NCBI RefSeq assembly: GCF_014192515.1
Contig: NZ_JACHYB010000001.1
Span: 1,116,001 to 1,180,000 of the forward strand
Direction: 5' to 3'
DNA length: 64,000 nucleotides
Origin: Microbacter margulisiae
GTDB lineage: Bacteria; Bacteroidota; Bacteroidia; Bacteroidales; Paludibacteraceae
Part shown: piece by piece, positions 1 through 64,000 of the stretch
Numbering within the stretch: the stretch's first letter is position 1
How the letters are laid out: each line of letters starts with the position of its first letter
The notes under the pieces: model-generated
Database searches by the model: none
What the model was told of the DNA's origin: nothing
Seen by the model: only the letters and a program-made list of their open reading frames with translations
Program-made: the position numbers and the translations under genes

Positions 1-691
1 GTGAAGAATAAAGCGGGGTATGCAGTCCGGTGACTTTGCTGTAGCCATTTACCAAATCATACGACATAAGATTTACATAATTCACTAAAGGGACTACTTT
101 GCGCCAATCAATAGAATATCTTAAATATGTATCAAAACCTCCGGCTGCAAAGCTGATGATTTTATGCTTTCCTAATTCATGCCGCAAACTTTTAATTAAT
201 TCCGTAAAGTGATGTTTATCCTCGGGCGTAAACAGATGACCCGGATATCCCTGGATAGTTGGATATTCCCAATCTAAATCGATCCCGTCCAAATGGTATT
301 CATCCAGGATCTGCTTGGTCGACCGGGCAAATTCCCTACGCCCTCTTGCCGTCGAAAATGCGGCTGAACAGGGAGCACAACCTCCCCAACCTCCCATCGA
401 AACCATCACTTTCAAATGGGGATACTCTTTTTTTAAGGCTGCCAACTGAAGCAGCGTGATACTGTCTGCAGGGGAATCTACGGTTAAGCGATTCTCACGT
501 ATATGCAGGAAACTATAGATCAAATGCGTCAGCTCATTCACATGATACTGGTTAATCGCCGTACCATTCCCCGTGTAATAGGCCATCACTGCCATGGGAG
601 ATTTCTCATAGGAATGATTCAACGCAGAAGTTCTTTCAAAACTAATAGCAAAAATAAGACTTAATAAGATAAATGAATAAATAAGCTTCAT
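1..691 (-). CDS. Glycoside hydrolase family 18 (chitinase-like), 3' end beyond window
   Basis: The minus strand reads open from an ATG at 691 to the window edge, about 230 residues, so the C-terminal part is missing. The first 24 or so residues (MKLIYSFILLSLIFAIS...) form a signal peptide, so the enzyme is exported. The GH18 catalytic signature DGIDLDWEYP is present near residue 138, with the DxxDxDxE acid and its helper aspartates, preceded by the beta-3 strand motif KVMVSMGGWGG. GH18 enzymes cleave beta-1,4-linked GlcNAc polymers or the chitobiose core of N-glycans by substrate-assisted catalysis; the sequence does not tell which. It lies downstream of susC and susD on the same strand, so it is probably the glycosidase of this locus, although a terminator-like hairpin separates it from susD. 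Confidence 0.88.
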   Translation of the reverse strand, partial: MKLIYSFILLSLIFAISFERTSALNHSYEKSPMAVMAYYTGNGTAINQYHVNELTHLIYSFLHIRENRLTVDSPADSITLLQLAALKKEYPHLKVMVSMGGWGGCAPCSAAFSTARGRREFARSTKQILDEYHLDGIDLDWEYPTIQGYPGHLFTPEDKHHFTELIKSLRHELGKHKIISFAAGGFDTYLRYSIDWRKVVPLVNYVNLMSYDLVNGYSKVTGLHTPLYSS

Positions 692-778
692 AAGATGTTT
701 TACAATTTTGCATCAAGTAATGTATAGTAAGTAAAATATAGAATAAGTCATAAGCACAAATTAATTTCTAAACACTAA

Positions 779-814
779 AATATGAAAGCCACTTGTCAAA
801 ATGGCTTTCATATT
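779..814 (-). terminator. Rho-independent terminator after susD
   Basis: A perfect 13-bp stem (arms 779-791 and 802-814, core ATGAAAGCCA/TGGCTTTCAT) has a 10-base loop and is followed on the minus strand by TTTTAGTGTTT. It lies 26 bases past the susD stop, so it probably ends or attenuates the susCD transcript before the GH18 gene. Confidence 0.7.
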
Positions 815-839
815 AAAAATATGCTCTTCCCAGATTCCT

Positions 840-2774
840 CTATTGCTGTTTAGCCCACCATAAAGGAGTAGATACAGCATCCGGTCCTGAAAGTAGTTTT
901 ATAGCATCCTGATATCCAGTAGGATTACTAGTAGCAAGACTTGAAGGATATTTTATCCGTTGCGGGAAGTTTTTAATGCTTGAAGTCATATAATTTGATT
1001 GTGTCAAATTAGGCAACGTAACAATTGGTTTTTCAACATCAACATTCTCAAAAAAAGGAAGCCCAAGACGACGTTGATCATTCCATGCTTCCAAAGGAAG
1101 CCAAGGCATTTCAGAAATGTATTTTTGGGTAATAATTTTAGTCAAATGATCATTATGTACCGTTCCATTCATATATAAATTATTTGCAGGATACGTAAAA
1201 GTATATGATTCAATTTGATGGGTATATCCATTCATGCATTGCATTTGTACTGTAGCAGGTGGTTCTGTCGTATTATCCCAATTAACACATGTCCCATCGC
1301 GGTTATAATCATTCGAAGCCAAATAAGTAGCAGCACTGCCTAGGCCAAAATAATCAAAACTTGCCTGGACACCATCCTCATAAGCAGTTTTTGCATCTAT
1401 TCCAGCATTCCAACCATATAAAGCACCTTCAGCTAAAAGAAAATATGTTTCGGCAGGTTGGAAGAATACACGATGACTGGTTCCATTACGATACTGCATA
1501 GCAAGGCCAGGGCAAGTGCCGGGATAGGAATAAAAATTACTATTATTGTATTTATTCAAATCTCCCCATTCTCCACTAGTAGTTCCATTCCATGTAAAGG
1601 CACGGTCAACATGGATTGTATCTGTATTGACACCGGCTATAGGATATAGTAATCCAACAGTATCTTCTGCATAATTTCCCCATGTTGGATAATTACAAAA
1701 AGTAGGACTCTGAAAATCTCCTGGAATATAAAATGTTTTCAAAGCACGTGGATCTAAAGCATAAGGTAAACCATCAAAACTGAATCCTCTCGACGGATCA
1801 TTCGTATAATACGGCAAATGCTTGTCATATTTGATTCCCATCCAGTTTGCAGGTTTAACGTGTGGTTGTGCAGCAGCATCTACCAATGTAGAAGTTGGAA
1901 TACCTCCAAGACCAAAATAAATATTAAATTGCGTTTCCGAAAGAGACTGAATATCCCATTGTCTTGTCATCACTCCAGTCAATGCATCCCAGCCATTATC
2001 TTCAACCACTTGGAAAATATCAGATTGTTGAGTAATAAGTGGTAATTTCGCAGCAGCTTCAAATTCAGCCTTCGCTTTTGCAGGATCCACCTGAGCAAGC
2101 CTCATAGCCAATCGTAATCGCATGGAGTCACCATATTTAACCCATTCTCCACAGTTAAAACCGTATGCTTTATCCAGACCTGCATCAGAAGGTTTAGCTG
2201 TAACCGTTAAATCCATTTTAGATGTAGCATCATCTAATTCTGATAGAGCATAATAGTAAATATCCTTTACACTATTAAACTGTGGATTTGTACCTTGAAA
2301 AGCTCCAATAAGAGGCAGAGGGCCAAATAGGTCAGCAGCTTCTGTCATTAAATAAGCTCTCCAAATACGTGCCATTTGAACCACATTGTTTGTCCACGCA
2401 TCGCTAGTTCCAGCTTTAATTTGGGCTTCACCAATCGTAATAGCATTAGTAGCATTATCAAGCCACCCCGAAACATACGAATAATATTGACTTGACCAGT
2501 CATCCATATTATAATCAGATGTAATGCCTTGAGTCCCATATTCATCACCTTCCTGATGTGCAGCGACTTTCCAGTATAATACAAAAGCCCGCTCTGCAAT
2601 ATTTGGATCTTGTTGGGCCCCAACTATAGCATTATTCAAAAAATATTCCGCTTTTACCTGGCTGGCATTTGCAGCCATGGGATTTACATTAATTTGTTCA
2701 AAATCAGAACACCCTGCAACAACGAGAAATATTATTACAGCTGCCAAATATTGAAATCTTAGATATTTTTTCAT
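840..2774 (-). CDS. SusD/RagB-family nutrient-binding outer-membrane lipoprotein
   Basis: This 644-residue protein starts with a lipoprotein signal peptide whose lipobox ends VVAGC, with Cys22 as the acylation site, followed by SDFEQINVNP, the usual SusD mature start. The early helical segment carries the ADLFGPLPLIGAF motif typical of SusD-like proteins, and the C-terminal part has the conserved EAWNDQRRLGLPFF segment. SusD proteins sit on the cell surface as a lid on the SusC barrel and capture glycans or other nutrients. The gene begins 24 bases after the susC stop, so the two are co-transcribed. Length fits the SusD-like_2 subgroup. The ligand cannot be read from the sequence; the neighbouring GH18 gene suggests a GlcNAc-containing glycan. 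Confidence 0.93.
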   Translation of the reverse strand: MKKYLRFQYLAAVIIFLVVAGCSDFEQINVNPMAANASQVKAEYFLNNAIVGAQQDPNIAERAFVLYWKVAAHQEGDEYGTQGITSDYNMDDWSSQYYSYVSGWLDNATNAITIGEAQIKAGTSDAWTNNVVQMARIWRAYLMTEAADLFGPLPLIGAFQGTNPQFNSVKDIYYYALSELDDATSKMDLTVTAKPSDAGLDKAYGFNCGEWVKYGDSMRLRLAMRLAQVDPAKAKAEFEAAAKLPLITQQSDIFQVVEDNGWDALTGVMTRQWDIQSLSETQFNIYFGLGGIPTSTLVDAAAQPHVKPANWMGIKYDKHLPYYTNDPSRGFSFDGLPYALDPRALKTFYIPGDFQSPTFCNYPTWGNYAEDTVGLLYPIAGVNTDTIHVDRAFTWNGTTSGEWGDLNKYNNSNFYSYPGTCPGLAMQYRNGTSHRVFFQPAETYFLLAEGALYGWNAGIDAKTAYEDGVQASFDYFGLGSAATYLASNDYNRDGTCVNWDNTTEPPATVQMQCMNGYTHQIESYTFTYPANNLYMNGTVHNDHLTKIITQKYISEMPWLPLEAWNDQRRLGLPFFENVDVEKPIVTLPNLTQSNYMTSSIKNFPQRIKYPSSLATSNPTGYQDAIKLLSGPDAVSTPLWWAKQQ

Positions 2775-2798
2775 GACATGTTTTTTTAATAGATTAGC

Positions 2799-5700
2799 TT
2801 AGAATCCAAAGGACACATTAAATGTATAGGTTCTTAAAGTAGGTTGTGCAGCATTTTCAAAACCTGTTGCATTAGTTGATGTAGCAAACACGGCTTCTGG
2901 ATCTACTCCATGCATTTTACTATAGAGCATGAAAGCATTGTTACACGATGCAGAGAGTTGTATAGCTTGAAATGGAGTATGACGTAATAACTTCTTATTG
3001 AATGTATAACTCAATTCAATATTCCGGATTCGAATATTTGTTGCATCATATACGTTAGCTTCATCAATACCCAGATTACCACTTGAAGCAATTCCTTTTG
3101 TCCAATAATCCTGTACGCTTACTTTAGTTGTATTGGGGGTATAGCCTCCATTCCCATCTGAAGTCACACCAGGGACAACAAAATCCTGACGCTGCCCATT
3201 AGGAGCTGTTACTGCTGCAACACCTGCCATTTGCAAGTTGAAATTGGTTGCAGAATACATCTTTCCACCAAATCGCATATCAACCATCATGCTTAATTGA
3301 AATCCTTTGAATCCCCACGAGGAGGTAAAACTCCAAAGCGCTTTTGGTTGTTGTGATCCTAAATAATAAGATTGTCCATCTGAGGTAGGCAATCCGTTAT
3401 TTAATATCATCTTGCCATTATATGGACTTTTAGGATCGGCTACCCGTGCAAATTTTGTTCCGTAAATAGCCCCATATATTTCTCCAGGAACTGCAAGTAT
3501 CTGTAAATTATCAAAACCACCTAAGGCATATTTTGTTACTCCAGGATACAGAGAAATAATTTTGTTCTGATTGGATGAAAAGTTGCTTGATAAAAGCCAT
3601 GTAAAACTATTCTTTAATTGAAGAAGAGTTGCATTAGCTTGAACTTCAACACCTTTATTCTGAATATTTCCCGCATTGATTTTCATCGATGAATATCCAC
3701 TCATAGGATCTATGGGTAAATTAAGTAATTGACGTGTTGCATTCGATTTATATAATGAAACATCAAGGCTTAATCGATTTTGTAGGAAATGAAGCTCTGT
3801 CCCTACTTCATACGAAGAAATCAACTCATTTTTTACATTTTCATTAAACAATGTACTACTCCCATTACTTGCTGTTACAGATCCTAATGGATCTTTTGAT
3901 ATAGAGTATGTGTTATACAACTGATAAGGACTTAAATCATTTCCAACTTGAGCAAAAGACGCTCTTAGCTTTGCAAAATCAAACCAGGATGGCATACCAG
4001 ACCCTATTTTATTGAGCATATCATTTATCACCCATGAAAAATTCAATGAAGGATAAAAAAATGAACGATTTTCCGGACTTAGAGTTGATGTCCAGTCATT
4101 ACGCAGAGTTCCATCCAAAAATAAATAACCATCCCAGTTTAGTTGCAATGAACCATAAACAGAATTAATTTTCTTTTCACTAAATGACTGGTTGATACTA
4201 GGGTTTCCTACCGCATTATTCAGCGTAAAAAGATTTGGTACCACTAATGCTCCTGCGCTTCCACCTATCGAACTGGATTGAGTTTCCATTAAGTTACCTC
4301 CAAGGTTTACCATTCCCCCTAATTTACCAAAAACATTATCCTTGTGAGCTGTGAGCAGAGTACTATAATCATTTTCAAAGAATTGATCCTTACTGGTACC
4401 ATAGGATCCTGTAATTGCTAATGGACTTCCAGCATAGGTTTGATTTAAATATCGGGTTGAGTACAAATCACTACCGGCTTTAACGTCTAAATTCAACCAA
4501 TTGGTAAAATCATATTTCAAGGAAGCAAACATCAAGAAACGATCCCGGGTATCCTGATTCAAATTGTATTTTATCAGCCAATAAGGATTATATCCATTTG
4601 TGTTATACCATATCATACTCCCATATTTATCTGTCGGAGGATTAAACTGCCGAATATCCAACGAACGTGGGGTAGAAAATAGTGTGGCAAAATAATTGGA
4701 TGCATTCTGTCCATTGATAGGACGATTCTTAGCTGCTGCATTAATATATTGCACTTTTGTCTCTAATGTCCAACGATCATCTTTCCCAAATTTACTGATA
4801 GCATGAACCATCAAATCAGTCCTTGCCAATGTAGTACCTGGAACAAGGCTTCCGTCATCTGCACGCGTAAAGGAGGTGTAAAGAGAAGTGCCTTTTACCT
4901 GTTGCTCAAATGCAACATTCTCAGTAGTGGTAAGTCCTGTCTGGAAGAAATTATTAATGTTATTATAAATATGCATAGGAACATTATTCCCATTCCAACT
5001 CTGAATGGTTTGCCCGGTTGCTGCAGGGCCCCAACTAGTGGTTGATAATTTATTATACGATCCGTAACTCCCTTGTCCAAATGTATTTTGTAATTCCGGA
5101 ACCATGAACAGTGTCTCAAATTGTGTTGAAGATGATATTCTAATGCCGAGTCCTTGCGTATGTTGTCCTGATTTAGTGGTAATCAGAATAACTCCATTTC
5201 CTGCACGTGATCCATAAAGAGCTGCCGCAGAAGGTCCTTTCAAAATAGATATACTGGCAATATCATCAGGATTGATATCAGACAACCCATTACCCATATC
5301 AATCGATGGATTCCAAAAATCTGTATTGGAAGCTCCGGTAAAATTGTTCATTGGGATTCCGTCAACAACAATTAACGGTTGATTATCTCCTGTCAATGAA
5401 TTACTTCCACGTAATAATATTTTTGAAGAGCCAGCAGGTCCATTTGATGATCTTACAACTTGCAACCCTGCAACTTTACCTGAAAGATCATTGGTAAAAT
5501 TATTTTCATGTGCTTGCAATAAATCAGAACCCTTAACCTCCTGTACTGCATAACCTAATGCTTTTTTGTCTCGCTTGATGCCTAAAGCCGTTACAACTAC
5601 TTCATTTAATGACTTACTGCTTGCATTCAAGGATATATCCATGCGTGAGGAGGTTCCCACTTGCATGTCTTTGCTTTCATATCCAATATAGGAATATTGA

Positions 5701-6245
5701 ATAATAGAATGTGATGGAACCATTAATGAATATTTCCCATTTACGTCGGTAATAGTCCCTTTGGTTGTTCCTTTTACTACAACGCTTGCACCAATCAAAG
5801 GTTCTCCCTTTTCATCTGTGACAACGCCTTCTATCCTTTCTTCATGTGTAGGTTGCCGCTCAGCTTCGCTAGATGCACCCTTTTTATATAAAAGAATTTG
5901 ATTGTTCTTTAAAGTAAAGGCGATATCTTGCCTAGCAAAAATTTGAGTTAAAACTTCATTTAACGGTTTATTGATCACTCGTAAAGTGACATTTTCCCGG
6001 GTGTTGGTGACATTGTCGCTATAAAAAAACTTATACCCTGTCTGTTTACTAAGATCATTTAAAACTCTAGCCAGAGGAGCATTTGTGACATGAAGTGTCA
6101 CTTTTTTGGTTTGCGCGTCAAGTTTTGGAGCGCTGAAAGCTTGCACCAAAAACAGAAGCATCAATACACTTAACAACCGTCCAAAAAAGCTGTACATAAA
6201 ACGCTGTACAACTTCAGTTTCTACAATGTGTCGTTTAATGTTCAT
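2799..6245 (-). CDS. SusC/RagA-family TonB-dependent receptor with STN domain
   Basis: At 1148 residues this is a full-length SusC-type transporter. In order it has a signal peptide (cleavage near residue 45), an STN domain (about 48-122, VTLHVTNAPLARVLNDLSKQ), a carboxypeptidase-regulatory-like domain (about 137-215, GVVTDEKGEPLIGASVVVKG), the plug (starting LNEVVVTALGIKRDKKALGY, with LIVVDGIPM and SILKGPSAAALYG), and a C-terminal barrel ending in the aromatic strand YTFNVSFGF. SusC proteins import oligomers across the outer membrane using TonB energy. The STN domain marks it as a trans-envelope signalling receptor that talks to the FecR-like anti-sigma factor encoded just upstream. susD follows after 24 bases. 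The 190 bases between fecR and susC probably hold the ECF-dependent promoter, but I cannot recognise it by eye. Confidence 0.96.
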   Translation of the reverse strand: MNIKRHIVETEVVQRFMYSFFGRLLSVLMLLFLVQAFSAPKLDAQTKKVTLHVTNAPLARVLNDLSKQTGYKFFYSDNVTNTRENVTLRVINKPLNEVLTQIFARQDIAFTLKNNQILLYKKGASSEAERQPTHEERIEGVVTDEKGEPLIGASVVVKGTTKGTITDVNGKYSLMVPSHSIIQYSYIGYESKDMQVGTSSRMDISLNASSKSLNEVVVTALGIKRDKKALGYAVQEVKGSDLLQAHENNFTNDLSGKVAGLQVVRSSNGPAGSSKILLRGSNSLTGDNQPLIVVDGIPMNNFTGASNTDFWNPSIDMGNGLSDINPDDIASISILKGPSAAALYGSRAGNGVILITTKSGQHTQGLGIRISSSTQFETLFMVPELQNTFGQGSYGSYNKLSTTSWGPAATGQTIQSWNGNNVPMHIYNNINNFFQTGLTTTENVAFEQQVKGTSLYTSFTRADDGSLVPGTTLARTDLMVHAISKFGKDDRWTLETKVQYINAAAKNRPINGQNASNYFATLFSTPRSLDIRQFNPPTDKYGSMIWYNTNGYNPYWLIKYNLNQDTRDRFLMFASLKYDFTNWLNLDVKAGSDLYSTRYLNQTYAGSPLAITGSYGTSKDQFFENDYSTLLTAHKDNVFGKLGGMVNLGGNLMETQSSSIGGSAGALVVPNLFTLNNAVGNPSINQSFSEKKINSVYGSLQLNWDGYLFLDGTLRNDWTSTLSPENRSFFYPSLNFSWVINDMLNKIGSGMPSWFDFAKLRASFAQVGNDLSPYQLYNTYSISKDPLGSVTASNGSSTLFNENVKNELISSYEVGTELHFLQNRLSLDVSLYKSNATRQLLNLPIDPMSGYSSMKINAGNIQNKGVEVQANATLLQLKNSFTWLLSSNFSSNQNKIISLYPGVTKYALGGFDNLQILAVPGEIYGAIYGTKFARVADPKSPYNGKMILNNGLPTSDGQSYYLGSQQPKALWSFTSSWGFKGFQLSMMVDMRFGGKMYSATNFNLQMAGVAAVTAPNGQRQDFVVPGVTSDGNGGYTPNTTKVSVQDYWTKGIASSGNLGIDEANVYDATNIRIRNIELSYTFNKKLLRHTPFQAIQLSASCNNAFMLYSKMHGVDPEAVFATSTNATGFENAAQPTLRTYTFNVSFGF

Positions 6246-6436
6246 AATTCATTTGTAATTTAAGATTAATACTAAAAGACTCGAAAACACTTGATTAAAA
6301 AGACAAGTTACCTGATTTGTTTCATAATAAATTGGGTTTAAGAATTAATAATATGTGCAAAACCTATTAGCAACGTTACATTTAGATACAACATTGGCTT
6401 GCAATGAAATTTAATCATGGCCTAAAACAAATATAT

Positions 6437-7435
6437 CTATTTAAATATCAATGATTTGTCTTTCTTGTTTATATAATAATGTACTTGGGGTGTAATAAAG
6501 TGAATATCATTTAGAATTTCTTCCAATGACTCGTTCTCAATGGTTATGTTGTATTTTAATGAATCCAATCGATTATTTTGCACAGAAATATTATAATCAT
6601 ATTTATGTTGTAATCTTTCTGCAACTTCCTGCAATGTTTCCCGTTTGATTACTATTTGGCCTTTTGTCCAATCTCCTATACTATTTTGATCTACTGTCCT
6701 GACAAAATATTCTTTTGTTCGTCGGTTAAATCCTAGCTGCATTCCTGCCTTGAGGTCGGTAATTAAGTTCTGATCCCGGTTATTCTCCATCACCTGCACT
6801 TCGCCTTCTTTCAGGCTGGTATAGGAATAGATCTCATCAGGATAGGTATCGATATCAAATTTTGTGCCTATATCTTTTACCGTATAACTGCCTACATTGA
6901 CCATAAATGGTTTCTTTGCGTTGTGAACCACCTCAAAATAGGCTTCTCCCCTTAAGGCAACAGTGCGTGTTGACCCGTTAAAGTCGGTTGGATAGACCAG
7001 TTTGGTATTTTCATTCAGTCTCACTTTCGTGCCATCGCTCAAAATGAGGGTTGATTGCTGCCCGTCTGATGTTTCTACCACCGCATACTGAACCGGATGC
7101 CTCGTAATCAGGTCGCGCAGGAAATACCCGACTGAAAGTAACAGGATGATAGCAGCTGCGTATTGCAAAGTGGTGCGAATTTTTTTCCACATGGACGCTT
7201 TAGGGATCGAATCCAGCTCCAGTGTCTGATTTAATTCATTCCAGCCTGCCTCTGTATCTGCTTTGTCGCGCAATTCTTCCCACTGGCTCAGCATGTAAGC
7301 TTCTTTCAGTCCAAACAGGAAATGCTTATTCTCTTCCTTGGCCTGCAACCAGTCGATGACCTGCTGGTTTTCGCCGTCAGTCAGCTCTTTCCGCAAGAAC
7401 TTTATAAGCAATATGTTGTCAATATCCGTTATCAT
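6437..7435 (-). CDS. FecR-family anti-sigma factor
   Basis: The protein has a cytoplasmic N-terminal segment (MITDIDNILLIKFLRKEL...), one membrane span at about residues 88-110 (AAAIILLLSVGYFL), a FecR domain (about 120-225, including the GEAYFEVVHNAKKPFMVNVG motif) and a C-terminal DUF4974-type domain ending LIFK. FecR-like proteins hold the sigma factor at the inner membrane and release it when the STN domain of an occupied receptor contacts their periplasmic part. I chose the ATG at 7435 over a GTG at 7465, because family members begin just before the LIKFLRKEL-like segment and this start avoids overlap with the sigma gene. It lies between the sigma factor and susC, the standard signalling order. 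Confidence 0.92.
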   Translation of the reverse strand: MITDIDNILLIKFLRKELTDGENQQVIDWLQAKEENKHFLFGLKEAYMLSQWEELRDKADTEAGWNELNQTLELDSIPKASMWKKIRTTLQYAAAIILLLSVGYFLRDLITRHPVQYAVVETSDGQQSTLILSDGTKVRLNENTKLVYPTDFNGSTRTVALRGEAYFEVVHNAKKPFMVNVGSYTVKDIGTKFDIDTYPDEIYSYTSLKEGEVQVMENNRDQNLITDLKAGMQLGFNRRTKEYFVRTVDQNSIGDWTKGQIVIKRETLQEVAERLQHKYDYNISVQNNRLDSLKYNITIENESLEEILNDIHFITPQVHYYINKKDKSLIFK

Positions 7436-7451
7436 CTCTGTTTTTCTTCTA

Positions 7452-8069
7452 TCAAAAGAGTCCACTCAACAAAACTATCGTTAAAACCACAGGGAAAGCG
7501 TAATCTTTCATCTCTTCACGCACAATACGGATTGCTTTATATATCTGATTCTCCACCGTCCTCACCGAAAGCCCCAGTTTCACTGCAATATCGGCGCTTT
7601 TCATCTGATGTTGCCTGCTCAGCACAAAGATCTCACGGCATTGCTCGGGCAATTTCTTAATGGCATTGGCATATAAGGCCTCAACATCGTGCATAAAGAT
7701 CGTTCCCAGGATATTATCATCCGGATTGTAATACGCAAGCTCAATTTCCTGTAATTTAAACTCCGATAAATTCGAAAAGTTTGTCTTTACCGCATTAAAC
7801 CGCAGGTGTTTAATACATTTACTCTGAAATATCTTGAATAAATAAGCCGTAATTGAATAATCCGTCAGAATATGTTCATGATTTTCCCAAAAAATGATGA
7901 ATGTCTCCTGCACCAGATCCTTCACGTTCTCCTCGTCTTTCAGTATGCCCATGCCATAAGCAAACAGCTTGGGCTGATATGTTTTATAAAAACGTTCGAA
8001 CGCTTGTATGTCTCCCTTACGAATAGCTTTAAATATGTATTCGTCCTCGTTCTTCATCGATTTTTCCAT
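7452..8069 (-). CDS. ECF sigma-70 factor (Bacteroidetes SusC/FecR-linked type)
   Basis: Region 2 of a sigma factor is visible at about residues 12-80 (FKAIRKGDIQAFERFYKTYQ, then the core-binding part LVQETFIIFWENH) and region 4 at about 130-185 (KLPEQCREIFVLSRQHQMKS, then the DNA-binding helix GLSVRTVENQIYKA). The C-terminal hydrophobic tail FPVVLTIVLLSGLF is common in this subgroup. It should direct RNA polymerase to the susC promoter when released by the FecR-like protein. A TTG at 8087 also opens the frame; ATG codons at 8069 and 8057 are more likely starts and I used the first. The stop is 16 bases before the chosen fecR start, so the pair is one transcript. Confidence 0.93.
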   Translation of the reverse strand: MEKSMKNEDEYIFKAIRKGDIQAFERFYKTYQPKLFAYGMGILKDEENVKDLVQETFIIFWENHEHILTDYSITAYLFKIFQSKCIKHLRFNAVKTNFSNLSEFKLQEIELAYYNPDDNILGTIFMHDVEALYANAIKKLPEQCREIFVLSRQHQMKSADIAVKLGLSVRTVENQIYKAIRIVREEMKDYAFPVVLTIVLLSGLF

Positions 8070-8087
8070 TTTCAATTTCAAGGTCAA

Positions 8088-8699
8088 TATAAAAGAGCCC
8101 CTGAAGAAGTTAAATACTCATTGCACAAATATGTTTAATAACATATTTTGCAGTTAAAATAAATAGTTGTAAACCTACCACCAAACAGACAGAAGACAGA
8201 ATCAATGAAAATCTGAAGATAAAAACTACAAAGTATTTAGTAGGTGATAAACAGGAATATAGTAGAAATCTGAAGAATGAAATCCAACTTTGAACGTTAG
8301 ACCTCTTGTTTCTTTTACACCTTTTGACCGTTGTTTGACCTTCAACCTGTTTTCAACCTTCAATTTTTTAAGTTCCTGGCTCTTTTTTCTCAATTCTTCA
8401 ATCTTTCAGCTGTTCAGGCGCGTAAAGTTAGCATATCTTTTAATGAATTGCCACAAAACCGAAAAAACAGAAATTACTTTATCACAACATATTAAATCAT
8501 ATCCATTGGAGGACTAAAACAGGAAGTACTCATTTTAACCCATGATTCGGTGATGCAGAAGAAGAAAAACCCGAAATGTCGAATTTTGACGATGATGTTT
8601 GCAGAATAATATTACAGGTTGTTTTATTTAGTTGTTTGCTATTGTAATATTCCAAAAATAAAAAATACATTTGCAAAGGAAATAAAGAAACGCCATGGG
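8088..8699. other. Intergenic stretch without a convincing gene
   Basis: No reading frame here has family resemblance. The stretch is AT-rich, with pyrimidine-rich runs around 8340-8410. A promoter-like TTG (8642-8644)-N21-TACATTTG (8666-8673) on the plus strand precedes a very small frame at 8700. It would also hold the promoter of the divergent sigma-fecR operon, which I cannot place. Confidence 0.5.
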
Positions 8700-8798
8700 A
8701 TGATGTGGAACATGACTGCTGGAAAGAAATCATTATGTGGGGCTTATATATATATTATAGCAGTGTGCATTTTGGTGAGTAAGAATAGAAGCGTTTGA
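8700..8798 (+). CDS. Possible small membrane peptide, 32 residues
   Basis: A frame of 32 residues starts MMWNMTAGKKSL and continues with one hydrophobic stretch of about 14 residues (GAYIYIIAVCILV), then a basic tail SKNRSV. A TTG-N21-TACATTTG promoter-like sequence ends 26 bases before the first ATG. The positive-hydrophobic-positive layout resembles small membrane peptides, but a frame this short can arise by chance and I know no homologue. An ATG at 8703 is equally possible as the start. The next gene starts 24 bases downstream, so this may be a leader peptide or simply part of its 5' UTR. Confidence 0.2.
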   Translation: MMWNMTAGKKSLCGAYIYIIAVCILVSKNRSV

Positions 8799-8822
8799 TA
8801 AAAAATGAGATAAAACATTATC

Positions 8823-9356
8823 ATGAAACATGATTCCAACATACAAATATTGTCGATATTCATCTTCGTACTCATTTTAATTCCTCTAAAAACGGTTTGT
8901 CAAAATGTTGACTGGACAGATAGTTCATATTTTTGGAAAGGTCATCTCGACAAGGACACCCTCTCGATATCTTTATGCCGGTCCCGATTTAATCCAAGCA
9001 AACATGTGCTGTCAAGTACTGGCAACATAGTGGTTTATTCTACATCCGGAGAACATCCTGTGATTGACAGAATCGATGAACATGATATATGGGGCAGTGA
9101 GTATGGATATCCCAAGTACGAGTTAAGCCAATTTAAAGTTACCTTGAATGGACAACCCATACAAATACCGAAAACTTTATATAATGACTGTTACAATCCT
9201 GACGTCAACGGAGATGGTATTACAATAGTTGTGGCTGATGACAAAAAAAGCGTTCTTGTGGAAATGAATAGTGGTGACGGTGCAAATACATATTTTGTCT
9301 GGTGGACCATCTCTTTGAATGGTAAAGTAACGAGATATATAAGTTTGGGAGAATGA
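8823..9356 (+). CDS. Secreted or periplasmic protein of unknown function
   Basis: I do not recognise this 177-residue protein. It opens with a signal peptide (ILSIFIFVLILIPLKTVC) cleaved around residue 26 before QNVDWTDSS. The rest is soluble and acidic, with several aromatic residues and a likely beta-rich fold. The segment NPDVNGDGITIVVADDKK contains a D-x-N-x-D-G run that could bind calcium, though one copy is weak evidence. No lipobox is visible, so a periplasmic or secreted location is likely. It reads on the plus strand, apparently alone, next to a disrupted gene. Confidence 0.6.
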   Translation: MKHDSNIQILSIFIFVLILIPLKTVCQNVDWTDSSYFWKGHLDKDTLSISLCRSRFNPSKHVLSSTGNIVVYSTSGEHPVIDRIDEHDIWGSEYGYPKYELSQFKVTLNGQPIQIPKTLYNDCYNPDVNGDGITIVVADDKKSVLVEMNSGDGANTYFVWWTISLNGKVTRYISLGE

Positions 9357-9463
9357 AATTTACAAACATGAAAGCATCATAAGCTATCGTTTTACTCAAA
9401 CTTACGATAAAGGTCTGCTTTCAATGATCGGATGAATGTAGATGACACAAAAACATATACCTT

Positions 9464-9841
9464 ATGGAACATAACTTTACAGAAGATGTAAAAACAAAGT
9501 CTGACAAAAAACTAAAGGAGATCGTGATTCATTTTGATAATTATCAGGAAGCTTTGATCTCGGCTGCAGAAAATGAACTGGCAAATCGTGGGATTGAACT
9601 GTCGGATGAAGAAAAGCGAACCATTGAAATCGCTAAGCAGAAAATGGTACAGGAAACCATCAAAAAACAGGAAACAGATGAAGACTGGGATGCATTTCAT
9701 CCAAAATGGAAACAAAATATAGTGAAGGATGAGAATGCTCCACAATTATATTCAAGGCGAGTGATCAATATATTCTCCATATTGTTTTGTGTCCTGTTTG
9801 GCGGGATCCTCTTAGCTATTCAACTTTCGCAAGTAAAATAA
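9464..9841 (+). pseudogene. 5' part of a membrane-protein gene split by an inserted element
   Basis: The frame gives 125 residues: a charged, helical cytoplasmic part (KKLKEIVIHFDNYQEALISA) and, from about residue 101, the start of a membrane span (INIFSILFCVLFGGILLAI). It then runs into insert sequence and stops after QLSQVK. This layout, a short acidic helical head followed by a FSILF...GGILLAINL span, is common in uncharacterised Bacteroidetes membrane proteins, where more spans should follow. Those spans are found at 10339-10635. Joining TTA GC at 9812-9816 to C ATA AAT at 10344 gives GGILLAINLKTVNN without a frameshift. Function unknown. Confidence 0.75.
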
Positions 9842-10338
9842 CTTGCTGATATATAAGAAACAAGCAGCATATAAATTTGGCAAAGTGGTTGAATATCAGT
9901 AACTTTATGTTGTCAAACAAAACCCAAAAAATATGCTGCGACACAAAGATACAATAATACTCTCAGAGATAAATAGCTTTTTACTGCAAGGGAAAAAGCA
10001 ATAGGAACAATGTTCAGTCTCCTTGTTTATGTTTTTAACAGTTGCCGTATGAAACTTGAATTCCATATCTGATAATTTAGATCAGGTAAGCATTTCAGAA
10101 CCTTATTTTGGGTGTAGCTTAACCCTTAGTAGGGAAACCAATAACCACACTGGAATTAACCTTATTCCCTTATTACATACGATAATAATTTGTTTGTGGG
10201 AGGGTGTAGGGACTCACATTCCAACATTATCATACTTTGGATGTGAAAATTTACTGCTTGTTTCATGTAATAAGGGAATAAGGTTTAAATCTTAACAACC
10301 TAAAGCAACCGGGTTAATTGGAGCTTGCGAAAGTTGAA
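9817..10338. mobile_element. Roughly 520-bp MITE-like or decayed insertion element
   Basis: The insert starts with ATTCAACTTTCGCAAG (9818-9833) and ends with its exact reverse complement (10324-10339), a 16-bp terminal inverted repeat. The 5-bp sequence TTAGC occurs on both sides (9812-9816 and 10339-10343) and looks like a target-site duplication, overlapping the right repeat by one base. No intact transposase is inside; a short frame from 9932 starting MLRHKDTIIL could be a relic or chance. The left part also has the small inverted pair GCAGCATAT/ATATGCTGC. It is therefore either a non-autonomous element mobilised in trans or an internally deleted IS. I could not assign a family. Confidence 0.75.
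10158..10285. repeat. 21-bp perfect inverted repeat nested in the insertion element
   Basis: The 21-bp arm at 10158-10178 (beginning AACCTTATTCCCTTATTACA) is repeated in exact reverse complement at 10265-10285, with 86 bases between. On a single strand it could form a long stem. It may be the ends of a smaller element nested inside the larger one, or its stem-forming core. The sequence between the arms has no coding potential that I can see. Confidence 0.7.
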
Positions 10339-10635
10339 TTAGCCATAAATCTTAAGACAGTAAATAATAAAAAAGGAATTGGGATTGTTCTGCTCTATTC
10401 TGCTGTCTATACCGGATTCGTAATTTATATCCTGAATTTAATCCCGGGGAACCAATCTGTATTATCTGTTATCCTTAATACAGTCGGATCAATTTTTTTA
10501 TATGATTATTTTTGGAGGAAATATATTGGCAAGGAGGTTCAATATAGAACAAAACCATTCTGGATTCCTTTAATAATCGGAATCATTGTAACCGCATTCT
10601 TTGCCTGGATTTTGATTATGGCCAATATATGGTAA
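10318..10635 (+). pseudogene. 3' part of the split membrane-protein gene
   Basis: From the element edge the frame reads ELAINLKTVNNKKGIGIVLL and goes on with three membrane segments (about residues 23-41, 48-63, 82-102) and a short loop DYFWRKYIGKEVQYRTKPFW. The only start codon is a TTG at 10318 inside the element, right after an in-frame TAA, so this is not an independent gene. It is in phase with the upstream half and supplies the transmembrane part that half lacks. The two membrane halves could in theory still be made separately, but there is no good ribosome site for this one. Confidence 0.75.
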
Positions 10636-10961
10636 GCCTTTTTTCTTCACCTACGACAATGGGCATCATTACCTGACGTAAAAATGACGTCAGTGTGTTA
10701 TAGCAAATCATCATAAGAATTCCATCTTTTGTAGTGCAGCCTTCACTTGGGAGAAAGCCTCCCTACCCTTGCTTCCATTGTTTTTTATTATTGCATCTTG
10801 TATCGAAAGCCGTTCTGCTTGTCCCTACCTGAAAAACAAAATAATAAACAGCAGATTGCGCCATTTTTATTACTAACTTCGGCAGAGGCATGGGTAACAG
10901 ATACATCTGCATCATTGCATCATGCCCCATAAATAACAATTATCTACAAGAAACAGGGAAC

Positions 10962-11417
10962 ATGGAAAAGGGAACAAACACTCCGAAAAAAGTGGATAGG
11001 AATCATCCTGCCTTTAATAAGAATGCCGAACCATTCTATAGTATTATCATGGAAGGGTTGAAAGGAGAGGTGGACGGGGAGCATTTTTGGGATGCTGTAG
11101 CAGAAGATGCAGTATTTGAATTTTTATATCATATTCCAGGATTTACCCATAAGATTGAAGGCCGTACTGCGTATATGAACTGGTTTGGAAGTTATACCAA
11201 TGTCCTTCATTCGTCCGATAACTTACGGGTATATAAATCGGCAAAACCTGAAAAGGTAATTATTTTGGAATATGAAGTTCATGGAAAGGTTCCTTCTACA
11301 GGAAAAGCCTACGATAACCGTTTTTGTTCTATCATAACGATCGAAAATCGTAAAATAGCCCATTGGCGTGATTATATGGATTCGCTCGCCGTAATGCTTT
11401 CTGTTTCTTCTGATTAA
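10962..11417 (+). CDS. SnoaL-like / NTF2-fold protein
   Basis: A 151-residue soluble protein. The pattern AFNKNAEPFYSIIMEGLKGE ... HFWDAVAEDAVFEFLYHIPG ... GRTAYMNWFGSY ... VIILEYEVHGKV ... ITIENRKIAHWRDYMDSLAV is that of the SnoaL-like ketosteroid-isomerase superfamily (cone-shaped alpha+beta barrel). The WRDYMD segment lies where SnoaL-like proteins carry a pocket residue. Members include isomerases, cyclases and many proteins with no known reaction, so the substrate is open. I start at the ATG at 10962, 72 bases inside the longest frame, because the fold begins there and the upstream codons look non-coding. It has no signal peptide and appears monocistronic. Confidence 0.75.
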   Translation: MEKGTNTPKKVDRNHPAFNKNAEPFYSIIMEGLKGEVDGEHFWDAVAEDAVFEFLYHIPGFTHKIEGRTAYMNWFGSYTNVLHSSDNLRVYKSAKPEKVIILEYEVHGKVPSTGKAYDNRFCSIITIENRKIAHWRDYMDSLAVMLSVSSD

Positions 11418-11658
11418 CACAGAGTGCTGTGTGCCATTAATCCTATCAGCATATCGCTTCTCTGAAGCTAAATGCGCATAACATTGCCTCAACTGATGAT
11501 TGACCCTGCCTGGCGTCACCGGATGAGCTTCACTATCATTGCGTTCAGTGCCAGTTCCGGCTTCTTTCAAACATACCACCACATGAAAATGTCTGGATAT
11601 TAAATTTCCAGGCAAACAGCCATTTTGTCTTTTTTGATAAATATTTAATCTCTGCCTA
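11418..11658. other. Intergenic stretch upstream of the arsR promoter
   Basis: No plausible gene in either direction. Nothing recognisable before the promoter and operator of the ArsR-family gene. Confidence 0.5.
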
Positions 11659-11703
11659 TTGCAAATTGCATTTTATTGTTCGTAATTTTGCGAACAACGA
11701 ACA
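11659..11703 (+). promoter_or_regulatory. arsR promoter with an operator palindrome over the -7 element
   Basis: TTGC at 11659-11662 and TAATTTTGC at 11683-11691 match the Bacteroidetes -33/-7 promoter with a 21-base spacer. A perfect inverted repeat TTGTTCG (11676-11682) / CGAACAA (11691-11697) brackets the -7 element exactly, and a third half-site CGAACA follows at 11698-11703. A dimeric ArsR repressor bound here would block polymerase, so autoregulation of the downstream cluster is very likely. Confidence 0.8.
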
Positions 11704-11719
11704 TTAAACTTATATCGTT

Positions 11720-12064
11720 ATGGAAGCTAATAAAAATAAAGATTATATTGTTGACAACGAAACACTTGCCCGTTTTGCTAAAGCTTTGGGTCACCCAACG
11801 CGCATCACCATTTTGCAATACCTCGCTTCATTGAACAGTTGTTATTTTGGCGATATTCATAATGAACTGCCAATAGCAAAAGCGACCGTATCCCAACATT
11901 TGAAAGAATTAAAAGATGCTGGCCTGATTCAGGGAGAGATAGAAACGCCCAAGGTGAAATACTGTATTAACCGGGAAAACTGGATAAAAGCGCAAGCCTC
12001 TTTTGAAGCTCTGTTTAACAGCAAATCAGATAAATCAACTACAACAAAACCAGGCTGTTTTTAA
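11720..12064 (+). CDS. ArsR-family winged-helix metalloregulator
   Basis: This 114-residue protein has the ArsR/SmtB fold: LARFAKALGHPTRITILQYL (helices 1-2), the recognition helix-turn-helix LPIAKATVSQHLKELKDAGL and the wing IQGEIETPKVKYCIN. Cysteines sit at about residue 42 (NSCYFGD), at 88 in YCIN, and at the C-terminus (KPGCF). In Bacteroidetes ArsR relatives of the arsenic operons, cysteines stand at the same places. The canonical ELCVCDL metal-binding box is not present, so the inducer may be arsenite, another thiophilic ion or a reactive sulfur compound. The promoter overlaps a matching palindrome. The downstream FmdE, TauE and porin genes are the likely targets. Confidence 0.92.
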   Translation: MEANKNKDYIVDNETLARFAKALGHPTRITILQYLASLNSCYFGDIHNELPIAKATVSQHLKELKDAGLIQGEIETPKVKYCINRENWIKAQASFEALFNSKSDKSTTTKPGCF

Positions 12065-12230
12065 TACATACTTTCCACTGAATAGTTCATGGCATAAGCA
12101 TAACAATGCCATATCATGCTGTTCAGGGATGCAATAAGAGAGGCATTTCTTTCCTGATAAAGATCATTCATTAAGGAAAAGCGGATTGAGAAAATAATCA
12201 TGTAATATCAATATAATTAAAATCAAAAAA

Positions 12231-12887
12231 ATGAGTACACAAAGATTTCAAATTCCGGATTGGGCATTTGAGTTTCACGGACATGAATGCCCTTTTATGC
12301 CAATTGGTTACCGTATGGGTGTTTTGGCATTAAAGACGTTAGGTGTTGAACGCTGCAAGGATCATGAGTTTCACGTATTTTCCGAAATGGGCGTTGGTCA
12401 TCCGCAGGGATGTATGCAGGATGGTATCATGGCTGCCACCGGAGCAACTTTTGGAAAGGGTATGATTGATAAATTATACTACGGTAAAGTAGCGGCTACC
12501 TTTTGGCATCCTGATGTAAAAGGTGCTTATCGTATCTTTTTGCGCAATGAGTTTCAGGATAAACTGGCTCCTCATGAATTCTTTAATTACCGCAAAATGG
12601 GTATTGAACCATCACAGATACCGGTAGAAGTCAGACGGGATATTGTAAATATAGTCTTAGATGCTACTGACGATGAGTTATTTATTGTGACAGCGATTCC
12701 AGACTTTGAATACAAACCGGTTAAAGGTTCATTTGCAAAAGCTAAATGTGAAGTTTGCGGTGAATATGTTTTTGAGCGTTATCTGCGCCTCAAAGATGGA
12801 AAACGGGTTTGCATTTCCTGTGCCGGACACGAACCCGATGAGATGACAATAGCTGTACCCAACGCACGTCTTTCACACAAGCACTAA
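12231..12887 (+). CDS. FmdE-family protein with C-terminal zinc finger (copy 1)
   Basis: A 218-residue cytoplasmic protein (no signal peptide). The N-terminal FmdE domain has the motif FHGHECPFMPIGYRMG (about residues 15-30) and the second motif GCMQDGIMAATGATFGKG (about 62-79). The C-terminus carries a four-cysteine ribbon, CEVCGEY ... CISCAGHE. FmdE proteins were first seen with formylmethanofuran dehydrogenase, but most bacterial members have no proven role and bind zinc through these motifs. In this copy the sequence before the second motif is HPQGC, whereas copy 2 has HCATC, so their metal sites may differ. The gene lies 166 bases after arsR and 12 bases before the permease gene. Confidence 0.85.
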   Translation: MSTQRFQIPDWAFEFHGHECPFMPIGYRMGVLALKTLGVERCKDHEFHVFSEMGVGHPQGCMQDGIMAATGATFGKGMIDKLYYGKVAATFWHPDVKGAYRIFLRNEFQDKLAPHEFFNYRKMGIEPSQIPVEVRRDIVNIVLDATDDELFIVTAIPDFEYKPVKGSFAKAKCEVCGEYVFERYLRLKDGKRVCISCAGHEPDEMTIAVPNARLSHKH

Positions 12888-12899
12888 ATCATAGAAGAT

Positions 12900-13673
12900 A
12901 TGGATTTTAACAGTGCTCTTTTAATGGCAGTACTCTTTTCTTTTGTACTTGCGTTCATCTTCTCGATGTTTGGACAGGGAGGAGGATCAGTTTATTCTCC
13001 ACTACTGATTCTCCTTGGTTTTTCAGTTTTAAATTCAACATCCACATCATTGGTACTGAATTTGATTACCTCCCTCTCTGCAGGATATGTGTTCTATAAG
13101 AATAAAATGATTGATATGAAAGCATCGTTTATGTTTGTGCCGGGCATTGTCCTTGGTGCTTTTGCAGGCGGTGTTTATGCCCGATATGTCAATCAGGATA
13201 TCTTATTGTGGTTGTTTGTGTTCTTCCTGTTAATCCTTGGTACCAGAATGATCCTTACTTATTGGCAGAAAGGACATGATACGGACGAGGTACCGATGCC
13301 ACATCCTTCAGTTTCGATGTACATCCTGATTGTGGTTTTTAGTATTGCCGTAGGGCTGATCTCTGGCTTACTGGGAGTAGGTGGTGGTGTGCTGATTGTT
13401 CCCTTCATGGCTTATGTTCTGAAATACCCGACAAAATCAGCTGCAGGCTCTTCTCATCTCATTATTTCATTCTCGGCTCTTGCCGGAATTCTAGGACATG
13501 CAACCAATCATCGGCTTGATTATCCATTAATTGTCATAGTAGGAATTGCCGTATTAATTGGTGGACATCTCGGGGCAAGATTCAGTCTCAGGGTAAAACC
13601 CAAAATGATTAAAGCCGGCCTTGGCCTTATTATGTGGGCGCTTGCTGCTCAGATATTAATCAAATTAATTTAG
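12900..13673 (+). CDS. TauE/SafE-family sulfite or organosulfonate exporter-like permease
   Basis: A 257-residue inner-membrane protein with about eight spans in two repeats. The family's glycine-rich motif appears in both halves: FSMFGQGGGSVYSPLLILLG near residue 20 and GLISGLLGVGGGVLIVPFMA near residue 155. TauE/SafE proteins move small sulfur-containing anions such as sulfite, sulfoacetate or thiosulfate, and some members have other substrates. The gene starts 12 bases after fmdE copy 1 and so is in the same transcript. With a porin next to it, the two could form an anion route across both membranes. Direction and substrate are not shown by the sequence. Confidence 0.88.
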   Translation: MDFNSALLMAVLFSFVLAFIFSMFGQGGGSVYSPLLILLGFSVLNSTSTSLVLNLITSLSAGYVFYKNKMIDMKASFMFVPGIVLGAFAGGVYARYVNQDILLWLFVFFLLILGTRMILTYWQKGHDTDEVPMPHPSVSMYILIVVFSIAVGLISGLLGVGGGVLIVPFMAYVLKYPTKSAAGSSHLIISFSALAGILGHATNHRLDYPLIVIVGIAVLIGGHLGARFSLRVKPKMIKAGLGLIMWALAAQILIKLI

Positions 13674-13748
13674 ACAGATAAATTACGCTTCTGGCATGCA
13701 ATCAGGAATAGATGTGTGATGAGCCGCCAGACGCTTAACAAAAAAAAT

Positions 13749-14762
13749 ATGATTTACCTGAATAAGAAGAAGTTGAAATGGATTATTTTGATGTTGGGAT
13801 TAGTATTTGCACTTCATGCCTTTGGTCAGGATGAAAAGTTTGTGAATTTGAATGGTTACCTGCAAACACGCCTTTCCAGTAATTTCGATAATTCGACTGA
13901 GTTTACCATACGACGCGCAAAACTCTGGGTTTATGGCGAAATCCCGAATCTGAGTTTTATTACCTATAAAATGCAGGCGGTGTACACTTCGTTTAAAAGT
14001 GAGTCTTTTGTTTTTCAGGATGCTTTTGCAGATATCCATACCCCTGGGTATGGTTATTTGCGGGTAGGTCGCTTTGTTCCCGATTTTATGCTGCAACGGA
14101 TGCAACCCGATTATGAAATTCCCGTCCTTGAACGTGCAGATGTGATTAGTGACATGACGATCAATGAAAAAGAAATGGGACGGGAGGTAGGCCTTCAATA
14201 TACCTTCCAACATAAATCGTTGCCGCTCCATTTTAGCTTTGGTATTTTCAATGCGAATGTCGAACAACCTGCCCACAGTAAGGACAACCTGTTGTTATAT
14301 ACTTCCCGCGTGGCATATAAAGTCATAGACAAAGGCAATTCCTGGCTTGATATCGGAGGTTCATTTGCCTATCGTCATCTTGACAAAATGACGCTTACAA
14401 CCATCTATCAACCCGACTCTGTTATCTCTGGCAATGATTTTCGTTGGGGCATCGAATCCCAGTGGCACTGGAATAATTTTGAATTGCAGGGTGAATACGT
14501 ACAGGCAAAAATCAACAAAGATAAGGCCGATGGCTGGTATGCCCTGGCAGATTATACAATTCATAAAAAGTATCAGGTTGTTGCCCTGGCACAAAAATAC
14601 AATGACCTGAATCCGATTACCAGCAACAATGCCTGGTATGGAGTAGGTTTTAATGTACAACTGTCGGGCAACACAAAACTGATGTCCGACCTGAAAACGC
14701 AAGACACTGATTCCGGCAGGAAATACCTGGGGGATCTTCAATTACAAATATTTTTTAATTAA
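13749..14762 (+). CDS. Outer-membrane porin, phosphate-selective OprO/OprP-like
   Basis: The chosen ATG at 13749 gives 337 residues with a clear signal peptide (KKKLKWIILMLGLVFALHAF, cleavage before QDEKF). The mature part starts VNLNGYLQTRLSSNF and FTIRRAKLWVYGEI, the usual opening of OprO/OprP-type beta-barrels, and ends on an aromatic strand (LQLQIFFN). An upstream ATG at 13716 adds a poor leader. Such porins pass small anions. Its position between TauE and the second FmdE gene, on one strand with short gaps, suggests it supplies or releases the same solute. It ends 14 bases before the next gene. Confidence 0.8.
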   Translation: MIYLNKKKLKWIILMLGLVFALHAFGQDEKFVNLNGYLQTRLSSNFDNSTEFTIRRAKLWVYGEIPNLSFITYKMQAVYTSFKSESFVFQDAFADIHTPGYGYLRVGRFVPDFMLQRMQPDYEIPVLERADVISDMTINEKEMGREVGLQYTFQHKSLPLHFSFGIFNANVEQPAHSKDNLLLYTSRVAYKVIDKGNSWLDIGGSFAYRHLDKMTLTTIYQPDSVISGNDFRWGIESQWHWNNFELQGEYVQAKINKDKADGWYALADYTIHKKYQVVALAQKYNDLNPITSNNAWYGVGFNVQLSGNTKLMSDLKTQDTDSGRKYLGDLQLQIFFN

Positions 14763-14776
14763 AGGAGGAATAGAAA

Positions 14777-15382
14777 ATGATTAATCCAAAAGATTGGCTC
14801 GAATTCGGGCAAAAATTTCACGGACATAAATGTCCTGCTATGCCAATGGGTTTAAGAGTTGGCGCTGCTGCCATGAATGCCCTGGGTGTAGAACGTGCTA
14901 AAGACGGACAGTTGGTTGCCTTTGTCGATTTGGGAGAAGATCATTGCGCTACCTGTTATGGTGATGGCCTTCAGGTCATCATGGGGACGACCTTTGGCAA
15001 AGGGAATATTAAAAAAACAAATAAAGGGAAATGGGCTGTCACCGTTGTTGACCGTGCCACAGGACGTGCTGTCAGGGTTACCCCTACTGCACAAGCCATG
15101 CTCAACAACAAAAAATCGAAATTCTTTACAGAATATCGTATGTTGGGCAAGCCGGCAAGCACTGTCCCTGCCGAAGTAGTCGATCCTCTCGTGGATAATG
15201 TAATGAATGCTCCTGACGAGATGTTGCTTACGGTATCTCCTATTTTTGAATACAAACTCGAACCGAAAAAAGATAGCTTCGACGGATTTGTTTGTGAAGA
15301 ATGCGGCGAGATGACCGTGATGGAATATGGGCGCATTAAAGGAGATAAAAAAGTCTGCATAGATTGCGCTGCAAAAAAGTAA
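14777..15382 (+). CDS. FmdE-family protein with C-terminal zinc finger (copy 2)
   Basis: A 201-residue cytoplasmic paralogue of the FmdE protein at 12231. It keeps FHGHKCPAMPMGLRVG near residue 13, and the second motif HCATCYGDGLQVIMGTTFGK, followed by a variable middle and a CEECGEM ... CIDCAAKK zinc ribbon. Compared with copy 1 it has an extra cysteine (HCATC instead of HPQGC). AAAGGAGGAATAG ends four bases before the ATG, an unusually strong Shine-Dalgarno for this phylum. It closes the cluster and is followed by a bidirectional terminator. Two diverged FmdE genes around one permease-porin pair suggests separate steps or a heteromeric enzyme; the reaction is unknown. Confidence 0.85.
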   Translation: MINPKDWLEFGQKFHGHKCPAMPMGLRVGAAAMNALGVERAKDGQLVAFVDLGEDHCATCYGDGLQVIMGTTFGKGNIKKTNKGKWAVTVVDRATGRAVRVTPTAQAMLNNKKSKFFTEYRMLGKPASTVPAEVVDPLVDNVMNAPDEMLLTVSPIFEYKLEPKKDSFDGFVCEECGEMTVMEYGRIKGDKKVCIDCAAKK

Positions 15383-15522
15383 ACTAAGGAATTACTTCCT
15401 TAAGGATTGAAGGAATGAGGATTGTAACTTCTCTAACTTCCGTCTTCTGTCAATTGCCAACTGTCTGTTATCAATTGAATCTGGTATTCTGTTACGCTGT
15501 TATTCTGTTATTAAAAAATGAA

Positions 15523-15577
15523 CCCCGGCTCTCAGAACGCATCAAGCATCTGAAAACCGGGGAAAGTTTATTTTTTG
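15523..15577. terminator. Bidirectional terminator between convergent genes
   Basis: CCCCGG (15523-15528) pairs with CCGGGG (15557-15562), with an inner TCAGA/TCTGA pairing. The plus strand continues with TTTATTTTTTG and the minus strand with CATTTTTTAAT, so it can serve both the FmdE cluster and the fibronectin-domain gene facing it. Confidence 0.75.
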
Positions 15578-15601
15578 TCCGTCTGATTTTGAAATTGCCG
15601 G

Positions 15602-16228
15602 TTACATAACGTAACTTAGCACGTCGCTACTCGTCGTGCGAGTCGGATCGCTCCCTATGGCTGTGACACGAATGGCATATTGCCTGCCTTGCGTCAAACT
15701 GTCCAGTTGCACGCGGCTCTGACTGACTACAGCATGTCCCCATACCGTGGTGCCGGTGTAGGGAAACTCGGTGTACTCCACATCATAGCTGCGGGCGCTT
15801 TTTACAACATTCCAACGAACATCCAGTGCTCCTCGCGTGTTCCCAGCTTCAACTGTCAATCCGGTTGGAGCTGGTAGCGGCCCTGCCGGTACAGGCTTCT
15901 TGCTTACGTCGAAACCTGAGCTGATAATGGCTGCTTCGTCGCCGTTGCTTGCCCTCTGAACATAGGTGCCCAGGGAGCGCATCGTCCCTTTCAGGATATC
16001 CTTCATGTCATTTTTATAAATCGTATCCTCACGGGTTCCATCTTTTACCTTACCCATGGCGTCGACATAATTGTCATAAGCGGTTTTCACCACTTCGAGA
16101 GTTGGATCGGGTGTCGGATAACGCGGGTTACCCGTCATGTGATCCAGTACCTGCTTCACAAATATCGGAAAACTTGCATCCGTGTATTTGCTGCTTGAAA
16201 AATCGATCAGGACTTTATATCCAATCAT
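15602..16228 (-). CDS. Fibronectin type III domain protein of unknown function
   Basis: The chosen start at 16228 gives 208 residues (MIGYKVLIDFSSSKYTD...). Residues 1-115 are helical and resemble no family I know, with a repeated PTPDPTLEVVKTAYDNYVDA-like stretch. From about residue 122 comes a proline-rich linker (KKPVPAGPLPAPTGLTV) and one fibronectin type III domain (ALDVRWNVVKSARSYDVEYT ... GRQYAIRVTAIGSDPTRTTS). No signal peptide is seen with this start; the longer frame to 16345 adds a non-hydrophobic leader. Similar proteins in Bacteroidetes are small and uncharacterised. It ends near the bidirectional terminator. Confidence 0.65.
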   Translation of the reverse strand: MIGYKVLIDFSSSKYTDASFPIFVKQVLDHMTGNPRYPTPDPTLEVVKTAYDNYVDAMGKVKDGTREDTIYKNDMKDILKGTMRSLGTYVQRASNGDEAAIISSGFDVSKKPVPAGPLPAPTGLTVEAGNTRGALDVRWNVVKSARSYDVEYTEFPYTGTTVWGHAVVSQSRVQLDSLTQGRQYAIRVTAIGSDPTRTTSSDVLSYVM

Positions 16229-16390
16229 AAAATAATAATTTAAAGAGTTTATAGTAGGACAAAAAATATTTTCTTTGCTTCTGCTGGTTCTACCATCTGC
16301 CGGAACACCACCGGATGCCAAGGAAAAATGACAGATATCATACAATCAGTTATTTAAACATATAACATAGTTATCAATCCTGTTGTTTTC

Positions 16391-16696
16391 ATGACTAAAA
16401 ATGGTCGTTTATTGATCCATCATGGCTCAAGGCTGATCCATTTTGGCTCAAGGCTGATCCATTTTGGGGAAAGACTAATCCATTTTGAGGAAAGACTGAT
16501 CCATTTTGAGGAAAGGCTAATCCATTTTAAGGAAAGGCTGATCCATTTTGAGGAAAAGCTGATCCATTTTGAGGAAAGGCTAATCCATTTTAAGGAAAGG
16601 CTGATCCATTTTGAGGAAAAGCTGATCCATAATGCAGCAAGATTGATCCAAAATGGGGCATTATTGATCCAAAATGGGGCATTATTGATCAAATAA
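16391..16696 (+). CDS. Heptapeptide-repeat ORF of unknown function
   Basis: The frame encodes 101 residues made almost wholly of the heptad RLIHFEE and variants (LIHFKER, LIHFEEK, LIQNGAL). The spacing puts L and I in register every seven residues, which could give an amphipathic helix. Similar short heptad-repeat frames occur in other Bacteroidetes and remain unexplained. Because the DNA repeat is 21 bp, any stop-free frame stays open along the whole array, and the opposite strand is open too, so coding status is unproven. There is no clear ribosome-binding site. Confidence 0.35.
   Translation: MTKNGRLLIHHGSRLIHFGSRLIHFGERLIHFEERLIHFEERLIHFKERLIHFEEKLIHFEERLIHFKERLIHFEEKLIHNAARLIQNGALLIQNGALLIK
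16412..16690. repeat. 21-bp tandem repeat array, 13 units plus a partial
   Basis: Units of 21 bp, consensus CTGATCCATTTTGAGGAAAG plus one base, run from 16412 to 16684 with a partial TTGATC at the end. The outer units have diverged, while units 5-7 and 8-10 are an identical 63-bp block, which points to recent slippage or unequal exchange. There are no spacers, so it is not a CRISPR array. Confidence 0.92.
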
Positions 16697-16742
16697 ATGG
16701 ACTGTTTAAAAACTGTGGGGTCTCTTCAATAAACTGTGTCAG

Positions 16743-16946
16743 GAGAATTTTTTAATAGAGATTCCATCTGCATTCAAAAAGACACTGTCCAAAAACAAGT
16801 TGTCATTTCCTAATGATGATGCCCTGAAAAAAGCGCTGTACCTGTTAATTTCTGAGATTGAAAAGAGTTGGAATCAGCCAATCTGGAACTGAGGCTCGAT
16901 CTTTAACCAGCTCCTTACTATATTTGAAAACAGGATTCAAATATAG
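16743..16946 (+). pseudogene. 3' relic of an IS256-family transposase
   Basis: The frame reads IEIPSAFKKTLSKNK ... DDALKKALYLLISEIEKSWN then QPIWN, a TGA at 16890-16892, and GSIFNQLLTIFENRI to a TAG at 16944. This is the C-terminal end of IS256/mutator-type transposases, in which the TGA position is normally tryptophan (NWGxxxNQ). The N-terminal catalytic part is absent. The following sequence TTTACACAAAACCCT (from 16969) resembles an IS256-type terminal repeat, so the right end of the element seems preserved while the rest has been deleted. Confidence 0.8.
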
Positions 16947-16984
16947 ATCCTAAATCCTGTAGTGGTTCGTTTACACAAAACCCT

Positions 16985-17344
16985 GAATAGTCCCTGTATT
17001 TGATCAACATCTTCTATGTTTTTATCCATATCTTCCCAATTAATGCAAGAAACCCATGACTCTTTTTCATGAAATAAAAAATGTTTATCTAAAAAGTGAC
17101 TGTTTGTATCATTATGTCAAAGATCATTGGCGCGTCACAAAGTTAATTAGGTAATTATTTAAATCAAATAGGAAAAATATCCTATAGGCAAACCATATAA
17201 ATGGCAGGTTAAAACAGGCTCAAACTATTGACATACAATTTATTTAATCGTATATTTATTGTATTTCCATGTGCAGTGATTTTTGGGAAGGATAAAAAAT
17301 AAATTCCTGAAATCAAATAAAAACGACTATATGCATTATTTATT
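16985..17344. other. AT-rich gap between the IS256 relic and the LuxR-type gene
   Basis: No gene is visible. The last part (about 17280-17344) is nearly the same as the region before the NimA-like gene at 21242, including the shared string AAATAAATTCCTG, and probably holds regulator binding sites. Confidence 0.5.
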
Positions 17345-17375
17345 TTTGAATTATAAAATAACATTATTACCTTTG
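17345..17375 (+). promoter_or_regulatory. Promoter of the PAS-LuxR regulator
   Basis: TTTG (17345-17348), a 19-base spacer and TACCTTTG (17368-17375) fit the Bacteroidetes housekeeping promoter exactly. The promoter and its upstream flank match those of the gene at 21242. Confidence 0.75.
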
Positions 17376-17414
17376 ACTTTCTAAATTTTCAAACGTAATA
17401 TTTATAATTTTACC

Positions 17415-18185
17415 ATGTCGGCCCTGCAAATCCTTCATCATTCTATTTTCAGTTCACACCTGTGCCATGTAAGCCCTGCCGATTATAAAACCATTTTGAT
17501 CCAGTATGCACAATTCCTGAAAGGGACAAGGCTTTCGATGCTGATGATTGCTATTTTTGACCTGCACAAAGGCAACTACCTCTATCTTGACCATCGCATC
17601 CAGAAACTTTTGGGTGAACCGAACCGGAATAGCAATGATTTTAAGCCACATGACACACTCTATGACCATGTACATCCGGACGACCTGCAGGACTTGCATA
17701 AAGCGGATATCTGCTGCTACCAACAGTTTCACAGTTTGCCTGCCCGTGAGCGCGACCATTATGGCATGGGGTGCCATTTCCGCATCCGGACAGCTTCGGG
17801 CAGTTATTTGCGGATGATACGGAAGGTAAGGCCACTGGAATATGATACCTATAGAAATGTGTGGTTACTGTCGGTTACTTTCGACCTGATGTCCGAAGCA
17901 GCCAGCGGAAGCATTCCGGCTGCCTGGATATTCAATATAAAAACCCATGAAGCAGAGCCGCTTACCGGAATGGGAAATGGGTTATGGGAACCCATCACCC
18001 CGGGATGCCTCAAGCTGTTGCAGCTTATCCGCCAGGGATTTTCCTCACATGAGATAACCGAGCATCTGCATATCAGCAAGAAGACGTTGTATAACCAACG
18101 CAGCAGGATTTTGCAGGGCTGCGGTGCAAAAAATATGACGCAAGCCATTCGTTACCATGAAATCATGGGTACGTTTCAACAATAA
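17415..18185 (+). CDS. PAS-domain LuxR-type transcriptional regulator
   Basis: A 256-residue cytoplasmic protein. Residues about 45-160 form a PAS-like sensor (FDLHKGNYLYLDHRIQKLLG, LYDHVHPDDLQDLH, GCHFRIRTASGSYLRMIRKV). Residues about 190-250 are a LuxR/GerE helix-turn-helix (KLLQLIRQGFSSHEITEHLH, ISKKTLYNQRSRILQG). This layout is widespread in Bacteroidetes as a single-component regulator. No ligand-binding residue stands out, though the sensor part is rich in His and Cys (DICCYQQFH). The same promoter region precedes the NimA-like gene at 21242, so that gene is a likely target and the regulator may control itself. Confidence 0.85.
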   Translation: MSALQILHHSIFSSHLCHVSPADYKTILIQYAQFLKGTRLSMLMIAIFDLHKGNYLYLDHRIQKLLGEPNRNSNDFKPHDTLYDHVHPDDLQDLHKADICCYQQFHSLPARERDHYGMGCHFRIRTASGSYLRMIRKVRPLEYDTYRNVWLLSVTFDLMSEAASGSIPAAWIFNIKTHEAEPLTGMGNGLWEPITPGCLKLLQLIRQGFSSHEITEHLHISKKTLYNQRSRILQGCGAKNMTQAIRYHEIMGTFQQ

Positions 18186-18220
18186 ATTTTATTACAAGAC
18201 AATAATACAATGGCAGGACT

Positions 18221-18250
18221 GTAGGGACGATGTGCACATCGTCTTCCTAC
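18221..18250. repeat. REP-like palindrome (copy 1)
   Basis: The 18-bp perfect palindrome GACGATGTGCACATCGTC lies between near-complementary arms GTAGG and CCTAC. It lies just after the LuxR-type gene and upstream of the Y1 transposase, the usual place of a REP recognised by a REP-associated transposase. Confidence 0.75.
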
Positions 18251-18306
18251 AAAACAAAACAAAACAGAATAGAATAGAATCACAAACAAATAAAATATCA
18301 ACCGTT

Positions 18307-18879
18307 GTGTCAACCGACAAATTTCAAAATAAATACCGCATTCTGTCAGCACGCGCATCATGGCACGATTATAACGGTGGTGATTATTTTATAACGGTTT
18401 GTACGAAAAACAGGGAACATTATTTTGGTGAAATAAGGAATGATGAAATGATATTGTCGGAAATCGGGAAATATGCGGTCGAAAACCTGAAACAAATCAA
18501 TGGGCATTATCCCAATTGCGAGATACCATTGTTTGTGGTAATGCCCAACCATATCCATGCCATTGTGGTGATTGATTTTGTAGAGACAATGTGCACATCG
18601 TCTCTACAATCAACGCCATCTGCCAATGAACGATGGAAAAATATATTGGTAGATGAAAAAATGCAATCTATTTCAGCCAGACGTGGAAAATTATCAACAG
18701 CCATGGGCGGTTTTAAACGGGCGATTACCCGGTTTTCAAATGAAAATGACATTGATTTTGGTTGGCAATCCCGGTTTCACGATCATATTATCCGTAATCA
18801 GGACGAAATGAACCGCATTGCAACCTATATAGAAAATAATGTATTGATGTGGAAAGAAGATAAAATTTATACGGAATGA
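18307..18879 (+). CDS. REP-associated Y1 (HUH) transposase, RAYT type
   Basis: From a GTG at 18307 the protein has 190 residues: KFQNKYRILSARASWHDYN, YFITVCTKNREHYFGEI, the HUH motif VVMPNHIHAIVVID, GGFKRAITRFSNE, WQSRFHDHIIRNQDEMNRIA and the catalytic tyrosine in TYIENN. These are the marks of single-domain RAYT proteins related to IS200/IS605, which nick and move REP hairpins as single-stranded DNA. The frame is open back to 18157, but the upstream part runs through the first REP and overlaps the previous gene, so I prefer the internal start. A second REP lies within the coding sequence at 18580-18607 and adds the residues VETMCTSSLQS after the HUH motif. Confidence 0.85.
   Translation: MSTDKFQNKYRILSARASWHDYNGGDYFITVCTKNREHYFGEIRNDEMILSEIGKYAVENLKQINGHYPNCEIPLFVVMPNHIHAIVVIDFVETMCTSSLQSTPSANERWKNILVDEKMQSISARRGKLSTAMGGFKRAITRFSNENDIDFGWQSRFHDHIIRNQDEMNRIATYIENNVLMWKEDKIYTE
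18580..18607. repeat. REP-like palindrome (copy 2) inside the transposase gene
   Basis: A 28-bp palindrome with one mismatch, arms GTAGAGAC/GTCTCTAC around ATGTGCACAT. It shares its core with the copy at 18221 and lies in frame within the Y1 transposase gene, just after the HUH motif, where it does not introduce a stop. Confidence 0.8.
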
Positions 18880-19042
18880 GAATCACCGAAAAAATCAGAA
18901 CAGGCATTTGCTGAATTGCCGGGGCAGGAAGAATTTCCGCACTACCCCGGATAAGTCCATTGCCAGTAAGCCAAATGAGGTACTGATTGAAGACAATTTA
19001 TGCGATTTTCTTCTGAAACAACATTGATGACACGAAGCTTTG

Positions 19043-19752
19043 CTACAACGTAACCCCTGCCACAAAAAAAGCTTTTTCAGCTTGTGGATTCGCTCCTAAG
19101 ATGCCATAAACAGGCACGGAAAAAGTATTTGAAAGTTTAATTTTCCGGGTGACTTTTATCCCGACATTAATCACGGAAAATCCCTTATTGCCGTAAATAG
19201 CAGGACTGTCAAACAAGGATGCACCAAGGAAGGTATTTACATTCGATGCAACGGGATAATCAAGTTCAACATAGGTAGAATAGGCATTTTTCCCGTTTAG
19301 ATTCTTATCTGCACCATAAAACATGGTATTCCAGGAAAAGCTCACCGGAAAGGTTTTACACCCTCCATATGCTAAAGTGCCCTCTAAGATATGTCCTGTG
19401 CCATTACTCCGAAGGTTAAAATAGTTGGCATACCCCGAACTTACTTCTGCATTATTGTTGCTGTTGTTCCAGTTGTCGTCGGTAAGCGTAAGGGAAAAAG
19501 CATGGGGTAAAGCGAGTGTCGCATTGAGGTCTATTTCTTTGACATCTCCCGAAAAAGCATATGATCCGGATGCACCTAAGCTAAAAGATCCTATCGTATA
19601 GGTTAAAGTAGGCTGGATATTGGGCGTACCGCCTTTTGATCCTTCCTGTGCTATGCCACGCCAAACGTAAGAACTCACAAGATCAACGCTCAGGTTGAAA
19701 TTGTCTTTTTTATCCTGGGCGGATACACACGTTGATGTTGTAATTGAAGTCA
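19043..19752 (-). pseudogene. TorF-like outer-membrane porin, mature part cut off from its signal peptide
   Basis: The frame encodes about 235 residues of a beta-barrel: NFNLSVDLVSSYVWRGIAQE, then LTYTIGSFSLGASGSYAFSG and a C-terminal AFFVAGVTL. The SSYVWRG opening is typical of TorF-family putative porins. It begins at the edge of the IS5-family element at 19753, and the residues before SAQDKKDNF lack a full signal peptide. That peptide (MKFKQRSAALLFIISVLTMN) lies at 20665-20727, beyond the element. The porin is therefore interrupted and, without its leader, should not reach the outer membrane. Confidence 0.85.
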
Positions 19753-20580
19753 TCTTGACTTTTTCTGTTTAGTAATTTTCTTAAGTAGTATCACGATAAA
19801 AGCGATAAGGTTAAAGCTTTGCCAACTGGAGCAAGTAACATCAAATCTGTTCAATAGAGATCTGAAACTATCCATCCATGCATTGGTTCTTTCTATGCAA
19901 TAGCGTTGCTGATAGAGCAATTCATCGAAGAATATATCATCCGTATGTGCTGCGTTACGCCAGTTAATAGCGATGTTGGGTATTATTTCATGGGAAGAAC
20001 AGAATTCTCTGAACTCCGCAGAGTCAAAACCTGCATCGGCATTAAGAAAAAGACCATCAACTCTTATATCGGAGTTATTCAGCGAATCAATAATGTCGGT
20101 AAAACGTTCTTTAATTTGATGTAAATCATTGTGATTCCCTTCTATCGGGTCTGATATGGCCAATGGGATACCTTGTCTGTCTGTAAGATAAAGAGCATTG
20201 GTAGTCTTCCTTTTCTTCCGACCCTGATAAGCAACCTGTTCTCCTCCACGTAATGCGGGGGTATGGCTGCCATCCAAATCAACACTGGACATGTCCAATG
20301 AGGCTCTGTATTTATTCAATAAACCAAACCAGATTTGTTGTAACACTCCTGATTTACACCATGTACGAAAATAACCGAAAACAGTCTTATAATGCAATAC
20401 GACATTAGAAAATAAACTTTTAACGGGCAACATATGCCATTGACAACCTGTTTTTAATTTGTACAATATGCAGTTAACAATCTCGGCGATATCACACTTT
20501 GTCCTGAACCCTCTCTTGGGTACAGGGATGAATGGCACTATTTCTTTATTTATTGTATCTTTGTCGAGTACTAAGTACAT
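19750..20580 (-). CDS. IS5-family transposase
   Basis: A 276-residue transposase with an N-terminal DUF4096-like region (GFRTKCDIAEIVNCILYKLK, TGCQWHMLP) and a DDE domain: D in SSVDLDGSHT (about residue 102), D in LNADAGFDSAEFREF (about 178), and E in QRYCIERTNAWMDSFR (about 229). It looks full length and undamaged, so the element may still move. The coding frame runs to the very end of the element and its TGA stop is completed by the host sequence just outside. It lies inside the porin gene in the same direction. Confidence 0.93.
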   Translation of the reverse strand: MYLVLDKDTINKEIVPFIPVPKRGFRTKCDIAEIVNCILYKLKTGCQWHMLPVKSLFSNVVLHYKTVFGYFRTWCKSGVLQQIWFGLLNKYRASLDMSSVDLDGSHTPALRGGEQVAYQGRKKRKTTNALYLTDRQGIPLAISDPIEGNHNDLHQIKERFTDIIDSLNNSDIRVDGLFLNADAGFDSAEFREFCSSHEIIPNIAINWRNAAHTDDIFFDELLYQQRYCIERTNAWMDSFRSLLNRFDVTCSSWQSFNLIAFIVILLKKITKQKKSR

Positions 20581-20664
20581 GGGGAAGAGTGGTGTTTTAT
20601 AGTTTTGCTTTTCATAAAACGGCTCTTCCCTTTTTTTAGTATTTAAAGCTTGTAAAAGTCAAGA
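19753..20664. mobile_element. IS5-family insertion sequence, about 912 bp
   Basis: The ends are the inverted repeats TCTTGACTTTT (19753-19763) and AAAAGTCAAGA (20654-20664). The single transposase fills most of the element. I see no convincing target-site duplication. Removing 19754-20664 rejoins the porin signal peptide to the mature part in frame, so the true left boundary may be one base in, or a small change occurred on insertion. Confidence 0.85.
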
Positions 20665-20727
20665 CGAATTCATTGTTAATACACTAATAATAAAGAGTAA
20701 AGCTGCGGATCTTTGTTTAAATTTCAT
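20665..20727 (-). pseudogene. Detached signal-peptide exon of the disrupted porin
   Basis: The ATG at 20727 opens 21 codons, MKFKQRSAALLFIISVLTMN plus Ser, a textbook signal peptide, before the frame enters the IS and stops at once (TCT TGA). A promoter-like TACCTTTG lies 40 bases upstream on the same strand. It belongs with the barrel at 19043-19752. Confidence 0.8.
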
Positions 20728-21113
20728 GATCTGAAGATGTTCAAAATAAGTTTATTCATTCGACGGCAAAGGTACTGAATATCGAAGAAGCAATAGGGAT
20801 GTGCGCCGGTTATTAAGGATTTTTTTTCGAATATTTTCTTTAGTCAATGTACATGATCTGCATTGTTGCCTTGTCGGGGATATAACGATTTTGCTGACGC
20901 AATAATCCAAAGCTATGCTATCAGAATGAAACAATCAACAACAGAGTAAGAAGCACAGCCCTGGTATTCTGGCCTAACTTAAGACTACTGCTGCTGATAA
21001 CAGGTAAAGGGTGCCAATGCACAACCACAGTCATAAAATGGAATTATTTTTTGCAGGACAGAAAGAAAATAAATTCCTGCAACAAGTTAAAAACCATTCT
21101 ATTCCTGTTTATT
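20728..21113. other. Intergenic stretch with the disrupted porin's promoter
   Basis: On the minus strand TACCTTTG (20774-20767) fits the Bacteroidetes -7 element of the split porin gene. A 60-residue frame at 20752-20934 (minus) has no family resemblance and overlaps this promoter, so I do not call it. The right end holds the shared regulatory region of the NimA-like gene. Confidence 0.5.
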
Positions 21114-21144
21114 TTTGTGGTATAAAAGAACTACCGTACCTTTG
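21114..21144 (+). promoter_or_regulatory. Promoter of the NimA-like gene
   Basis: TTTG (21114-21117), a 19-base spacer and TACCTTTG (21137-21144). The preceding 45 bases contain AAATAAATTCCTG, shared with the region before the PAS-LuxR gene. Confidence 0.75.
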
Positions 21145-21241
21145 ATATTCCAAAGTTTTAACAGGGGCGTTTTATGAAGTTGCGGTTCACACGCATAAAC
21201 AGCCCGATCCCCCTACCCTGTGTATTGTAAAGGAGAACATT

Positions 21242-21709
21242 ATGCGAAGAAAAGAGAAAGAAATTACCAACCAGCAAGTCATTGAAGAGATTCTCTCCAA
21301 AGGTGAAGTGTGCCGTATAGCCATGATGGATGGTAATCGGCCCTACCTTGTTCCACTCAATTATGGATATGACGGACATGCCTTTTATATCCATTCTGCA
21401 CAGTCGGGCAAAAAGATTGAGCTGTTGAAACAGAACCCTGAGGTATGTTTTGAGATCGAATACGGAGCGATGATTGTCCGGCACGAAGAGTCATGCAAAT
21501 GGAGTGAAAAATACCGTTCCGTTATTGGCTATGCAACGGTTGAGATGATAACCTCTTTCGAGGAAAAGAAAAGGGGGTTGGACATTATCATGGCGCACAA
21601 CGGGAGGGCCGGCAACAACGTGTATAAAGAGAAACAGGTGGAAGCTATCGTGATCCTGAAACTCCATATCAGGCAGATCACAGGCAAACAATCGGGCGAT
21701 TGGGAATGA
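21242..21709 (+). CDS. NimA-like pyridoxamine 5'-phosphate oxidase-family flavoprotein
   Basis: A 155-residue split-barrel flavoprotein. Motifs: IEEILSKGEVCRIAMMDGNR, PYLVPLNYGYDGHAFYIHSA, GKKIELLKQNPEVCFEIEY and the closing KLHIRQITGKQSGDW. This matches the Pyridox_oxase_2 group that includes the 5-nitroimidazole reductase NimA of Bacteroides. Most members are general FMN-dependent reductases, and resistance cannot be assumed. The gene has an unusual strong Shine-Dalgarno (AAAGGAG, seven bases before the ATG) and a promoter shared with the PAS-LuxR gene, which suggests it responds to that regulator. Confidence 0.87.
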   Translation: MRRKEKEITNQQVIEEILSKGEVCRIAMMDGNRPYLVPLNYGYDGHAFYIHSAQSGKKIELLKQNPEVCFEIEYGAMIVRHEESCKWSEKYRSVIGYATVEMITSFEEKKRGLDIIMAHNGRAGNNVYKEKQVEAIVILKLHIRQITGKQSGDWE

Positions 21710-21822
21710 CATTGGCGCAGGTTACCAGGCATCACTGGCAAAAAACAGGCAAAGCAGCTATATACGGGAATGAAAGCGTTCATATACCGGTTTATATACC
21801 ATAACCATTAAATGTTTACCGT

Positions 21823-22272
21823 ATGAAAACCTTATTGTTTATGCTCACCCTTATGGTGATGGCCCCAGTGTGTGCGCAGGAGAATAACACCATAGCCAAA
21901 AAGATTATTGGCATGGAAAAAGCGGCCCTGGAACGCTGGAATCAGGGCGATCCGTCAGGATTTCTTGAGCTGTCGGATACGGATGTTGTCTATTTTGACC
22001 CAATGACACCCCAAAGGCTTGACGGTCTGGATAAACTGACAGCGCTTTACGAAGCGATCAGGGGAAAAGTACACGCAAGCCGGTACGAAATGGGCAACCC
22101 CTGTGTGCAGGCAGTGGATAGTATGGCTGTGCTGACCTATAACCTGGTCTCATATGCGGGTTTGACACCCCATAAATGGAACTGTACTGAAGTGTACCGG
22201 CTTGACGATGACAATCAGTGGCGGATCATACAGACACACTGGTCGTTTACACAACCGCGACTGCAGAAATAA
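21823..22272 (+). CDS. Exported NTF2-like (DUF4440/SnoaL) protein
   Basis: 149 residues with a signal peptide (MKTLLFMLTLMVMAPVCAQE, cleavage about residue 19). The mature protein has the NTF2-like pattern of DUF4440: GMEKAALERWNQGDPSGFLE ... DTDVVYFDPMTPQRLDGLDK ... SRYEMGNPCVQAVDSMAVLT ... WRIIQTHWSFTQP. It is likely periplasmic and may bind a small hydrophobic molecule; no catalytic site is certain. It lies 113 bases after the NimA-like gene on the same strand and could be co-transcribed. Confidence 0.75.
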   Translation: MKTLLFMLTLMVMAPVCAQENNTIAKKIIGMEKAALERWNQGDPSGFLELSDTDVVYFDPMTPQRLDGLDKLTALYEAIRGKVHASRYEMGNPCVQAVDSMAVLTYNLVSYAGLTPHKWNCTEVYRLDDDNQWRIIQTHWSFTQPRLQK

Positions 22273-22355
22273 ATCTTATATTCCCGGCGCACTCCTGTTG
22301 CCGGGGATGAAACATTCGGATAGTTGTCTTACAAACCCTTATAAATAAAAATAAT

Positions 22356-22685
22356 ATGGAAACAAGAATGACCACCACAGCTTTTGAGATTGCCGGCTAC
22401 AAAATCAGTAAAAACCTGGGCGTAGTAAGAGGCATATTAGTCCGTTCACGATCCATTGTCGGCAACATTGGTGCCGGATTTCAAACCCTGTTTGGCGGCA
22501 ACATAACGATCCTGTCCGATCTGTGTGAGAAAACCCGTAACGAAGCCTTTGTAATGATGTTGCAACATGCTGAAATGCTCGGAGCCAATGCAGTCGTCGG
22601 CGTACGCTACGAATCGACTGAAATTATGTCGGGTGTCACCGAAGTAATCTGCTATGGCACTGCCGTCATTGTGGAACAGGCGTAG
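22356..22685 (+). CDS. YbjQ/UPF0145-family protein
   Basis: 109 residues with the whole YbjQ family pattern: [20 protein letters not shown] near the start, [19 protein letters not shown] in the middle and [17 protein letters not shown] near the end. These small cytosolic proteins form pentamers and have been linked to heavy-metal binding by sequence only. It follows the NTF2-like gene by 84 bases. No cluster context gives a more exact role. Confidence 0.85.
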
Positions 22686-22836
22686 AGGCAAGGAGGAAGA
22701 AGCAATGCTACAATAGAGTGACTCAACAAAGCAAATGCCCGTTGATAAGCCTATCATGGAAGCATGACTAAAAGTTATGATTCCAGAGAGGTGGCGTCAA
22801 AAAACAACAGCATTTTGTGTTGAATAAATCAAACCA

Positions 22837-23478
22837 ATGGAAGATTCAAAGAAGATATTCGTGATATTTATATGTTTATTGGTCAGCAGCTCCGGATTTT
22901 GCCGGAATAGTTGTCGAAAAGCTGTAAATCAAGCCAGATCTGATTTTCAACATGGAAACTACTCTTTTCATTCAGAAGAAGTGGTGCCGGCGGATAATAC
23001 TTATTTTTATGTGTTATACAAATACTATAAAATCAACTGGTACTTCACGGATTCTTCCAATTATTATAAATGTTATGATGGCGAAATGAACAAATTATTA
23101 CAGAAGAAATATGGAAAAAAATTTTTGGATCGGGCACAAGTCATCTGTGATAGTTTGGACAATACCCCTGACTGGAGGAAAAATGCCCGATTCACTGGTG
23201 GAGATAAAGCATTAAAGTAGTATTTATTACACAAACTGCAAGAGGCTGGAATAGAAAAAGAGGACATCAAATCAAAATTAATTGTACAATTTACAGTTGA
23301 TACTACCGGACAAATAAAAACTCCGGTAATTATAAAAGGGGTTAATCTGGAAATCAATCAAAAGATCATTAATATTGTCAATCATATGCCAAAGTGGACA
23401 CCTGCCTATTTATATGGTAAACCCATAAAACAAAATTATGTATTACCATTTACCGATCACTTATGGTTAGACAATTGA
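22837..23478 (+). pseudogene. TonB-C-domain protein gene broken by an in-frame TAG
   Basis: The first frame (22837-23220) encodes 127 residues with a signal peptide (FVIFICLLVSSSGFC). It stops at TAG (23218-23220), but the same frame stays open for 85 more codons (YLLHKLQEAG ... KLIVQFTVDTTGQIKTPVII ... INQKIINIVNHMPKWTPAYL ... QNYVLPFTDHL) to a TGA at 23476. The second part is a TonB C-terminal-type domain, as in small exported Bacteroidetes proteins that lack the TonB membrane anchor. A single base change would explain it. The product is probably truncated and without its folded domain. Confidence 0.82.
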
Positions 23479-23513
23479 CAAAGAAGTTTTCGATATATGA
23501 AATATTAAGCATT

Positions 23514-24359
23514 ATGCAAACAACAGCTTTATCTGTTATATTGATCCTGTTAATAACCAGTTGTAGTAATCCAGCTAGATCAACCGATAATAAACAAGGA
23601 ACAATTAGAATGTTTGCAAAGAACAACTCTTTGTCAAAAAACAATCAGATAAAGCCTGATGCTATGGCTTATAAACCTTATAAAACTATTATCACAAACC
23701 TGAATAATGATAATGTTTCAGATACTATTTTTCTAAGCTCTTCATTGAAAAGCACTTCGTTATTTAATAAAATAACCATCATTATTTCAGGATTTTGCAA
23801 AGAGGATTTTATCACAAAGGATAGCTGGACGGACGTAGATTCTTCCTTTTTGAAAGATAACAGAAATTACGTTTCAACAAAATCACTATTCATCAAAAAA
23901 ACCAAGGTACAGACTGTAATTTTACTTTTTGGTATGTTAGATGGAGCAGGTTACAGAGAAAATTTTTCAATCATCAATATTTCAGACAATAAACCTAAAA
24001 TGGTTTTCAATAGTGAGCAGGATAGTGTTGACGTTGAAATTCCTGTTAAATTAGTTGATCTTGAACATAATGGAAAATTAAACTTTATCTTTAGAGCATA
24101 TTCGGAAGAAGATAATCCACCTGAACATTTTACAGAAAAAGGAACTTTTGAATCATACACGCCTTTTTGGGTTTATACTATTGACAATGATTGTCAATTA
24201 AACAAGCCCTTGACAAAGCAATATAATGAAGAACATTATGTTTTTGCCGGTTTTAAATATAATCATCATATTGAGGTATTTACTTCAGCAAATAATGGGG
24301 GAAAAAAAGCCTGTCTAAGAGGACAAAATGGGAAAATCATCTGGCTAACAAAAGAATAA
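23514..24359 (+). CDS. Lipoprotein of unknown function
   Basis: Starting at the ATG at 23514 (rather than 23463) gives a normal lipoprotein leader, MQTTALSVILILLITSC, with the lipid Cys at residue 17, and 281 residues in all. I do not recognise a family. The mature part is rich in Asn, Lys and Ser. A segment PYKTIITNLNNDNVSDTIFL has the form of an FG-GAP-like calcium loop, and a later one (VKLVDLEHNGKLNFIFRAYS) is a second, similar repeat, so a beta-propeller-type fold is possible. It lies just after the broken TonB-C gene, perhaps in one transcript. Confidence 0.6.
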   Translation: MQTTALSVILILLITSCSNPARSTDNKQGTIRMFAKNNSLSKNNQIKPDAMAYKPYKTIITNLNNDNVSDTIFLSSSLKSTSLFNKITIIISGFCKEDFITKDSWTDVDSSFLKDNRNYVSTKSLFIKKTKVQTVILLFGMLDGAGYRENFSIINISDNKPKMVFNSEQDSVDVEIPVKLVDLEHNGKLNFIFRAYSEEDNPPEHFTEKGTFESYTPFWVYTIDNDCQLNKPLTKQYNEEHYVFAGFKYNHHIEVFTSANNGGKKACLRGQNGKIIWLTKE

Positions 24360-24481
24360 ATAATACAGCCTCCTATTATTTACAGAAAAGAATCATCCAA
24401 CATCCGTTAAGCGGCAATTCCGCGAAACAGAAAAAAGAAGTAAAGTGAGTTGATAACTTAAGAAAAATAGCAACAAACTAT

Positions 24482-25042
24482 ATGATAAAAGGTGGATTAG
24501 ATTATGATAAAACAGTTGAAACGAATAAGTTGGTTTTCAAAGGACAATCCTATGAAAAAGCAGTAAGTTATGGTTTCATTCTGATTATGTTTGGTGGCAC
24601 ATGCATCATCAGTTATTTCATATTCAAAAACCAACTCAAGGGCAATCCGTCTGTAATGGACTATGCCATTGCTATCGTCATTCCGATGGTAATGATTTGG
24701 GCAGCTGCAATGGAAAGCCGTACCCTTTTAACCAGAGATAAATTAAGAGAAGTAGCAATAACGATCAGTCTGACCAGAGCAAAGCCAAAACTAGTGGAGG
24801 CGGCTAAGAAACTCAACTGGAATTTATCCATGGAAACAGATAAATATATGATTTTCGAAACTACATTTGGCTCAATAGAAGATAAACAAACTATTACACT
24901 GATCTTTTCACCGGATAACAAAGTCTATTTCAACAGTATCTATTGGCCTGCTATCTATTTAGGACCAGCAAGATTTGAAATCAACTATCAAGCATTCGTA
25001 ACAGCATATCAAAGCGTAGAAAAAGAGTCAAACATCTCCTGA
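24482..25042 (+). CDS. Membrane protein of unknown function
   Basis: 186 residues with two membrane spans at about residues 32-49 (GFILIMFGGTCIISYFIF) and 60-78 (YAIAIVIPMVMIWAAA). The long C-terminal part (AKPKLVEAAKKLNWNLSMET ... MIFETTFGSIEDKQTITLIF) should fold in the cytoplasm as an alpha+beta domain. Similar architectures occur in Bacteroidetes without known role. It is monocistronic as far as I can see. Confidence 0.6.
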   Translation: MIKGGLDYDKTVETNKLVFKGQSYEKAVSYGFILIMFGGTCIISYFIFKNQLKGNPSVMDYAIAIVIPMVMIWAAAMESRTLLTRDKLREVAITISLTRAKPKLVEAAKKLNWNLSMETDKYMIFETTFGSIEDKQTITLIFSPDNKVYFNSIYWPAIYLGPARFEINYQAFVTAYQSVEKESNIS

Positions 25043-25136
25043 CCTAGCAAAGGGTAAAAAACAACCTATCTTCGCTGTCAAAAGAGGGTCCGGCATAAAC
25101 ATTACAGGATCATATAAACAAACAGAACTTACCTTT

Positions 25137-26099
25137 ATGAAACAAACATATATATTACTCTTGTTTTTGCTGTTTATCTCACTGTCAGCTTTTTCGCAGG
25201 TAACCAAATCTACCTTTATCTATTCCGTTAAGGGTCAGGATACGCTTCGGCTCGATAGATATGAGTTAGCACAAACGGATACCGTGGCAGCAAAGCCCTG
25301 CATTATTTTCATGTTTGGAGGAGGTTTTATTGGAGGAAAGCGTGATAACCCCTACTACCTCCCCTATTTTGACCAAATGGCGCAAAGAGGTTACGTGATG
25401 GTCTCCATTGATTACCGGTTGGGATTGAAAAAAACAGCAGAACAGATTCACAAGGGAGAAAAAATAAAAAAAATGGCATTTCCCGGGTTATTAGCAAGTG
25501 CCATTGATACAGCTGTGGCCGATTTATATAATGCTACTGATTTTATCCTCAGCAACGCCAGCGACTGGCATATCAATCCTGCCATGGTCATTATCAACGG
25601 ATCGAGTGCGGGAGCTATTTCGGTGCTGCAAGCGGAATATTACCTCTGCTCAAATAACAAGCTGATAAATAGACTACCGGAAGGTTTCGGGTATGCCGGT
25701 GTGATTGCATTTGCAGGAGCTATTTTCACCACAAAAGGATCATTGCATTGGGATAAAAAGCCTGCGCCTGTCCAATTCTTTCAGGGTGATGCCGATAACC
25801 ATGTGCCTTACAACAAGGTTCGCCTGTTCAACTATGGTTTCTATGGCTCTAAAAACTTAGCCGGACAACTGAAGAAGATGAAAAGTCCCTACTACTTCTA
25901 TGACGTTGAGAATGCCGCGCATGAAATAGCAGGTACGCCTATGAAGTCAAATCTTCCCGAAATTGAAGCATTCTTACGCAAGGAAGTAGAAAAGAAATTG
26001 CCCCTTGAAATTCACGAACATGTCCGCCAGACTGACAAACCGCAACTGAAAAAGAAGTTCGGGATAGGCGATTACATCAAAGCAAACTTCAAACAGTAG
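25137..26099 (+). CDS. Secreted alpha/beta hydrolase, esterase-like
   Basis: 320 residues with a signal peptide (LLLFLLFISLSAFSQ). The hydrolase core shows the oxyanion-hole strand CIIFMFGGGFIGGKRDNPYY, the strand YVMVSIDYRLGL, the nucleophile elbow NGSSAGAI (Ser about residue 159), an aspartate region FFQGDADNHVPYNKVRLF and a histidine in ENAAHEIAG, so the triad Ser-Asp-His is complete. This fits the carboxylesterase/BD-FAE-like group that acts on acylated carbohydrates or other esters. The precise substrate is unknown. It stands alone between long intergenic regions. Confidence 0.8.
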   Translation: MKQTYILLLFLLFISLSAFSQVTKSTFIYSVKGQDTLRLDRYELAQTDTVAAKPCIIFMFGGGFIGGKRDNPYYLPYFDQMAQRGYVMVSIDYRLGLKKTAEQIHKGEKIKKMAFPGLLASAIDTAVADLYNATDFILSNASDWHINPAMVIINGSSAGAISVLQAEYYLCSNNKLINRLPEGFGYAGVIAFAGAIFTTKGSLHWDKKPAPVQFFQGDADNHVPYNKVRLFNYGFYGSKNLAGQLKKMKSPYYFYDVENAAHEIAGTPMKSNLPEIEAFLRKEVEKKLPLEIHEHVRQTDKPQLKKKFGIGDYIKANFKQ

Positions 26100-26624
26100 A
26101 AAACAGAGTGACCAGGGGAATGGATGAACTCTAAATTATATGGGAAACAGCTGAAAAACTGAATCCGGATGCAGTTATTCAAATCTTAGAGGTTTCACAA
26201 CTTCTTTAATTACAATCTCTTTTCTTTTTCGATTTTCAACCTTGATCCTGTACAATCTTCTCCCGAAGCATCGTGATCAAATAATCTTCCTGGGAAAACA
26301 GTGCTTTTTAAAATAAGTGCTGCTATTATTCGTCTATGTATAAGAAGGTCGAGCATAAATATTAGTCCGATACATAGGGTCAGCCCATCTCCACAAAAAA
26401 GAGCAGCACTTATGTTGGATACATTAAAAAGGATGAGTTGAATTATTCAAAAAAGCAATAGAGAAAAAGGTCATATTTATGCTGAAAAACATAAATAACT
26501 GACTTTTGTTTTATGATACAGCAGCATATATCGATAAAAATCACTAATTAAAATATAATATATATATCTATTAATTAGACATCTATACTTGCAAAAATAG
26601 AATCTATAATAATTCAAAAAACTA
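26100..26624. other. Long intergenic region without a gene
   Basis: No coding frame is convincing. It holds a 12-bp inverted repeat (26313-26413) and, near 26540-26600, very AT-rich sequence upstream of the marR promoter. Confidence 0.5.
26313..26413. repeat. 12-bp inverted repeat pair, possible small relic element
   Basis: ATAAGTGCTGCT at 26313-26324 is repeated as AGCAGCACTTAT at 26402-26413, 77 bases apart, in a stretch with no gene. It could be the ends of a tiny inactive element or a stem. Confidence 0.5.
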
Positions 26625-26656
26625 TTGATTTTCGGTATGTAATAGTTGTAACTTTG
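26625..26656 (+). promoter_or_regulatory. marR-operon promoter
   Basis: TTG (26625-26627), a 21-base spacer and TAACTTTG (26649-26656), 37 bases before the marR ATG. Repressor binding over it is likely but I see no clean palindrome. Confidence 0.65.
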
Positions 26657-26692
26657 TAACCATTATAAAACAAACAACAAAATACAATCATC

Positions 26693-27184
26693 ATGACTGA
26701 ACTCAATCAAACTATTGACAAAGTCGTGGATAATTTAATGTATCTCCATCCGCTCATTTCCAAAAGTTTTTCAAAACAAATGCGCTCCAAAACAAACCTG
26801 AATCCCGGAGCATTATTCATTATGGGAATTTTAAGTGTACATCAAACGTTATCCATGTCTGAAATTGGTCGAAAATTGTCAATGCCGAAACCTCATGTAA
26901 CGGTTTTGATTGACAAATTAATTGAAGAAAAGATGGTGGAACGTATCTCCGATGCAAACGATCGGCGTATAGTCAATATCCGCATTACAAAACAAGGATA
27001 CACTCAGTTTCAAATTATTAAAAAAGAAATTGGAGAGGATATGCGATTGCAGTTGCACCAACTTACGGAAGAGCAAATTATCTCCTTAGCCGATGCTACC
27101 CAGAAGGTACGTGAACTTTTGATACTTAGCTTTGGCAAATCAACATGTTGTAGTGATCATGACGGAGAAAAGGAAGCCTCATGA
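26693..27184 (+). CDS. MarR-family regulator of the efflux operon
   Basis: 163 residues of a winged-helix MarR repressor: GALFIMGILSVHQTLSMSEI, the recognition part GRKLSMPKPHVTVLIDKLIE, and the wing VERISDANDRRIVNIRITKQ. It ends with a cysteine pair and acidic tail (STCCSDHDGEK), which might sense a metal or oxidant, though this is only a guess. MarR proteins usually repress a nearby efflux operon and let go when they bind a phenolic or lipophilic compound. The EmrA-EmrB-TolC genes follow 90 bases downstream. Confidence 0.9.
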   Translation: MTELNQTIDKVVDNLMYLHPLISKSFSKQMRSKTNLNPGALFIMGILSVHQTLSMSEIGRKLSMPKPHVTVLIDKLIEEKMVERISDANDRRIVNIRITKQGYTQFQIIKKEIGEDMRLQLHQLTEEQIISLADATQKVRELLILSFGKSTCCSDHDGEKEAS

Positions 27185-27274
27185 AATATAATTGCAATAT
27201 GCCGGTAAATCAGTAAGACATCAGAATAGTTTATATTTAGAGACATAAAAAAACAGAATACTAATTATTTACGT

Positions 27275-28285
27275 ATGAAAATCAAGAAAATCACCAAACA
27301 AAACTTGAAAATTTATCTTCCTGTTACGATCATTATCCTGTTAGTCATCACCGCAGGAATTTATTGGTATGAAGATTACGCACATTATCTGCAGACAGAT
27401 GATGCTTACGTTGATTCCGACAATCTTTCGATTACACCAAAAGTGGTCGAACGCATTGATCATCTTTTTGTTGACGAAGGAGATACGGTAAAGCAGGGCG
27501 AACTACTTGCCACATTAGACAGTGCCGATTTAATTGCACAACGCCAACAAGTGCTTTCGTCAATTTTGCAGACCAAAGCAGCCGAAGCACAAGCACAAGC
27601 TAACTATCAGCTCAATACCGATAATAGCAAAATAGCCTATATCAACTGGCAACGTTCATTGGACGATTTTACAAGGGCAAAAACTCAATTTGCAGGTGGA
27701 GTCATTCCTAAAGAACAATATGATCACTTTCAAAAAACCGAGGAAGCAGCAAAAGCACAAGTTAGCGCTTCACAGGCTATGATACAGGTATCCAAAACAC
27801 AAATCAACAGCGCAGAAGCTGCTATAAAAACGGCTGAAGCTCAGTTAGGAGTGATCAATACCCAGCTTGCCAATACCAAGTTATATGCTCCATGTGATGG
27901 CATTATTTCAAAACGGTGGCAACTGCCGGGCGATCTCGCTCAAATGGGACAAGCTGTCTTTACATTAAACAACACGAACAAATTTTGGGTTTTAGTCAAT
28001 CTGGAAGAAACTAAAATGGAACATCTCTCCATTGGACAAAAAGCTCTTTTTACTCTTGATACATATCCCGGAGTAACCTTTACAGGGAAGGTTTTCTACA
28101 TTGGAGCCAGCACAGCTTCACAATTCTCACTGATTCCACCTAATAATGCCTCAGGTAACTTTACAAAGGTTACGCAACGTGTACCTGTCAAAGTATCTAT
28201 TGATGGCACTGAAAATGGAACGCCTTTAAGTCAATATGTACTCCGCACAGGGATGTCAGTTGTTATTAAAATTGTGAAGAAGTAA
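27275..28285 (+). CDS. emrA: EmrA-type membrane fusion protein
   Basis: 336 residues. One N-terminal membrane span (ITIILLVITAGIYWYEDY, about 17-35) anchors it in the inner membrane. The EmrA/HlyD signature TDDAYVDSDNLSITPKVVER follows, then a lipoyl half-motif (VDEGDTVKQGELLATLDSAD), a long helical hairpin rich in Ala and Gln (about 95-185), and the closing half NTKLYAPCDGIISKRWQLPG. It bridges the inner-membrane EmrB pump and the outer-membrane channel. The stop codon overlaps the emrB start, so expression is coupled. Confidence 0.92.
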   Translation: MKIKKITKQNLKIYLPVTIIILLVITAGIYWYEDYAHYLQTDDAYVDSDNLSITPKVVERIDHLFVDEGDTVKQGELLATLDSADLIAQRQQVLSSILQTKAAEAQAQANYQLNTDNSKIAYINWQRSLDDFTRAKTQFAGGVIPKEQYDHFQKTEEAAKAQVSASQAMIQVSKTQINSAEAAIKTAEAQLGVINTQLANTKLYAPCDGIISKRWQLPGDLAQMGQAVFTLNNTNKFWVLVNLEETKMEHLSIGQKALFTLDTYPGVTFTGKVFYIGASTASQFSLIPPNNASGNFTKVTQRVPVKVSIDGTENGTPLSQYVLRTGMSVVIKIVKK

Positions 28286-29913
28286 TGAGAAAACTCTCAC
28301 CAACACATAAAATACGACGCGCTTTACGGCCCAGAACTTCTGTTTACCATCCTCAAAACCCTGCTTATAAATGGTTTGTTCTTGGTAATATAATGTTGGG
28401 GACGTTTATGGCTGTGCTTGATGCAACCATTGTCAACGTTGGACTTCCTAAAATTATGGCTTCATTTGGGGTAGGACTTTCTACCATCGAATGGGTTGTT
28501 ACGGGATACATGTTGGCTATGGCAGCCATGCTTCCAACATCAGGATGGATGGCAGATAAGTTCGGGTATAAGCGTATCTATTTCTGGGGATTGTTCCTGT
28601 TTACATTCGGATCGATGTTATGTGGTATTTCAAGCAATGAAACCATGTTAATATCATCACGCGTTATTCAGGGATTGGGTGGCGGTATGATTCAACCATT
28701 GGGGATGGCCATCATCATGCGTGAATTCCCTGTTAAGCAAAGAGGTATTGCTCTTGGATTCTGGGCAATAGCAGCAGCAGCATCTGTTTCTTTTGGACCG
28801 CTTATTGGCGGTTATCTCGTTGACAATTATAGCTGGCAATTGATTTTCGACGTTAATGTTCCTGTCGGGATCGTCGCTTTAGCTCTAACCATTATTATTC
28901 AGAGGGAATTCATCAATAGAGATATTCGTAAATTCGATCTTGTCGGATTTATATCTGTTGTTATTTTCTTACCGGTATTGCTTTACGCACTATCAGAAGG
29001 GAATGCCAGTACGAATGCCGAAGGATGGTCAGCCCCCTATATTCTTGCATGCTTTGCCATTTCGATTATTGCTTTCGCTGTGTTTATTACCCAGGAATTA
29101 ACAACAAAAAATCCTCTTATTGATTTACGATTACTTATCGATAGAAATTTTGGATTGAGTAATCTTGTGATCTTTATCTTTAGCATCGGGATGTTCGGAA
29201 GCACTTTCCTGTTGCCACTCTATTTGCAAAATGCAATGGATTACACTGCATTGCAGTCAGGCGCCGTATTTCTGCCGGTAGGGATTATACAAGGATTAAT
29301 GTCTCCTATTGCAGGATTAATCGCAGACAAAGCGAATCCCAAAATTCCGATTATTATAGGGATCATTCTGCTAACAATCAGTTTATATATTAACTCTGAT
29401 CTTTCTTTCTTAACGGAAAGGCCTTATATTATGTCGTCTCTTTATCTTAGGGGATTTGCCATGGGTATTATGTTTACTCCGTTGAATCAGATTTCTTTAT
29501 TGACGATTGCTCATAATAAGATGGCTCAGGCATCTAGTATTACCAATACAATCCGTCAGATTGGAGGAAGTATCGGAGTAGCTATTCTGACTACATTAAT
29601 GACTGCGCGAATGAGTTTCCATTCTCAAATTTATGGATCGTCTGTGCTTCCAAGATCGCAGGAATTTCATAATGTGATACATCATCTGTCATTCTTTGCA
29701 CAACAACATGTAGGGAGTGGTGTATTAACAGCTATGAAGCAGGCAGAATATCTGCTTTTGTCCAACATCAACAATCAGGCTTTTATTGAAAGCATTAATG
29801 ACGACTTTTTCGTTGCAGCTCTTATAACCTTGTTAGGTGTTGTACCTGTTATAATTTTGAAAACAAAGAATAAGCATATGTCCTCCAATCAAACTAAAAT
29901 TCCCGAATTATGA
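28285..29913 (+). CDS. emrB: EmrB/QacA-type MFS multidrug exporter (DHA2)
   Basis: 542 residues with about 14 membrane spans. DHA2 marks are the first-span motif GTFMAVLDATIVNVGLPKIM, the loop motif SGWMADKFGYKRIYFWGLFL, and RVIQGLGGGMIQPLGMAIIM. It uses the proton gradient to push lipophilic drugs through the EmrA-TolC conduit. The last codons overlap the start of the outer-membrane gene by four bases (ATGA-type junction). It belongs to one operon with emrA and the TolC homologue, under the MarR-like gene. Confidence 0.94.
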   Translation: MRKLSPTHKIRRALRPRTSVYHPQNPAYKWFVLGNIMLGTFMAVLDATIVNVGLPKIMASFGVGLSTIEWVVTGYMLAMAAMLPTSGWMADKFGYKRIYFWGLFLFTFGSMLCGISSNETMLISSRVIQGLGGGMIQPLGMAIIMREFPVKQRGIALGFWAIAAAASVSFGPLIGGYLVDNYSWQLIFDVNVPVGIVALALTIIIQREFINRDIRKFDLVGFISVVIFLPVLLYALSEGNASTNAEGWSAPYILACFAISIIAFAVFITQELTTKNPLIDLRLLIDRNFGLSNLVIFIFSIGMFGSTFLLPLYLQNAMDYTALQSGAVFLPVGIIQGLMSPIAGLIADKANPKIPIIIGIILLTISLYINSDLSFLTERPYIMSSLYLRGFAMGIMFTPLNQISLLTIAHNKMAQASSITNTIRQIGGSIGVAILTTLMTARMSFHSQIYGSSVLPRSQEFHNVIHHLSFFAQQHVGSGVLTAMKQAEYLLLSNINNQAFIESINDDFFVAALITLLGVVPVIILKTKNKHMSSNQTKIPEL

Positions 29914-31277
29914 AATTACTATATCATCAAACCCTTAAAGTTAAAAAGACAATCCGCCTGAAAGCTGGAATTTCTTTTTTTACTTTATTATTTACAGGCC
30001 TTTTAGCAACTTCTGCAACAGCGCAAACAGAAACGACCGTTGTTTCTGATTCGCTGTCATTGTCGTCAGTATTGAAACAGGTGATGTCCAATTATCCCAC
30101 TCTTCAGGAAGCTAAACAGGCAATCATTTCAGCTAACGCAGGCATTGGATTGGCAAAATCAGCGTACTATCCTAACATTTCGCTTTCTTCGTCTTATTCA
30201 CATCTGGCGCCTGTTTCTTCTATCTCATTTCCGGGATTAGGCACATTTAATATGTTTGCTGCCGATAATTATTCTGCCACGGTAAATCTTGATCAGAAAA
30301 TTTATGACTTTGGAAAGACAGCCAATAATGTGCTGTATGCCAAGGAAAGTAGTGAGCTTGCCAAGTTAACGGAAAGTCAGATCAAACAGCAGCTATCGAT
30401 GGTGGCTATTGGCAGTTTCTATACTTTAGATTATTTGCAACAAGCAATTCGAATTAAAAACGACGAACTGAATAATTTAAATGACCATTTACATTTTGTA
30501 GAAAAGAAGGCAGCAACGGGATCTGCAACAGATTACGAAATACTGACAACAAAAGTTCGCATTTCGACTATCAAAAATCAAAAAACGGATCTGGAAACAG
30601 CCTTAAAAATTGCCCAAAGCCAGCTTAATGCATTATTAGGGAAACCACAAACCATCCCTGTTGCTGTGCAGAATGACATAAATTCATATGGCTCACTCAT
30701 CGAAAGCGATTCGTTGATTTCAACTGCACTTAAACAACGCGAAGAGCTAAAAATTGCCACCCAGAAAACATTATTAGCCCAGTTACATCTGAAAAATGTC
30801 AATTTAGCCAATAATCCTTCTATTGACTTTTTTGCTAATGGTGGATATAAGAATGGATATTTTCCTGTGTTGGCAACAGCAAAAGCCAATTACGTTGTCG
30901 GAGTAAGCCTCAATATCCCAATTTTTGATGCTACCCGCACAAAATACAATCGTATAGCAGCTCAATCGGAAATTCAAAGTACGCAACAAGATAAAGATCT
31001 GACTAAACGTAATATTATTAGCGATGTAATTCAAAGTTATGAAAATATGGATGCCTCTCAACAAAAGGTAAAACAAGCAGAATTACAGGTAAAACAAGCG
31101 GAAAAGGCCTATCAGTTAGCAGAAACAAGCTATGAAAGCGGAAGTATCACCAATCTGGACTTGCTTGACAGTGCAATATCGTTGGCAGAAAGTCGTTTAT
31201 CATTATTGAAGACTCAGATTGATTATACAGTCAGTCTCTACAAACTGAAGGTTTCAGTAGGAGATACGATCTATTAA
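29910..31277 (+). CDS. TolC-family outer-membrane efflux protein
   Basis: 455 residues with a signal peptide (FFTLLFTGLLATSATAQ). Two TolC repeats are seen, each with a long helical stretch: LSSVLKQVMSNYPTLQEAKQ near residue 50 and, in the second half, the LQVKQAEKAYQLAETSYESG region. The motif SGSITNLDLLDSAISLAESR is typical of the helical end. It forms the trimeric exit duct for EmrAB. The start lies within the end of emrB, and a strong terminator closes the operon 18 bases after the stop. Confidence 0.93.
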   Translation: MKLLYHQTLKVKKTIRLKAGISFFTLLFTGLLATSATAQTETTVVSDSLSLSSVLKQVMSNYPTLQEAKQAIISANAGIGLAKSAYYPNISLSSSYSHLAPVSSISFPGLGTFNMFAADNYSATVNLDQKIYDFGKTANNVLYAKESSELAKLTESQIKQQLSMVAIGSFYTLDYLQQAIRIKNDELNNLNDHLHFVEKKAATGSATDYEILTTKVRISTIKNQKTDLETALKIAQSQLNALLGKPQTIPVAVQNDINSYGSLIESDSLISTALKQREELKIATQKTLLAQLHLKNVNLANNPSIDFFANGGYKNGYFPVLATAKANYVVGVSLNIPIFDATRTKYNRIAAQSEIQSTQQDKDLTKRNIISDVIQSYENMDASQQKVKQAELQVKQAEKAYQLAETSYESGSITNLDLLDSAISLAESRLSLLKTQIDYTVSLYKLKVSVGDTIY

Positions 31278-31295
31278 AACAGAACAACTTAAAAC

Positions 31296-31346
31296 AAAAA
31301 GTGCCTTCGATTTGTGCATCTGAGATGCATATCGAAGGCACTTTTT
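31296..31346. terminator. Strong bidirectional terminator after tolC
   Basis: AAAAAGTGCCTTCGAT (31296-31311) pairs perfectly with ATCGAAGGCACTTTTT (31331-31346). An inner TGCATC/GATGCA pair extends the stem. With A-tracts on one side and T-tracts on the other it can serve both the efflux operon and the convergent Dabb gene. Confidence 0.92.
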
Positions 31347-31453
31347 TATGATATTTGTCGGCGTTTGTTTATAAAAACAAAGTTACAGAAAACAAGATAT
31401 TGCTTCTAATGAAAATTTACAGAGAAAAAGAAAGTGTAGGTCAATGGAAACAA

Positions 31454-31756
31454 TTATATTTCGTAATCTACGGAACAACGTCCTGATCTCACTACCTTTA
31501 CAAACTGTTGCACTTCTTTGTGTTTAGGATGTTCCTGATAAAAGGCCAACGCATTACGGGATTCAAACTCACCATATAAAGCAAGATCATAACTATCGTC
31601 TGTTTTCATAAAGTCAATACCCACTTCCAGATGAATTAACCCTTCAATCTGACCATTTAGATCTTCAAGCTTCTTCTTGATTAATAATGCATTGGTTGCT
31701 TTATTATTTCCAAAAGCTTCTTCTTTCAACTTCCAAAAGACAAGATGTTTTACCAT
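31454..31756 (-). CDS. Dabb (stress-responsive A/B barrel) protein
   Basis: 100 residues matching the Dabb fold: MVKHLVFWKLKEEAFGNNKA at the start, IKKKLEDLNGQIEGLIHLEV in the middle, SYDLALYGEFESRNALAFYQ and HPKHKEVQQFVKVVRSGRC at the end. These small dimeric ferredoxin-like proteins are found across bacteria and plants; some are polyketide cyclases or stress proteins, most have unknown function. It stands alone, convergent with the efflux operon. Confidence 0.88.
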   Translation of the reverse strand: MVKHLVFWKLKEEAFGNNKATNALLIKKKLEDLNGQIEGLIHLEVGIDFMKTDDSYDLALYGEFESRNALAFYQEHPKHKEVQQFVKVVRSGRCSVDYEI

Positions 31757-32030
31757 ATCATTTGATTTTTAGAGATGATGTTTTTGTTCATGATTTGGAA
31801 GGGCAAAGATACTAAAATCTTCTTTCGTTTCCCATGAATGACTCAATGATTACATTAAAAAACGAATATATAGCATAAACAAGATAAATGCAATAGAAAT
31901 TGATCTCCTGGTAATAAATATGCCATTTTATGTAAAAACAAATCAGCAGCAAGATTAATATTCGGGGAGAAATCCCAAATTCAAAATGTTTTGTTACTTT
32001 TGTACTATCAATCAATGAGTTTATTTTACC

Positions 32031-32645
32031 ATGCCTACAGCAACTTCATCTGAAAAAGATAGATTAGAATTTATTACTGTTGCCGCCGAATATTGCATTT
32101 TCATTGAAAATAGCGTATCAACTGATAAACAAATCTTTATCAAACAAGCTGTAAAATATTTACCTACCCTTTATTTAAAGACTATATTGCTCCCTTCTGT
32201 TGTTGATTTTCCTGAAGAAGAGTCAGAACGAACCGTAACGGAAGCTGAATATGAAAATGTTAGAGTGAGCATCGAAACATTGCTGGGAACTGATGATATG
32301 TATCTTACTACATTTCATCCTGAAATACAATATTCTGAGGCACCAATTGCTGCATCAATCTCTGAAGACTTAGCCGATATTTTACAAGAACTCAAAGATT
32401 TTCTCTTCAATTGTCAGCTCGGAGATGAAGATCTTTTAAGCAATGCCTTGGATAATTGCCTTTATGGATTCCATCAGCACTGGGGACGAAAATTACTCAA
32501 TGCTTTGACCGCACTTCATCAGCTTCAATATAACGACGACAAAGAGAAAGAAGAACAAGATGAATTTTTGCCTCCCATAAACGCCACATCGCAAAAGGAG
32601 TCGTTCTTACACCATCAACTACGAGACGATAGTGACGATCTTTAG
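32031..32645 (+). CDS. DUF5063-family protein
   Basis: 204 residues of mostly alpha-helical, acidic protein. The sequence (EFITVAAEYCIFIENSVSTD ... KQAVKYLPTLYLKTILLPSV ... SISEDLADILQELKDFLFNC) fits DUF5063, which in Bacteroidetes is regularly encoded just before a 3'-5' exonuclease, as here. No enzyme motif is visible; it may regulate the exonuclease. A TACTTTTG (31995-32002) lies 29 bases before the ATG. The end comes four to ten bases before possible starts of the exonuclease gene, so they are coupled. Confidence 0.8.
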   Translation: MPTATSSEKDRLEFITVAAEYCIFIENSVSTDKQIFIKQAVKYLPTLYLKTILLPSVVDFPEEESERTVTEAEYENVRVSIETLLGTDDMYLTTFHPEIQYSEAPIAASISEDLADILQELKDFLFNCQLGDEDLLSNALDNCLYGFHQHWGRKLLNALTALHQLQYNDDKEKEEQDEFLPPINATSQKESFLHHQLRDDSDDL

Positions 32646-32655
32646 AGCTATGCCT

Positions 32656-33234
32656 ATGAATTTTAGACCAACTATATCCAAAGAAGAATTATCAGTTCTT
32701 CCTGTCGCTGCTTTTCAGGGGAAAATAATCACCATAGATCGTAATGAACAAGTAGATGATGCCATCGAATATCTAAAGTCACAATCGCTCATTGGATTTG
32801 ATACAGAAACGAAACCTAACTTCTCACGACATTCGCATAATCATGTTGCTTTAATTCAATTGTCATCGCAAGATATCTGTTATCTTTTCCGTCTCAACAT
32901 GATCGGAATGCCGACCGCGTTAATTGATTTGCTCAATGACACTCATGTAACCAAAATAGGACTGTCCTTACGCGATGATTTCATTGCCATAAAAAAGAGA
33001 GCAACCATCAACAAAGCAAGTTTCATTGATTTACAGGATTTTGCTAAAAACTATAACATTGAGGAAACCAGCCTGACAAAACTGTTTGCTATTATTTTTG
33101 GACAACGCATATCGAAAAACAAAAGATTATCCAACTGGGAAGCGCAACCGTTAAATGAAGCGCAACAGCTTTATGCCGCAACAGATGCGTGGGCATGCTA
33201 CAAAATATATACATACTTAACACAAGAATATTAA
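32656..33234 (+). CDS. 3'-5' exonuclease of the DEDD (RNase D-like) superfamily
   Basis: 192 residues forming a minimal exonuclease domain. The DEDDy motifs are IGFDTETKPNFS (motif I, D and E), LSLRDDFIAI (motif II region) and YAATDAWACYKIY (motif III, with Y and D). It has no HRDC domain, unlike RNase D proper. It degrades RNA or DNA from 3' ends with two metal ions. The frame opens at a GTG inside the previous gene; I picked the ATG at 32656 since families start near MNFRPTISKEEL, but 32650 is as good. Its TAA overlaps the next gene's ATG (TAATG). Confidence 0.87.
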   Translation: MNFRPTISKEELSVLPVAAFQGKIITIDRNEQVDDAIEYLKSQSLIGFDTETKPNFSRHSHNHVALIQLSSQDICYLFRLNMIGMPTALIDLLNDTHVTKIGLSLRDDFIAIKKRATINKASFIDLQDFAKNYNIEETSLTKLFAIIFGQRISKNKRLSNWEAQPLNEAQQLYAATDAWACYKIYTYLTQEY

Positions 33235-34415
33235 TGGCTTATTCTAAAGTTATACTCAAAAAAGGAAAAGAGGAACCGCTATTACGTTTTCACCCCTGGA
33301 TTTTTTCAGGAGCGATTTCCCGTATAGTCGGACCTGTTAATGAAGGCGACCTCGTTGAAGTCGTTTCTGCAGACCAAATACATATGGGGGTAGGTCATTA
33401 TCAAATTGGAAGCATTACAGTGCGAATGCTAACATTTACAGACGGTCTTATAGACGATACTTTCTGGATGAGTGCTATCAAACAAGCCTATGCTTTACGA
33501 AAATCCATTTACTTAGCCGAAAGTGAGCAAAACACAACATATCGGCTCATCCATGGAGAAGGAGATCACCTGCCCGGTTTGATTATAGATATTTATGAAG
33601 ACACAGCAGTGATACAGGCTCATAGCGTAGGCATGCATTATAGTCGGACTATTATAGCACAATCGATTATAAATACAGTATCCGGGATTAAAAATGTTTA
33701 CTATAAATCAGAAGTGACTCTTCCATATAAAGCAAACCTAACTTCAGAAGACGGTTATTTGATTGGCAGTGGTGGGAAAGGCATTGTAAAAGAAAATGAT
33801 TTATTATTTCATGTTGATTGGATACATGGTCAGAAAACTGGCTTTTTTGTCGATCAACGCGAAAATCGGAAATTACTGCAATATTATGCTAAAGACAAAG
33901 TAATGCTTAATCTTTTCTGTTATACTGGAGGGTTTTCGGTATATGGATTACAAGGTGGAGCTGCTAAGGTACATTCAGTGGATAGCTCAGGTAGAGCAAT
34001 TGAATTAACGAATGAAAATGTTGCCCTTAACTTTCCTGTTGAGAACCGACATCAGGCATTTGCGGAGGACGCATTTAAATTTCTGGACAATGCAACAACT
34101 ACATATGATTTAATTATTCTTGATCCACCAGCTTTTGCCAAACACAAGAATGTGCTTCATAATGCACTGCAAGGCTATCGAAAACTCAATGCAAAAGCTT
34201 TTGAAAAGATTGCGCATAATGGCATTCTGTTTACATTTTCTTGTTCACAAATTGTATCTAAAGAACAATTCAGACTTGCCGTGTTTTCAGCAGCAGCACA
34301 ATCGGGGCGTCGGGTCCGGATTTTACATCAACTCACTCAGCCTGCCGATCATCCTATCAATATTTATCATGCTGAAGGTGAATATTTAAAAGGGCTGGTA
34401 TTATATGTAGAATAA
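33234..34415 (+). CDS. rlmI: RlmI-type 23S rRNA (cytosine) methyltransferase
   Basis: 393 residues. A PUA domain occupies the first 75 or so (KVILKKGKEEPLLRFHPWIF), followed by the RlmI-specific EEHD-like middle (GEGDHLPGLIIDIYED) and the Rossmann methyltransferase: GQKTGFFVDQRENRKLL, MLNLFCYTGGFSVYGL (SAM loop), VDSSGRAIELTNEN and LIILDPPAFAKHK (the catalytic DPPAF motif). It methylates a cytosine C5 in 23S rRNA. I start at the ATG that overlaps the exonuclease stop. Part of the DUF5063-exonuclease-rlmI cluster, an arrangement that is recurrent in this phylum. Confidence 0.9.
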   Translation: MAYSKVILKKGKEEPLLRFHPWIFSGAISRIVGPVNEGDLVEVVSADQIHMGVGHYQIGSITVRMLTFTDGLIDDTFWMSAIKQAYALRKSIYLAESEQNTTYRLIHGEGDHLPGLIIDIYEDTAVIQAHSVGMHYSRTIIAQSIINTVSGIKNVYYKSEVTLPYKANLTSEDGYLIGSGGKGIVKENDLLFHVDWIHGQKTGFFVDQRENRKLLQYYAKDKVMLNLFCYTGGFSVYGLQGGAAKVHSVDSSGRAIELTNENVALNFPVENRHQAFAEDAFKFLDNATTTYDLIILDPPAFAKHKNVLHNALQGYRKLNAKAFEKIAHNGILFTFSCSQIVSKEQFRLAVFSAAAQSGRRVRILHQLTQPADHPINIYHAEGEYLKGLVLYVE

Positions 34416-34500
34416 TTTAGCGGATTATTGTAACTTTCTGACTTTGGTGAAAACTATTTCGGTTAAATATCAATAATATCCGTTCTTTTTTCTTTTATTA

Positions 34501-34533
34501 TTTGCAAATGATATATGAAAATACTTACCTTTG
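34501..34533 (+). promoter_or_regulatory. Orphan promoter of a candidate small RNA
   Basis: TTTG (34501-34504), 21 bases, and TACCTTTGC (34526-34534) match the phylum's promoter very well but no gene follows in this direction. Confidence 0.7.
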
Positions 34534-34539
34534 CACTGT

Positions 34540-34608
34540 GTTTTTCATGGTATTAGATTTAAGGTTAACAAAAGACTGTGGTTGTCGGGAGACAACCCTT
34601 TCTATTTT
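34540..34608 (+). ncRNA. Candidate small RNA, about 70 nt
   Basis: The sequence after the orphan promoter runs through TTTTTCATGGTATTAGATTT and AAGGTTAACAAAAGACTG, then a perfect hairpin GGTTGTC-GGGA-GACAACC (34580-34597) followed by CTTTCTATTTT, which resembles a terminator. No open frame is present. I have an impression of near-identical strings in other Bacteroidales genomes but cannot check it. It may be a small RNA or a leader fragment. The next plus-strand gene is more than 7 kb away. Confidence 0.5.
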
Positions 34609-34704
34609 AAAAACATCCCTTCTTCCCTTATGAAGTCATCAACTCTGCGATAAAATTACTTCATCAGCATTGTAGCCTTTCCTATCTTAGTTCAGATAAA
34701 AAAA

Positions 34705-34732
34705 CGTCATTAACAGAAACCTGTTAATGACG
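34705..34732 (-). terminator. Terminator of the hexuronate transporter gene
   Basis: A perfect 12-bp stem CGTCATTAACAG/CTGTTAATGACG has a four-base loop and, on the minus strand, is followed by seven T. It lies about 54 bases past the transporter stop. Confidence 0.9.
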
Positions 34733-34785
34733 CCATCCAAAATTAATTACACTAATCTATCTACTCTATCACTCTACTTCTATTT

Positions 34786-36171
34786 CTACAAATCGGTAAT
34801 AATTTTGAATTTTGGGACTAACATCTTTATCAATGCCCATGCAATTAAATAAGCAAAAGCACAGACAGCAAACATAATTCCATAAGCAACACTGGCCTTC
34901 AAAGTCCCATCAAGATGGCCAGCTAATAATTGGACTAAAACTCCACCAACACCACCTGCAGTCGTTCCAATGCCGGTAATCGTCCCAACTGCTTTCTTTG
35001 GAAACATGTCTGATACTGTAGTAAACAAATTAGCAGACCATGCCTGGTGAGCTGCCCCTCCAATACATACCATTGCAATAGCAGCTACAATACCATATGA
35101 ATTAGCTAATGGCTGGGTGGCCAATAAAGCTAATGGCGCACACGCAATCAACAACATGGCTGTCATGCGGGCTTTATATGTTGACCACCCTTTATTCATA
35201 AACGATAAAGGAATGGCTCCGCCGTAAATAGACCCCACAATAGCAATACCAAATACAATAAAGTTTGAGATCATTACATAGTCAGCCGTTTGATCAGGAC
35301 TTAATCCAACACAGAATTGCTGTTTTACATAAGTAGGTAGCCAAAATAATAAGAACCACCAAATGCCATCAGTCATAAACTTACCCACCAGAAAAGCCCA
35401 TGTTTGGCGATATGCCAACATTTTACCCCAGGAAATTTTTTTCACAACTTCTTCATCGGATGCATTTATAACGGCTTCGTCTTTATCGCTATGAATATAG
35501 TCATATTCGGTCTGGGTCACTTTTCCTTTGGCGAGCATTTCTTTGGGAGTTCCATAAAAGACCAGCCAAAAGACCAGCCAAATAAGTCCAATTATTCCCG
35601 TTAGAATGAAAGCCATTTGCCAACCTGCAAAAATGCCTAAAAATTCATGCCCCTTCCCCCATAACAATAGTGCCCAAGGGACAAAAAGAGCACAAATCAT
35701 AGCACCAATATTGGAACCAGAATTAAAAATCCCAGTTGCTAAAGCTCTCTCTTTCTTGGGAAACCATTCAGCTACAGTCTTAACAGAAGCAGGAAAGTTG
35801 CCGGCTTCACCAGCACCAAAAATGCTTCTTATGATACCTTGGGCTACTATAGTCTTCCCTACAAAAGCACTCATGATGCCCGCAAAAGACCAAATAATCA
35901 GAGAGAACATTAACCCTAACCTTGTGCCGATTTTATCAATTATTGCCCCTGCAAAAATGGTAAAAAGAGCATAGAAAAGAGTAAACACAGAAGTTAAGTA
36001 CGAAAAATCCTGAGGAGTCCAACCAAAACCTTGTGCAGAGCAAAAGTAATCTTTTAGAAATCCAATTACATTGCGATCCATGTAATTAATTGTTGTCGAA
36101 AATAACAACAAACTAACTATAATCCATCTGTACCGACCGAATTTTTCTGTCATCCCGTTGTCTTTATTCAT
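34786..36171 (-). CDS. exuT: ExuT-type hexuronate MFS transporter
   Basis: 461 residues with about 12 spans. The first motif RWIIVSLLLFSTTINYMDRN is that of the anion:cation symporter family (ExuT/GudP). The loop IIDKIGTRLGLMFSLIIWSF and the motif SIFGAGEAGNFPASVKTVAE with FPKKERALATGIFNSGSNIG are highly conserved in that family. It brings glucuronate or galacturonate into the cell by proton symport. The gene follows eda by 33 bases and ends the hexuronate cluster. Specificity between the two uronates cannot be read. Confidence 0.92.
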   Translation of the reverse strand: MNKDNGMTEKFGRYRWIIVSLLLFSTTINYMDRNVIGFLKDYFCSAQGFGWTPQDFSYLTSVFTLFYALFTIFAGAIIDKIGTRLGLMFSLIIWSFAGIMSAFVGKTIVAQGIIRSIFGAGEAGNFPASVKTVAEWFPKKERALATGIFNSGSNIGAMICALFVPWALLLWGKGHEFLGIFAGWQMAFILTGIIGLIWLVFWLVFYGTPKEMLAKGKVTQTEYDYIHSDKDEAVINASDEEVVKKISWGKMLAYRQTWAFLVGKFMTDGIWWFLLFWLPTYVKQQFCVGLSPDQTADYVMISNFIVFGIAIVGSIYGGAIPLSFMNKGWSTYKARMTAMLLIACAPLALLATQPLANSYGIVAAIAMVCIGGAAHQAWSANLFTTVSDMFPKKAVGTITGIGTTAGGVGGVLVQLLAGHLDGTLKASVAYGIMFAVCAFAYLIAWALIKMLVPKFKIITDL

Positions 36172-36204
36172 GATAATGATTTTATAGGATTGATATTAAA
36201 AACT

Positions 36205-36873
36205 TTATAGCTTTGCCTTTTGAATGCTTTCTAATGAAGCTTTACATAGTTCCGTAATAATATTCCATTCCTGATGAGCCACAACTTCTTTGGGAAACAA
36301 ATTAGATCCCATGCCTACACATGCAACTCCTGCTTTAAACCAAGCCAGCAGATTTTCATCCGTTGGTTCTACTCCTCCTGTAACCATTATATTTGTCCAA
36401 GGCATAGGCGCTTTTACGTTTTTGACGAATGACGGACCCCCGACATTACTGGCTGGAAAAACCTTCACTACGTCAGCGCCCAATTCCTGTGCCATCCCAA
36501 TCTCGCTCACAGAGCCACACCCAGGAATATATGGCACACACCGTCTATTGCATACTTTGAAAATATCAGGATTTAGAATTGGACTTACTACAAAATTAGC
36601 TCCCAACTGTAAATAAAGTGAGGCGGTTCCAGCATCCACGATTGTCCCAACTCCCATAATCATGTCCGGGCAATGTTTATTACTCCATTTCGTTACCTCA
36701 GCAAATACTTCGTGTGCAAAATCGCCCCGGTTGGTAAACTCAAAAGCGCGTACACCTCCTTCGTAGCAAGCCTTAATCACATTCTTTGCTACATCAACAT
36801 CCTGATGATAAAATACCGGCACCATCCCTGTTTCGAGCATAGCCGATAATACTTGAATTTTATTGAAACGCAT
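36205..36873 (-). CDS. eda: KDPG / KHG aldolase
   Basis: 222 residues of a class I (beta/alpha)8 aldolase. Visible sites are the conserved glutamate in [20 protein letters not shown] (with the glycine-rich turn), [20 protein letters not shown], and the Schiff-base lysine in [15 protein letters not shown], with [10 protein letters not shown] near the end. It splits 2-keto-3-deoxy-6-phosphogluconate into pyruvate and glyceraldehyde-3-phosphate, the last step of uronate breakdown. It has kdgK 94 bases upstream and exuT 33 bases downstream. Confidence 0.95.
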
Positions 36874-36967
36874 AGTATATAAATTAGAATTTGATCGTCA
36901 ATAATACGACGGAGAATCAGATTGATAGGCATTTGACCTATTATACAATCTTATATTTATCAGCAAT

Positions 36968-38011
36968 TTATCGTGAAACGCGTCCACTTACATCCCCCTT
37001 CATCAGATTCTCCACTTCACTCACCGTTACCAAATTGAAATCACCATAAATGGTATGCTTCAAACAAGAAGCCGCTACTGCAAAATTCAATGCTGTTTGG
37101 TCATCATTTGTATAAGTAAGTAGACCATAAATTAATCCACCCATGAAAGAATCGCCACCACCAACGCGGTCTACAATATGGGTAATATCATAACGAGCTG
37201 ATTGATATAATGTTTTACCGTCATATAAACAACCTCCCCATGTATTGTGATTGGCATTAATGGAACCCCTCAAAGTGATAATCACTTTTTTGGCACGTGG
37301 AAAACGTTCCATCAATTGCTTGCAAACCGATTCAAACTCAGCAGCATTAATTTGACCATTGGTATTTTCAACATCAAATGACTCAGGTTTTATGCCAAAT
37401 ACTTTTTCAGCATCTTCTTCATTACCTAAAATGATATCACAGCCACTTACCAAAGCTGGCATGATTTCAGATGCCTGTTTCCCATATTTCCATAAATTCT
37501 TGCGATAATTTAAATCACACGATACGGTAACCCCCATTTTATTTGCTACCTGAATAGCTTCTAAACAAGCATCAGCAGCGCCTTGAGATAATGCTGGAGT
37601 TATTCCTGTCCAATGAAACCAATCTACATTGGCAAAGACTTCTTCCCATTTAATCATCCCCGGTTGAATGTCGGCAATTGACGAATGAGAACGATCGTAC
37701 ACTACTTTGCTTGGGCGTGCCACCGCTCCTGTTTCCAAAAAATAAATGCCAACACGTTCTCCACCCCGAAGCACGTGATCTGTTTTTACTCCATTCTTAT
37801 GAAGCTCTTTAATGCACCAATCAGCAATATCATTCTGTGGTAAGCGAGTAACAAAGTCGGCACACATACCATAATTTGCCAACGAGACCGCAACATTAGC
37901 CTCGCCACCACCAAACGATGCGTTTAATTGTGTTGCTTGACTAAAACGCTCATAACCAGGTGTTGCTAAACGCAACATGATTTCTCCAAACGTTACAATT
38001 TTCTTATTCAT
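36968..38011 (-). CDS. kdgK: 2-keto-3-deoxygluconate kinase (PfkB family)
   Basis: 347 residues of a ribokinase/PfkB sugar kinase. The first PfkB pattern is seen as FGGGEANVAVSLANYGMCAD, and the second as DRVGGGDSFMGGLIYGLL, which holds the catalytic aspartate and the anion-hole glycines. It phosphorylates 2-keto-3-deoxygluconate to KDPG, the substrate of the next enzyme, Eda. The neighbours make this assignment firm. It lies 154 bases after uxaC; no promoter is obvious in that gap. Confidence 0.93.
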   Translation of the reverse strand: MNKKIVTFGEIMLRLATPGYERFSQATQLNASFGGGEANVAVSLANYGMCADFVTRLPQNDIADWCIKELHKNGVKTDHVLRGGERVGIYFLETGAVARPSKVVYDRSHSSIADIQPGMIKWEEVFANVDWFHWTGITPALSQGAADACLEAIQVANKMGVTVSCDLNYRKNLWKYGKQASEIMPALVSGCDIILGNEEDAEKVFGIKPESFDVENTNGQINAAEFESVCKQLMERFPRAKKVIITLRGSINANHNTWGGCLYDGKTLYQSARYDITHIVDRVGGGDSFMGGLIYGLLTYTNDDQTALNFAVAASCLKHTIYGDFNLVTVSEVENLMKGDVSGRVSR

Positions 38012-38165
38012 TATTTTTATCTGTTATAAAATTGGTTCTCCAATATCAGCTGCAAAGAAACAATTTTTTTCTTACAAAAAAACGCAGTAAGAGTCACTTT
38101 TCTTCAAATCATAAAAAGACTGCAACAAAAAAATAAAAGAACCAACCAGAAAAATGATATTTAGC

Positions 38166-39572
38166 CTAAAATTGAAAATAATCTACAGCATTTTTGTAGC
38201 AAACCGCCTCAACCATTTTTCCAATAAAATTCAATTCACTTGCCGGCAGCTTTCCTTTTTCAACATCGTTGCCAAGTAAATTACATAATATACGACGAAA
38301 ATACTCATGGCGAGGATAAGAAAGAAAGCTTCGGGAATCAGTCAGCATACCTACAAAACGACTCAATAAACCCATCAAAGATAGTGAATTCAGTTGAGCT
38401 GTAATGCCTGCTTCCTGATCAAGAAACCACCAACCGGAACCAAACTGTATTTTTCCTGCAACACTCCCATCCTGATAGTTACCAATCATTGTTGCGATTA
38501 AATCATTATCGCGTGGGTTTAAATTGTATAAAATTGTTTTGGCCAATTGATTCTTTAAATCTAACTGATTCAAAAACTTTGACATTGATTTGGCTACAGT
38601 AAAGTCACCAATTGAATCAAATCCGGTGTCGGGACCCAGTGAAGTCAGTAGTCGTGTATTATTATCTCGTAAGGCACCATAATGGAACTGCTGCACCCAA
38701 CCTGCAGCCCAATCCATAATTGCCAAATCAAATAAAATAGCTGATTTGATTTTACGAATTTCATCCATTTGCAGAGCTTTTCCAGACATTACCTTCTTAA
38801 AAATAGAATCAACTTCTGCAGCTGTGTAATCTTCAGCATAAAACTCTTCAATGCCATGATCACTCAGCTTACATCCCATGGATGCAAAGAAATCGTGTCT
38901 TTTTTGTAAGGCTAGCATCAAATCTGTATATGTCGTAATAGAAACACCAGAAACTTCGGATAGTTTCTCAATATATGCGCGATATTTAACAGGATCTTCC
39001 ACTGCCATTGCTTTGTCCGGACGCCAAGCAGGCAGTACTCTGATTTCAAATCCTTGATCACGCAAAGATTGATGATATTCTAATGAATCAACCGGATCAT
39101 CTGTTGTACAAACCGTTTCTACATTAAATTTTTTCATTAAACCTCTGGCAGAAAACTCTGGAGTTTTTAATTTCAACGTACACTCATCATAAATAGCCCG
39201 GGCAGATTCTGGTTTTAGTAACGTATTGACGCCAAATGCCCGTTGTAATTCCAAATGAGTCCAATGATACAAAGGATTACGCATGGTATATGGTACCGTT
39301 TCTGCCCACTTTTCAAATTTTTCCCAGTCGGTAGTGTCTTTCCCGGTGCAATAACGTTCGTCCACACCATTTGTGCGCATTGCTCTCCATTTATAATGAT
39401 CACCTTCTAACCAAATTTGACCTAAATTGTCGAATTGGCGGTCTTTGGCAATGAATTCAGGATTTAGGTGACAATGAAAATCTATGATTGGCATATTTTT
39501 CGCGTGTTCATGATACAAACGCTGCGCTGTTTCTGTTTCGAGCAAGAAATGCTCATCCATAAATTCTTTCAT
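38166..39572 (-). CDS. uxaC: Glucuronate (uronate) isomerase
   Basis: 468 residues of UxaC, an unusual amidohydrolase-fold isomerase. Marks: MPIIDFHCHLNPEFIAKDRQ (metal-binding HxH), EGDHYKWRAMRTNGV, TTDDPVDSLEYHQ, and RVLPAWRPDKAM in the barrel; WWFLDQEAGITAQLN and MLTDSRSFLSYPRHEYFRRI toward the end. It converts D-glucuronate to D-fructuronate and D-galacturonate to D-tagaturonate. It is first in the cluster, with a palindromic operator over its promoter. The following steps (UxaB/UxuB and UxaA/UxuA) are not encoded in this window. Confidence 0.97.
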   Translation of the reverse strand: MKEFMDEHFLLETETAQRLYHEHAKNMPIIDFHCHLNPEFIAKDRQFDNLGQIWLEGDHYKWRAMRTNGVDERYCTGKDTTDWEKFEKWAETVPYTMRNPLYHWTHLELQRAFGVNTLLKPESARAIYDECTLKLKTPEFSARGLMKKFNVETVCTTDDPVDSLEYHQSLRDQGFEIRVLPAWRPDKAMAVEDPVKYRAYIEKLSEVSGVSITTYTDLMLALQKRHDFFASMGCKLSDHGIEEFYAEDYTAAEVDSIFKKVMSGKALQMDEIRKIKSAILFDLAIMDWAAGWVQQFHYGALRDNNTRLLTSLGPDTGFDSIGDFTVAKSMSKFLNQLDLKNQLAKTILYNLNPRDNDLIATMIGNYQDGSVAGKIQFGSGWWFLDQEAGITAQLNSLSLMGLLSRFVGMLTDSRSFLSYPRHEYFRRILCNLLGNDVEKGKLPASELNFIGKMVEAVCYKNAVDYFQF

Positions 39573-39645
39573 GCTTTTATGAGTTTAAAGTTTGAATTAT
39601 ATATTTGTTTTACAATGTATTGTGTTTTGTGTATTTCAAATCGTG

Positions 39646-39661
39646 TTCGTGCACGAAGATA
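39646..39661 (-). promoter_or_regulatory. Operator palindrome over the uxaC promoter
   Basis: TTCGTGCACGAA (39646-39657) is a perfect 12-bp palindrome of a LacI- or GntR-like type. On the minus strand it overlaps TATCTTCG (39661-39654), a near match of the -7 element. A repressor bound here would switch off uxaC and perhaps the genes after it. Confidence 0.6.
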
Positions 39662-39788
39662 AGAAAATTTCTACGTATTAAGCGCCAAGAATTTTCAATC
39701 TCAGTATATTTGATTTGTTTTTTGCTTATTTAACAAACAAATCTAAGGTATCATTACATAGCCTGAGTGACGATCAATTTTTACTAAT

Positions 39789-41339
39789 TTAATCATCAAA
39801 ATCAGAGCTTTCTGGGAGGATTAGTTTTGCGTCTGTTTCATTCAGGGATTCCACGCTGCGTAATTTACGTTGGATAGCCTTAGTACGCTTTCCGATAACA
39901 TCGTCCAATTGATTTAGACCGGTTTGAATATTATTTTGAGCCTTCTGCATTAAGCCTCCAAAGTTTTCGAATTCTTTTTTGACCGCTCCCAAAATTTGCC
40001 AAACTTCACTGCTTCGTTTTTGAATTGCTAAAGTACGAAAGCCCATTTGCAAACTATTAAGAATTGCAGCCAGCGTAGTCGGGCCTGTAACAACAATTTT
40101 GTATGTACGTTGCAACTCCTCCAATAAGCTGGCTTTGCGAACTACCTCGGCATAAATACCCTCAAACGGCAGAAACATAATACCAAAATCAGTAGTGTTT
40201 GGTGGATCAAGATATTTGTCACTTATATCCTTAGCCATTTTTTTGATCGTGATTTCCAAATTTTTTTGTGCAGCTTCAATTAAAAGTAAATCACCTGTAT
40301 CATAAGCAGTTTGCAATTGCTCATATACATCTTTGGGAAATTTAGCATCAATAGGAAGCCAAACCCGGGCATTATCATCGCTCGCTCCCGGAAGTTTTAT
40401 GGCAAACTCGACCAAATCATTGCTATTGATTTTTGTTTTAACATTCGCTTCATATTGATCCGGTGCTAAAATTTGTTCTAACAACATAGCTAGTTGTACC
40501 TCACCAATACCGCCTCGCATTTTTACATTACTCAGTACTCTCTTTAGGCCACCAACATCCTGCGCAAGAGTTTGCATCTCTCCCAAACCTCTTTGCACTT
40601 CAAGAAGTTGTTTCCCAACGGTTTCAAAACTTTGGCCTAATCGATCGCTTAAGGTTTTTTCCAGTTTTTCTTCGACCGTTATCCGGATTGATTCCAGTTT
40701 AGTTTCAGTATTTCTCACCAATTCTGTTTGTTTAAGCTCCATTTGCTCAAACCTTTCTTTTTGCAAGGTATTCAAAGCATTGATATTTTTATCTAATGTT
40801 GCCTGAACCTGGTTTTGCAATATTAAAATCTTTTCTTCCACTTTATTGGTGATCTTCTCTAATTGTTCTACTGTTTTTGACGTAAGTTCCTGCTGCTCTT
40901 TTGTCAGCTCATCAAACTTAGAACGTTGTTCTGTTGTAAAATCTTTTAGATTAATTGACAACGCATCTCTATTTGCCTGATTATTATTGTCAATTTTCAA
41001 CATTAAGCCTTCAATCTTTTGAGCCAAAGTTTCATTGATTTCTTTTAAGGCATTGTGAGTTTGTTGTGTAATTAGCTGTAAAGTTTGTGTTTGTTCCGTT
41101 CTAAAATCTTTCAATGTTTCATTCAGTTCTCTCCGGTTTTCTTTGGCAACAGCGGAATTTTCATCACGATTGGTTTTAAATTCTTCCTTCAAATTCAGTT
41201 CAAGCCGACTCAAATTGTTTTGCAGCTCTGCTATCTTATTTCTTAACTCTTCTTCATTCTGAGGTTTCTTCACTAACTGGAGAAGAAAGATGATGAATAC
41301 AAAAATTAGAATGACGATTATCAGTACAGTACTTATCAT
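39789..41339 (-). CDS. rmuC: RmuC-family DNA recombination protein
   Basis: 516 residues. A membrane span at the N-terminus (STVLIIVILIFVFIIFLLQL) is followed by a long coiled coil to about residue 240 (rich in Glu, Lys, Leu, Gln), then the RmuC nuclease-like domain: SNVKMRGGIGEVQLAMLLEQ, LPGASDDNARVWLPIDAKFP, ISDKYLDPPNTTDFGIMFLP and VTGPTTLAAILNSLQMGFR. RmuC limits recombination at inverted repeats. It stands alone on the minus strand. Confidence 0.95.
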   Translation of the reverse strand: MISTVLIIVILIFVFIIFLLQLVKKPQNEEELRNKIAELQNNLSRLELNLKEEFKTNRDENSAVAKENRRELNETLKDFRTEQTQTLQLITQQTHNALKEINETLAQKIEGLMLKIDNNNQANRDALSINLKDFTTEQRSKFDELTKEQQELTSKTVEQLEKITNKVEEKILILQNQVQATLDKNINALNTLQKERFEQMELKQTELVRNTETKLESIRITVEEKLEKTLSDRLGQSFETVGKQLLEVQRGLGEMQTLAQDVGGLKRVLSNVKMRGGIGEVQLAMLLEQILAPDQYEANVKTKINSNDLVEFAIKLPGASDDNARVWLPIDAKFPKDVYEQLQTAYDTGDLLLIEAAQKNLEITIKKMAKDISDKYLDPPNTTDFGIMFLPFEGIYAEVVRKASLLEELQRTYKIVVTGPTTLAAILNSLQMGFRTLAIQKRSSEVWQILGAVKKEFENFGGLMQKAQNNIQTGLNQLDDVIGKRTKAIQRKLRSVESLNETDAKLILPESSDFDD

Positions 41340-41663
41340 TTTTGTGAGTTTTATAGATCAAATATCTAAAAATCAAAGCATATAACGTTAACCTGTTACA
41401 CTACCAGCATGAATGCAGAGGCTAAAATACAAAGATAACAATATTGACTAAGACTATCTCAAATTAGAAAGCTACCCTTTATTTTCTCCTTATGACTTGC
41501 CTTCTCATGCCACTATGTTAAAATAAATCCTGCGCAAAAAAGTATCGCTATTGGATAAAATTTATTCATAATATTCTCTTAGTGGATGTTACTTTTGCAT
41601 ATAAAATAATGAATGAGTGTTTTGCTCTATCATCAAGCAGTAAATCATCTAAATCGTAATTCC
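41340..41663. other. Intergenic region with the GH2-gene promoter
   Basis: Apart from TACTTTTG (41590-41597) on the plus strand, a -7 element, nothing is recognised. Its position would put the transcript start near 41605, so the first ATG at 41613 would have almost no leader. Confidence 0.5.
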
Positions 41664-44588
41664 ATGCAACAATTCAGAAGTCTTATATTGAAGGGCGCTA
41701 TCCCATTGATTGCTCTTTTACTTTCTTCCGCAATGTTAGGGCAAAACGGGACTATCAAACAAATAAAGTTAAGTGATTTTCAAATGCAATCGTCCACCCT
41801 TATCACAGTAGATGGACAAACTCTTTCATCCGCTTCATATCAGTCTCCCGTTTATTGGTTTCCGGTAAAAGTACCCTCAACAGTACTTACCGGATTGGTA
41901 GCAAATCATATCTATCCCGATCCATATATTGGATTGAATAACATGCTAATCCCTGATGCATCAGATAGTTTTAATAAAAAATACAACTTGTCACAATATA
42001 GTTTTTTACCTGGACATGTAAACCCATGGTCAAAACCATATTGGTACCGTACAAAATTCAATGTGCCGTTTGAAGATAGAGGGAGACATTTTCAGCTCAT
42101 TTTCAAAGGTATTAATTATCGTGCTGCCGTTTGGCTTAACGGGCAACAAATTGCTGATTCCACACAAATGGCCGGTATGTTTGGTGAATATAGTCTGGAT
42201 GTAAGCGGTGCTATTCAGGCAGGACAGCAAAACGTTTTGGCCGTTAAGATCTATCCGCTGGACTTCCCGGGAACTCCTGCAGATGAACAATTAAAAGCAA
42301 TGGGGCCTTTCTTTGAAAATGGAGGTCCTACGGGTGATATAGGGAAAAATGTTACGATGCTTTGTTCTGTGGGTTGGGATTGGATTCCTCCGGTTCGCGA
42401 TCGCAACATGGGTATCTGGCAACCTGTTTATTTAAGAACAACAGGTGATGTCACCATTGGAAATCCACATATAGTTACCATCCTTCCGCAATTACCGGAT
42501 ACCACTATTGCTAATATCTCGTTGTCCCTTTCCTTATATAATTCAGGACGTAATGCAACTCAGGGAAAACTCGTCATTACGATTAAACCTGAGAATTTTA
42601 TTGGAAAATCATTTTCATTTTCAAGACAACTATCAATAAAAGCTAATCAAGATAACTGTCTTTCATTTAATCCTTTCAACGAACCTCTTTTACACATAAA
42701 AAATCCTCATCTTTGGTGGTCTTTTGATCATGGTAAACCTAATTTATATCGCATTAAACTGGCATATTTCATTGACAATAAACTATCTGATGACACATCT
42801 TTTGTGTTTGGCATTCGCTCCGTTTCGTCCAAATTGACCCATGTGCCGGGAAAATTTCCACGCCGTGATTTTTATGTAAACGGTAAAAAAGTAAATCTGG
42901 TCGGTGGAGCTTGGGTTCCTGACATGATGCTCAATCGAGACTCAACGCGATATGCTTATGAATTACAACTTTGTCGTAATGCCCATGCAAATCTTATCCG
43001 CATATGGGGAGGCGGTATAACTCCTCCTGATGCTTTTTTTGATATTGCCGACCGTCTTGGATTATTAGTCTGGTCTGATTTTTGGATCACAGGTGATACG
43101 CAGGGAGAATTTAAGGGATCTCCCAACTGGCCTCTCCAATCAAGTGTTTTTATTAATAATATGACAAGTACAATTCTTCGTATTCGGAATCATCCCAGTT
43201 TATTGGTCTGGACAGGCGGCAATGAAGGACATGCCCGAAAAGAGTTGTACCATGCAATGCGCGACAGCGTCATTGCTTTAGATGGGACACGTCCATTTAT
43301 TCCAAGCTCATCCGGATTCGCAAAAATATCAGCAGAATGGAAAGGATCCTGGCCTGATAACGGTCCTTCCGGGGTTTATAGCGGTGGTCCATATGCATGG
43401 AAAGATCCATTAACGTATTATAATTTGGCAGATCATGCAAAAGACTGGGTCTTTAAAGATGAAACAGGAATACCATCTCAGCCCCCCTATAATATGTTAC
43501 ACAGGATCATTCCCGATCTGGTATGGGATAAAAATGATTCTTTCCCGTTGAATGATTCGTGGGGATATCATGACGCATGCACTGGGGCAGGACGCTATGA
43601 TTCATATTATGCCGATATGGTTAAACGATTTGGAAAACCTGTCAGCATGAAAGATTTTTCACTCAAAATGCAGTTAATGAACGCTATGGGCTATCAGGGA
43701 ATTTTCGAAGCAGCAGGACATATACTTAATGAAAATGGGGGAGTAATGTTATGGAAACTCAATGCAGCCTTCCCCAGTGTCATCTGGCAAATATACGATT
43801 GGTATTTGGAGCCTAACGCCGGTTACTATTTTATGCAAAATGCGTGTGAACCAGTGCATGTACAATTTGATCGGGATGATTCTACAGTAGTAGTTGTTAA
43901 TAGAAGTTACTTGCAGGCGAAATCGGTGATTGTCGAAGCTGCAGGCTATAGCATGGATTCAAAGGCTTTATTTCACCACCATATCATGTTGACAATATCA
44001 CCGGCTGGAGTTCAAAAAGCATTCTCATTGGCGAAGGATATTCATAACTGCCATGGAGTCACATTTATTTTGCTCCATATCAAAAATTCTATAGGTCAAA
44101 CTATTTCCTATAATAGTTACTGGGTTGCTCCTAACGAAAATTTCGCCTCTCTGAGCAGTATGCCTAAAACTCATATAGATGCCAAATTGCTTCAAACAGC
44201 AAGTAAAAAAACAAGTTATAAATGGATGGTACATCTTTCAAATCCAACCGGAAAGATTGCTTTTTTTGTACGCTTGCAATTGATGAATCATAATAACAAG
44301 GAAATACTCCCGTCATTCTGGTCGGCAAATTATATAACATTGAAGCCCTACGAAGCCCGGGATATCACGGTGGAAGTCCCAAAAGCCAAAATCATTTCAT
44401 CCAAACTATCCTTAAGAATAACAGGATGGAATTTGAATAATGAGCGAAAGTTATACGTCCCCCAGATAGTTTTACGAACAAATCAAAAATCACTACATCT
44501 GTTTTATAAAAAAAACAGATGTAGTGATTCCTCAGATTGCCGTATGCAAAGCAAAGTCAAAGTCTATTTAGTTAAGGTGATACGATAA
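41664..44588 (+). CDS. Secreted glycoside hydrolase family 2 enzyme (exo-glucosaminidase / beta-mannosidase-like)
   Basis: From the ATG at 41664 there are 974 residues with a signal peptide (FRSLILKGAIPLIALLLSSA). The layout is GH2: a jelly-roll domain (VPFEDRGRHFQLIFKGINYR, AAVWLNGQQIADS), an Ig-like domain, and a TIM barrel with RIWGGGITPPDAFFDIADRL, the acid/base in LLVWTGGNEGHARKEL and a nucleophile in FKDETGIPSQPPY. The form resembles exo-beta-D-glucosaminidases and endo-beta-mannosidases more than galactosidases. The frame start at 41613 would have almost no leader. The C-terminal 35 or so residues (HLFYKKNRCSDSSDCRMQSK) are unusual and encode the opposite gene's terminator. Confidence 0.87.
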   Translation: MQQFRSLILKGAIPLIALLLSSAMLGQNGTIKQIKLSDFQMQSSTLITVDGQTLSSASYQSPVYWFPVKVPSTVLTGLVANHIYPDPYIGLNNMLIPDASDSFNKKYNLSQYSFLPGHVNPWSKPYWYRTKFNVPFEDRGRHFQLIFKGINYRAAVWLNGQQIADSTQMAGMFGEYSLDVSGAIQAGQQNVLAVKIYPLDFPGTPADEQLKAMGPFFENGGPTGDIGKNVTMLCSVGWDWIPPVRDRNMGIWQPVYLRTTGDVTIGNPHIVTILPQLPDTTIANISLSLSLYNSGRNATQGKLVITIKPENFIGKSFSFSRQLSIKANQDNCLSFNPFNEPLLHIKNPHLWWSFDHGKPNLYRIKLAYFIDNKLSDDTSFVFGIRSVSSKLTHVPGKFPRRDFYVNGKKVNLVGGAWVPDMMLNRDSTRYAYELQLCRNAHANLIRIWGGGITPPDAFFDIADRLGLLVWSDFWITGDTQGEFKGSPNWPLQSSVFINNMTSTILRIRNHPSLLVWTGGNEGHARKELYHAMRDSVIALDGTRPFIPSSSGFAKISAEWKGSWPDNGPSGVYSGGPYAWKDPLTYYNLADHAKDWVFKDETGIPSQPPYNMLHRIIPDLVWDKNDSFPLNDSWGYHDACTGAGRYDSYYADMVKRFGKPVSMKDFSLKMQLMNAMGYQGIFEAAGHILNENGGVMLWKLNAAFPSVIWQIYDWYLEPNAGYYFMQNACEPVHVQFDRDDSTVVVVNRSYLQAKSVIVEAAGYSMDSKALFHHHIMLTISPAGVQKAFSLAKDIHNCHGVTFILLHIKNSIGQTISYNSYWVAPNENFASLSSMPKTHIDAKLLQTASKKTSYKWMVHLSNPTGKIAFFVRLQLMNHNNKEILPSFWSANYITLKPYEARDITVEVPKAKIISSKLSLRITGWNLNNERKLYVPQIVLRTNQKSLHLFYKKNRCSDSSDCRMQSKVKVYLVKVIR
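44488..44529 (-). terminator. Terminator of the lipoprotein gene, inside the GH2 coding end
   Basis: An 18-bp perfect stem (AATCACTACATCTGTTTT and its complement) with a 6-base loop is followed on the minus strand by TTTGATTTG. It lies within the last codons of the convergent GH2 gene, 43 bases beyond the lipoprotein's stop. Confidence 0.85.
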
Positions 44589-45366
44589 AATACACCACCA
44601 ACGCCGACACTAATGTAAGTCCGCCGATAATCATTTTCAAGTTAAATGAAGTATCCTGCATCCTTTTTTGTTGTAAATTGTAAAGTGATTGAGTGTTCAG
44701 TTGCTCTCCAATATCATTATCGCAAATTCGTTGAATCAAATTATTCGATGCCAAATGAATCAAAGATAAAGTATCTATAGGCTCGTGATGTATATCTTTA
44801 ATCGTTGACGAACTTCCAGCCCCCTGCCAAACAATAGTGCCATTCTTATTATCCCACATCTGAGTAAAAATCTCTACTTCTATGGGTTCAAAATGTTTCA
44901 GTGGTTTACCGTGTTGATTAATGATTTGAGATTCTTTTTTTCGTCGAACCACACTATAAAGGACATATCGACAATGATCAGTCAGGTACAAATCATAAAA
45001 AAACTGTCTGGTTGAAGAAGAAAAAATGGAATAATTTGATAGTAATGTTTGCTCATCTTTATTTTTGTGTGTCAGTAATTTTATTCTTTGCCGAATCTGT
45101 TCAGATGAAATTATATGTAATTTAGGAAATTGATGAGCCAAACTAACATAAACATCGTTTTCCGCACCGTTTATGTCATTCCGATAGAGACTATCACTAA
45201 AAAACGGGAATACAGCAACTGACGATTGGGCAAATGTATCACGAGATAATTTTGAATACTTGTAGTCAGTATAAGATGTATTAATAGGAATAAACGTCGT
45301 GCTACAACCATATAATAAAGCGATAACACCAACCAATATACCTACTTTTTTATAACAAAAAACCAT
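44572..45366 (-). CDS. Lipoprotein of unknown function with a C-terminal membrane span
   Basis: 264 residues. The leader ILVGVIALLYGC gives a lipobox with Cys at about residue 21, followed by STTFIPINTS. The middle part (SVAVFPFFSDSLYRNDINGA ... VYVSLAHQFPKLHIISSEQI ... RYVLYSVVRRKKESQI ... PIEVEIFTQMWDNKNGTIVW) follows the general fold of GNA1162/CsgG-like assembly lipoproteins, but this is only an impression. A hydrophobic segment at the end (IIGGLTLVSALVVYFIVSP) is a membrane span. It overlaps the 3' end of the convergent GH2 gene by 17 bases. Confidence 0.65.
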   Translation of the reverse strand: MVFCYKKVGILVGVIALLYGCSTTFIPINTSYTDYKYSKLSRDTFAQSSVAVFPFFSDSLYRNDINGAENDVYVSLAHQFPKLHIISSEQIRQRIKLLTHKNKDEQTLLSNYSIFSSSTRQFFYDLYLTDHCRYVLYSVVRRKKESQIINQHGKPLKHFEPIEVEIFTQMWDNKNGTIVWQGAGSSSTIKDIHHEPIDTLSLIHLASNNLIQRICDNDIGEQLNTQSLYNLQQKRMQDTSFNLKMIIGGLTLVSALVVYFIVSP

Positions 45367-45442
45367 AATAGCTCATCAATTTATTTGCACAGATCATTCG
45401 ATGTTATTCATTAGAATTACCCTTTCTACTTTTTGGCTAATT

Positions 45443-47677
45443 TTACGGATGATGAAAAATAAGAGCTGCATTTCTATAACCTGATGAAGCATTATAATAC
45501 CAATCGGTATAACTATTTCCTGTCGATTGTACCCAAGGAGAATATTTTAGATATGGTCTATTAATGTTAACCTGTTCAAAAGGATACGAAAAGACTGTTG
45601 GTAAATTTATGGCCCATGGAGACTCTTGATCTCCTTCGTAAAAGATAGTGCTGTTATTTGTTCGATCATCCCCCGTTCCAAACAATTTAGTATTTGCTTT
45701 AGCTGTAGGCATCTGTCCTGCTAAATGAACTTCCCTCCCGCGATCCTGATTAACAACCAAGAAAACGTTATATGGAGGACTTCCCAGCGTTTTTGGATCA
45801 ACAGGAGTTCCAAATGTTATAGTCAAATTAATTGGAATGGAGTCAGCAAAAACCCCAGAATTACTTGTATTAATAAATGGTGGAGTCCCTGTTGTATAAC
45901 CAAACAATTGTGATGCATCTGGAAATACAGGAATAACAGCATAATCCTGTCCGTTTTCATATCCTACAGAACTTAGACTAAAGATTTTATTGCCTGCCAT
46001 ATTTACCTGCCCAGATACGGATTGTACATTCCCTGCCCCTGTACCAAATTGGATAGCAAACCCATTACGATAGGCTGCTCCTACCGCTTTCACATAATAT
46101 GTAATCTTCACGTCTTTTACCTGATAATAAGCATTTAAGACCAAATGATACTTATAATCCAATACCAAATCATTAAAATCATAATCGCCTTTATATGGCC
46201 ATTGATCTTCAAATGCCAAGGTTCCATAACCACTCGTAGGATAATATTCATCATATGCACGCTGAGGATCATTGGGATAAGCATCATTTGCATCAGGAAC
46301 ACCATCGCCATCCGCATCCGTAGATGTTGAAGGTGTTAAAATAGGCAAAGAACTATAATTAATTGCAGTAATAGGATTAGCAGAAACTTGAAATATAACA
46401 TCATTAAAATCTTTATCACTATTTCCAGAAATAATTGGCATATCTTCAAAGGTTAGCAAAAACGTATTTGAAACTGGATCGTTTAATAATAATGATTGTT
46501 GATTTCCTGAATTTAAAGCAGGAATAGAATATAAAAAGCCATTACCATTGGTTAATCCCTGATTTACATAACCAGTTGTTGTAAAACCATTTGAAATCAA
46601 AAACCAGCTTACACTTACTCCTGCAGGAAATGTATCTGTCCACTGTTTTAAAGTATTATTATAATATGCTAGCCGAGCTCTATCTCCCATAACCATAGAT
46701 CCATTCCCCCAACCGCCACCTTGTACAGAGCTAGGATAAGAAGCATTGGGAAAAACAATGATTCTTTTATCTATGTTAGATACTGACGACGGAGTAGATC
46801 CAGTAGGATAATAAAAATATCCTAAAACATCTTGATAAGCAGCTCCCTCAGAAATAAACGACACCCATATCTGACATTTTGCGGTTGTTACAAAATTTGA
46901 TTTTAATGGATCAGTACTAAATAAACTAGGATTTGCTACCATTTCATTAACTCTTTCCGGCAATAGTTTTGAAAGAGTTTTTATTGCACTAGAGCTTATT
47001 GTATCAGAAGAGTCTAAATAGCTAGGGAATCCAACAGCGTCAAAATTTCCTAATACCCACAAATTAGAGCTAGTAAATGGACTGACGGTATAATGCCAAG
47101 GGGCCTCTCCATTAGGCATAGTATTCAAAACAGAAAGATTCTCGTAACTTTGAATACTATATGAGGTAAAGCTTTTTGTAGAACTTTCAGAACGAAGCAC
47201 TCCATAGCCAGAAGGACGCATTACGATAGAAGCACTAGTTCCCTGAATAGGAACTACAATAGGAGTTGCATATGTTAGATTATTTAACACCACATAAATT
47301 GTATCCACATTAGTTCCTAAGGAAAAAGTTTTTGCAAATAAACCATTATTATCTGTTTGCCCTTCGGTAAATGGACTTATATCTGTTCTCCAGTTGGAGG
47401 TTCCGGGAACCATAGGATTTTGATCATACACATCAACTTTCGTTAAGGAAATTGGATTTCCTTGCATATCCTGAAAAGTCATATTTAATGTAAAATCAAT
47501 TTGATTCTGATAAGTAAACCCAGTCCCTTGTAATTGAGGTTTATTGACAGTATTATCAATCAAATTTTCTTTCGCACAGGAAGTACAAATAATTATTCCA
47601 CTGATAAACAGCAAGCACAGAAAAAAGCATTTTCTAATTATGCTTCTTATAATTTGATAATCAGGCACATGAATCAT
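45443..47677 (-). CDS. LruC-domain surface lipoprotein
   Basis: 744 residues. The leader LCLLFISGIIICTSC ends with a lipobox Cys (about 34), so it is an outer-membrane lipoprotein. An N-terminal region with Ig-like fold (VPIQGTSASIVMRPSGYGVL) is followed by a DUF4114 segment (LLTFEDMPIISGNSDKDFND), a thrombospondin-type calcium loop (DADGDGVPDANDAYPNDPQR) and a DUF4842/LruC domain (YGTLAFEDQWPYKGDYDFND to the end). LruC proteins are common in Bacteroidetes and of unknown role. The two FEDxx...DFND motifs and the calcium loop imply metal-stabilised folding. It follows the triple-OmpA gene on the same strand. Confidence 0.88.
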   Translation of the reverse strand: MIHVPDYQIIRSIIRKCFFLCLLFISGIIICTSCAKENLIDNTVNKPQLQGTGFTYQNQIDFTLNMTFQDMQGNPISLTKVDVYDQNPMVPGTSNWRTDISPFTEGQTDNNGLFAKTFSLGTNVDTIYVVLNNLTYATPIVVPIQGTSASIVMRPSGYGVLRSESSTKSFTSYSIQSYENLSVLNTMPNGEAPWHYTVSPFTSSNLWVLGNFDAVGFPSYLDSSDTISSSAIKTLSKLLPERVNEMVANPSLFSTDPLKSNFVTTAKCQIWVSFISEGAAYQDVLGYFYYPTGSTPSSVSNIDKRIIVFPNASYPSSVQGGGWGNGSMVMGDRARLAYYNNTLKQWTDTFPAGVSVSWFLISNGFTTTGYVNQGLTNGNGFLYSIPALNSGNQQSLLLNDPVSNTFLLTFEDMPIISGNSDKDFNDVIFQVSANPITAINYSSLPILTPSTSTDADGDGVPDANDAYPNDPQRAYDEYYPTSGYGTLAFEDQWPYKGDYDFNDLVLDYKYHLVLNAYYQVKDVKITYYVKAVGAAYRNGFAIQFGTGAGNVQSVSGQVNMAGNKIFSLSSVGYENGQDYAVIPVFPDASQLFGYTTGTPPFINTSNSGVFADSIPINLTITFGTPVDPKTLGSPPYNVFLVVNQDRGREVHLAGQMPTAKANTKLFGTGDDRTNNSTIFYEGDQESPWAINLPTVFSYPFEQVNINRPYLKYSPWVQSTGNSYTDWYYNASSGYRNAALIFHHP

Positions 47678-47920
47678 AGTAATTTTTTTTTACAATTAAT
47701 TTAAATACATCTTTCAACACACCACCTCATAATACAAATATACAGAATAATTACTTCAAAACTATTGTATTACACTCTAGGTAAGCATATTAATAATATT
47801 ATTTTCTGAATCCCAAATCCATAATAACCTTGATTGATTATGGATTATTCAGTATCGTATTACAAACACATTTATATTATTTTAAATCGAATACATTTTC
47901 AATTATCAAAGCAATATTGA

Positions 47921-50014
47921 TTATTCTTCCACATCTAACGCAATGACGACTCTATTTTGATTATTAATTTTAAATGGTTGCACGGTATCACCCAGAGATT
48001 TACATATGATTCGATTTGGAGCTATTCCATATTTATTGATTAAAAGATATGCTACTTCATTAGCTCTTTTTACGCTTAACTTAAGATTATATGCTGGATA
48101 AGCTGTTTGGACATCTGCATAACCCGTAACTGAAATATACACATTAGGATATCGTATCATAAAACGCACAATATCATCCAATTTATATCTTTCATTTAGA
48201 GGCACATGCCATTTATCAAGATGAAAATGAATAGCAACATATAATCGTGTCAGTCGAGGATGCTTAATTTGTTTCAATAAGTCATTCCACTCTTTCATTA
48301 TCTTCTGACAAGTATCTACAGGAATAGAATCTGTATGTTGAGGATTAGGTAAATTTGGAGCCATCTTATTAGCAATAATCCTTCTATCCATAGCTATTGC
48401 AGCCCTATTCAACGCATTAATTTTAAAAGGTTGTACACTGTCGCCAAAAGCATACCATGCAAATCTACTTCTAGGAATATGATATTTAACCACCAATGTA
48501 CGAACAACTTCATCAGCTCTCCTCTGTCCTAACCGTTTATTGTAAGCAGGATAAGCCGTTTTAACATCTGCATAGCCTCCTACAAATATTGTATCGTGCG
48601 GATGTTCATTCATAAACTTAGCAATCTGATCCAATTTATATTCTTCTGATGGTCGAATATTCCATTTATCTATTCTGAAAAATATCGCCACATTGAATTT
48701 ATTATTTCGCTGCCTCAATGTTAATACGTTAGGATTTGTCAAACTCTTCTTATTTATAAGAAGTTGCCTAGGATTACTTCTTATATTGTAAGCAATGACG
48801 GCACGATTAAGCGCATTAACACTAAACGGCTGAACTCTGTCTCCATAGGATTTCCATATAAATCGATTTGGATTTACCCCATATTCAGTAACTAATATCT
48901 TTATTACCTCTTGAGCACGCTTGACACCTAGCATCATATTATATGCAGGATAAGCCGTCTGAACATCTGCATATCCACTAATGTAAACTGTATCATCAGG
49001 ATGATTAAACATAAATGAAGCTACTTCACCTAATTTATATTGTTCTGATGGACGAATATTCCATTTATCAATTGTGAAATGTATAGGGATATAAAGATTT
49101 TGATCAGGTCGTTGCGCCAAAATCTGTTTAACGATCGACATCATTTTGCTAATTTGTCGACAAGTATCGCAAGGCTTACTTTTAGAGGTTGCTAGTATTT
49201 CTGCTTTTTCTACCGAGTCCTTTTGTAAAGCATAAACCCTTTGCTGAAGTGTGTTTACTTTTTCTATTAAATAATTTTGATCAATACTAGAAGTTGAACA
49301 AGAGCAACATGGTTCAAATCCTCGTTTTTTCCCTGGAAATATGTATTGAATGCCAAACATTGGAGTAAGGTATCCTTCATAAGAGCGAAAGAAATGCTCT
49401 CCACTAAATTTTTGAGGAACAATTGTTCCCTGCAAATCACCATACAGTCCGAAAGCTTTATTTAACTTAAGGAGTAGCATACCTCCCGATTTAAAAATCA
49501 TATGCGTATCAGGAGGCACTTTAAAATCATTAAAAGTTCTGGCAATGCCAGGTCCCAAATAAAATAGCACAAAAAATTTTCGTCTATTGTTTACTCCCAA
49601 CAATAGATTATTAATATTAAACATCATATCCATGCTTAATTCCACGTGATCAAAGTTGGTAAAGTAAGGCTTCCCGTTGTGAATTAAATCATAGGAATCC
49701 CCCGCATTCCAACTCCGAGAAGACATAGCATCGATTTCTCCTTTAATTGCTACAGAAGGACTAATCCACCTGCCTCCCCATACGCCCCCAGCAGGCCATG
49801 TAATCATCTTCCAATATCCACCCTGATTTTTAGGAATATACCTATTTTCACCGCCAAAATAAGCACTAATTCCTATACCTCCACCAATAAACCAATTATT
49901 ACCCTTCCGACTAATAAAATCAGTAGCAATCTTTGTTGTATCTTGAGCAGCAAGCGAAAAAGCACAACAAATGAATAAAACTAGGAGAGTAAAAAGTTTG
50001 GAGAGTAAATTCAT
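47921..50014 (-). CDS. Outer-membrane protein with three tandem OmpA-type domains
   Basis: 697 residues with a signal peptide (LFTLLVLFICCAFSLAAQ). Residues about 30-230 form an 8-strand-like barrel (DUF3575-like, NWFIGGGIGISAYFGGENRY). A Cys-rich spot (PCCSCSTSS) and a short coiled coil follow. Then come three OmpA-C-like domains at about 305-410, 440-545 and 590-697. Each has the pattern IDKWNIRPSE...YKL, GYADVQTAYPAYN, a KRAxEV helix and a GDxVQPFxxNAxNR end. One OmpA domain binds peptidoglycan; three in a row is unusual. The gene is upstream of the LruC gene. Confidence 0.87.
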   Translation of the reverse strand: MNLLSKLFTLLVLFICCAFSLAAQDTTKIATDFISRKGNNWFIGGGIGISAYFGGENRYIPKNQGGYWKMITWPAGGVWGGRWISPSVAIKGEIDAMSSRSWNAGDSYDLIHNGKPYFTNFDHVELSMDMMFNINNLLLGVNNRRKFFVLFYLGPGIARTFNDFKVPPDTHMIFKSGGMLLLKLNKAFGLYGDLQGTIVPQKFSGEHFFRSYEGYLTPMFGIQYIFPGKKRGFEPCCSCSTSSIDQNYLIEKVNTLQQRVYALQKDSVEKAEILATSKSKPCDTCRQISKMMSIVKQILAQRPDQNLYIPIHFTIDKWNIRPSEQYKLGEVASFMFNHPDDTVYISGYADVQTAYPAYNMMLGVKRAQEVIKILVTEYGVNPNRFIWKSYGDRVQPFSVNALNRAVIAYNIRSNPRQLLINKKSLTNPNVLTLRQRNNKFNVAIFFRIDKWNIRPSEEYKLDQIAKFMNEHPHDTIFVGGYADVKTAYPAYNKRLGQRRADEVVRTLVVKYHIPRSRFAWYAFGDSVQPFKINALNRAAIAMDRRIIANKMAPNLPNPQHTDSIPVDTCQKIMKEWNDLLKQIKHPRLTRLYVAIHFHLDKWHVPLNERYKLDDIVRFMIRYPNVYISVTGYADVQTAYPAYNLKLSVKRANEVAYLLINKYGIAPNRIICKSLGDTVQPFKINNQNRVVIALDVEE

Positions 50015-50292
50015 AATCTTTTTTATTACGTTGATTTATTAAAAGCGTAATATGTAGTATTGCAAAGATACTAATATTATTCTCCATATTTATCAATTAG
50101 AGATTATTTATTTTCAGACCTATTAGGTCGATCAAACGAGGCATCTGTACCATATAGTATATTAATAAGCAGAACATTATCCTAAAATAAATAGGCAAAA
50201 TGATGCATGACTAATGTAATTCAAATTCTTATAATCAGAAATTGATATTTTTCAGTACAAAAAAATTCGTAGAATTATTCTAAATTAAAGTA

Positions 50293-51030
50293 TCACAAAA
50301 CAAAGCGTACTTCTTTGAATGCGCATTTCAACAGTTTGCCATCTTGCCGCTGTAATACCAGTTGCCCGTTTGGTTGCACATTCACGATACGCGCAGAAAA
50401 GATTTCGTCATGTTGTTCAAACCGATGGAACCCATCTTTCCAAAACAAATGAGACTGATACTCTTCATCGAGATTTGGAATTTCATCCCGTAAAACACGC
50501 ATATAATAGGTGTACAATCGTTCAATCAATCGATGCAATAAAGGTTCTCGGTCATATTGTTTTCCAGTTATCATACTTAATGACACTGGATTAGGAGCAT
50601 CGCTCTGAAAATGGATTTGATTAACATTAAGTCCGATACCAACAACGGAATGGACGATGCGATTCCCCATCAGTTCATTTTCAATCAAAATGCCAGCCAA
50701 TTTTTTCTCTTTCCAGTAAATATCATTTGGCCATTTAATGGAAACATCAGAAATTTCTTCCTCCAATAAATTCACCAAAGCCAGTGAGATAAGCTGCGAC
50801 AGCATAAACTGCCGGGAAGGTTCAATATGGTTTGGCGAAAAATAGATGCTGGCGAGTATGTTTTCCCCATCTTCGGATTCCCAAAAGTTGCCGGCCTGGC
50901 CTCTTCCTTTTGCCTGAAAATCAGCATAAACAACCATACCTTCTGATAAAGTATCCCGTTGGGTAAGAATTAACTCCTTAAGATAACTGTTTGTCGAGAG
51001 AGTCTCCCGAAGCCTGATAATCGTTGCCAT
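50293..51030 (-). CDS. birA: Biotin-[acetyl-CoA carboxylase] ligase
   Basis: 245 residues of the BirA catalytic and C-terminal domains without the N-terminal DNA-binding part, so it is a plain ligase. Motifs: LRETLSTNSYLKEL (substrate helix), FQAKGRGQAGNFWESEDGEN with the GRGQ biotinyl-AMP loop, IKWPNDIYWKEKKLAGILIE with the catalytic lysine, and VVGIGLNVNQ. It attaches biotin to the carboxylase carrier protein. Terminal domain residues (NGQLVLQRQDGKLLKCAFKE) are intact. It stands alone on the minus strand. Confidence 0.95.
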   Translation of the reverse strand: MATIIRLRETLSTNSYLKELILTQRDTLSEGMVVYADFQAKGRGQAGNFWESEDGENILASIYFSPNHIEPSRQFMLSQLISLALVNLLEEEISDVSIKWPNDIYWKEKKLAGILIENELMGNRIVHSVVGIGLNVNQIHFQSDAPNPVSLSMITGKQYDREPLLHRLIERLYTYYMRVLRDEIPNLDEEYQSHLFWKDGFHRFEQHDEIFSARIVNVQPNGQLVLQRQDGKLLKCAFKEVRFVL

Positions 51031-51293
51031 TTACAAAACAAATAAGTATATATGCTATTTCAATAACGATAGGGGAAACCTGCATAATTGTAATCCAGAT
51101 GCTTCCCTGTTATACTCATTATAGACAAAATGCACACTAAAAGATTGTTCTCACAAAATTAGATATAAGTCAAATAAAATATCCTTTTTGAAGCAGAGAA
51201 TCAATCATTTATAAGCAACATTAATTGTTATTTAAATATTTATGCACAAAGCATTCTGTGCAGAAAAAGCAAAATTAAAATGACAAAACACCG

Positions 51294-51887
51294 CTACTTC
51301 GTGTTTTTCTTGCCATTATTCTTATTGTTTTTGTTGAGAATTTCTTTAGATTCGGTAAGTTTAAGGAAGTTCAAATCATCTTGCAATTGACCGTGCGACA
51401 ATTCGCGTAAATCGTCGAAGATCTTTTTATCATCTACAATTTCTTTGTTCCAAGTCAGATAACACTTCTTCATGTGGTTGGCAATAAGTTGCAGGAGTTG
51501 CTGCTTCTGTTCACCTTCGGGAAAAGCTACCGCCTGTTCAATCATTTTGCCCAGAATGCGCCCATAATGAGGATATTTTAACTGTTTTTTTGAATAAGGA
51601 ATACGTTCAGGGTGAGTACGCAGGTTTTCCTTTTTCAAGACTTCATAAGGATATTCAATATCCAGTTTAAAATCAGACATGACAGCCAAATGATCCCATA
51701 ACTTGTGTTTGAAGTTATTGATATCACGCAAATAAGGGAACATGCTTCCCATGATATTAATAATAGTCTGGGCGCAACGCGCCCGCTGCGCCGGATCTTC
51801 TATCTGTACAGCATGATTTACCATTTGCTGAATGTTTCGGCCATACTCGGGGAGAATCAATGTTTGTTGTTTTAAGTAATCCATCAT
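51294..51887 (-). CDS. DUF4290-family protein
   Basis: 197 residues, all helical, with the DUF4290 pattern LILPEYGRNIQQMVNHAVQI at the start and RCAQTIINIMGSMFPYLRDI, HKLWDHLAVMSDFKLDIEYP in the middle. A basic Lys/Asn-rich tail ends the protein (NKNNKNNGKKNTK). The family is confined to Bacteroidetes, conserved, and without known function; it often lies near cell-envelope or nucleotide genes. The promoter probably lies around 51997-52004 in the divergent intergenic region. Confidence 0.85.
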   Translation of the reverse strand: MMDYLKQQTLILPEYGRNIQQMVNHAVQIEDPAQRARCAQTIINIMGSMFPYLRDINNFKHKLWDHLAVMSDFKLDIEYPYEVLKKENLRTHPERIPYSKKQLKYPHYGRILGKMIEQAVAFPEGEQKQQLLQLIANHMKKCYLTWNKEIVDDKKIFDDLRELSHGQLQDDLNFLKLTESKEILNKNNKNNGKKNTK

Positions 51888-52205
51888 TCAAAATAAATTT
51901 CAACGCTCATAATGCATCATTTACTAACTTAATCCGGTGTAAAATCAATCATCTCTCTAAAAATGAGCCAATTGAACGTAGAATCGATTATTTTGCAAAG
52001 ATAGCTATTTTCGTTGATTAACCACATGGCTACCGGCAGTTTGAAATTTATTTTTTTGATTTTCACATGACCGCGAATATAGTTCTTCCTAAAATGCTTA
52101 ACTTTGACAACAAAGGATTCGCAAGCAAAAGAAAAATTTTATTTTTGCATCATTACATCTAAATTACTCTTTTCTAATTCATAATACTTTTATATACAAA
52201 GCATC
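51888..52205. promoter_or_regulatory. Divergent promoter region between DUF4290 and udk
   Basis: On the minus strand TATCTTTG (52004-51997) and on the plus strand TATTTTTG (52140-52147) fit the phylum's -7 element and point in opposite directions. Clear -33 elements are not seen for either. No gene is present. Confidence 0.55.
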
Positions 52206-52814
52206 ATGTTGACAATTGGGATAGCTGGGGGCACAGGTTCAGGGAAAAGTACCGTCGTAAGAAAAATCATTGAGCGGCTGCCACCCGAAGAAGTTGTTTT
52301 ACTGCCTCAAGATTCTTACTATAAAGACAGTGCACATATCCCGATGGAAGAACGGTTAAAAATCAACTTTGATCATCCCGATTCAATAGAATTTGAGCTA
52401 TTGCTCAATCATCTTACCATGCTAAAAAACAGTCAATCTATTGAACAACCCATCTATTCCTATGTCACCTGCACACGTTCGGAAGAAACGATCACTATTT
52501 CTCCCCGCGAAGTAATTATTATAGAAGGTATTTTAGTGCTTACGCATCCGGAGTTGCGGAACCAAATGGATTTAAAGGTTTTCGTAGATACAGACGCCGA
52601 TGACCGGTTAATCAGAGTGATCAAACGCGACATGGTGGAACGTGGAAGAACGGTATCAACTATTATCGATCGTTATCAACACACAGTGAAACCAATGCAC
52701 GAACAATTTATCGAACCCACGAAACGGTTTGCCGACCTTATTGTTCCGCAGGGAGGCAACAATACTATAGCCATTGATATATTGACAATGTTCATTCAAA
52801 ACAACCTAAAATAG
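52206..52814 (+). CDS. udk: Uridine kinase
   Basis: 202 residues of a P-loop kinase. Walker A: GIAGGTGSGKSTVVRKI at the N-terminus; VVLLPQDSYYKDSAHIPMEE next; INFDHPDSIEFELL, the family's substrate motif; VIIIEGILVLTHPELRNQMD; and the lid KRDMVERGRTVSTIIDRYQH. It phosphorylates uridine and cytidine in the salvage pathway. It is the first of a run of plus-strand core genes and is 17 bases before the methyltransferase gene. Confidence 0.96.
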   Translation: MLTIGIAGGTGSGKSTVVRKIIERLPPEEVVLLPQDSYYKDSAHIPMEERLKINFDHPDSIEFELLLNHLTMLKNSQSIEQPIYSYVTCTRSEETITISPREVIIIEGILVLTHPELRNQMDLKVFVDTDADDRLIRVIKRDMVERGRTVSTIIDRYQHTVKPMHEQFIEPTKRFADLIVPQGGNNTIAIDILTMFIQNNLK

Positions 52815-52831
52815 TCATACAAACTTTTTTT

Positions 52832-54196
52832 ATGTTTTTGCCTCTTACTTTTATCGAACAAACCAAATCATTGCTGCATGAAGAATGGGATGCATTTGCA
52901 GATGCTTTGCAGAAACCGGCTCCCGTTTCAATACGCCTCAACGATAAATGGAACGCTTCGCTCCCTTACGACCATATTGCTTGGTGTGATTCAGGATATT
53001 ATTTACCAAAGCGCATTATATTTACTCTTGATCCTTTATTTCATGCCGGTGCATACTACGTGCAGGAAGCAAGTTCACAATTTCTTGATTACATCATAAA
53101 GCATCACATTCGGCACCCTGTTATCGCATTGGACCTATGCGCCGCACCAGGAGGAAAATCAACACTATTGTTGAATGCTCTGCATCCAAGCAGCTTTCTC
53201 GTTTCAAATGAAATTATTCACAGCCGTGCCAATATTCTGTCTGAAAACATCCAGAAATGGGGAAATTCCAATGTTGCCGTCACCAATAGACAACCCAAGG
53301 ATTTTCAAAGATTACCTTCTTTATTTGATTTACTTGTGATTGATGTACCCTGTTCAGGAGAAGGAATGTTTCGGAAAGATCCTGATGCCATACAGGAATG
53401 GTCGCCTTCCAATGTTGCTCAATGCGCTATTCGTCAGCGAGATATCGTCTCTGATGCTTGGGATGCCCTCAAAGAAGGTGGCTGGCTCATTTATAGTACT
53501 TGCACATATAACCAGGAGGAAAACGAAAAAAATATTCGGTGGATTATAGAAGAACTTGGAGCCGAAAGAATTAACATAACCATTGATGACACCTGGGGTA
53601 TCACCGTATCGGACGAAGGATACCGTTTTTTCCCGCATAAGGCCCGCGGAGAAGGACTCTTCATCACACTGTTGCGAAAAACAGCTACCGCTCCAAAAGC
53701 TTCCAAAAACAAAATGGCACACCACGGACTACTTTTTGCACAGCATGATTATGCAAAGCAGTTCCTTCCTGATCAACAATGGGGAATAGGCAAAACCGGA
53801 AATTTCTTATTTGCTTTTCACAAGCAATATCAAGAAATAATCACCCAAATCATACAGGCATATTCACCTCTTTTTATAGGAACGCTGATGGGAGAGATCA
53901 AAGGCAAGGATTTTATTCCCCATACAGCGCTGGCATTATCAAAACTAATGCTTTACACCCAAAAAGTCCAAACCATTGACTTGGATGTATCCGAAGCCGT
54001 TAGGTTTCTTCAGAAGGAAAATATTTCCCAATTCAACGAAAAAAAAGAATACCAGCTAATTACCTTTCGACATATACCTCTGGGTTGGATTAAGAATCTT
54101 GGTTCCCGTTCAAACAATCTCTACCCGAGCGCTTGGCACATCCGAATGAAAACCAATGGAGCAACCATTTACGAAAGTCCTCTTCTCATTTCTTAA
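52832..54196 (+). CDS. RsmF-like (NOL1/NOP2/sun) rRNA methyltransferase
   Basis: 454 residues. The N-terminal half contains an alpha-helical segment and the methyltransferase: YYVQEASSQFLDYII, ALDLCAAPGGKSTLLLNALH (SAM loop), LLVIDVPCSGEGMFRKDPDA with the catalytic cysteine in PCSGEGMF, and LIYSTCTYNQEENEKNIRW with the second cysteine. The C-terminal part is a PUA-like RsmF domain (LLFAQHDYAKQFLPDQQWGI ...). It makes m5C in rRNA, probably 16S. Located between udk and the DUF5606 gene. Confidence 0.92.
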   Translation: MFLPLTFIEQTKSLLHEEWDAFADALQKPAPVSIRLNDKWNASLPYDHIAWCDSGYYLPKRIIFTLDPLFHAGAYYVQEASSQFLDYIIKHHIRHPVIALDLCAAPGGKSTLLLNALHPSSFLVSNEIIHSRANILSENIQKWGNSNVAVTNRQPKDFQRLPSLFDLLVIDVPCSGEGMFRKDPDAIQEWSPSNVAQCAIRQRDIVSDAWDALKEGGWLIYSTCTYNQEENEKNIRWIIEELGAERINITIDDTWGITVSDEGYRFFPHKARGEGLFITLLRKTATAPKASKNKMAHHGLLFAQHDYAKQFLPDQQWGIGKTGNFLFAFHKQYQEIITQIIQAYSPLFIGTLMGEIKGKDFIPHTALALSKLMLYTQKVQTIDLDVSEAVRFLQKENISQFNEKKEYQLITFRHIPLGWIKNLGSRSNNLYPSAWHIRMKTNGATIYESPLLIS

Positions 54197-54319
54197 AGCA
54201 TCTGAATAATGTTGTGATATTTCAATAGCATTTGCTGCTGTAGGCAAAAGCAACTATTTTTGTACACCATTTTAATACATAACTTTTTCGTTAAACCAAC
54301 AAAGAAACAAACTACCATT

Positions 54320-54745
54320 ATGCTTAAAGACATCTTATCGGTATCAGGAAGACCCGGATTATATAAACTTGTTGCCCACGGCAAAAACAACATGATAATC
54401 GAATCATTAATTGATCAACAACGAATAGCTGCGTTAGCCAATGACCGCGTTGTTTCTTTAGGCGACATTTCCATTTACACTGAAACAGACGAAATTCCTC
54501 TTAGTGAAGTATTGACAAAAATAAAAGCAAAAGAAGAAGGCAAAGAGGCATCTGTAGATCCAAAAGCAGATCCGAAACTTCTCCGGGCTTACTTTGAATC
54601 TATTTTGCCTGATTTTGATAAAGAAAAGGTTCATAACTCGGATATCAAGAAAATGATTGTTTGGTATAATCTTCTTGTAAAAAACGGGTTAACTGATTTT
54701 GATCAAACTCCCGACAATAAAGAAAACGCTGAAGAAGCGGAATAG
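54320..54745 (+). CDS. DUF5606-family protein
   Basis: The ATG at 54320 gives 141 residues. The N-terminal DUF5606 domain (LKDILSVSGRPGLYKLVAHG, SLIDQQRIAALANDRVVSLG) folds as a small beta barrel, and the C-terminal half is acidic and helical (RAYFESILPDFDKEKVHNSD). This family is restricted to Bacteroidetes and lies often next to trmD or RNA-related genes, as here. It has no known function. The longer frame from 54260 has no support. Confidence 0.85.
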   Translation: MLKDILSVSGRPGLYKLVAHGKNNMIIESLIDQQRIAALANDRVVSLGDISIYTETDEIPLSEVLTKIKAKEEGKEASVDPKADPKLLRAYFESILPDFDKEKVHNSDIKKMIVWYNLLVKNGLTDFDQTPDNKENAEEAE

Positions 54746-54796
54746 TCAACTGCTTCCTTGCATTAGTTTTACAAATAAGATAATCATCGGCTGATC

Positions 54797-55486
54797 ATGC
54801 GAATTGACATTTTATCGGTTTTGCCGGAATTATTGGAAAGTCCCTTTAGTCACTCGATTATTCAAAGAGCCATCAACAAAGGGCTGGTTGAGATTCATTT
54901 GCATAATATTAGGGATTATTCATCTGACCAACGGCACCACAGGGTAGATGATTATGCTTTTGGCGGGAATGCAGGCATGGTGATGCAAATTGAACCGATA
55001 TTTAATGCAATTGAGGCGCTAACCAAAGAGCGGCAATATGATGAGATTATATATACATCTCCTGATGGAGAGCCTTTCTCGCAAAGTATTGCCAATCAAT
55101 TATCATTAAAAGGTAATGTCTTAATTTTGTGTGGCCATTATAAAGGCATCGACCAGCGCATTCGTGATCATCTTATTACTCGTGAAATATCGATCGGCGA
55201 TTATGTTCTGACAGGAGGAGAATTAGCCGCTGCTGTGATGACAGACGCTATCGTCAGACTTTTGCCCGGGGCTATGAATGATGAACAATCCGCCTTAACC
55301 GATTCTTTTCAGGATCATTTGTTAGCGCCTCCAGTTTATACACGTCCGGCAGAATTCAACGGATGGAAAGTCCCGGAGATTCTGTTATCAGGGCATGAAA
55401 AAAAAATTGCTGAATGGCAGTTGCAGAAAGCCCTCGAACGGACTAAAAAACTAAGGCCGGACTTACTATCTGACGACAATTTGTAA
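54797..55486 (+). CDS. trmD: tRNA (guanine-N1)-methyltransferase TrmD
   Basis: 229 residues of the SPOUT-fold TrmD. The family marks are [40 protein letters not shown], the knot region [40 protein letters not shown], and the C-terminal LRPDLLSDD. It puts m1G at position 37 of tRNAs and prevents frameshifting. In most bacteria it is near rpsP and rplS, but not here. It follows the DUF5606 gene by 51 bases. Confidence 0.97.
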
Positions 55487-55521
55487 TTATTTGCACAAAA
55501 CATATTTCAACATATCATCAA

Positions 55522-56490
55522 ATGATTAAAGCAGGCATTATTGGCGGAGCTGGATACACTGCCGGCGAATTAATCCGGATACTGATCAATCATCCGGAAG
55601 TAGAGATTATATTTGTTCACAGTGAAAGTAATGCAGACAACAACATCGTAGATGTTCATAGTGGTCTACTAGGAGAAACGTCGTTGACATTCACCAATCA
55701 GTTGGATAAATTGGATGCCATTGATGTTTTGTTTTTCTGTACGGCACATGGCGACACCCAACGCTTCTTAGATTCCCATTCCCTTCCTGAATCTTTAAAA
55801 ATAATTGATTTATCAACTGATTACCGTCAGAAAAGAGAAGGCAATCCTTTTGTTTATGGATTACCAGAACTCAATCGCAATGAAATTTGCCATGCAAAGT
55901 ATATTTCAAATCCAGGTTGTTTTGCAACTGCGATTCAATTGGCGGTTTTGCCTTTAGCCAATCACCATTCTTTGCACGAACTGCACGTCCATGCCATCAC
56001 AGGATCAACTGGAGCGGGAGTTAAACCATCGTCAACCACTCATTTTAGTTGGAGAAATGACAATATATCCGCTTACAAAATCTTTAATCATCAGCATCTT
56101 GCAGAAATCAGGCAATCTATTTGCCAATTGCAATCTGCCTTCGAAGCACCGATCAATTTTGTTCCTTTACGCGGCGACTTTGCAAGAGGCATTTTTGCAA
56201 CATTGTACACTGAGTGCAACTTAACGATCGAAGAGGCTTATTCGCTTTACAGTTCTTATTATACTGACGCTCCATTTACCATTGTAACTAAGCATAATCC
56301 CGATTTAAAACAGGTAGTAAACACCAATAAATGTGTGATATATCTGGAGAAGCATGACACAAAATTGGTTATTGTTTCGATGATCGACAACCTTTTAAAA
56401 GGAGCATCAGGACAGGCCGTTGAGAATATGAACCTGATATTCGGGCTTAAACAAACGACAGGGTTACAGTTAAAATCGATTGGCTTTTAA
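55522..56490 (+). CDS. argC: N-acetyl-gamma-glutamyl-phosphate reductase
   Basis: 322 residues. The NADP fold GIIGGAGYTAGELIRILINH is at the N-terminus, the catalytic cysteine is in KYISNPGCFATAIQLAVLPL, and the family motifs GSTGAGVKPSSTTHF and FVPLRGDFARGIFAT follow. It makes N-acetylglutamate semialdehyde in arginine synthesis. It follows trmD by 35 bases, probably co-transcribed. The other arg genes are not in the window. Confidence 0.96.
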   Translation: MIKAGIIGGAGYTAGELIRILINHPEVEIIFVHSESNADNNIVDVHSGLLGETSLTFTNQLDKLDAIDVLFFCTAHGDTQRFLDSHSLPESLKIIDLSTDYRQKREGNPFVYGLPELNRNEICHAKYISNPGCFATAIQLAVLPLANHHSLHELHVHAITGSTGAGVKPSSTTHFSWRNDNISAYKIFNHQHLAEIRQSICQLQSAFEAPINFVPLRGDFARGIFATLYTECNLTIEEAYSLYSSYYTDAPFTIVTKHNPDLKQVVNTNKCVIYLEKHDTKLVIVSMIDNLLKGASGQAVENMNLIFGLKQTTGLQLKSIGF

Positions 56491-56508
56491 TATTCCGGCA
56501 AGAGTGGA

Positions 56509-57612
56509 CTAATATCTTACAACGGTTCCATTGTCAACAAAAAAATAACTGACTTCTAAATTTGTGTTTTTCAATATCTCAATTAAATGGTCCCGATTGG
56601 TATCAGTGATGAAAATCTGCCCAAAATCATTACCACCCACCAATCTGACTAACCGCTCCACACGCTGTGCATCGAGTTTGTCAAAAAGATCGTCCAGAAG
56701 CAGCATCGGTTTCAATTGGGACGATTGCTTTACTATATCATACTGCGCCAGTTTCAGAGCAATAAGAAATGACTTGTTTTGACCTTGAGAGCCAATCCGT
56801 TTAATCGGGAAATCATCCAATAACATTTCCAAGTCATCGCGATGGATACCAACTGTTGTGTAACCCAGAATCTTATCCTTCTCACGCGATTCACGTAGGG
56901 CAGACAACAAATTGTTTGAAAATAATTGCGACTGGTATTTCAACAAGACATGTTCGCTAGCCGCGGTAATTTCATTAAACCGCTTTTCGAAAAGTGGAAC
57001 AAATTCGTCAATAAATGCTTTTCTGGCATTGAAAATTACCTCTGCTGCCTGTGCCATCTGCTCCTCAAGGATGTCAATCACCAAATCATCCTGCATCAGA
57101 TTATTTTTAATCAAACTGTTTCGCTGCATCAAAGCCTTATTGTAACGAATCAGATCAATCAGGTAAAGTTTGTTATACTGAGAAATAACACTATCGACAA
57201 AACGGCGCCGTTCCTCGCTTCCTTCGCTAATCAACGAACTGTCAAAAGGAGATATAACGACCAACGGAAGGTATCCGATATGATCAGAGAGGCGTTCGTA
57301 CTCTTTCTTGTTCAACTTAAATTGCTTTTTCTGCCTCCGTTTCAATCCACAATAGACAACTGTATCTTCGCCTTCAATCCGTTGATAAATTCCCTGAATG
57401 ACAAAAAAATCATGTGCATGATGAATATTCTGAATATCCACAGGGTTGGTAAAACTTTTACAAAATGACAAATAATAAATGGCATCCAGCAAATTGGTCT
57501 TTCCCATACCGTTATTTCCAATTAAGCAATTGATTTTTGAAGAAAAAGAAAGCTCAATCTGCTCCAAGTTCTTATAATTTACGACAGTCAGATTTGACAA
57601 AAGCATCAGCAA
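56509..57612 (-). CDS. recF: DNA replication and repair protein RecF
   Basis: 367 residues of a SMC-like ATPase. Walker A is LIGNNGMGKTNLLDAIYYL near residue 33; VVISPFDSSLISEGSEERRR follows; the signature region KRIGSQGQNKSFLIALKLAQ; and Walker B with D-loop LLLDDLFDKLDAQRVERLVR. RecF loads RecA at gaps with RecOR. It faces argC convergently, 18 bases apart. An ATG at 57606 is an alternative start. Confidence 0.96.
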   Translation of the reverse strand: MLMLLSNLTVVNYKNLEQIELSFSSKINCLIGNNGMGKTNLLDAIYYLSFCKSFTNPVDIQNIHHAHDFFVIQGIYQRIEGEDTVVYCGLKRRQKKQFKLNKKEYERLSDHIGYLPLVVISPFDSSLISEGSEERRRFVDSVISQYNKLYLIDLIRYNKALMQRNSLIKNNLMQDDLVIDILEEQMAQAAEVIFNARKAFIDEFVPLFEKRFNEITAASEHVLLKYQSQLFSNNLLSALRESREKDKILGYTTVGIHRDDLEMLLDDFPIKRIGSQGQNKSFLIALKLAQYDIVKQSSQLKPMLLLDDLFDKLDAQRVERLVRLVGGNDFGQIFITDTNRDHLIEILKNTNLEVSYFFVDNGTVVRY

Positions 57613-57680
57613 AACGTTTACTTGAATAACTTCTCAAAAATAGAAAAATTCTTCCAATTATCGGATTCATAAATAGTAGT

Positions 57681-57711
57681 TTTGAAATTTATTATCGTTT
57701 GCTTAAATTTG
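57681..57711 (+). promoter_or_regulatory. Promoter of the ABC-transporter operon
   Basis: TTTG (57681-57684), a 19-base spacer and TAAATTTG (57704-57711) match the phylum's promoter, 67 bases before the ATP-binding gene. Confidence 0.75.
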
Positions 57712-57778
57712 CAGATTAAATGTTGTACCTATACAAGGTTACAATACTACATCACACAGCTTCTCAAAACTTGCATTC

Positions 57779-58696
57779 ATGCCATTCATTGAAATACAAC
57801 AAGTTACAAAACAATACAATCATCATCTTGCGTTAGATCATGTAAATCTCTCCATCCAGCGAAATGCCATCTATGGATTATTAGGGCCTAACGGCGCCGG
57901 CAAGACTACATTAATTCGGATTATTAATCAAATTACCGCCCCCGACGAAGGGACCATCCTTTTAGAAGGCTTTCCCATGAAAGCAAGCGATATTCAACGT
58001 ATAGGCTACATGCCGGAAGAACGGGGCTTATACAAAAAGATGAAAGTAGGCGAACAAGCGCTTTATCTGGCTCAATTAAAAGGATTATCCAAAACAGAAG
58101 CAACCAAACGTTTGAAAGAATGGTTTGAACGTTTGGAAATGACATCATGGTGGGACAAAAAAGTGCAGGAGTTATCAAAAGGCATGCAACAAAAAGTACA
58201 ATTCATTGCCACAGTAATGCATAATCCTGATTTGCTGATTTTCGACGAACCATTCAGTGGTTTTGATCCTGTTAATGCAGACATCATGAAACGGGAAATG
58301 ATCCGTTTGCGTAATGAAGGAGCAACAATTATTTTTTCCACTCACAACATGGAATCTGTCGAAGAATTATGCGATAACATTACATTAATCAATCGTTCTA
58401 AAGTAGTTCTGCAAGGCAATGTCCATGAGATCAAACAACAATTCAAAACCAATATTTACAGGATTATTTTGGATGGCATCGTTGATTCTCCGACTCCTTT
58501 TGGAAAGTTCAAAATGCTTGATCAAAATATTGTGAACAATCATACATTATTGCGCATTGAGACTGTTAGTTCGTCAGCAAACGAAATCATTACTGCATTG
58601 CTCCCCTACTACACGCTGCTTTCTTTTGAAGAGGAAATACCCAATCTGAATGATATCTTCATTCAGATTGTAAAAGGACAACCATCTGTTATATAA
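57779..58696 (+). CDS. ABC transporter ATP-binding protein (NatA-like)
   Basis: 305 residues. Walker A GLLGPNGAGKTTLIRIINQI, Q-loop area IGYMPEERGLYKKMKVGEQA, the signature QELSKGMQQKVQFIATVMHN, Walker B LLIFDEPFSGFDPVNADIMK and the switch histidine FSTHNMESVEEL are all intact. The C-terminal DUF4162-like extension (about 225-305) is typical for this subgroup. It powers an exporter of the ABC-2 type, whose permease is encoded directly after. Substrate unknown. Confidence 0.92.
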   Translation: MPFIEIQQVTKQYNHHLALDHVNLSIQRNAIYGLLGPNGAGKTTLIRIINQITAPDEGTILLEGFPMKASDIQRIGYMPEERGLYKKMKVGEQALYLAQLKGLSKTEATKRLKEWFERLEMTSWWDKKVQELSKGMQQKVQFIATVMHNPDLLIFDEPFSGFDPVNADIMKREMIRLRNEGATIIFSTHNMESVEELCDNITLINRSKVVLQGNVHEIKQQFKTNIYRIILDGIVDSPTPFGKFKMLDQNIVNNHTLLRIETVSSSANEIITALLPYYTLLSFEEEIPNLNDIFIQIVKGQPSVI

Positions 58697-58701
58697 ATTC
58701 T

Positions 58702-60015
58702 ATGAGTAAGATAGGCATAATCATCCGAAGGGAATATACATCACGGGTAATAAAGAAATCATTCATTATTATGACATTTCTTTCGCCCCTGCTTTTTGCG
58801 GCCATCATGCTGATTCCCTTATGGCTTTCAACCGCAAAAGATACCGAACACAAAACTATAGCAGTAGTTGACTATACAAATATGTATGCCCAAGCTTTGC
58901 CATCCAATGCCACTTATCATTTTGAAATAGTTCAGGCTCCACAACAGGACATTGGTAAATCAAAATTATCTAATGATTATTACGCTATATTAGTCATATC
59001 CGGCAATTTGATGCATGACTCAACAGCCGTTGCACTTTATTCCCAAAAACAAGTAGGCTTCGAATTGCAATCCTATATCGCAGATCATTTAAATAAATAT
59101 GTTGAAAATCAAAAACTGGAAGCTTCACATATTCCTAACATTAAACAAATTATCAAAGCGTCACAGTCATCCATTCAAGTGGCGACGATCAAATTGAATG
59201 CTAATGGACAGGAAATCGTCACCTCATCAGAAGTCGCGGCTGTCATTGGAGCATTGGCAACATTTCTGATTTATCTGTTCATCTTTATGTATGGAGCTCA
59301 GGTAATGCGCGGAGTGGTAGAAGAAAAGACAAACCGTATTGTAGAAATCATTATTTCATCAGTTCGTCCTTTTGAATTAATGATGGGGAAAATTATAGGA
59401 ATTGCCTTGGTAGGCCTTACTCAATTTCTGCTATGGGTGTTGCTTACAGTAATTATCAGCAATGTAGCCGGAATTGCTATGTTTGGCAGTTCATTAGCAG
59501 GCATTCAGCAAAGCACCCAATTAACTGCCGGAACACAAAGCACTGCTCATCATGCCATATTAAGTATAATCCAGGGGCTACAAGGCATTAATTTTGTGGA
59601 AATTATTGGTTATTTTATTTTCTATTTTATTGGAGGATATCTGCTCTATGCTTCCCTATTTGCTGCCATTGGATCAGCCGTTGATAATGAAACCGACACA
59701 CAACAATTTATGTTACCGGTAACCATCCCCATTATTTTTGCTTTTTATGCTGCATTCTACAGCCTGCAGAATCCTGATGGCCCCTTAGCCTTCTGGTGCT
59801 CCATCATTCCATTCACATCCCCCATTGTGATGATGGTACGATTGCCTTTTGACGTACCATTGTGGCAAAAACTACTTTCATCCGGCCTCCTTATAATCAC
59901 TTTCTTAAGCACAACATGGTTAGCGGCAAAGATTTATCGGACAGGCATCCTGATGTATGGTAAAAAAATTTCCTGGAAAGAATTATGGAAATGGCTTAGA
60001 TATTCCAATCGATAA
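58702..60015 (+). CDS. ABC-2 type permease (NatB-like)
   Basis: 437 residues. A first span (FIIMTFLSPLLFAAIMLIPL) is followed by an extracytoplasmic domain (about 45-175) and five or so spans from residue 180. The conserved MRGVVEEKTNRIVEIIISSV and RPFELMMGKIIGIALVGLTQ are typical NatB/YhaP motifs. It starts five bases after the ATP-binding gene. The NatAB group exports sodium, peptides or other molecules. A YbaK-like gene follows at 60041. Confidence 0.9.
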   Translation: MSKIGIIIRREYTSRVIKKSFIIMTFLSPLLFAAIMLIPLWLSTAKDTEHKTIAVVDYTNMYAQALPSNATYHFEIVQAPQQDIGKSKLSNDYYAILVISGNLMHDSTAVALYSQKQVGFELQSYIADHLNKYVENQKLEASHIPNIKQIIKASQSSIQVATIKLNANGQEIVTSSEVAAVIGALATFLIYLFIFMYGAQVMRGVVEEKTNRIVEIIISSVRPFELMMGKIIGIALVGLTQFLLWVLLTVIISNVAGIAMFGSSLAGIQQSTQLTAGTQSTAHHAILSIIQGLQGINFVEIIGYFIFYFIGGYLLYASLFAAIGSAVDNETDTQQFMLPVTIPIIFAFYAAFYSLQNPDGPLAFWCSIIPFTSPIVMMVRLPFDVPLWQKLLSSGLLIITFLSTTWLAAKIYRTGILMYGKKISWKELWKWLRYSNR

Positions 60016-60040
60016 ATTTTGCTTAAAAACATTTGATTTC

Positions 60041-60514
60041 ATGTCTGCTAAAAAAACAAATGCTGCCCGATTGCTTGACAAGCTCAACATCTCATATGAA
60101 TTAATTTCATATCCGGTAGATGAAAATGATCTCAGTGCAATACATGTAGCACAACTTACCGGCTTGCCTGTAGAGCAGTTATTTAAAACCATCTTGTTAC
60201 GGGGCGACAAAACTGGATTTCTGGTATGTATTGTTCCGGGCAATAAAGAAGTCAATTTGAAACAGGCAGCAACGCTTTCAGGAAATAAAAAAATTGAACC
60301 TGTCAGTGTCAAAGAGCTGCTTCCACTTACCGGCTACATCCGCGGAGGTTGCTCACCAATCGGAATGAAGAAGACATTTCCTACCTTTCTCCATGATTCT
60401 GCTCTAAAATTTCCATTCATCTATATCAGTGCAGGCGAGCGCGGACTGCAATTAAAGCTTTCTCCACAAGATTTGCAACGTGTCATTCCAATTACAATAA
60501 ACGCTTTAACGTAG
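60041..60514 (+). CDS. ybaK: Cys-tRNA(Pro)/Cys-tRNA(Cys) deacylase, YbaK/EbsC family
   Basis: 157 residues from the ATG at 60041. The full YbaK pattern is seen: MSAKKTNAARLLDKLNISYE, HVAQLTGLPVEQLFKTILLR, GFLVCIVPGNKEVNLKQAAT with the substrate lysine, TGYIRGGCSPIGMKKTFPTF, and FIYISAGERGLQLKLSPQDL. It removes mischarged cysteine from tRNA-Pro. A longer frame to 59957 overlaps the permease and is not supported. It ends ten bases before the convergent lamin-tail gene. Confidence 0.93.
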   Translation: MSAKKTNAARLLDKLNISYELISYPVDENDLSAIHVAQLTGLPVEQLFKTILLRGDKTGFLVCIVPGNKEVNLKQAATLSGNKKIEPVSVKELLPLTGYIRGGCSPIGMKKTFPTFLHDSALKFPFIYISAGERGLQLKLSPQDLQRVIPITINALT

Positions 60515-60524
60515 ACTGTCTATT

Positions 60525-63098
60525 CTATTTTGCAGTCAAAGCACAAGGTAATTTTGCTTGAATACGTTTTCCTGCAAGGGGTTGTACGGCATCAATATAA
60601 ATCACATATACTCCCACATTAACCGATGTCCCATTATCCGCACGTCCATTCCAGGAGATCGAACCTTTGGTTCCAAGTAATGCATTATTGGTCAATTGCC
60701 TGATACGTCTCCCAATAGCATCATATATAGTCATCGTAGCAGAATAACCTACATCTGGCAAAGCATAATGAATCCATAATAAATCATCCGATCCATCATT
60801 GTCAGGCGTAAAGAAGTCTTGATCGAACCAAAAGCAATGATGAGAAACAGAGGTAGAAGTTACATCTTTATATTGTGAATTACGATAGCTGGGAGTTGCA
60901 TAACCCACAGTGGAACTTGCAGAATGCCAATTAGTAACCAGATTACTATTTTCATCTGGAGATACACGCTCAAAAGAAACGCCTGTCGGATCCTGAATCA
61001 TAGGATCATGTTCCGATTCATTATATTCCACCGAATCAATAACCATGCCCGAACGATTCACCAGCAAAACATTCCCTGATGCATTCGGTAAAGAAGGAAA
61101 ACTATTCATTTCGATAAATGCAGTCGAATCAGCACAAGAATAATTACTGGTAATTCCTTGTTTTGAAGTTGTCAACACAACATATTTTCCAGGAAATAGC
61201 TGATAACCATTGGTACAAACAGGATACCCCGCATCCCGTTTCCCGGTTGAAGTTATGCGGTTCAACCAAAGATCTTTCAAATCAATCAACTTCTCCGAAC
61301 GATTGTACAACTCCACGAAAGAGGCACCAGTGCTCTTCGGATGCGATAATATCTCGTTAATCACAACATCCGTTTTGTCGCAAGAATCCGGCAAACCAAA
61401 CTGCAATGCTTGCTGCAAAACATGTTGGTTGACATCAGACAAATTATGTATAGAAACCGTATAAACTGATCCATGATACATATTCCCATTTACCAATAGA
61501 CGAACCCAAGTCCCTTGAGGAAACTCTACATCCAAAACATCTGCTGTTAATCCATCAGAAAATTCATACTTAGTGGATTTATATAAATCTGAAAGTAACA
61601 TCGGTTTATTAAAAGTCAGCGTCAAAGTGTCCGGTTCAAACAATGAAGCCGAAAGAACAGAAGGTTGGACTTGGTCAGGGCAGTCATTCAGAACACTATT
61701 GATTTTACCTGGAGTACCTCCCGATTGATTTTCAGAAGCTTTCCAATTCAAAGCATTTCCACTCAAATTAGAAGGATCAATACATTCAAGCGACCATCCT
61801 CCACTTTGTTGGAAATCGTCCTTATACCAGGTATTTGAGTAATTCACAAAGGCTATTAACGAATCTTGATCATTCATTAAAGAAAGCATTTGCCCCGATT
61901 TCGCCATAGAAGGAAAACTTTCCATGGCAGCAACATCACCATAAGTAGTTAAAATAGAATGGTTGGAAGGATTACACAATAAAAGATAACCGTATGGAGA
62001 AATTACACCATCATTAATAATATAATGTTTTGATCCGTAAGTCAATGTCCAATTATGGAGTGAAATTGGAAAACTACAGCGATTATACAATTCAATATAT
62101 TGCACTTCAGGTAAACTAACGCTTGGAGCCGGATTAACCATCAATTCATTGAAAATCACATCTCCAAAGGAAATTGGGAAAAGACCAAATGACAGAGTAT
62201 CAGGCAACATCACATTTCCGGCTAAATCCTCTATTTGTAATAGCGTTAACGAATATGATTCACGAGTCGGAATCGAATGATCAAAAGTAATGAGTAAATG
62301 ATTCTCCGAAAGGGATGTTTGGTAATTTAGCAAAGGAGCAAACTGAAATTGGGCATGTTGAAGCGATACATCTTTGGAAAAAACAATCTCTAATTGTGTT
62401 TGGTTGATCATCCGATAAGAAACAACAGACAAAGGGACTCGATCTTCGAAAGAAGTTCCGGTTACTTTAAAATCATCAAAAGCATAGTTTGCACTATTAG
62501 TCGATGAATACTTACAAAAAATGCCAGAATAGCAACTTTTCTGCATGGTTATATCATTCGCCATTCCTTCCAGAACAAAATTTGTATCCTTAGGCAATTT
62601 TGAATAAAGAGCCCAATTCCCTATTGTATCACGCGTCACCTTTACAATAACCTCTGTGGCATTGCCTGAAATTGGCAACCGATTGGCTTGACTGCCGATC
62701 AGTTTGGTTCTTGACGAACCCTGCTGCCGGTACAACGTGATAGATTTATCTGTATTCCCTATCATTATGTAATAGCCATTCAATGATCCGGACAAGTTTA
62801 CACTATCGGAAACTAAATAGAAGTTGACATAATTGGCGCTTGTCAATAATAATCCAGCTTTCAGGTAAAACTGCCATGAAGCATTATCAATAGCTTTCGA
62901 AGAAGTTGATAAATAAGCCGACGAAGTAATTTTGGGTGCATTTAGCTGTAATTGTTCAGAATCGTTGACAATAAACTTATCCGTTGAACCTGACCAAATA
63001 GGATTTTTTGAAAAGTCCTTATCCGAGAAGGAATCCTCAAACTGGGCACACAGTCCACATGGAGCAAAAAGCAACAAAAAAGCAATAATGTTCTTCAT
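60525..63098 (-). CDS. Secreted lamin-tail-domain protein with FlgD/CHU-like C-terminus
   Basis: From the ATG at 63098 there are 857 residues with a signal peptide (MKNIIAFLLLFAPCGLCAQ). Two lamin-tail domains are seen: DVIFNELMVNPAPSVSLPEV ... YIELYNRCSFPISLHNWTLT, and DVVINEILSHPKSTGASFVE. Between them are Ig-like segments with SFSKDV-type conserved strands. The C-terminus (FFTPDNDGSDDLLWIHYALP, ATMTIYDAIGRRIRQLTNNA) is a FlgD-like/gliding-type domain found in secreted Bacteroidetes proteins. A longer frame to 63233 would run through the asd promoter. It may carry a type IX secretion tail, but the last residues are not the usual motif. Confidence 0.85.
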   Translation of the reverse strand: MKNIIAFLLLFAPCGLCAQFEDSFSDKDFSKNPIWSGSTDKFIVNDSEQLQLNAPKITSSAYLSTSSKAIDNASWQFYLKAGLLLTSANYVNFYLVSDSVNLSGSLNGYYIMIGNTDKSITLYRQQGSSRTKLIGSQANRLPISGNATEVIVKVTRDTIGNWALYSKLPKDTNFVLEGMANDITMQKSCYSGIFCKYSSTNSANYAFDDFKVTGTSFEDRVPLSVVSYRMINQTQLEIVFSKDVSLQHAQFQFAPLLNYQTSLSENHLLITFDHSIPTRESYSLTLLQIEDLAGNVMLPDTLSFGLFPISFGDVIFNELMVNPAPSVSLPEVQYIELYNRCSFPISLHNWTLTYGSKHYIINDGVISPYGYLLLCNPSNHSILTTYGDVAAMESFPSMAKSGQMLSLMNDQDSLIAFVNYSNTWYKDDFQQSGGWSLECIDPSNLSGNALNWKASENQSGGTPGKINSVLNDCPDQVQPSVLSASLFEPDTLTLTFNKPMLLSDLYKSTKYEFSDGLTADVLDVEFPQGTWVRLLVNGNMYHGSVYTVSIHNLSDVNQHVLQQALQFGLPDSCDKTDVVINEILSHPKSTGASFVELYNRSEKLIDLKDLWLNRITSTGKRDAGYPVCTNGYQLFPGKYVVLTTSKQGITSNYSCADSTAFIEMNSFPSLPNASGNVLLVNRSGMVIDSVEYNESEHDPMIQDPTGVSFERVSPDENSNLVTNWHSASSTVGYATPSYRNSQYKDVTSTSVSHHCFWFDQDFFTPDNDGSDDLLWIHYALPDVGYSATMTIYDAIGRRIRQLTNNALLGTKGSISWNGRADNGTSVNVGVYVIYIDAVQPLAGKRIQAKLPCALTAK

Positions 63099-63125
63099 AG
63101 TGACAGCAATATCAATAAAATGGCG

Positions 63126-63133
63126 TAATTTTG
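63126..63133 (+). promoter_or_regulatory. Probable asd -7 element
   Basis: TAATTTTG (63126-63133) is 87 bases before the asd ATG. The -33 part is not clear. It supports ending the divergent lamin-tail gene's start at 63098. Confidence 0.5.
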
Positions 63134-63220
63134 CAGCATATTTAAATAGCTTGGAATACCAAGCACCAACAAAAGTGCATAAAAGTACGATAAGTTTTTT
63201 AATTTTACAATACATAAAAA

Positions 63221-64000
63221 ATGAAAATTGCAATCGTTGGCGCCAGCGGAGCCGTAGGTCAAGAATTTCTCAAAGTATTAGAAGAAAGAGCATTCCCAAT
63301 GGATGAGTTACTTTTATTTGGCTCATCACGTAGTGCGGGAACATCATATACTTTCAACGGAAAAACAATACTGGTCAAAGAATTAAAACATAACGACGAT
63401 TTTAAGGGGGTTGATATAGCTTTTGTCTCAGCAGGAGCAAGTATTTCTAAAGAATATGCAGATACCATTACCAAGTTTGGTGCCGTTATGATCGACAATT
63501 CAAGTGCTTTCCGCATGGATGAAGATGTTCCTTTGGTTGTTCCTGAAGTGAATCCTGCAGATGCAAAAGTACGTCCACGTAACATAATTGCAAATCCAAA
63601 CTGCACCACCATCCAATTGGTTGTAGCATTGAAACCTCTGAATGATATCTCTCCCATTCAGCGTGTTCATGTATCAACCTATCAGGCAGCCAGCGGAGCA
63701 GGGGCAGCCGCCATGAATGAATTAATGGAACAATACAAGCAAGTTATCAACGGAGAACCTGTGACAGTTTCAAAATTTGCTTATCAGTTGGCATTTAACA
63801 TGATCCCTCAGGTTGATGTATTCATGGACAATGGATACACCAAGGAAGAAATGAAGATGTATAATGAAACTCGTAAAATTATGCATACCCAAGCAGAAGT
63901 CAGCGCTACGTGCGTTCGGGTTCCTTCCTTACGGGCTCATTCCGAATCTATTTGGATTGAAACGCAAGCTCCTATTTCAGTTGAAAACGCGCGACAAGCC
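63221..64000 (+). CDS. asd: Aspartate-semialdehyde dehydrogenase, 3' end beyond window
   Basis: The frame runs from ATG 63221 to the window end, 260 residues. It has the NADP fold [75 protein letters not shown], the catalytic cysteine in [19 protein letters not shown], and [15 protein letters not shown]. It makes aspartate semialdehyde for lysine, methionine and threonine synthesis. The C-terminal part (about 75-80 residues) lies beyond the window. Confidence 0.96.

Follow-up and report, generated by a model that had tools for sequence, protein, structure and literature searches.

The gene for an FmdE protein and the gene for a TauE-family exporter form a recurring unit that is patchily distributed over many bacteria and some archaea, and that in Bacteroidota and relatives also includes an OprP-like porin and a second FmdE. 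In the window (the whole stretch of 64,000 nucleotides of Microbacter margulisiae that was analysed), this unit stands behind an ArsR-type repressor. We consider the locus to be probably one of a patchy set of metal(loid)-resistance operons, in which FmdE and a dedicated TauE-family exporter are the core of an ArsR-controlled detoxification. A role in metal(loid) resistance is likely, and arsenic or a thio-anion would be the favoured substrate. Because the unit often recurs among arsenic and heavy-metal resistance genes, FmdE, a protein without an agreed function, becomes testable in metal(loid) detoxification.

The operon, its control region and its proteins

ArsR, FmdE1, TauE, the porin and FmdE2 are five genes, all on the + strand, and the following features were identified:

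11659..11705, + strand: candidate promoter/operator, with TTG at 11659, TAATTTTG at 11683-11690 and an inverted repeat at 11676-11697
11720..12064, + strand: ArsR/SmtB-type repressor, 114 aa (HTH_5 and NF033788)
12231..12887, + strand: FmdE1, 218 aa (Pfam, 2gvi alignment, residue check)
12900..13673, + strand: TauE/SafE (TSUP) exporter, 257 aa (Pfam)
13749..14762, + strand: OprO/OprP-type outer-membrane porin, 337 aa (Pfam)
14777..15382, + strand: FmdE2, 201 aa (Pfam, 2gvi alignment, residue check)
15513..15576 (about), no single strand: bidirectional intrinsic terminator, shared with the convergent ORF 15602-16345

The ORFs, together with Pfam scores above the cut-offs for all five, bear out the single-strand set described in an earlier note on this DNA. 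The gaps of 12, 75 and 14 bases given there are correct if ATG 13749 is taken as the porin start; the gap between ArsR and FmdE1, a figure absent from that note, is 166 bases. The five genes are presumably co-transcribed. A 22-bp inverted repeat, TTGTTCGTAA-TT-TTGCGAACAA (11676-11697, arms 90% complementary), overlies the TAATTTTG element, and TTG lies 21 bases upstream of the latter, a spacing compatible with the Bacteroidota -7/-33 promoter. An additional half-site, ACGAACATT (11697-11705), is next to this operator-like repeat. The operator pattern TTCGNAANNTTNCGAA has a single site in the 3.56 Mb genome (reversed control, 0); with the repeat placed over the -7-like element and unique in the genome, the earlier proposal of an ArsR-type repressor with a palindrome around its own promoter was confirmed. 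The strict pattern was present upstream of 1 of 45 scanned ArsR genes (L037), and a similar repeat, TTTCGTTATTTTACGAAA, was read by eye upstream of the host's own paralogous ArsR operon. The bidirectional terminator proposed for the operon end was also recovered, as a hairpin (-23.9 kcal/mol, z -3.88) with an A-run on the 5' side and a T-run on the 3' side; it is missing from the list of a simple terminator scan that takes loops of 3-8 only. Sigma-70 and terminator scans were near shuffle level (9 versus 10.9 and 5 versus 3.5 in shuffles, respectively), and an Rfam search of 11000-16000 gave no match. Transposase-like ORFs were seen by eye downstream of the operon in the window.

The repressor scored 48.6 bits with HTH_5 (Pfam cut-off 22) and 62.7 bits with the ArsR/SmtB metalloregulator model NF033788 (cut-off 55), in keeping with the palindrome at its own promoter, and has three cysteines (Cys41, Cys82 and Cys113). 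It missed the cut-offs of the NCBIfam equivalogs for the named sensors BigR (27.6 versus 155), TsoR (32.1 versus 115) and CmtR (39.9 versus 150). Its sister in the tree (78% identity, support 91/86) is the ArsR leading a Trx3-Trx3-CcdA run. The window ArsR is placed outside the ArsRs that lead ACR3/ArsC runs (branch 99/96), a position that excludes a classical ACR3-type ArsR and counts against the resistance reading. A second ArsR of the host, 59% identical to it, leads ArsE-like-ArsP-CDF-OsmC, and the ArsR leading FmdE1-TauE at L021 groups, on a long branch, with the ACR3/ArsC-side ArsRs.

Both FmdEs belong to PF02663 (95.2 bits for FmdE1 and 97.3 bits for FmdE2, cut-off 22.9), with the H-x-H-x-C...C site present, and both have a TraR/DksA-type zinc finger (C173, C176, C194 and C197 in each, C-terminal in FmdE1). 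FmdE1 is clearly homologous to Ta1109 (2gvi; E 1.1e-55). The core zinc site is H16, H18, C20 and C61 (HPQGC) in FmdE1 and H15, H17, C19 and C60 in FmdE2, which has an extra Cys57 (HCATC). According to the available part of PMC2954224, FmdE cores bind Zn or Ni, and the metal ligand in Ta1109 is Cys61, the last Cys of the motif, where the site holds Zn plus an unidentified ligand. The two motifs had been read as a change of metal ligand; instead, the ligand Cys is kept in both proteins, and FmdE2 gains a Cys three residues earlier. An altered ligand as the FmdE1/FmdE2 difference was thus ruled out by the residues, by the ligands in that part of the paper and by the homologue motifs: HCATC in all 120 listed FmdE2 homologues (best 120 of 2521), and HPQGC in 113 of the 120 listed FmdE1 homologues (best 120 of 1117), the other 7 having HPQTC or HPQAC.

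TauE reached 158.6 bits with PF01925 (TauE/SafE, cut-off 32.6). It has conserved GxGGG motifs and the subfamily marks N54 and H200, and lacks cysteine; solved structures searched by sequence gave no match. The porin scored 60.7 bits with PF07396 (Porin_O_P, cut-off 20.9), matched the solved structures 4rjx, 4rjw and 2o4v weakly, has no cysteine and begins with a hydrophobic stretch that resembles a signal peptide by eye.

Recurrence of the FmdE-TauE unit

TauE was found within 3 kb of FmdE1 in 64 of the best 80 of 143 loci, compared with about 0.7% expected per locus by chance, and the linkage is therefore not a local accident; in 56 of the 80 the two genes have the same orientation and lie no more than 300 bp apart. 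The remaining 16, some with short flanks, had no TauE within 3 kb, which counts against the resistance reading. These 80 loci, to which all counts out of 80 refer, are the best of the 143 by FmdE1 similarity; they belong to named genomes, mostly metagenome bins, and are interrelated and many with short flanks. Their genes were called with a simple ORF picker, BLAST communities defined the gene clusters, and cluster names came from one or few scanned representatives. Chance rates were based on 22 genomes (22 of the 80 loci), 28 ArsP genes (31 rows minus two extra fragment rows and one below cut-off) and 102 TauE rows. Similarly, in a Chloroflexota sample TauE was adjacent to 6 of 6 strong FmdE matches (at least 121.7 bits; next score 63.3) versus 0 of 24 distant FmdE loci; these 30 loci, taken from 56 match rows, are the top matches of 30 among the 46 genomes, one per genome, and one strong locus, the sample centre G407, is also among the 80. 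The Bacteroidota contrast was 6/7 versus 0/8 (4/5 without the window's own two loci), and the pooled Fisher test takes in both overlaps (G407 and the window's own two loci).

As for the gene order, the four-gene core FmdE1–TauE–porin–FmdE2 is not unique to this genome, being present in 11 of 83 other loci (the 80 plus L096-L098; L096 and L017 are on one contig), whereas the exact ArsR-led order of five genes had no second instance among the 83. Of the best 80 of 143 loci, 5 have ArsR and 14 have TetR as the gene directly upstream of FmdE1, which counts against the resistance reading; with TetR commoner than ArsR in this position and leading 10 of the 11 four-gene cores, a fixed ArsR partnership was ruled out. 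The linkage counts uphold FmdE and TauE as one recurring unit that often includes two FmdE paralogues and a porin of the anion type. Of the system proposed in the earlier note, this unit was retained, and the metal-ligand difference and ArsR as a fixed member were dropped.

Judged from its sequences, the TauE linked to FmdE is a dedicated subfamily with clades of its own. The tree covered 61 linked TauEs and 38 from the background, after 3 of the 41 rows fetched had been removed because they duplicated linked ones; branches are long for several background rows. In this tree, linked TauEs were split from the remaining TauEs of their genomes with 3 label changes versus 30.5 when shuffled. Exceptions were L035, a linked row placed together with a background one, and L064, which stands alone; linked TauEs were chosen by sequence clustering, and dissimilar ones could be hidden. 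With 8 background rows excluded, N54 was present in 60 of 61 linked versus 2 of 30 background TauEs and H200 in 56 of 61 versus 3 of 30. Besides, 42 of the 61 linked TauEs are cysteine-free.

Resistance gene company and competing explanations

Metal(loid)-resistance genes were the common company of FmdE-TauE loci and plasmids. Among the best 80 of 143 loci, ArsP, a methylarsenite permease (PMC6205960), was found in 32 versus 0.38 expected, ACR3 in 24, ArsC-like LMWPc in 19, CDF-type genes in 23, RND in 14 and P-type ATPase in 7; "ArsC" here means LMWPc-like, because the name came from few representatives and the three scanned were all below ArsC cut-offs. For example, L071 has a single run of ArsR-ArsP-ArsE-TauE-FmdE1-ArsC-like-ACR3 (ACR3 in two pieces). 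Plasmid contexts were taken from 6 of the 28 plasmid records in which FmdE had a match: the unit is beside arsD-arsA-arsC-ACR3 in C. amalonaticus Y19 and in the order FmdE-TauE-CDF-ZIP on Halorubrum p163, and Sulfuricella pSCD is a third context consistent with such company. The ars-type genes were also near 3 of 32 distant-FmdE loci (L010, L011 and L135).

Several observations count against the resistance reading. CDF, RND, HlyD or P-ATPase genes, present in 42 of the 80 loci, are as frequent as those of the arsenic type, of which at least one (Trx3, ArsP, ACR3, LMWPc or methyltransferase) is present in 44 and speaks for that reading; neither class was found in 20. ACR3, ArsC-like or cluster-30 methyltransferase genes were inside only 9 of the 80 FmdE1 runs; cluster 30 has one clear ArsM (342 bits versus 263), and the ArsM identity of its L025 member is not clear. 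No ArsB/ACR3 permease or ArsC reductase of a canonical ars operon was found at 11659-15576; the host's own SBF/ACR3-family gene is on another contig (G000:C2:169684-170280), beside another ArsR. In the available part of PMC12524180, an Acidiplasma FmdE gene, which may or may not be TauE-linked, dropped by a factor above 14 on sulfur, pyrite and arsenopyrite.

It is possible, if somewhat unlikely, that the metals handled by FmdE-TauE are divalent and either thiophilic or borderline (Zn, Cd, Cu), with FmdE serving as metallochaperone or buffer and TauE transporting either a counter-ion or a complex of the metal. The CDF-type, RND and P-type ATPase counts and the Halorubrum order point this way, as do the CDF gene in the run led by the host's second ArsR, the ArsP neighbours, which reach sub-cut-off scores with the SO_0444 Cu/Zn family, and the Zn or Ni in FmdE cores. 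However, the cysteine-free TauEs would be odd for a soft-metal path, ACR3 and ArsC-like LMWPc are also frequent, and the single scanned RND member scored best on multidrug rather than heavy-metal models, all below cut-off. A sulfur-stress function, in which the signal for ArsR or TetR is persulfide or sulfite, FmdE Cys handles sulfane sulfur and TauE exports sulfite or thiosulfate, appears quite improbable given the BigR score of the window ArsR and the dominance of arsenic and metal transporters among the neighbours, even though it would agree with the TauE family name, with rhodanese, thioredoxin, CcdA and OsmC neighbours, with an L048 protein weakly similar to flavocytochrome-c sulfide dehydrogenase, with the occurrence on enterobacterial plasmids of Dps and an FAD-dependent oxidoreductase, and with the altered Acidiplasma expression on sulfur.

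Hitch-hiking in resistance islands could account for part of the company: the islands hold many unrelated resistance genes, plasmid copies are flanked by transposases, and the window has its transposase-like ORFs. That FmdE and TauE are no more than an unrelated pair riding on such islands is very unlikely, since the pair is embedded in runs with ars-type genes in several phyla and its TauE falls into its own clades. The family name comes from methanogenesis and would make FmdE an accessory of Mo/W formylmethanofuran dehydrogenase or another molybdoenzyme, with TauE incidental or a supplier of cofactor sulfur; yet most members are outside methanogenesis operons, 13 of 208 PF02663 genes being beside fmd genes in the available part of PMC2954224. 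The fmdECB genes of Methanothermobacter are molybdate-regulated (PMC3087415, available part), 6 of the best 80 of 143 loci have a NifX-like gene (dinitrogenase Fe-Mo cofactor family) no more than 3 kb away, and a distant Deinococcus FmdE is near a molybdopterin oxidoreductase. However, no fmd/fwd catalytic subunit was found among the scanned window neighbours or in the annotated clusters of the 80 loci, nor any other formylmethanofuran or molybdoenzyme subunit among the annotated clusters of FmdE1 runs. This disfavours the molybdenum-enzyme linkage that the earlier note had seen as a threat to its system, and linkage to TauE is confined to this subgroup of FmdEs. We regard a molybdoenzyme role as extremely improbable, and rate it no lower because of the NifX-like neighbours.

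Under the preferred resistance reading, a thiophilic metal(loid), with trivalent arsenic, antimony or an organoarsenical favoured, would bind the ArsR cysteines, and the loaded ArsR would release the operator over the promoter, leading to induction. FmdE1 and FmdE2, as putative cytosolic zinc-thiolate dimers, may capture the metal(loid) at the H-x-H-x-C...C site or, alternatively, turn it into a sulfur-bearing anion at the same site, with FmdE2 perhaps employing its extra CxxC pair. TauE would move the anion across the inner membrane, probably outward, and the porin would be its outer-membrane exit. A more specific version, which we offer tentatively and consider unlikely, is that the FmdEs assemble or load thiolated metalloid anions (e.g. 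thioarsenate, thioantimonate) at a zinc site supplemented by the CxxC, the dedicated TauE exports them and the porin vents them. If true, this undescribed efflux route would be a whole-envelope metalloid exit under sulfidic, anoxic conditions, with an FmdE-TauE core common to bacteria and archaea.

Relation to known systems

No published description of an FmdE–TauE operon was found among the open-access papers covered by the search. The available part of PMC2954224 already noted that most PF02663 genes adjoin metal-ion transporters; the term "arsen" is absent from the paper, and TauE and paired HPQGC/HCATC paralogues are not named in that part. An FmdE subgroup that has its own exporter and lies in resistance islands across many phyla, in archaea and on enterobacterial plasmids offers a concrete role to test, and FmdE-TauE would be an unrecognised module for metal(loid) resistance surveys.

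The window FmdEs have PF02663 and the zinc ligands in common with the structures Ta1109 (2gvi), DSY1837 (2glz) and SYN_00638 (3d00). TauE shares the Pfam family and GxGGG motifs of the TauE/SafE (TSUP) sulfite/sulfonate exporters, whereas the linked TauEs differ in forming their own clades with N54/H200, absent from most of the 30 others. The porin is above the PF07396 cut-off, as expected of OprO/OprP phosphate-selective porins, but only partially and weakly similar to the solved OprO/OprP. Classical arsRC-ACR3 operons share ArsR control, and ACR3 or ArsC-like genes are in-run at L025, L027 and L071; unlike them, the window operon has no arsenite permease or arsenate reductase. With ArsR-ArsP and ArsE-ArsF-CcdA operons the likeness is in the regulator, the closest relative of the window ArsR leading such a run, and in the presence of FmdE1-TauE inside several of them (L016, L021, L062 and L070-L072); the window operon, in contrast, is without ArsP, ArsE and ArsF, and its effectors are FmdE and TauE.

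Layout and regulators of the window operon

All five genes of the proposed system were found on a single strand of the window, as the earlier note had described:

11720-12064, + strand, ArsR
12231-12887, + strand, FmdE1
12900-13673, + strand, TauE
13749-14762, + strand, OprO/P-type porin
14777-15382, + strand, FmdE2

The palindrome reported at the ArsR promoter and the terminator reported at the operon end were also recovered. An inverted repeat at 11676-11697 covered the promoter element TAATTTTG and was followed by a further half-site (11697-11705), and a strong convergent terminator was present after FmdE2. The palindrome pattern occurred at a single site in the 3.56 Mb genome (genome-wide pattern search). 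A short ORF of tandem LIHFEERLIHFGERL-like repeats, with the opposite strand also open, was observed at 16391-16696 of the window, and REP-type and IS-type transposase-like ORFs (18157-18879 and 19750-20580, respectively; by eye, from translation) were located 3' of the operon.

The gene order, proposed as one system, did recur in part: FmdE1-TauE-porin-FmdE2 was found in a row in 11 of 83 loci examined, and none of these 11 had an ArsR-cluster gene upstream. TetR was upstream in 10 of them, immediately so in 9 and separated by a NifX-like gene in the other. Locus L023 was an ArsR-led relative (ArsR-FmdE1-TauE-porin), and its palindrome, ATTCATCGTAA-TT-TTGCGATGAAT, was similar to that of the window. 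Among the best 80 of 143 FmdE1 loci, ArsR and TetR were directly upstream of FmdE1 in 5 and 14 loci, and anywhere in the FmdE1 run in 18 and 23 loci, respectively.

In the ArsR tree, the window ArsR was sister (78% identity) to that of a Trx3-Trx3-CcdA run (L020), grouped with ArsRs of ArsE/F-CcdA-ArsP and FmdE runs, and stood apart from ArsRs leading ACR3/ArsC runs (branch 99/96); the ArsR of L021, which leads FmdE-TauE, fell on the ACR3/ArsC side. Two further relatives were present in the same genome, one (59% identical) leading ArsE-like-ArsP-CDF-OsmC and the other (46%) adjoining an ACR3-family gene on contig 2. The ArsR-ArsE-like thioredoxin-ArsP-CDF-OsmC operon is located at L108:7550-10746 (contig 1, about 2158.0-2161.2 kb); the operator of the genome's paralogous ArsR operon, TTTCGTTATTTTACGAAA, has by eye the same layout as in the window operon.

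FmdE1, FmdE2 and their TauE partner

TauE was found within 3 kb of FmdE1 in 64 of the 80 loci (best 80 of 143, from named genomes), compared with a chance expectation of ~0.7% per locus (from TauE density in 22 of the genomes). In 56 of 80, it was within 300 bp on the same strand, 45 times downstream and 11 times upstream of FmdE1, with median gaps of 27 and 24 bases, respectively. Phyla with such close pairs included Bacteroidota, Ignavibacteriota, Chloroflexota, Pseudomonadota, Bacillota and Thermodesulfobacteriota, as well as archaea. When 301 Chloroflexota genomes were searched with an FmdE1 profile (30 loci returned), TauE was within 1.5 kb of 6/6 strong matches (one of which, G407, is also among the 80 loci) vs 0/24 weak distant ones (Fisher p 1.7e-6). 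In Bacteroidota, it was beside 6/7 FmdE1/FmdE2-type loci (4/5 without the window's own) vs 0/8 distant loci. Thus, TauE goes with one subset of FmdE proteins and not with PF02663 as such. Three Chloroflexota loci (L115, L116 and L117) had TauE adjoining a more distant kind of FmdE, with the motif FHGHxCWASVAG...HGGMC in L115 and L117. In another locus from this search, L113, an in-frame TGA was reported in or near the FmdE match.

Distribution among relatives was patchy, since FmdE genes were found in only 2 of 5 listed same-genus genomes (absent from 3), 4/101 genomes of the family and 9/296 of the phylum.

On a tree of 61 FmdE-linked and 38 other TauEs, the label changed 3 times vs 30.5 in shuffles. 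A 10-member clade of linked TauEs (99/97) included the window TauE and extended from Bacteroidota to Chloroflexota and Methanomassiliicoccus. N54 was present in 60/61 linked TauEs vs 2/30 others, and H200 in 56/61 vs 3/30. Judging by these sequences, FmdE-linked TauE is a putative dedicated exporter. Two unlike kinds occupied its slot: the window type, at 49-87% identity, and more divergent types, at ~22-36%. L051 and L054 carried an 85-residue window-type fragment immediately before a full-length TauE of the second kind, suggesting that one kind has replaced the other. The only other TauE match in the source genome (contig 1, 1181018-1181764, ~1 kb past the window end) had a very long branch and was not of the FmdE-linked type.

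Both FmdE proteins retained the FmdE core and the four-cysteine zinc finger. Aligned with Ta1109 (2gvi), whose ligands are given in PMC2954224, FmdE1 had core ligands H16, H18, C20 and C61, and FmdE2 had H15, H17, C19 and C60. The idea that the pair differs at a metal-ligand position was therefore not upheld; FmdE2 has lost no ligand and has gained a CxxC beside the metal site. Its extra Cys57, forming CATC, was present in 120/120 listed FmdE2 homologues, and HPQGC in 113/120 listed FmdE1 homologues (HPQTC or HPQAC in the remaining 7). In Ta1109, Cys61 is reported to have an unidentified ligand at a distance of 1.8 A (PMC2954224).

Metal(loid) resistance genes around FmdE1

The company of FmdE1 loci is metal(loid) resistance. 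ArsP occurred in 32/80 loci (0.38 expected), Trx3/ArsE-F in 30, ACR3 in 24, LMWPc/ArsC-like genes in 19, CDF-type in 23, RND in 14 and some ArsR in 33. At least one arsenic-type gene was found in 44 loci, at least one CDF/RND/HlyD/P-ATPase gene in 42, and neither in 20. Uninterrupted FmdE1 runs held ArsP or ArsE-type genes in 21/80 loci, ACR3/ArsC-like/methyltransferase genes in 9/80 and CDF/RND/HlyD/P-ATPase genes in 19/80. ACR3 passed its cut-off in L025 and L072 but not in L048 or the L071 piece; all scanned ArsC-like proteins were below NCBIfam cut-offs. An ArsP-type permease-CDF transporter fusion was seen at L094:1-1386. Multihaem cytochromes were located near FmdE1/TauE at L016:6153-8615 and L087:6330-9095, where an alginate-export-type porin also adjoins FmdE1.

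Plasmids carried similar sets. On a Citrobacter amalonaticus Y19 plasmid, FmdE faces CDF and TauE, flanked by a permease-thioredoxin-rhodanese set and arsD-arsA-arsC-ACR3; metal(loid) resistance company was also found on Sulfuricella pSCD and Halorubrum p163. Citrobacter freundii and Klebsiella plasmids had FmdE-TauE pairs with an ArsR-type gene nearby and no ars transport genes listed near them; their FmdE match (40.5% identity) was listed on 20 plasmids, with context from two. A Deinococcus plasmid had a distant FmdE without TauE.

Divalent-metal and RND genes, as common in this company as arsenic-type genes, and the TetR-led variants speak against a role confined to arsenic. Also against arsenic alone, PMC12524180 reports an Acidiplasma FmdE, which may or may not be TauE-linked, down >14-fold on sulfur, pyrite and arsenopyrite. 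As the best reading of the observed gene facts, we infer substrate, chemistry and transport direction as follows: ArsR would sense a thiophilic metal(loid), which the two FmdE proteins would capture or transform at their Zn/Cys site, and TauE would export the product, probably an anion because the carrier is mostly without cysteine (none in 42/61 linked TauEs), which the porin would pass through the outer membrane.

Relation to described systems

In the open-access literature searched (subscription papers being outside its scope), we found no description of an FmdE-TauE system and no papers on FmdE with TauE or TauE with thioarsenate. In the passages covered, PMC3087415 concerned methanogen fmd regulation, with ArsR as a reference only; tauE was an isolated plasmid gene in PMC8386393 and an entry in a table in PMC6016940, with FmdE absent from both; PMC11237513 mentioned archaeal FmdE fusions; and PMC10831059 turned up for FmdE together with arsenic. 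Neither FmdE nor TauE was named in the passages covered of a review of arsenic resistance genes (PMC6205960). This search gave no description of the TauE partner or its subfamily, of paired FmdEs or of a setting in arsenic islands. The metal link of FmdE as such is already known and not new, since most PF02663 genes adjoin metal-ion transporters (PMC2954224).
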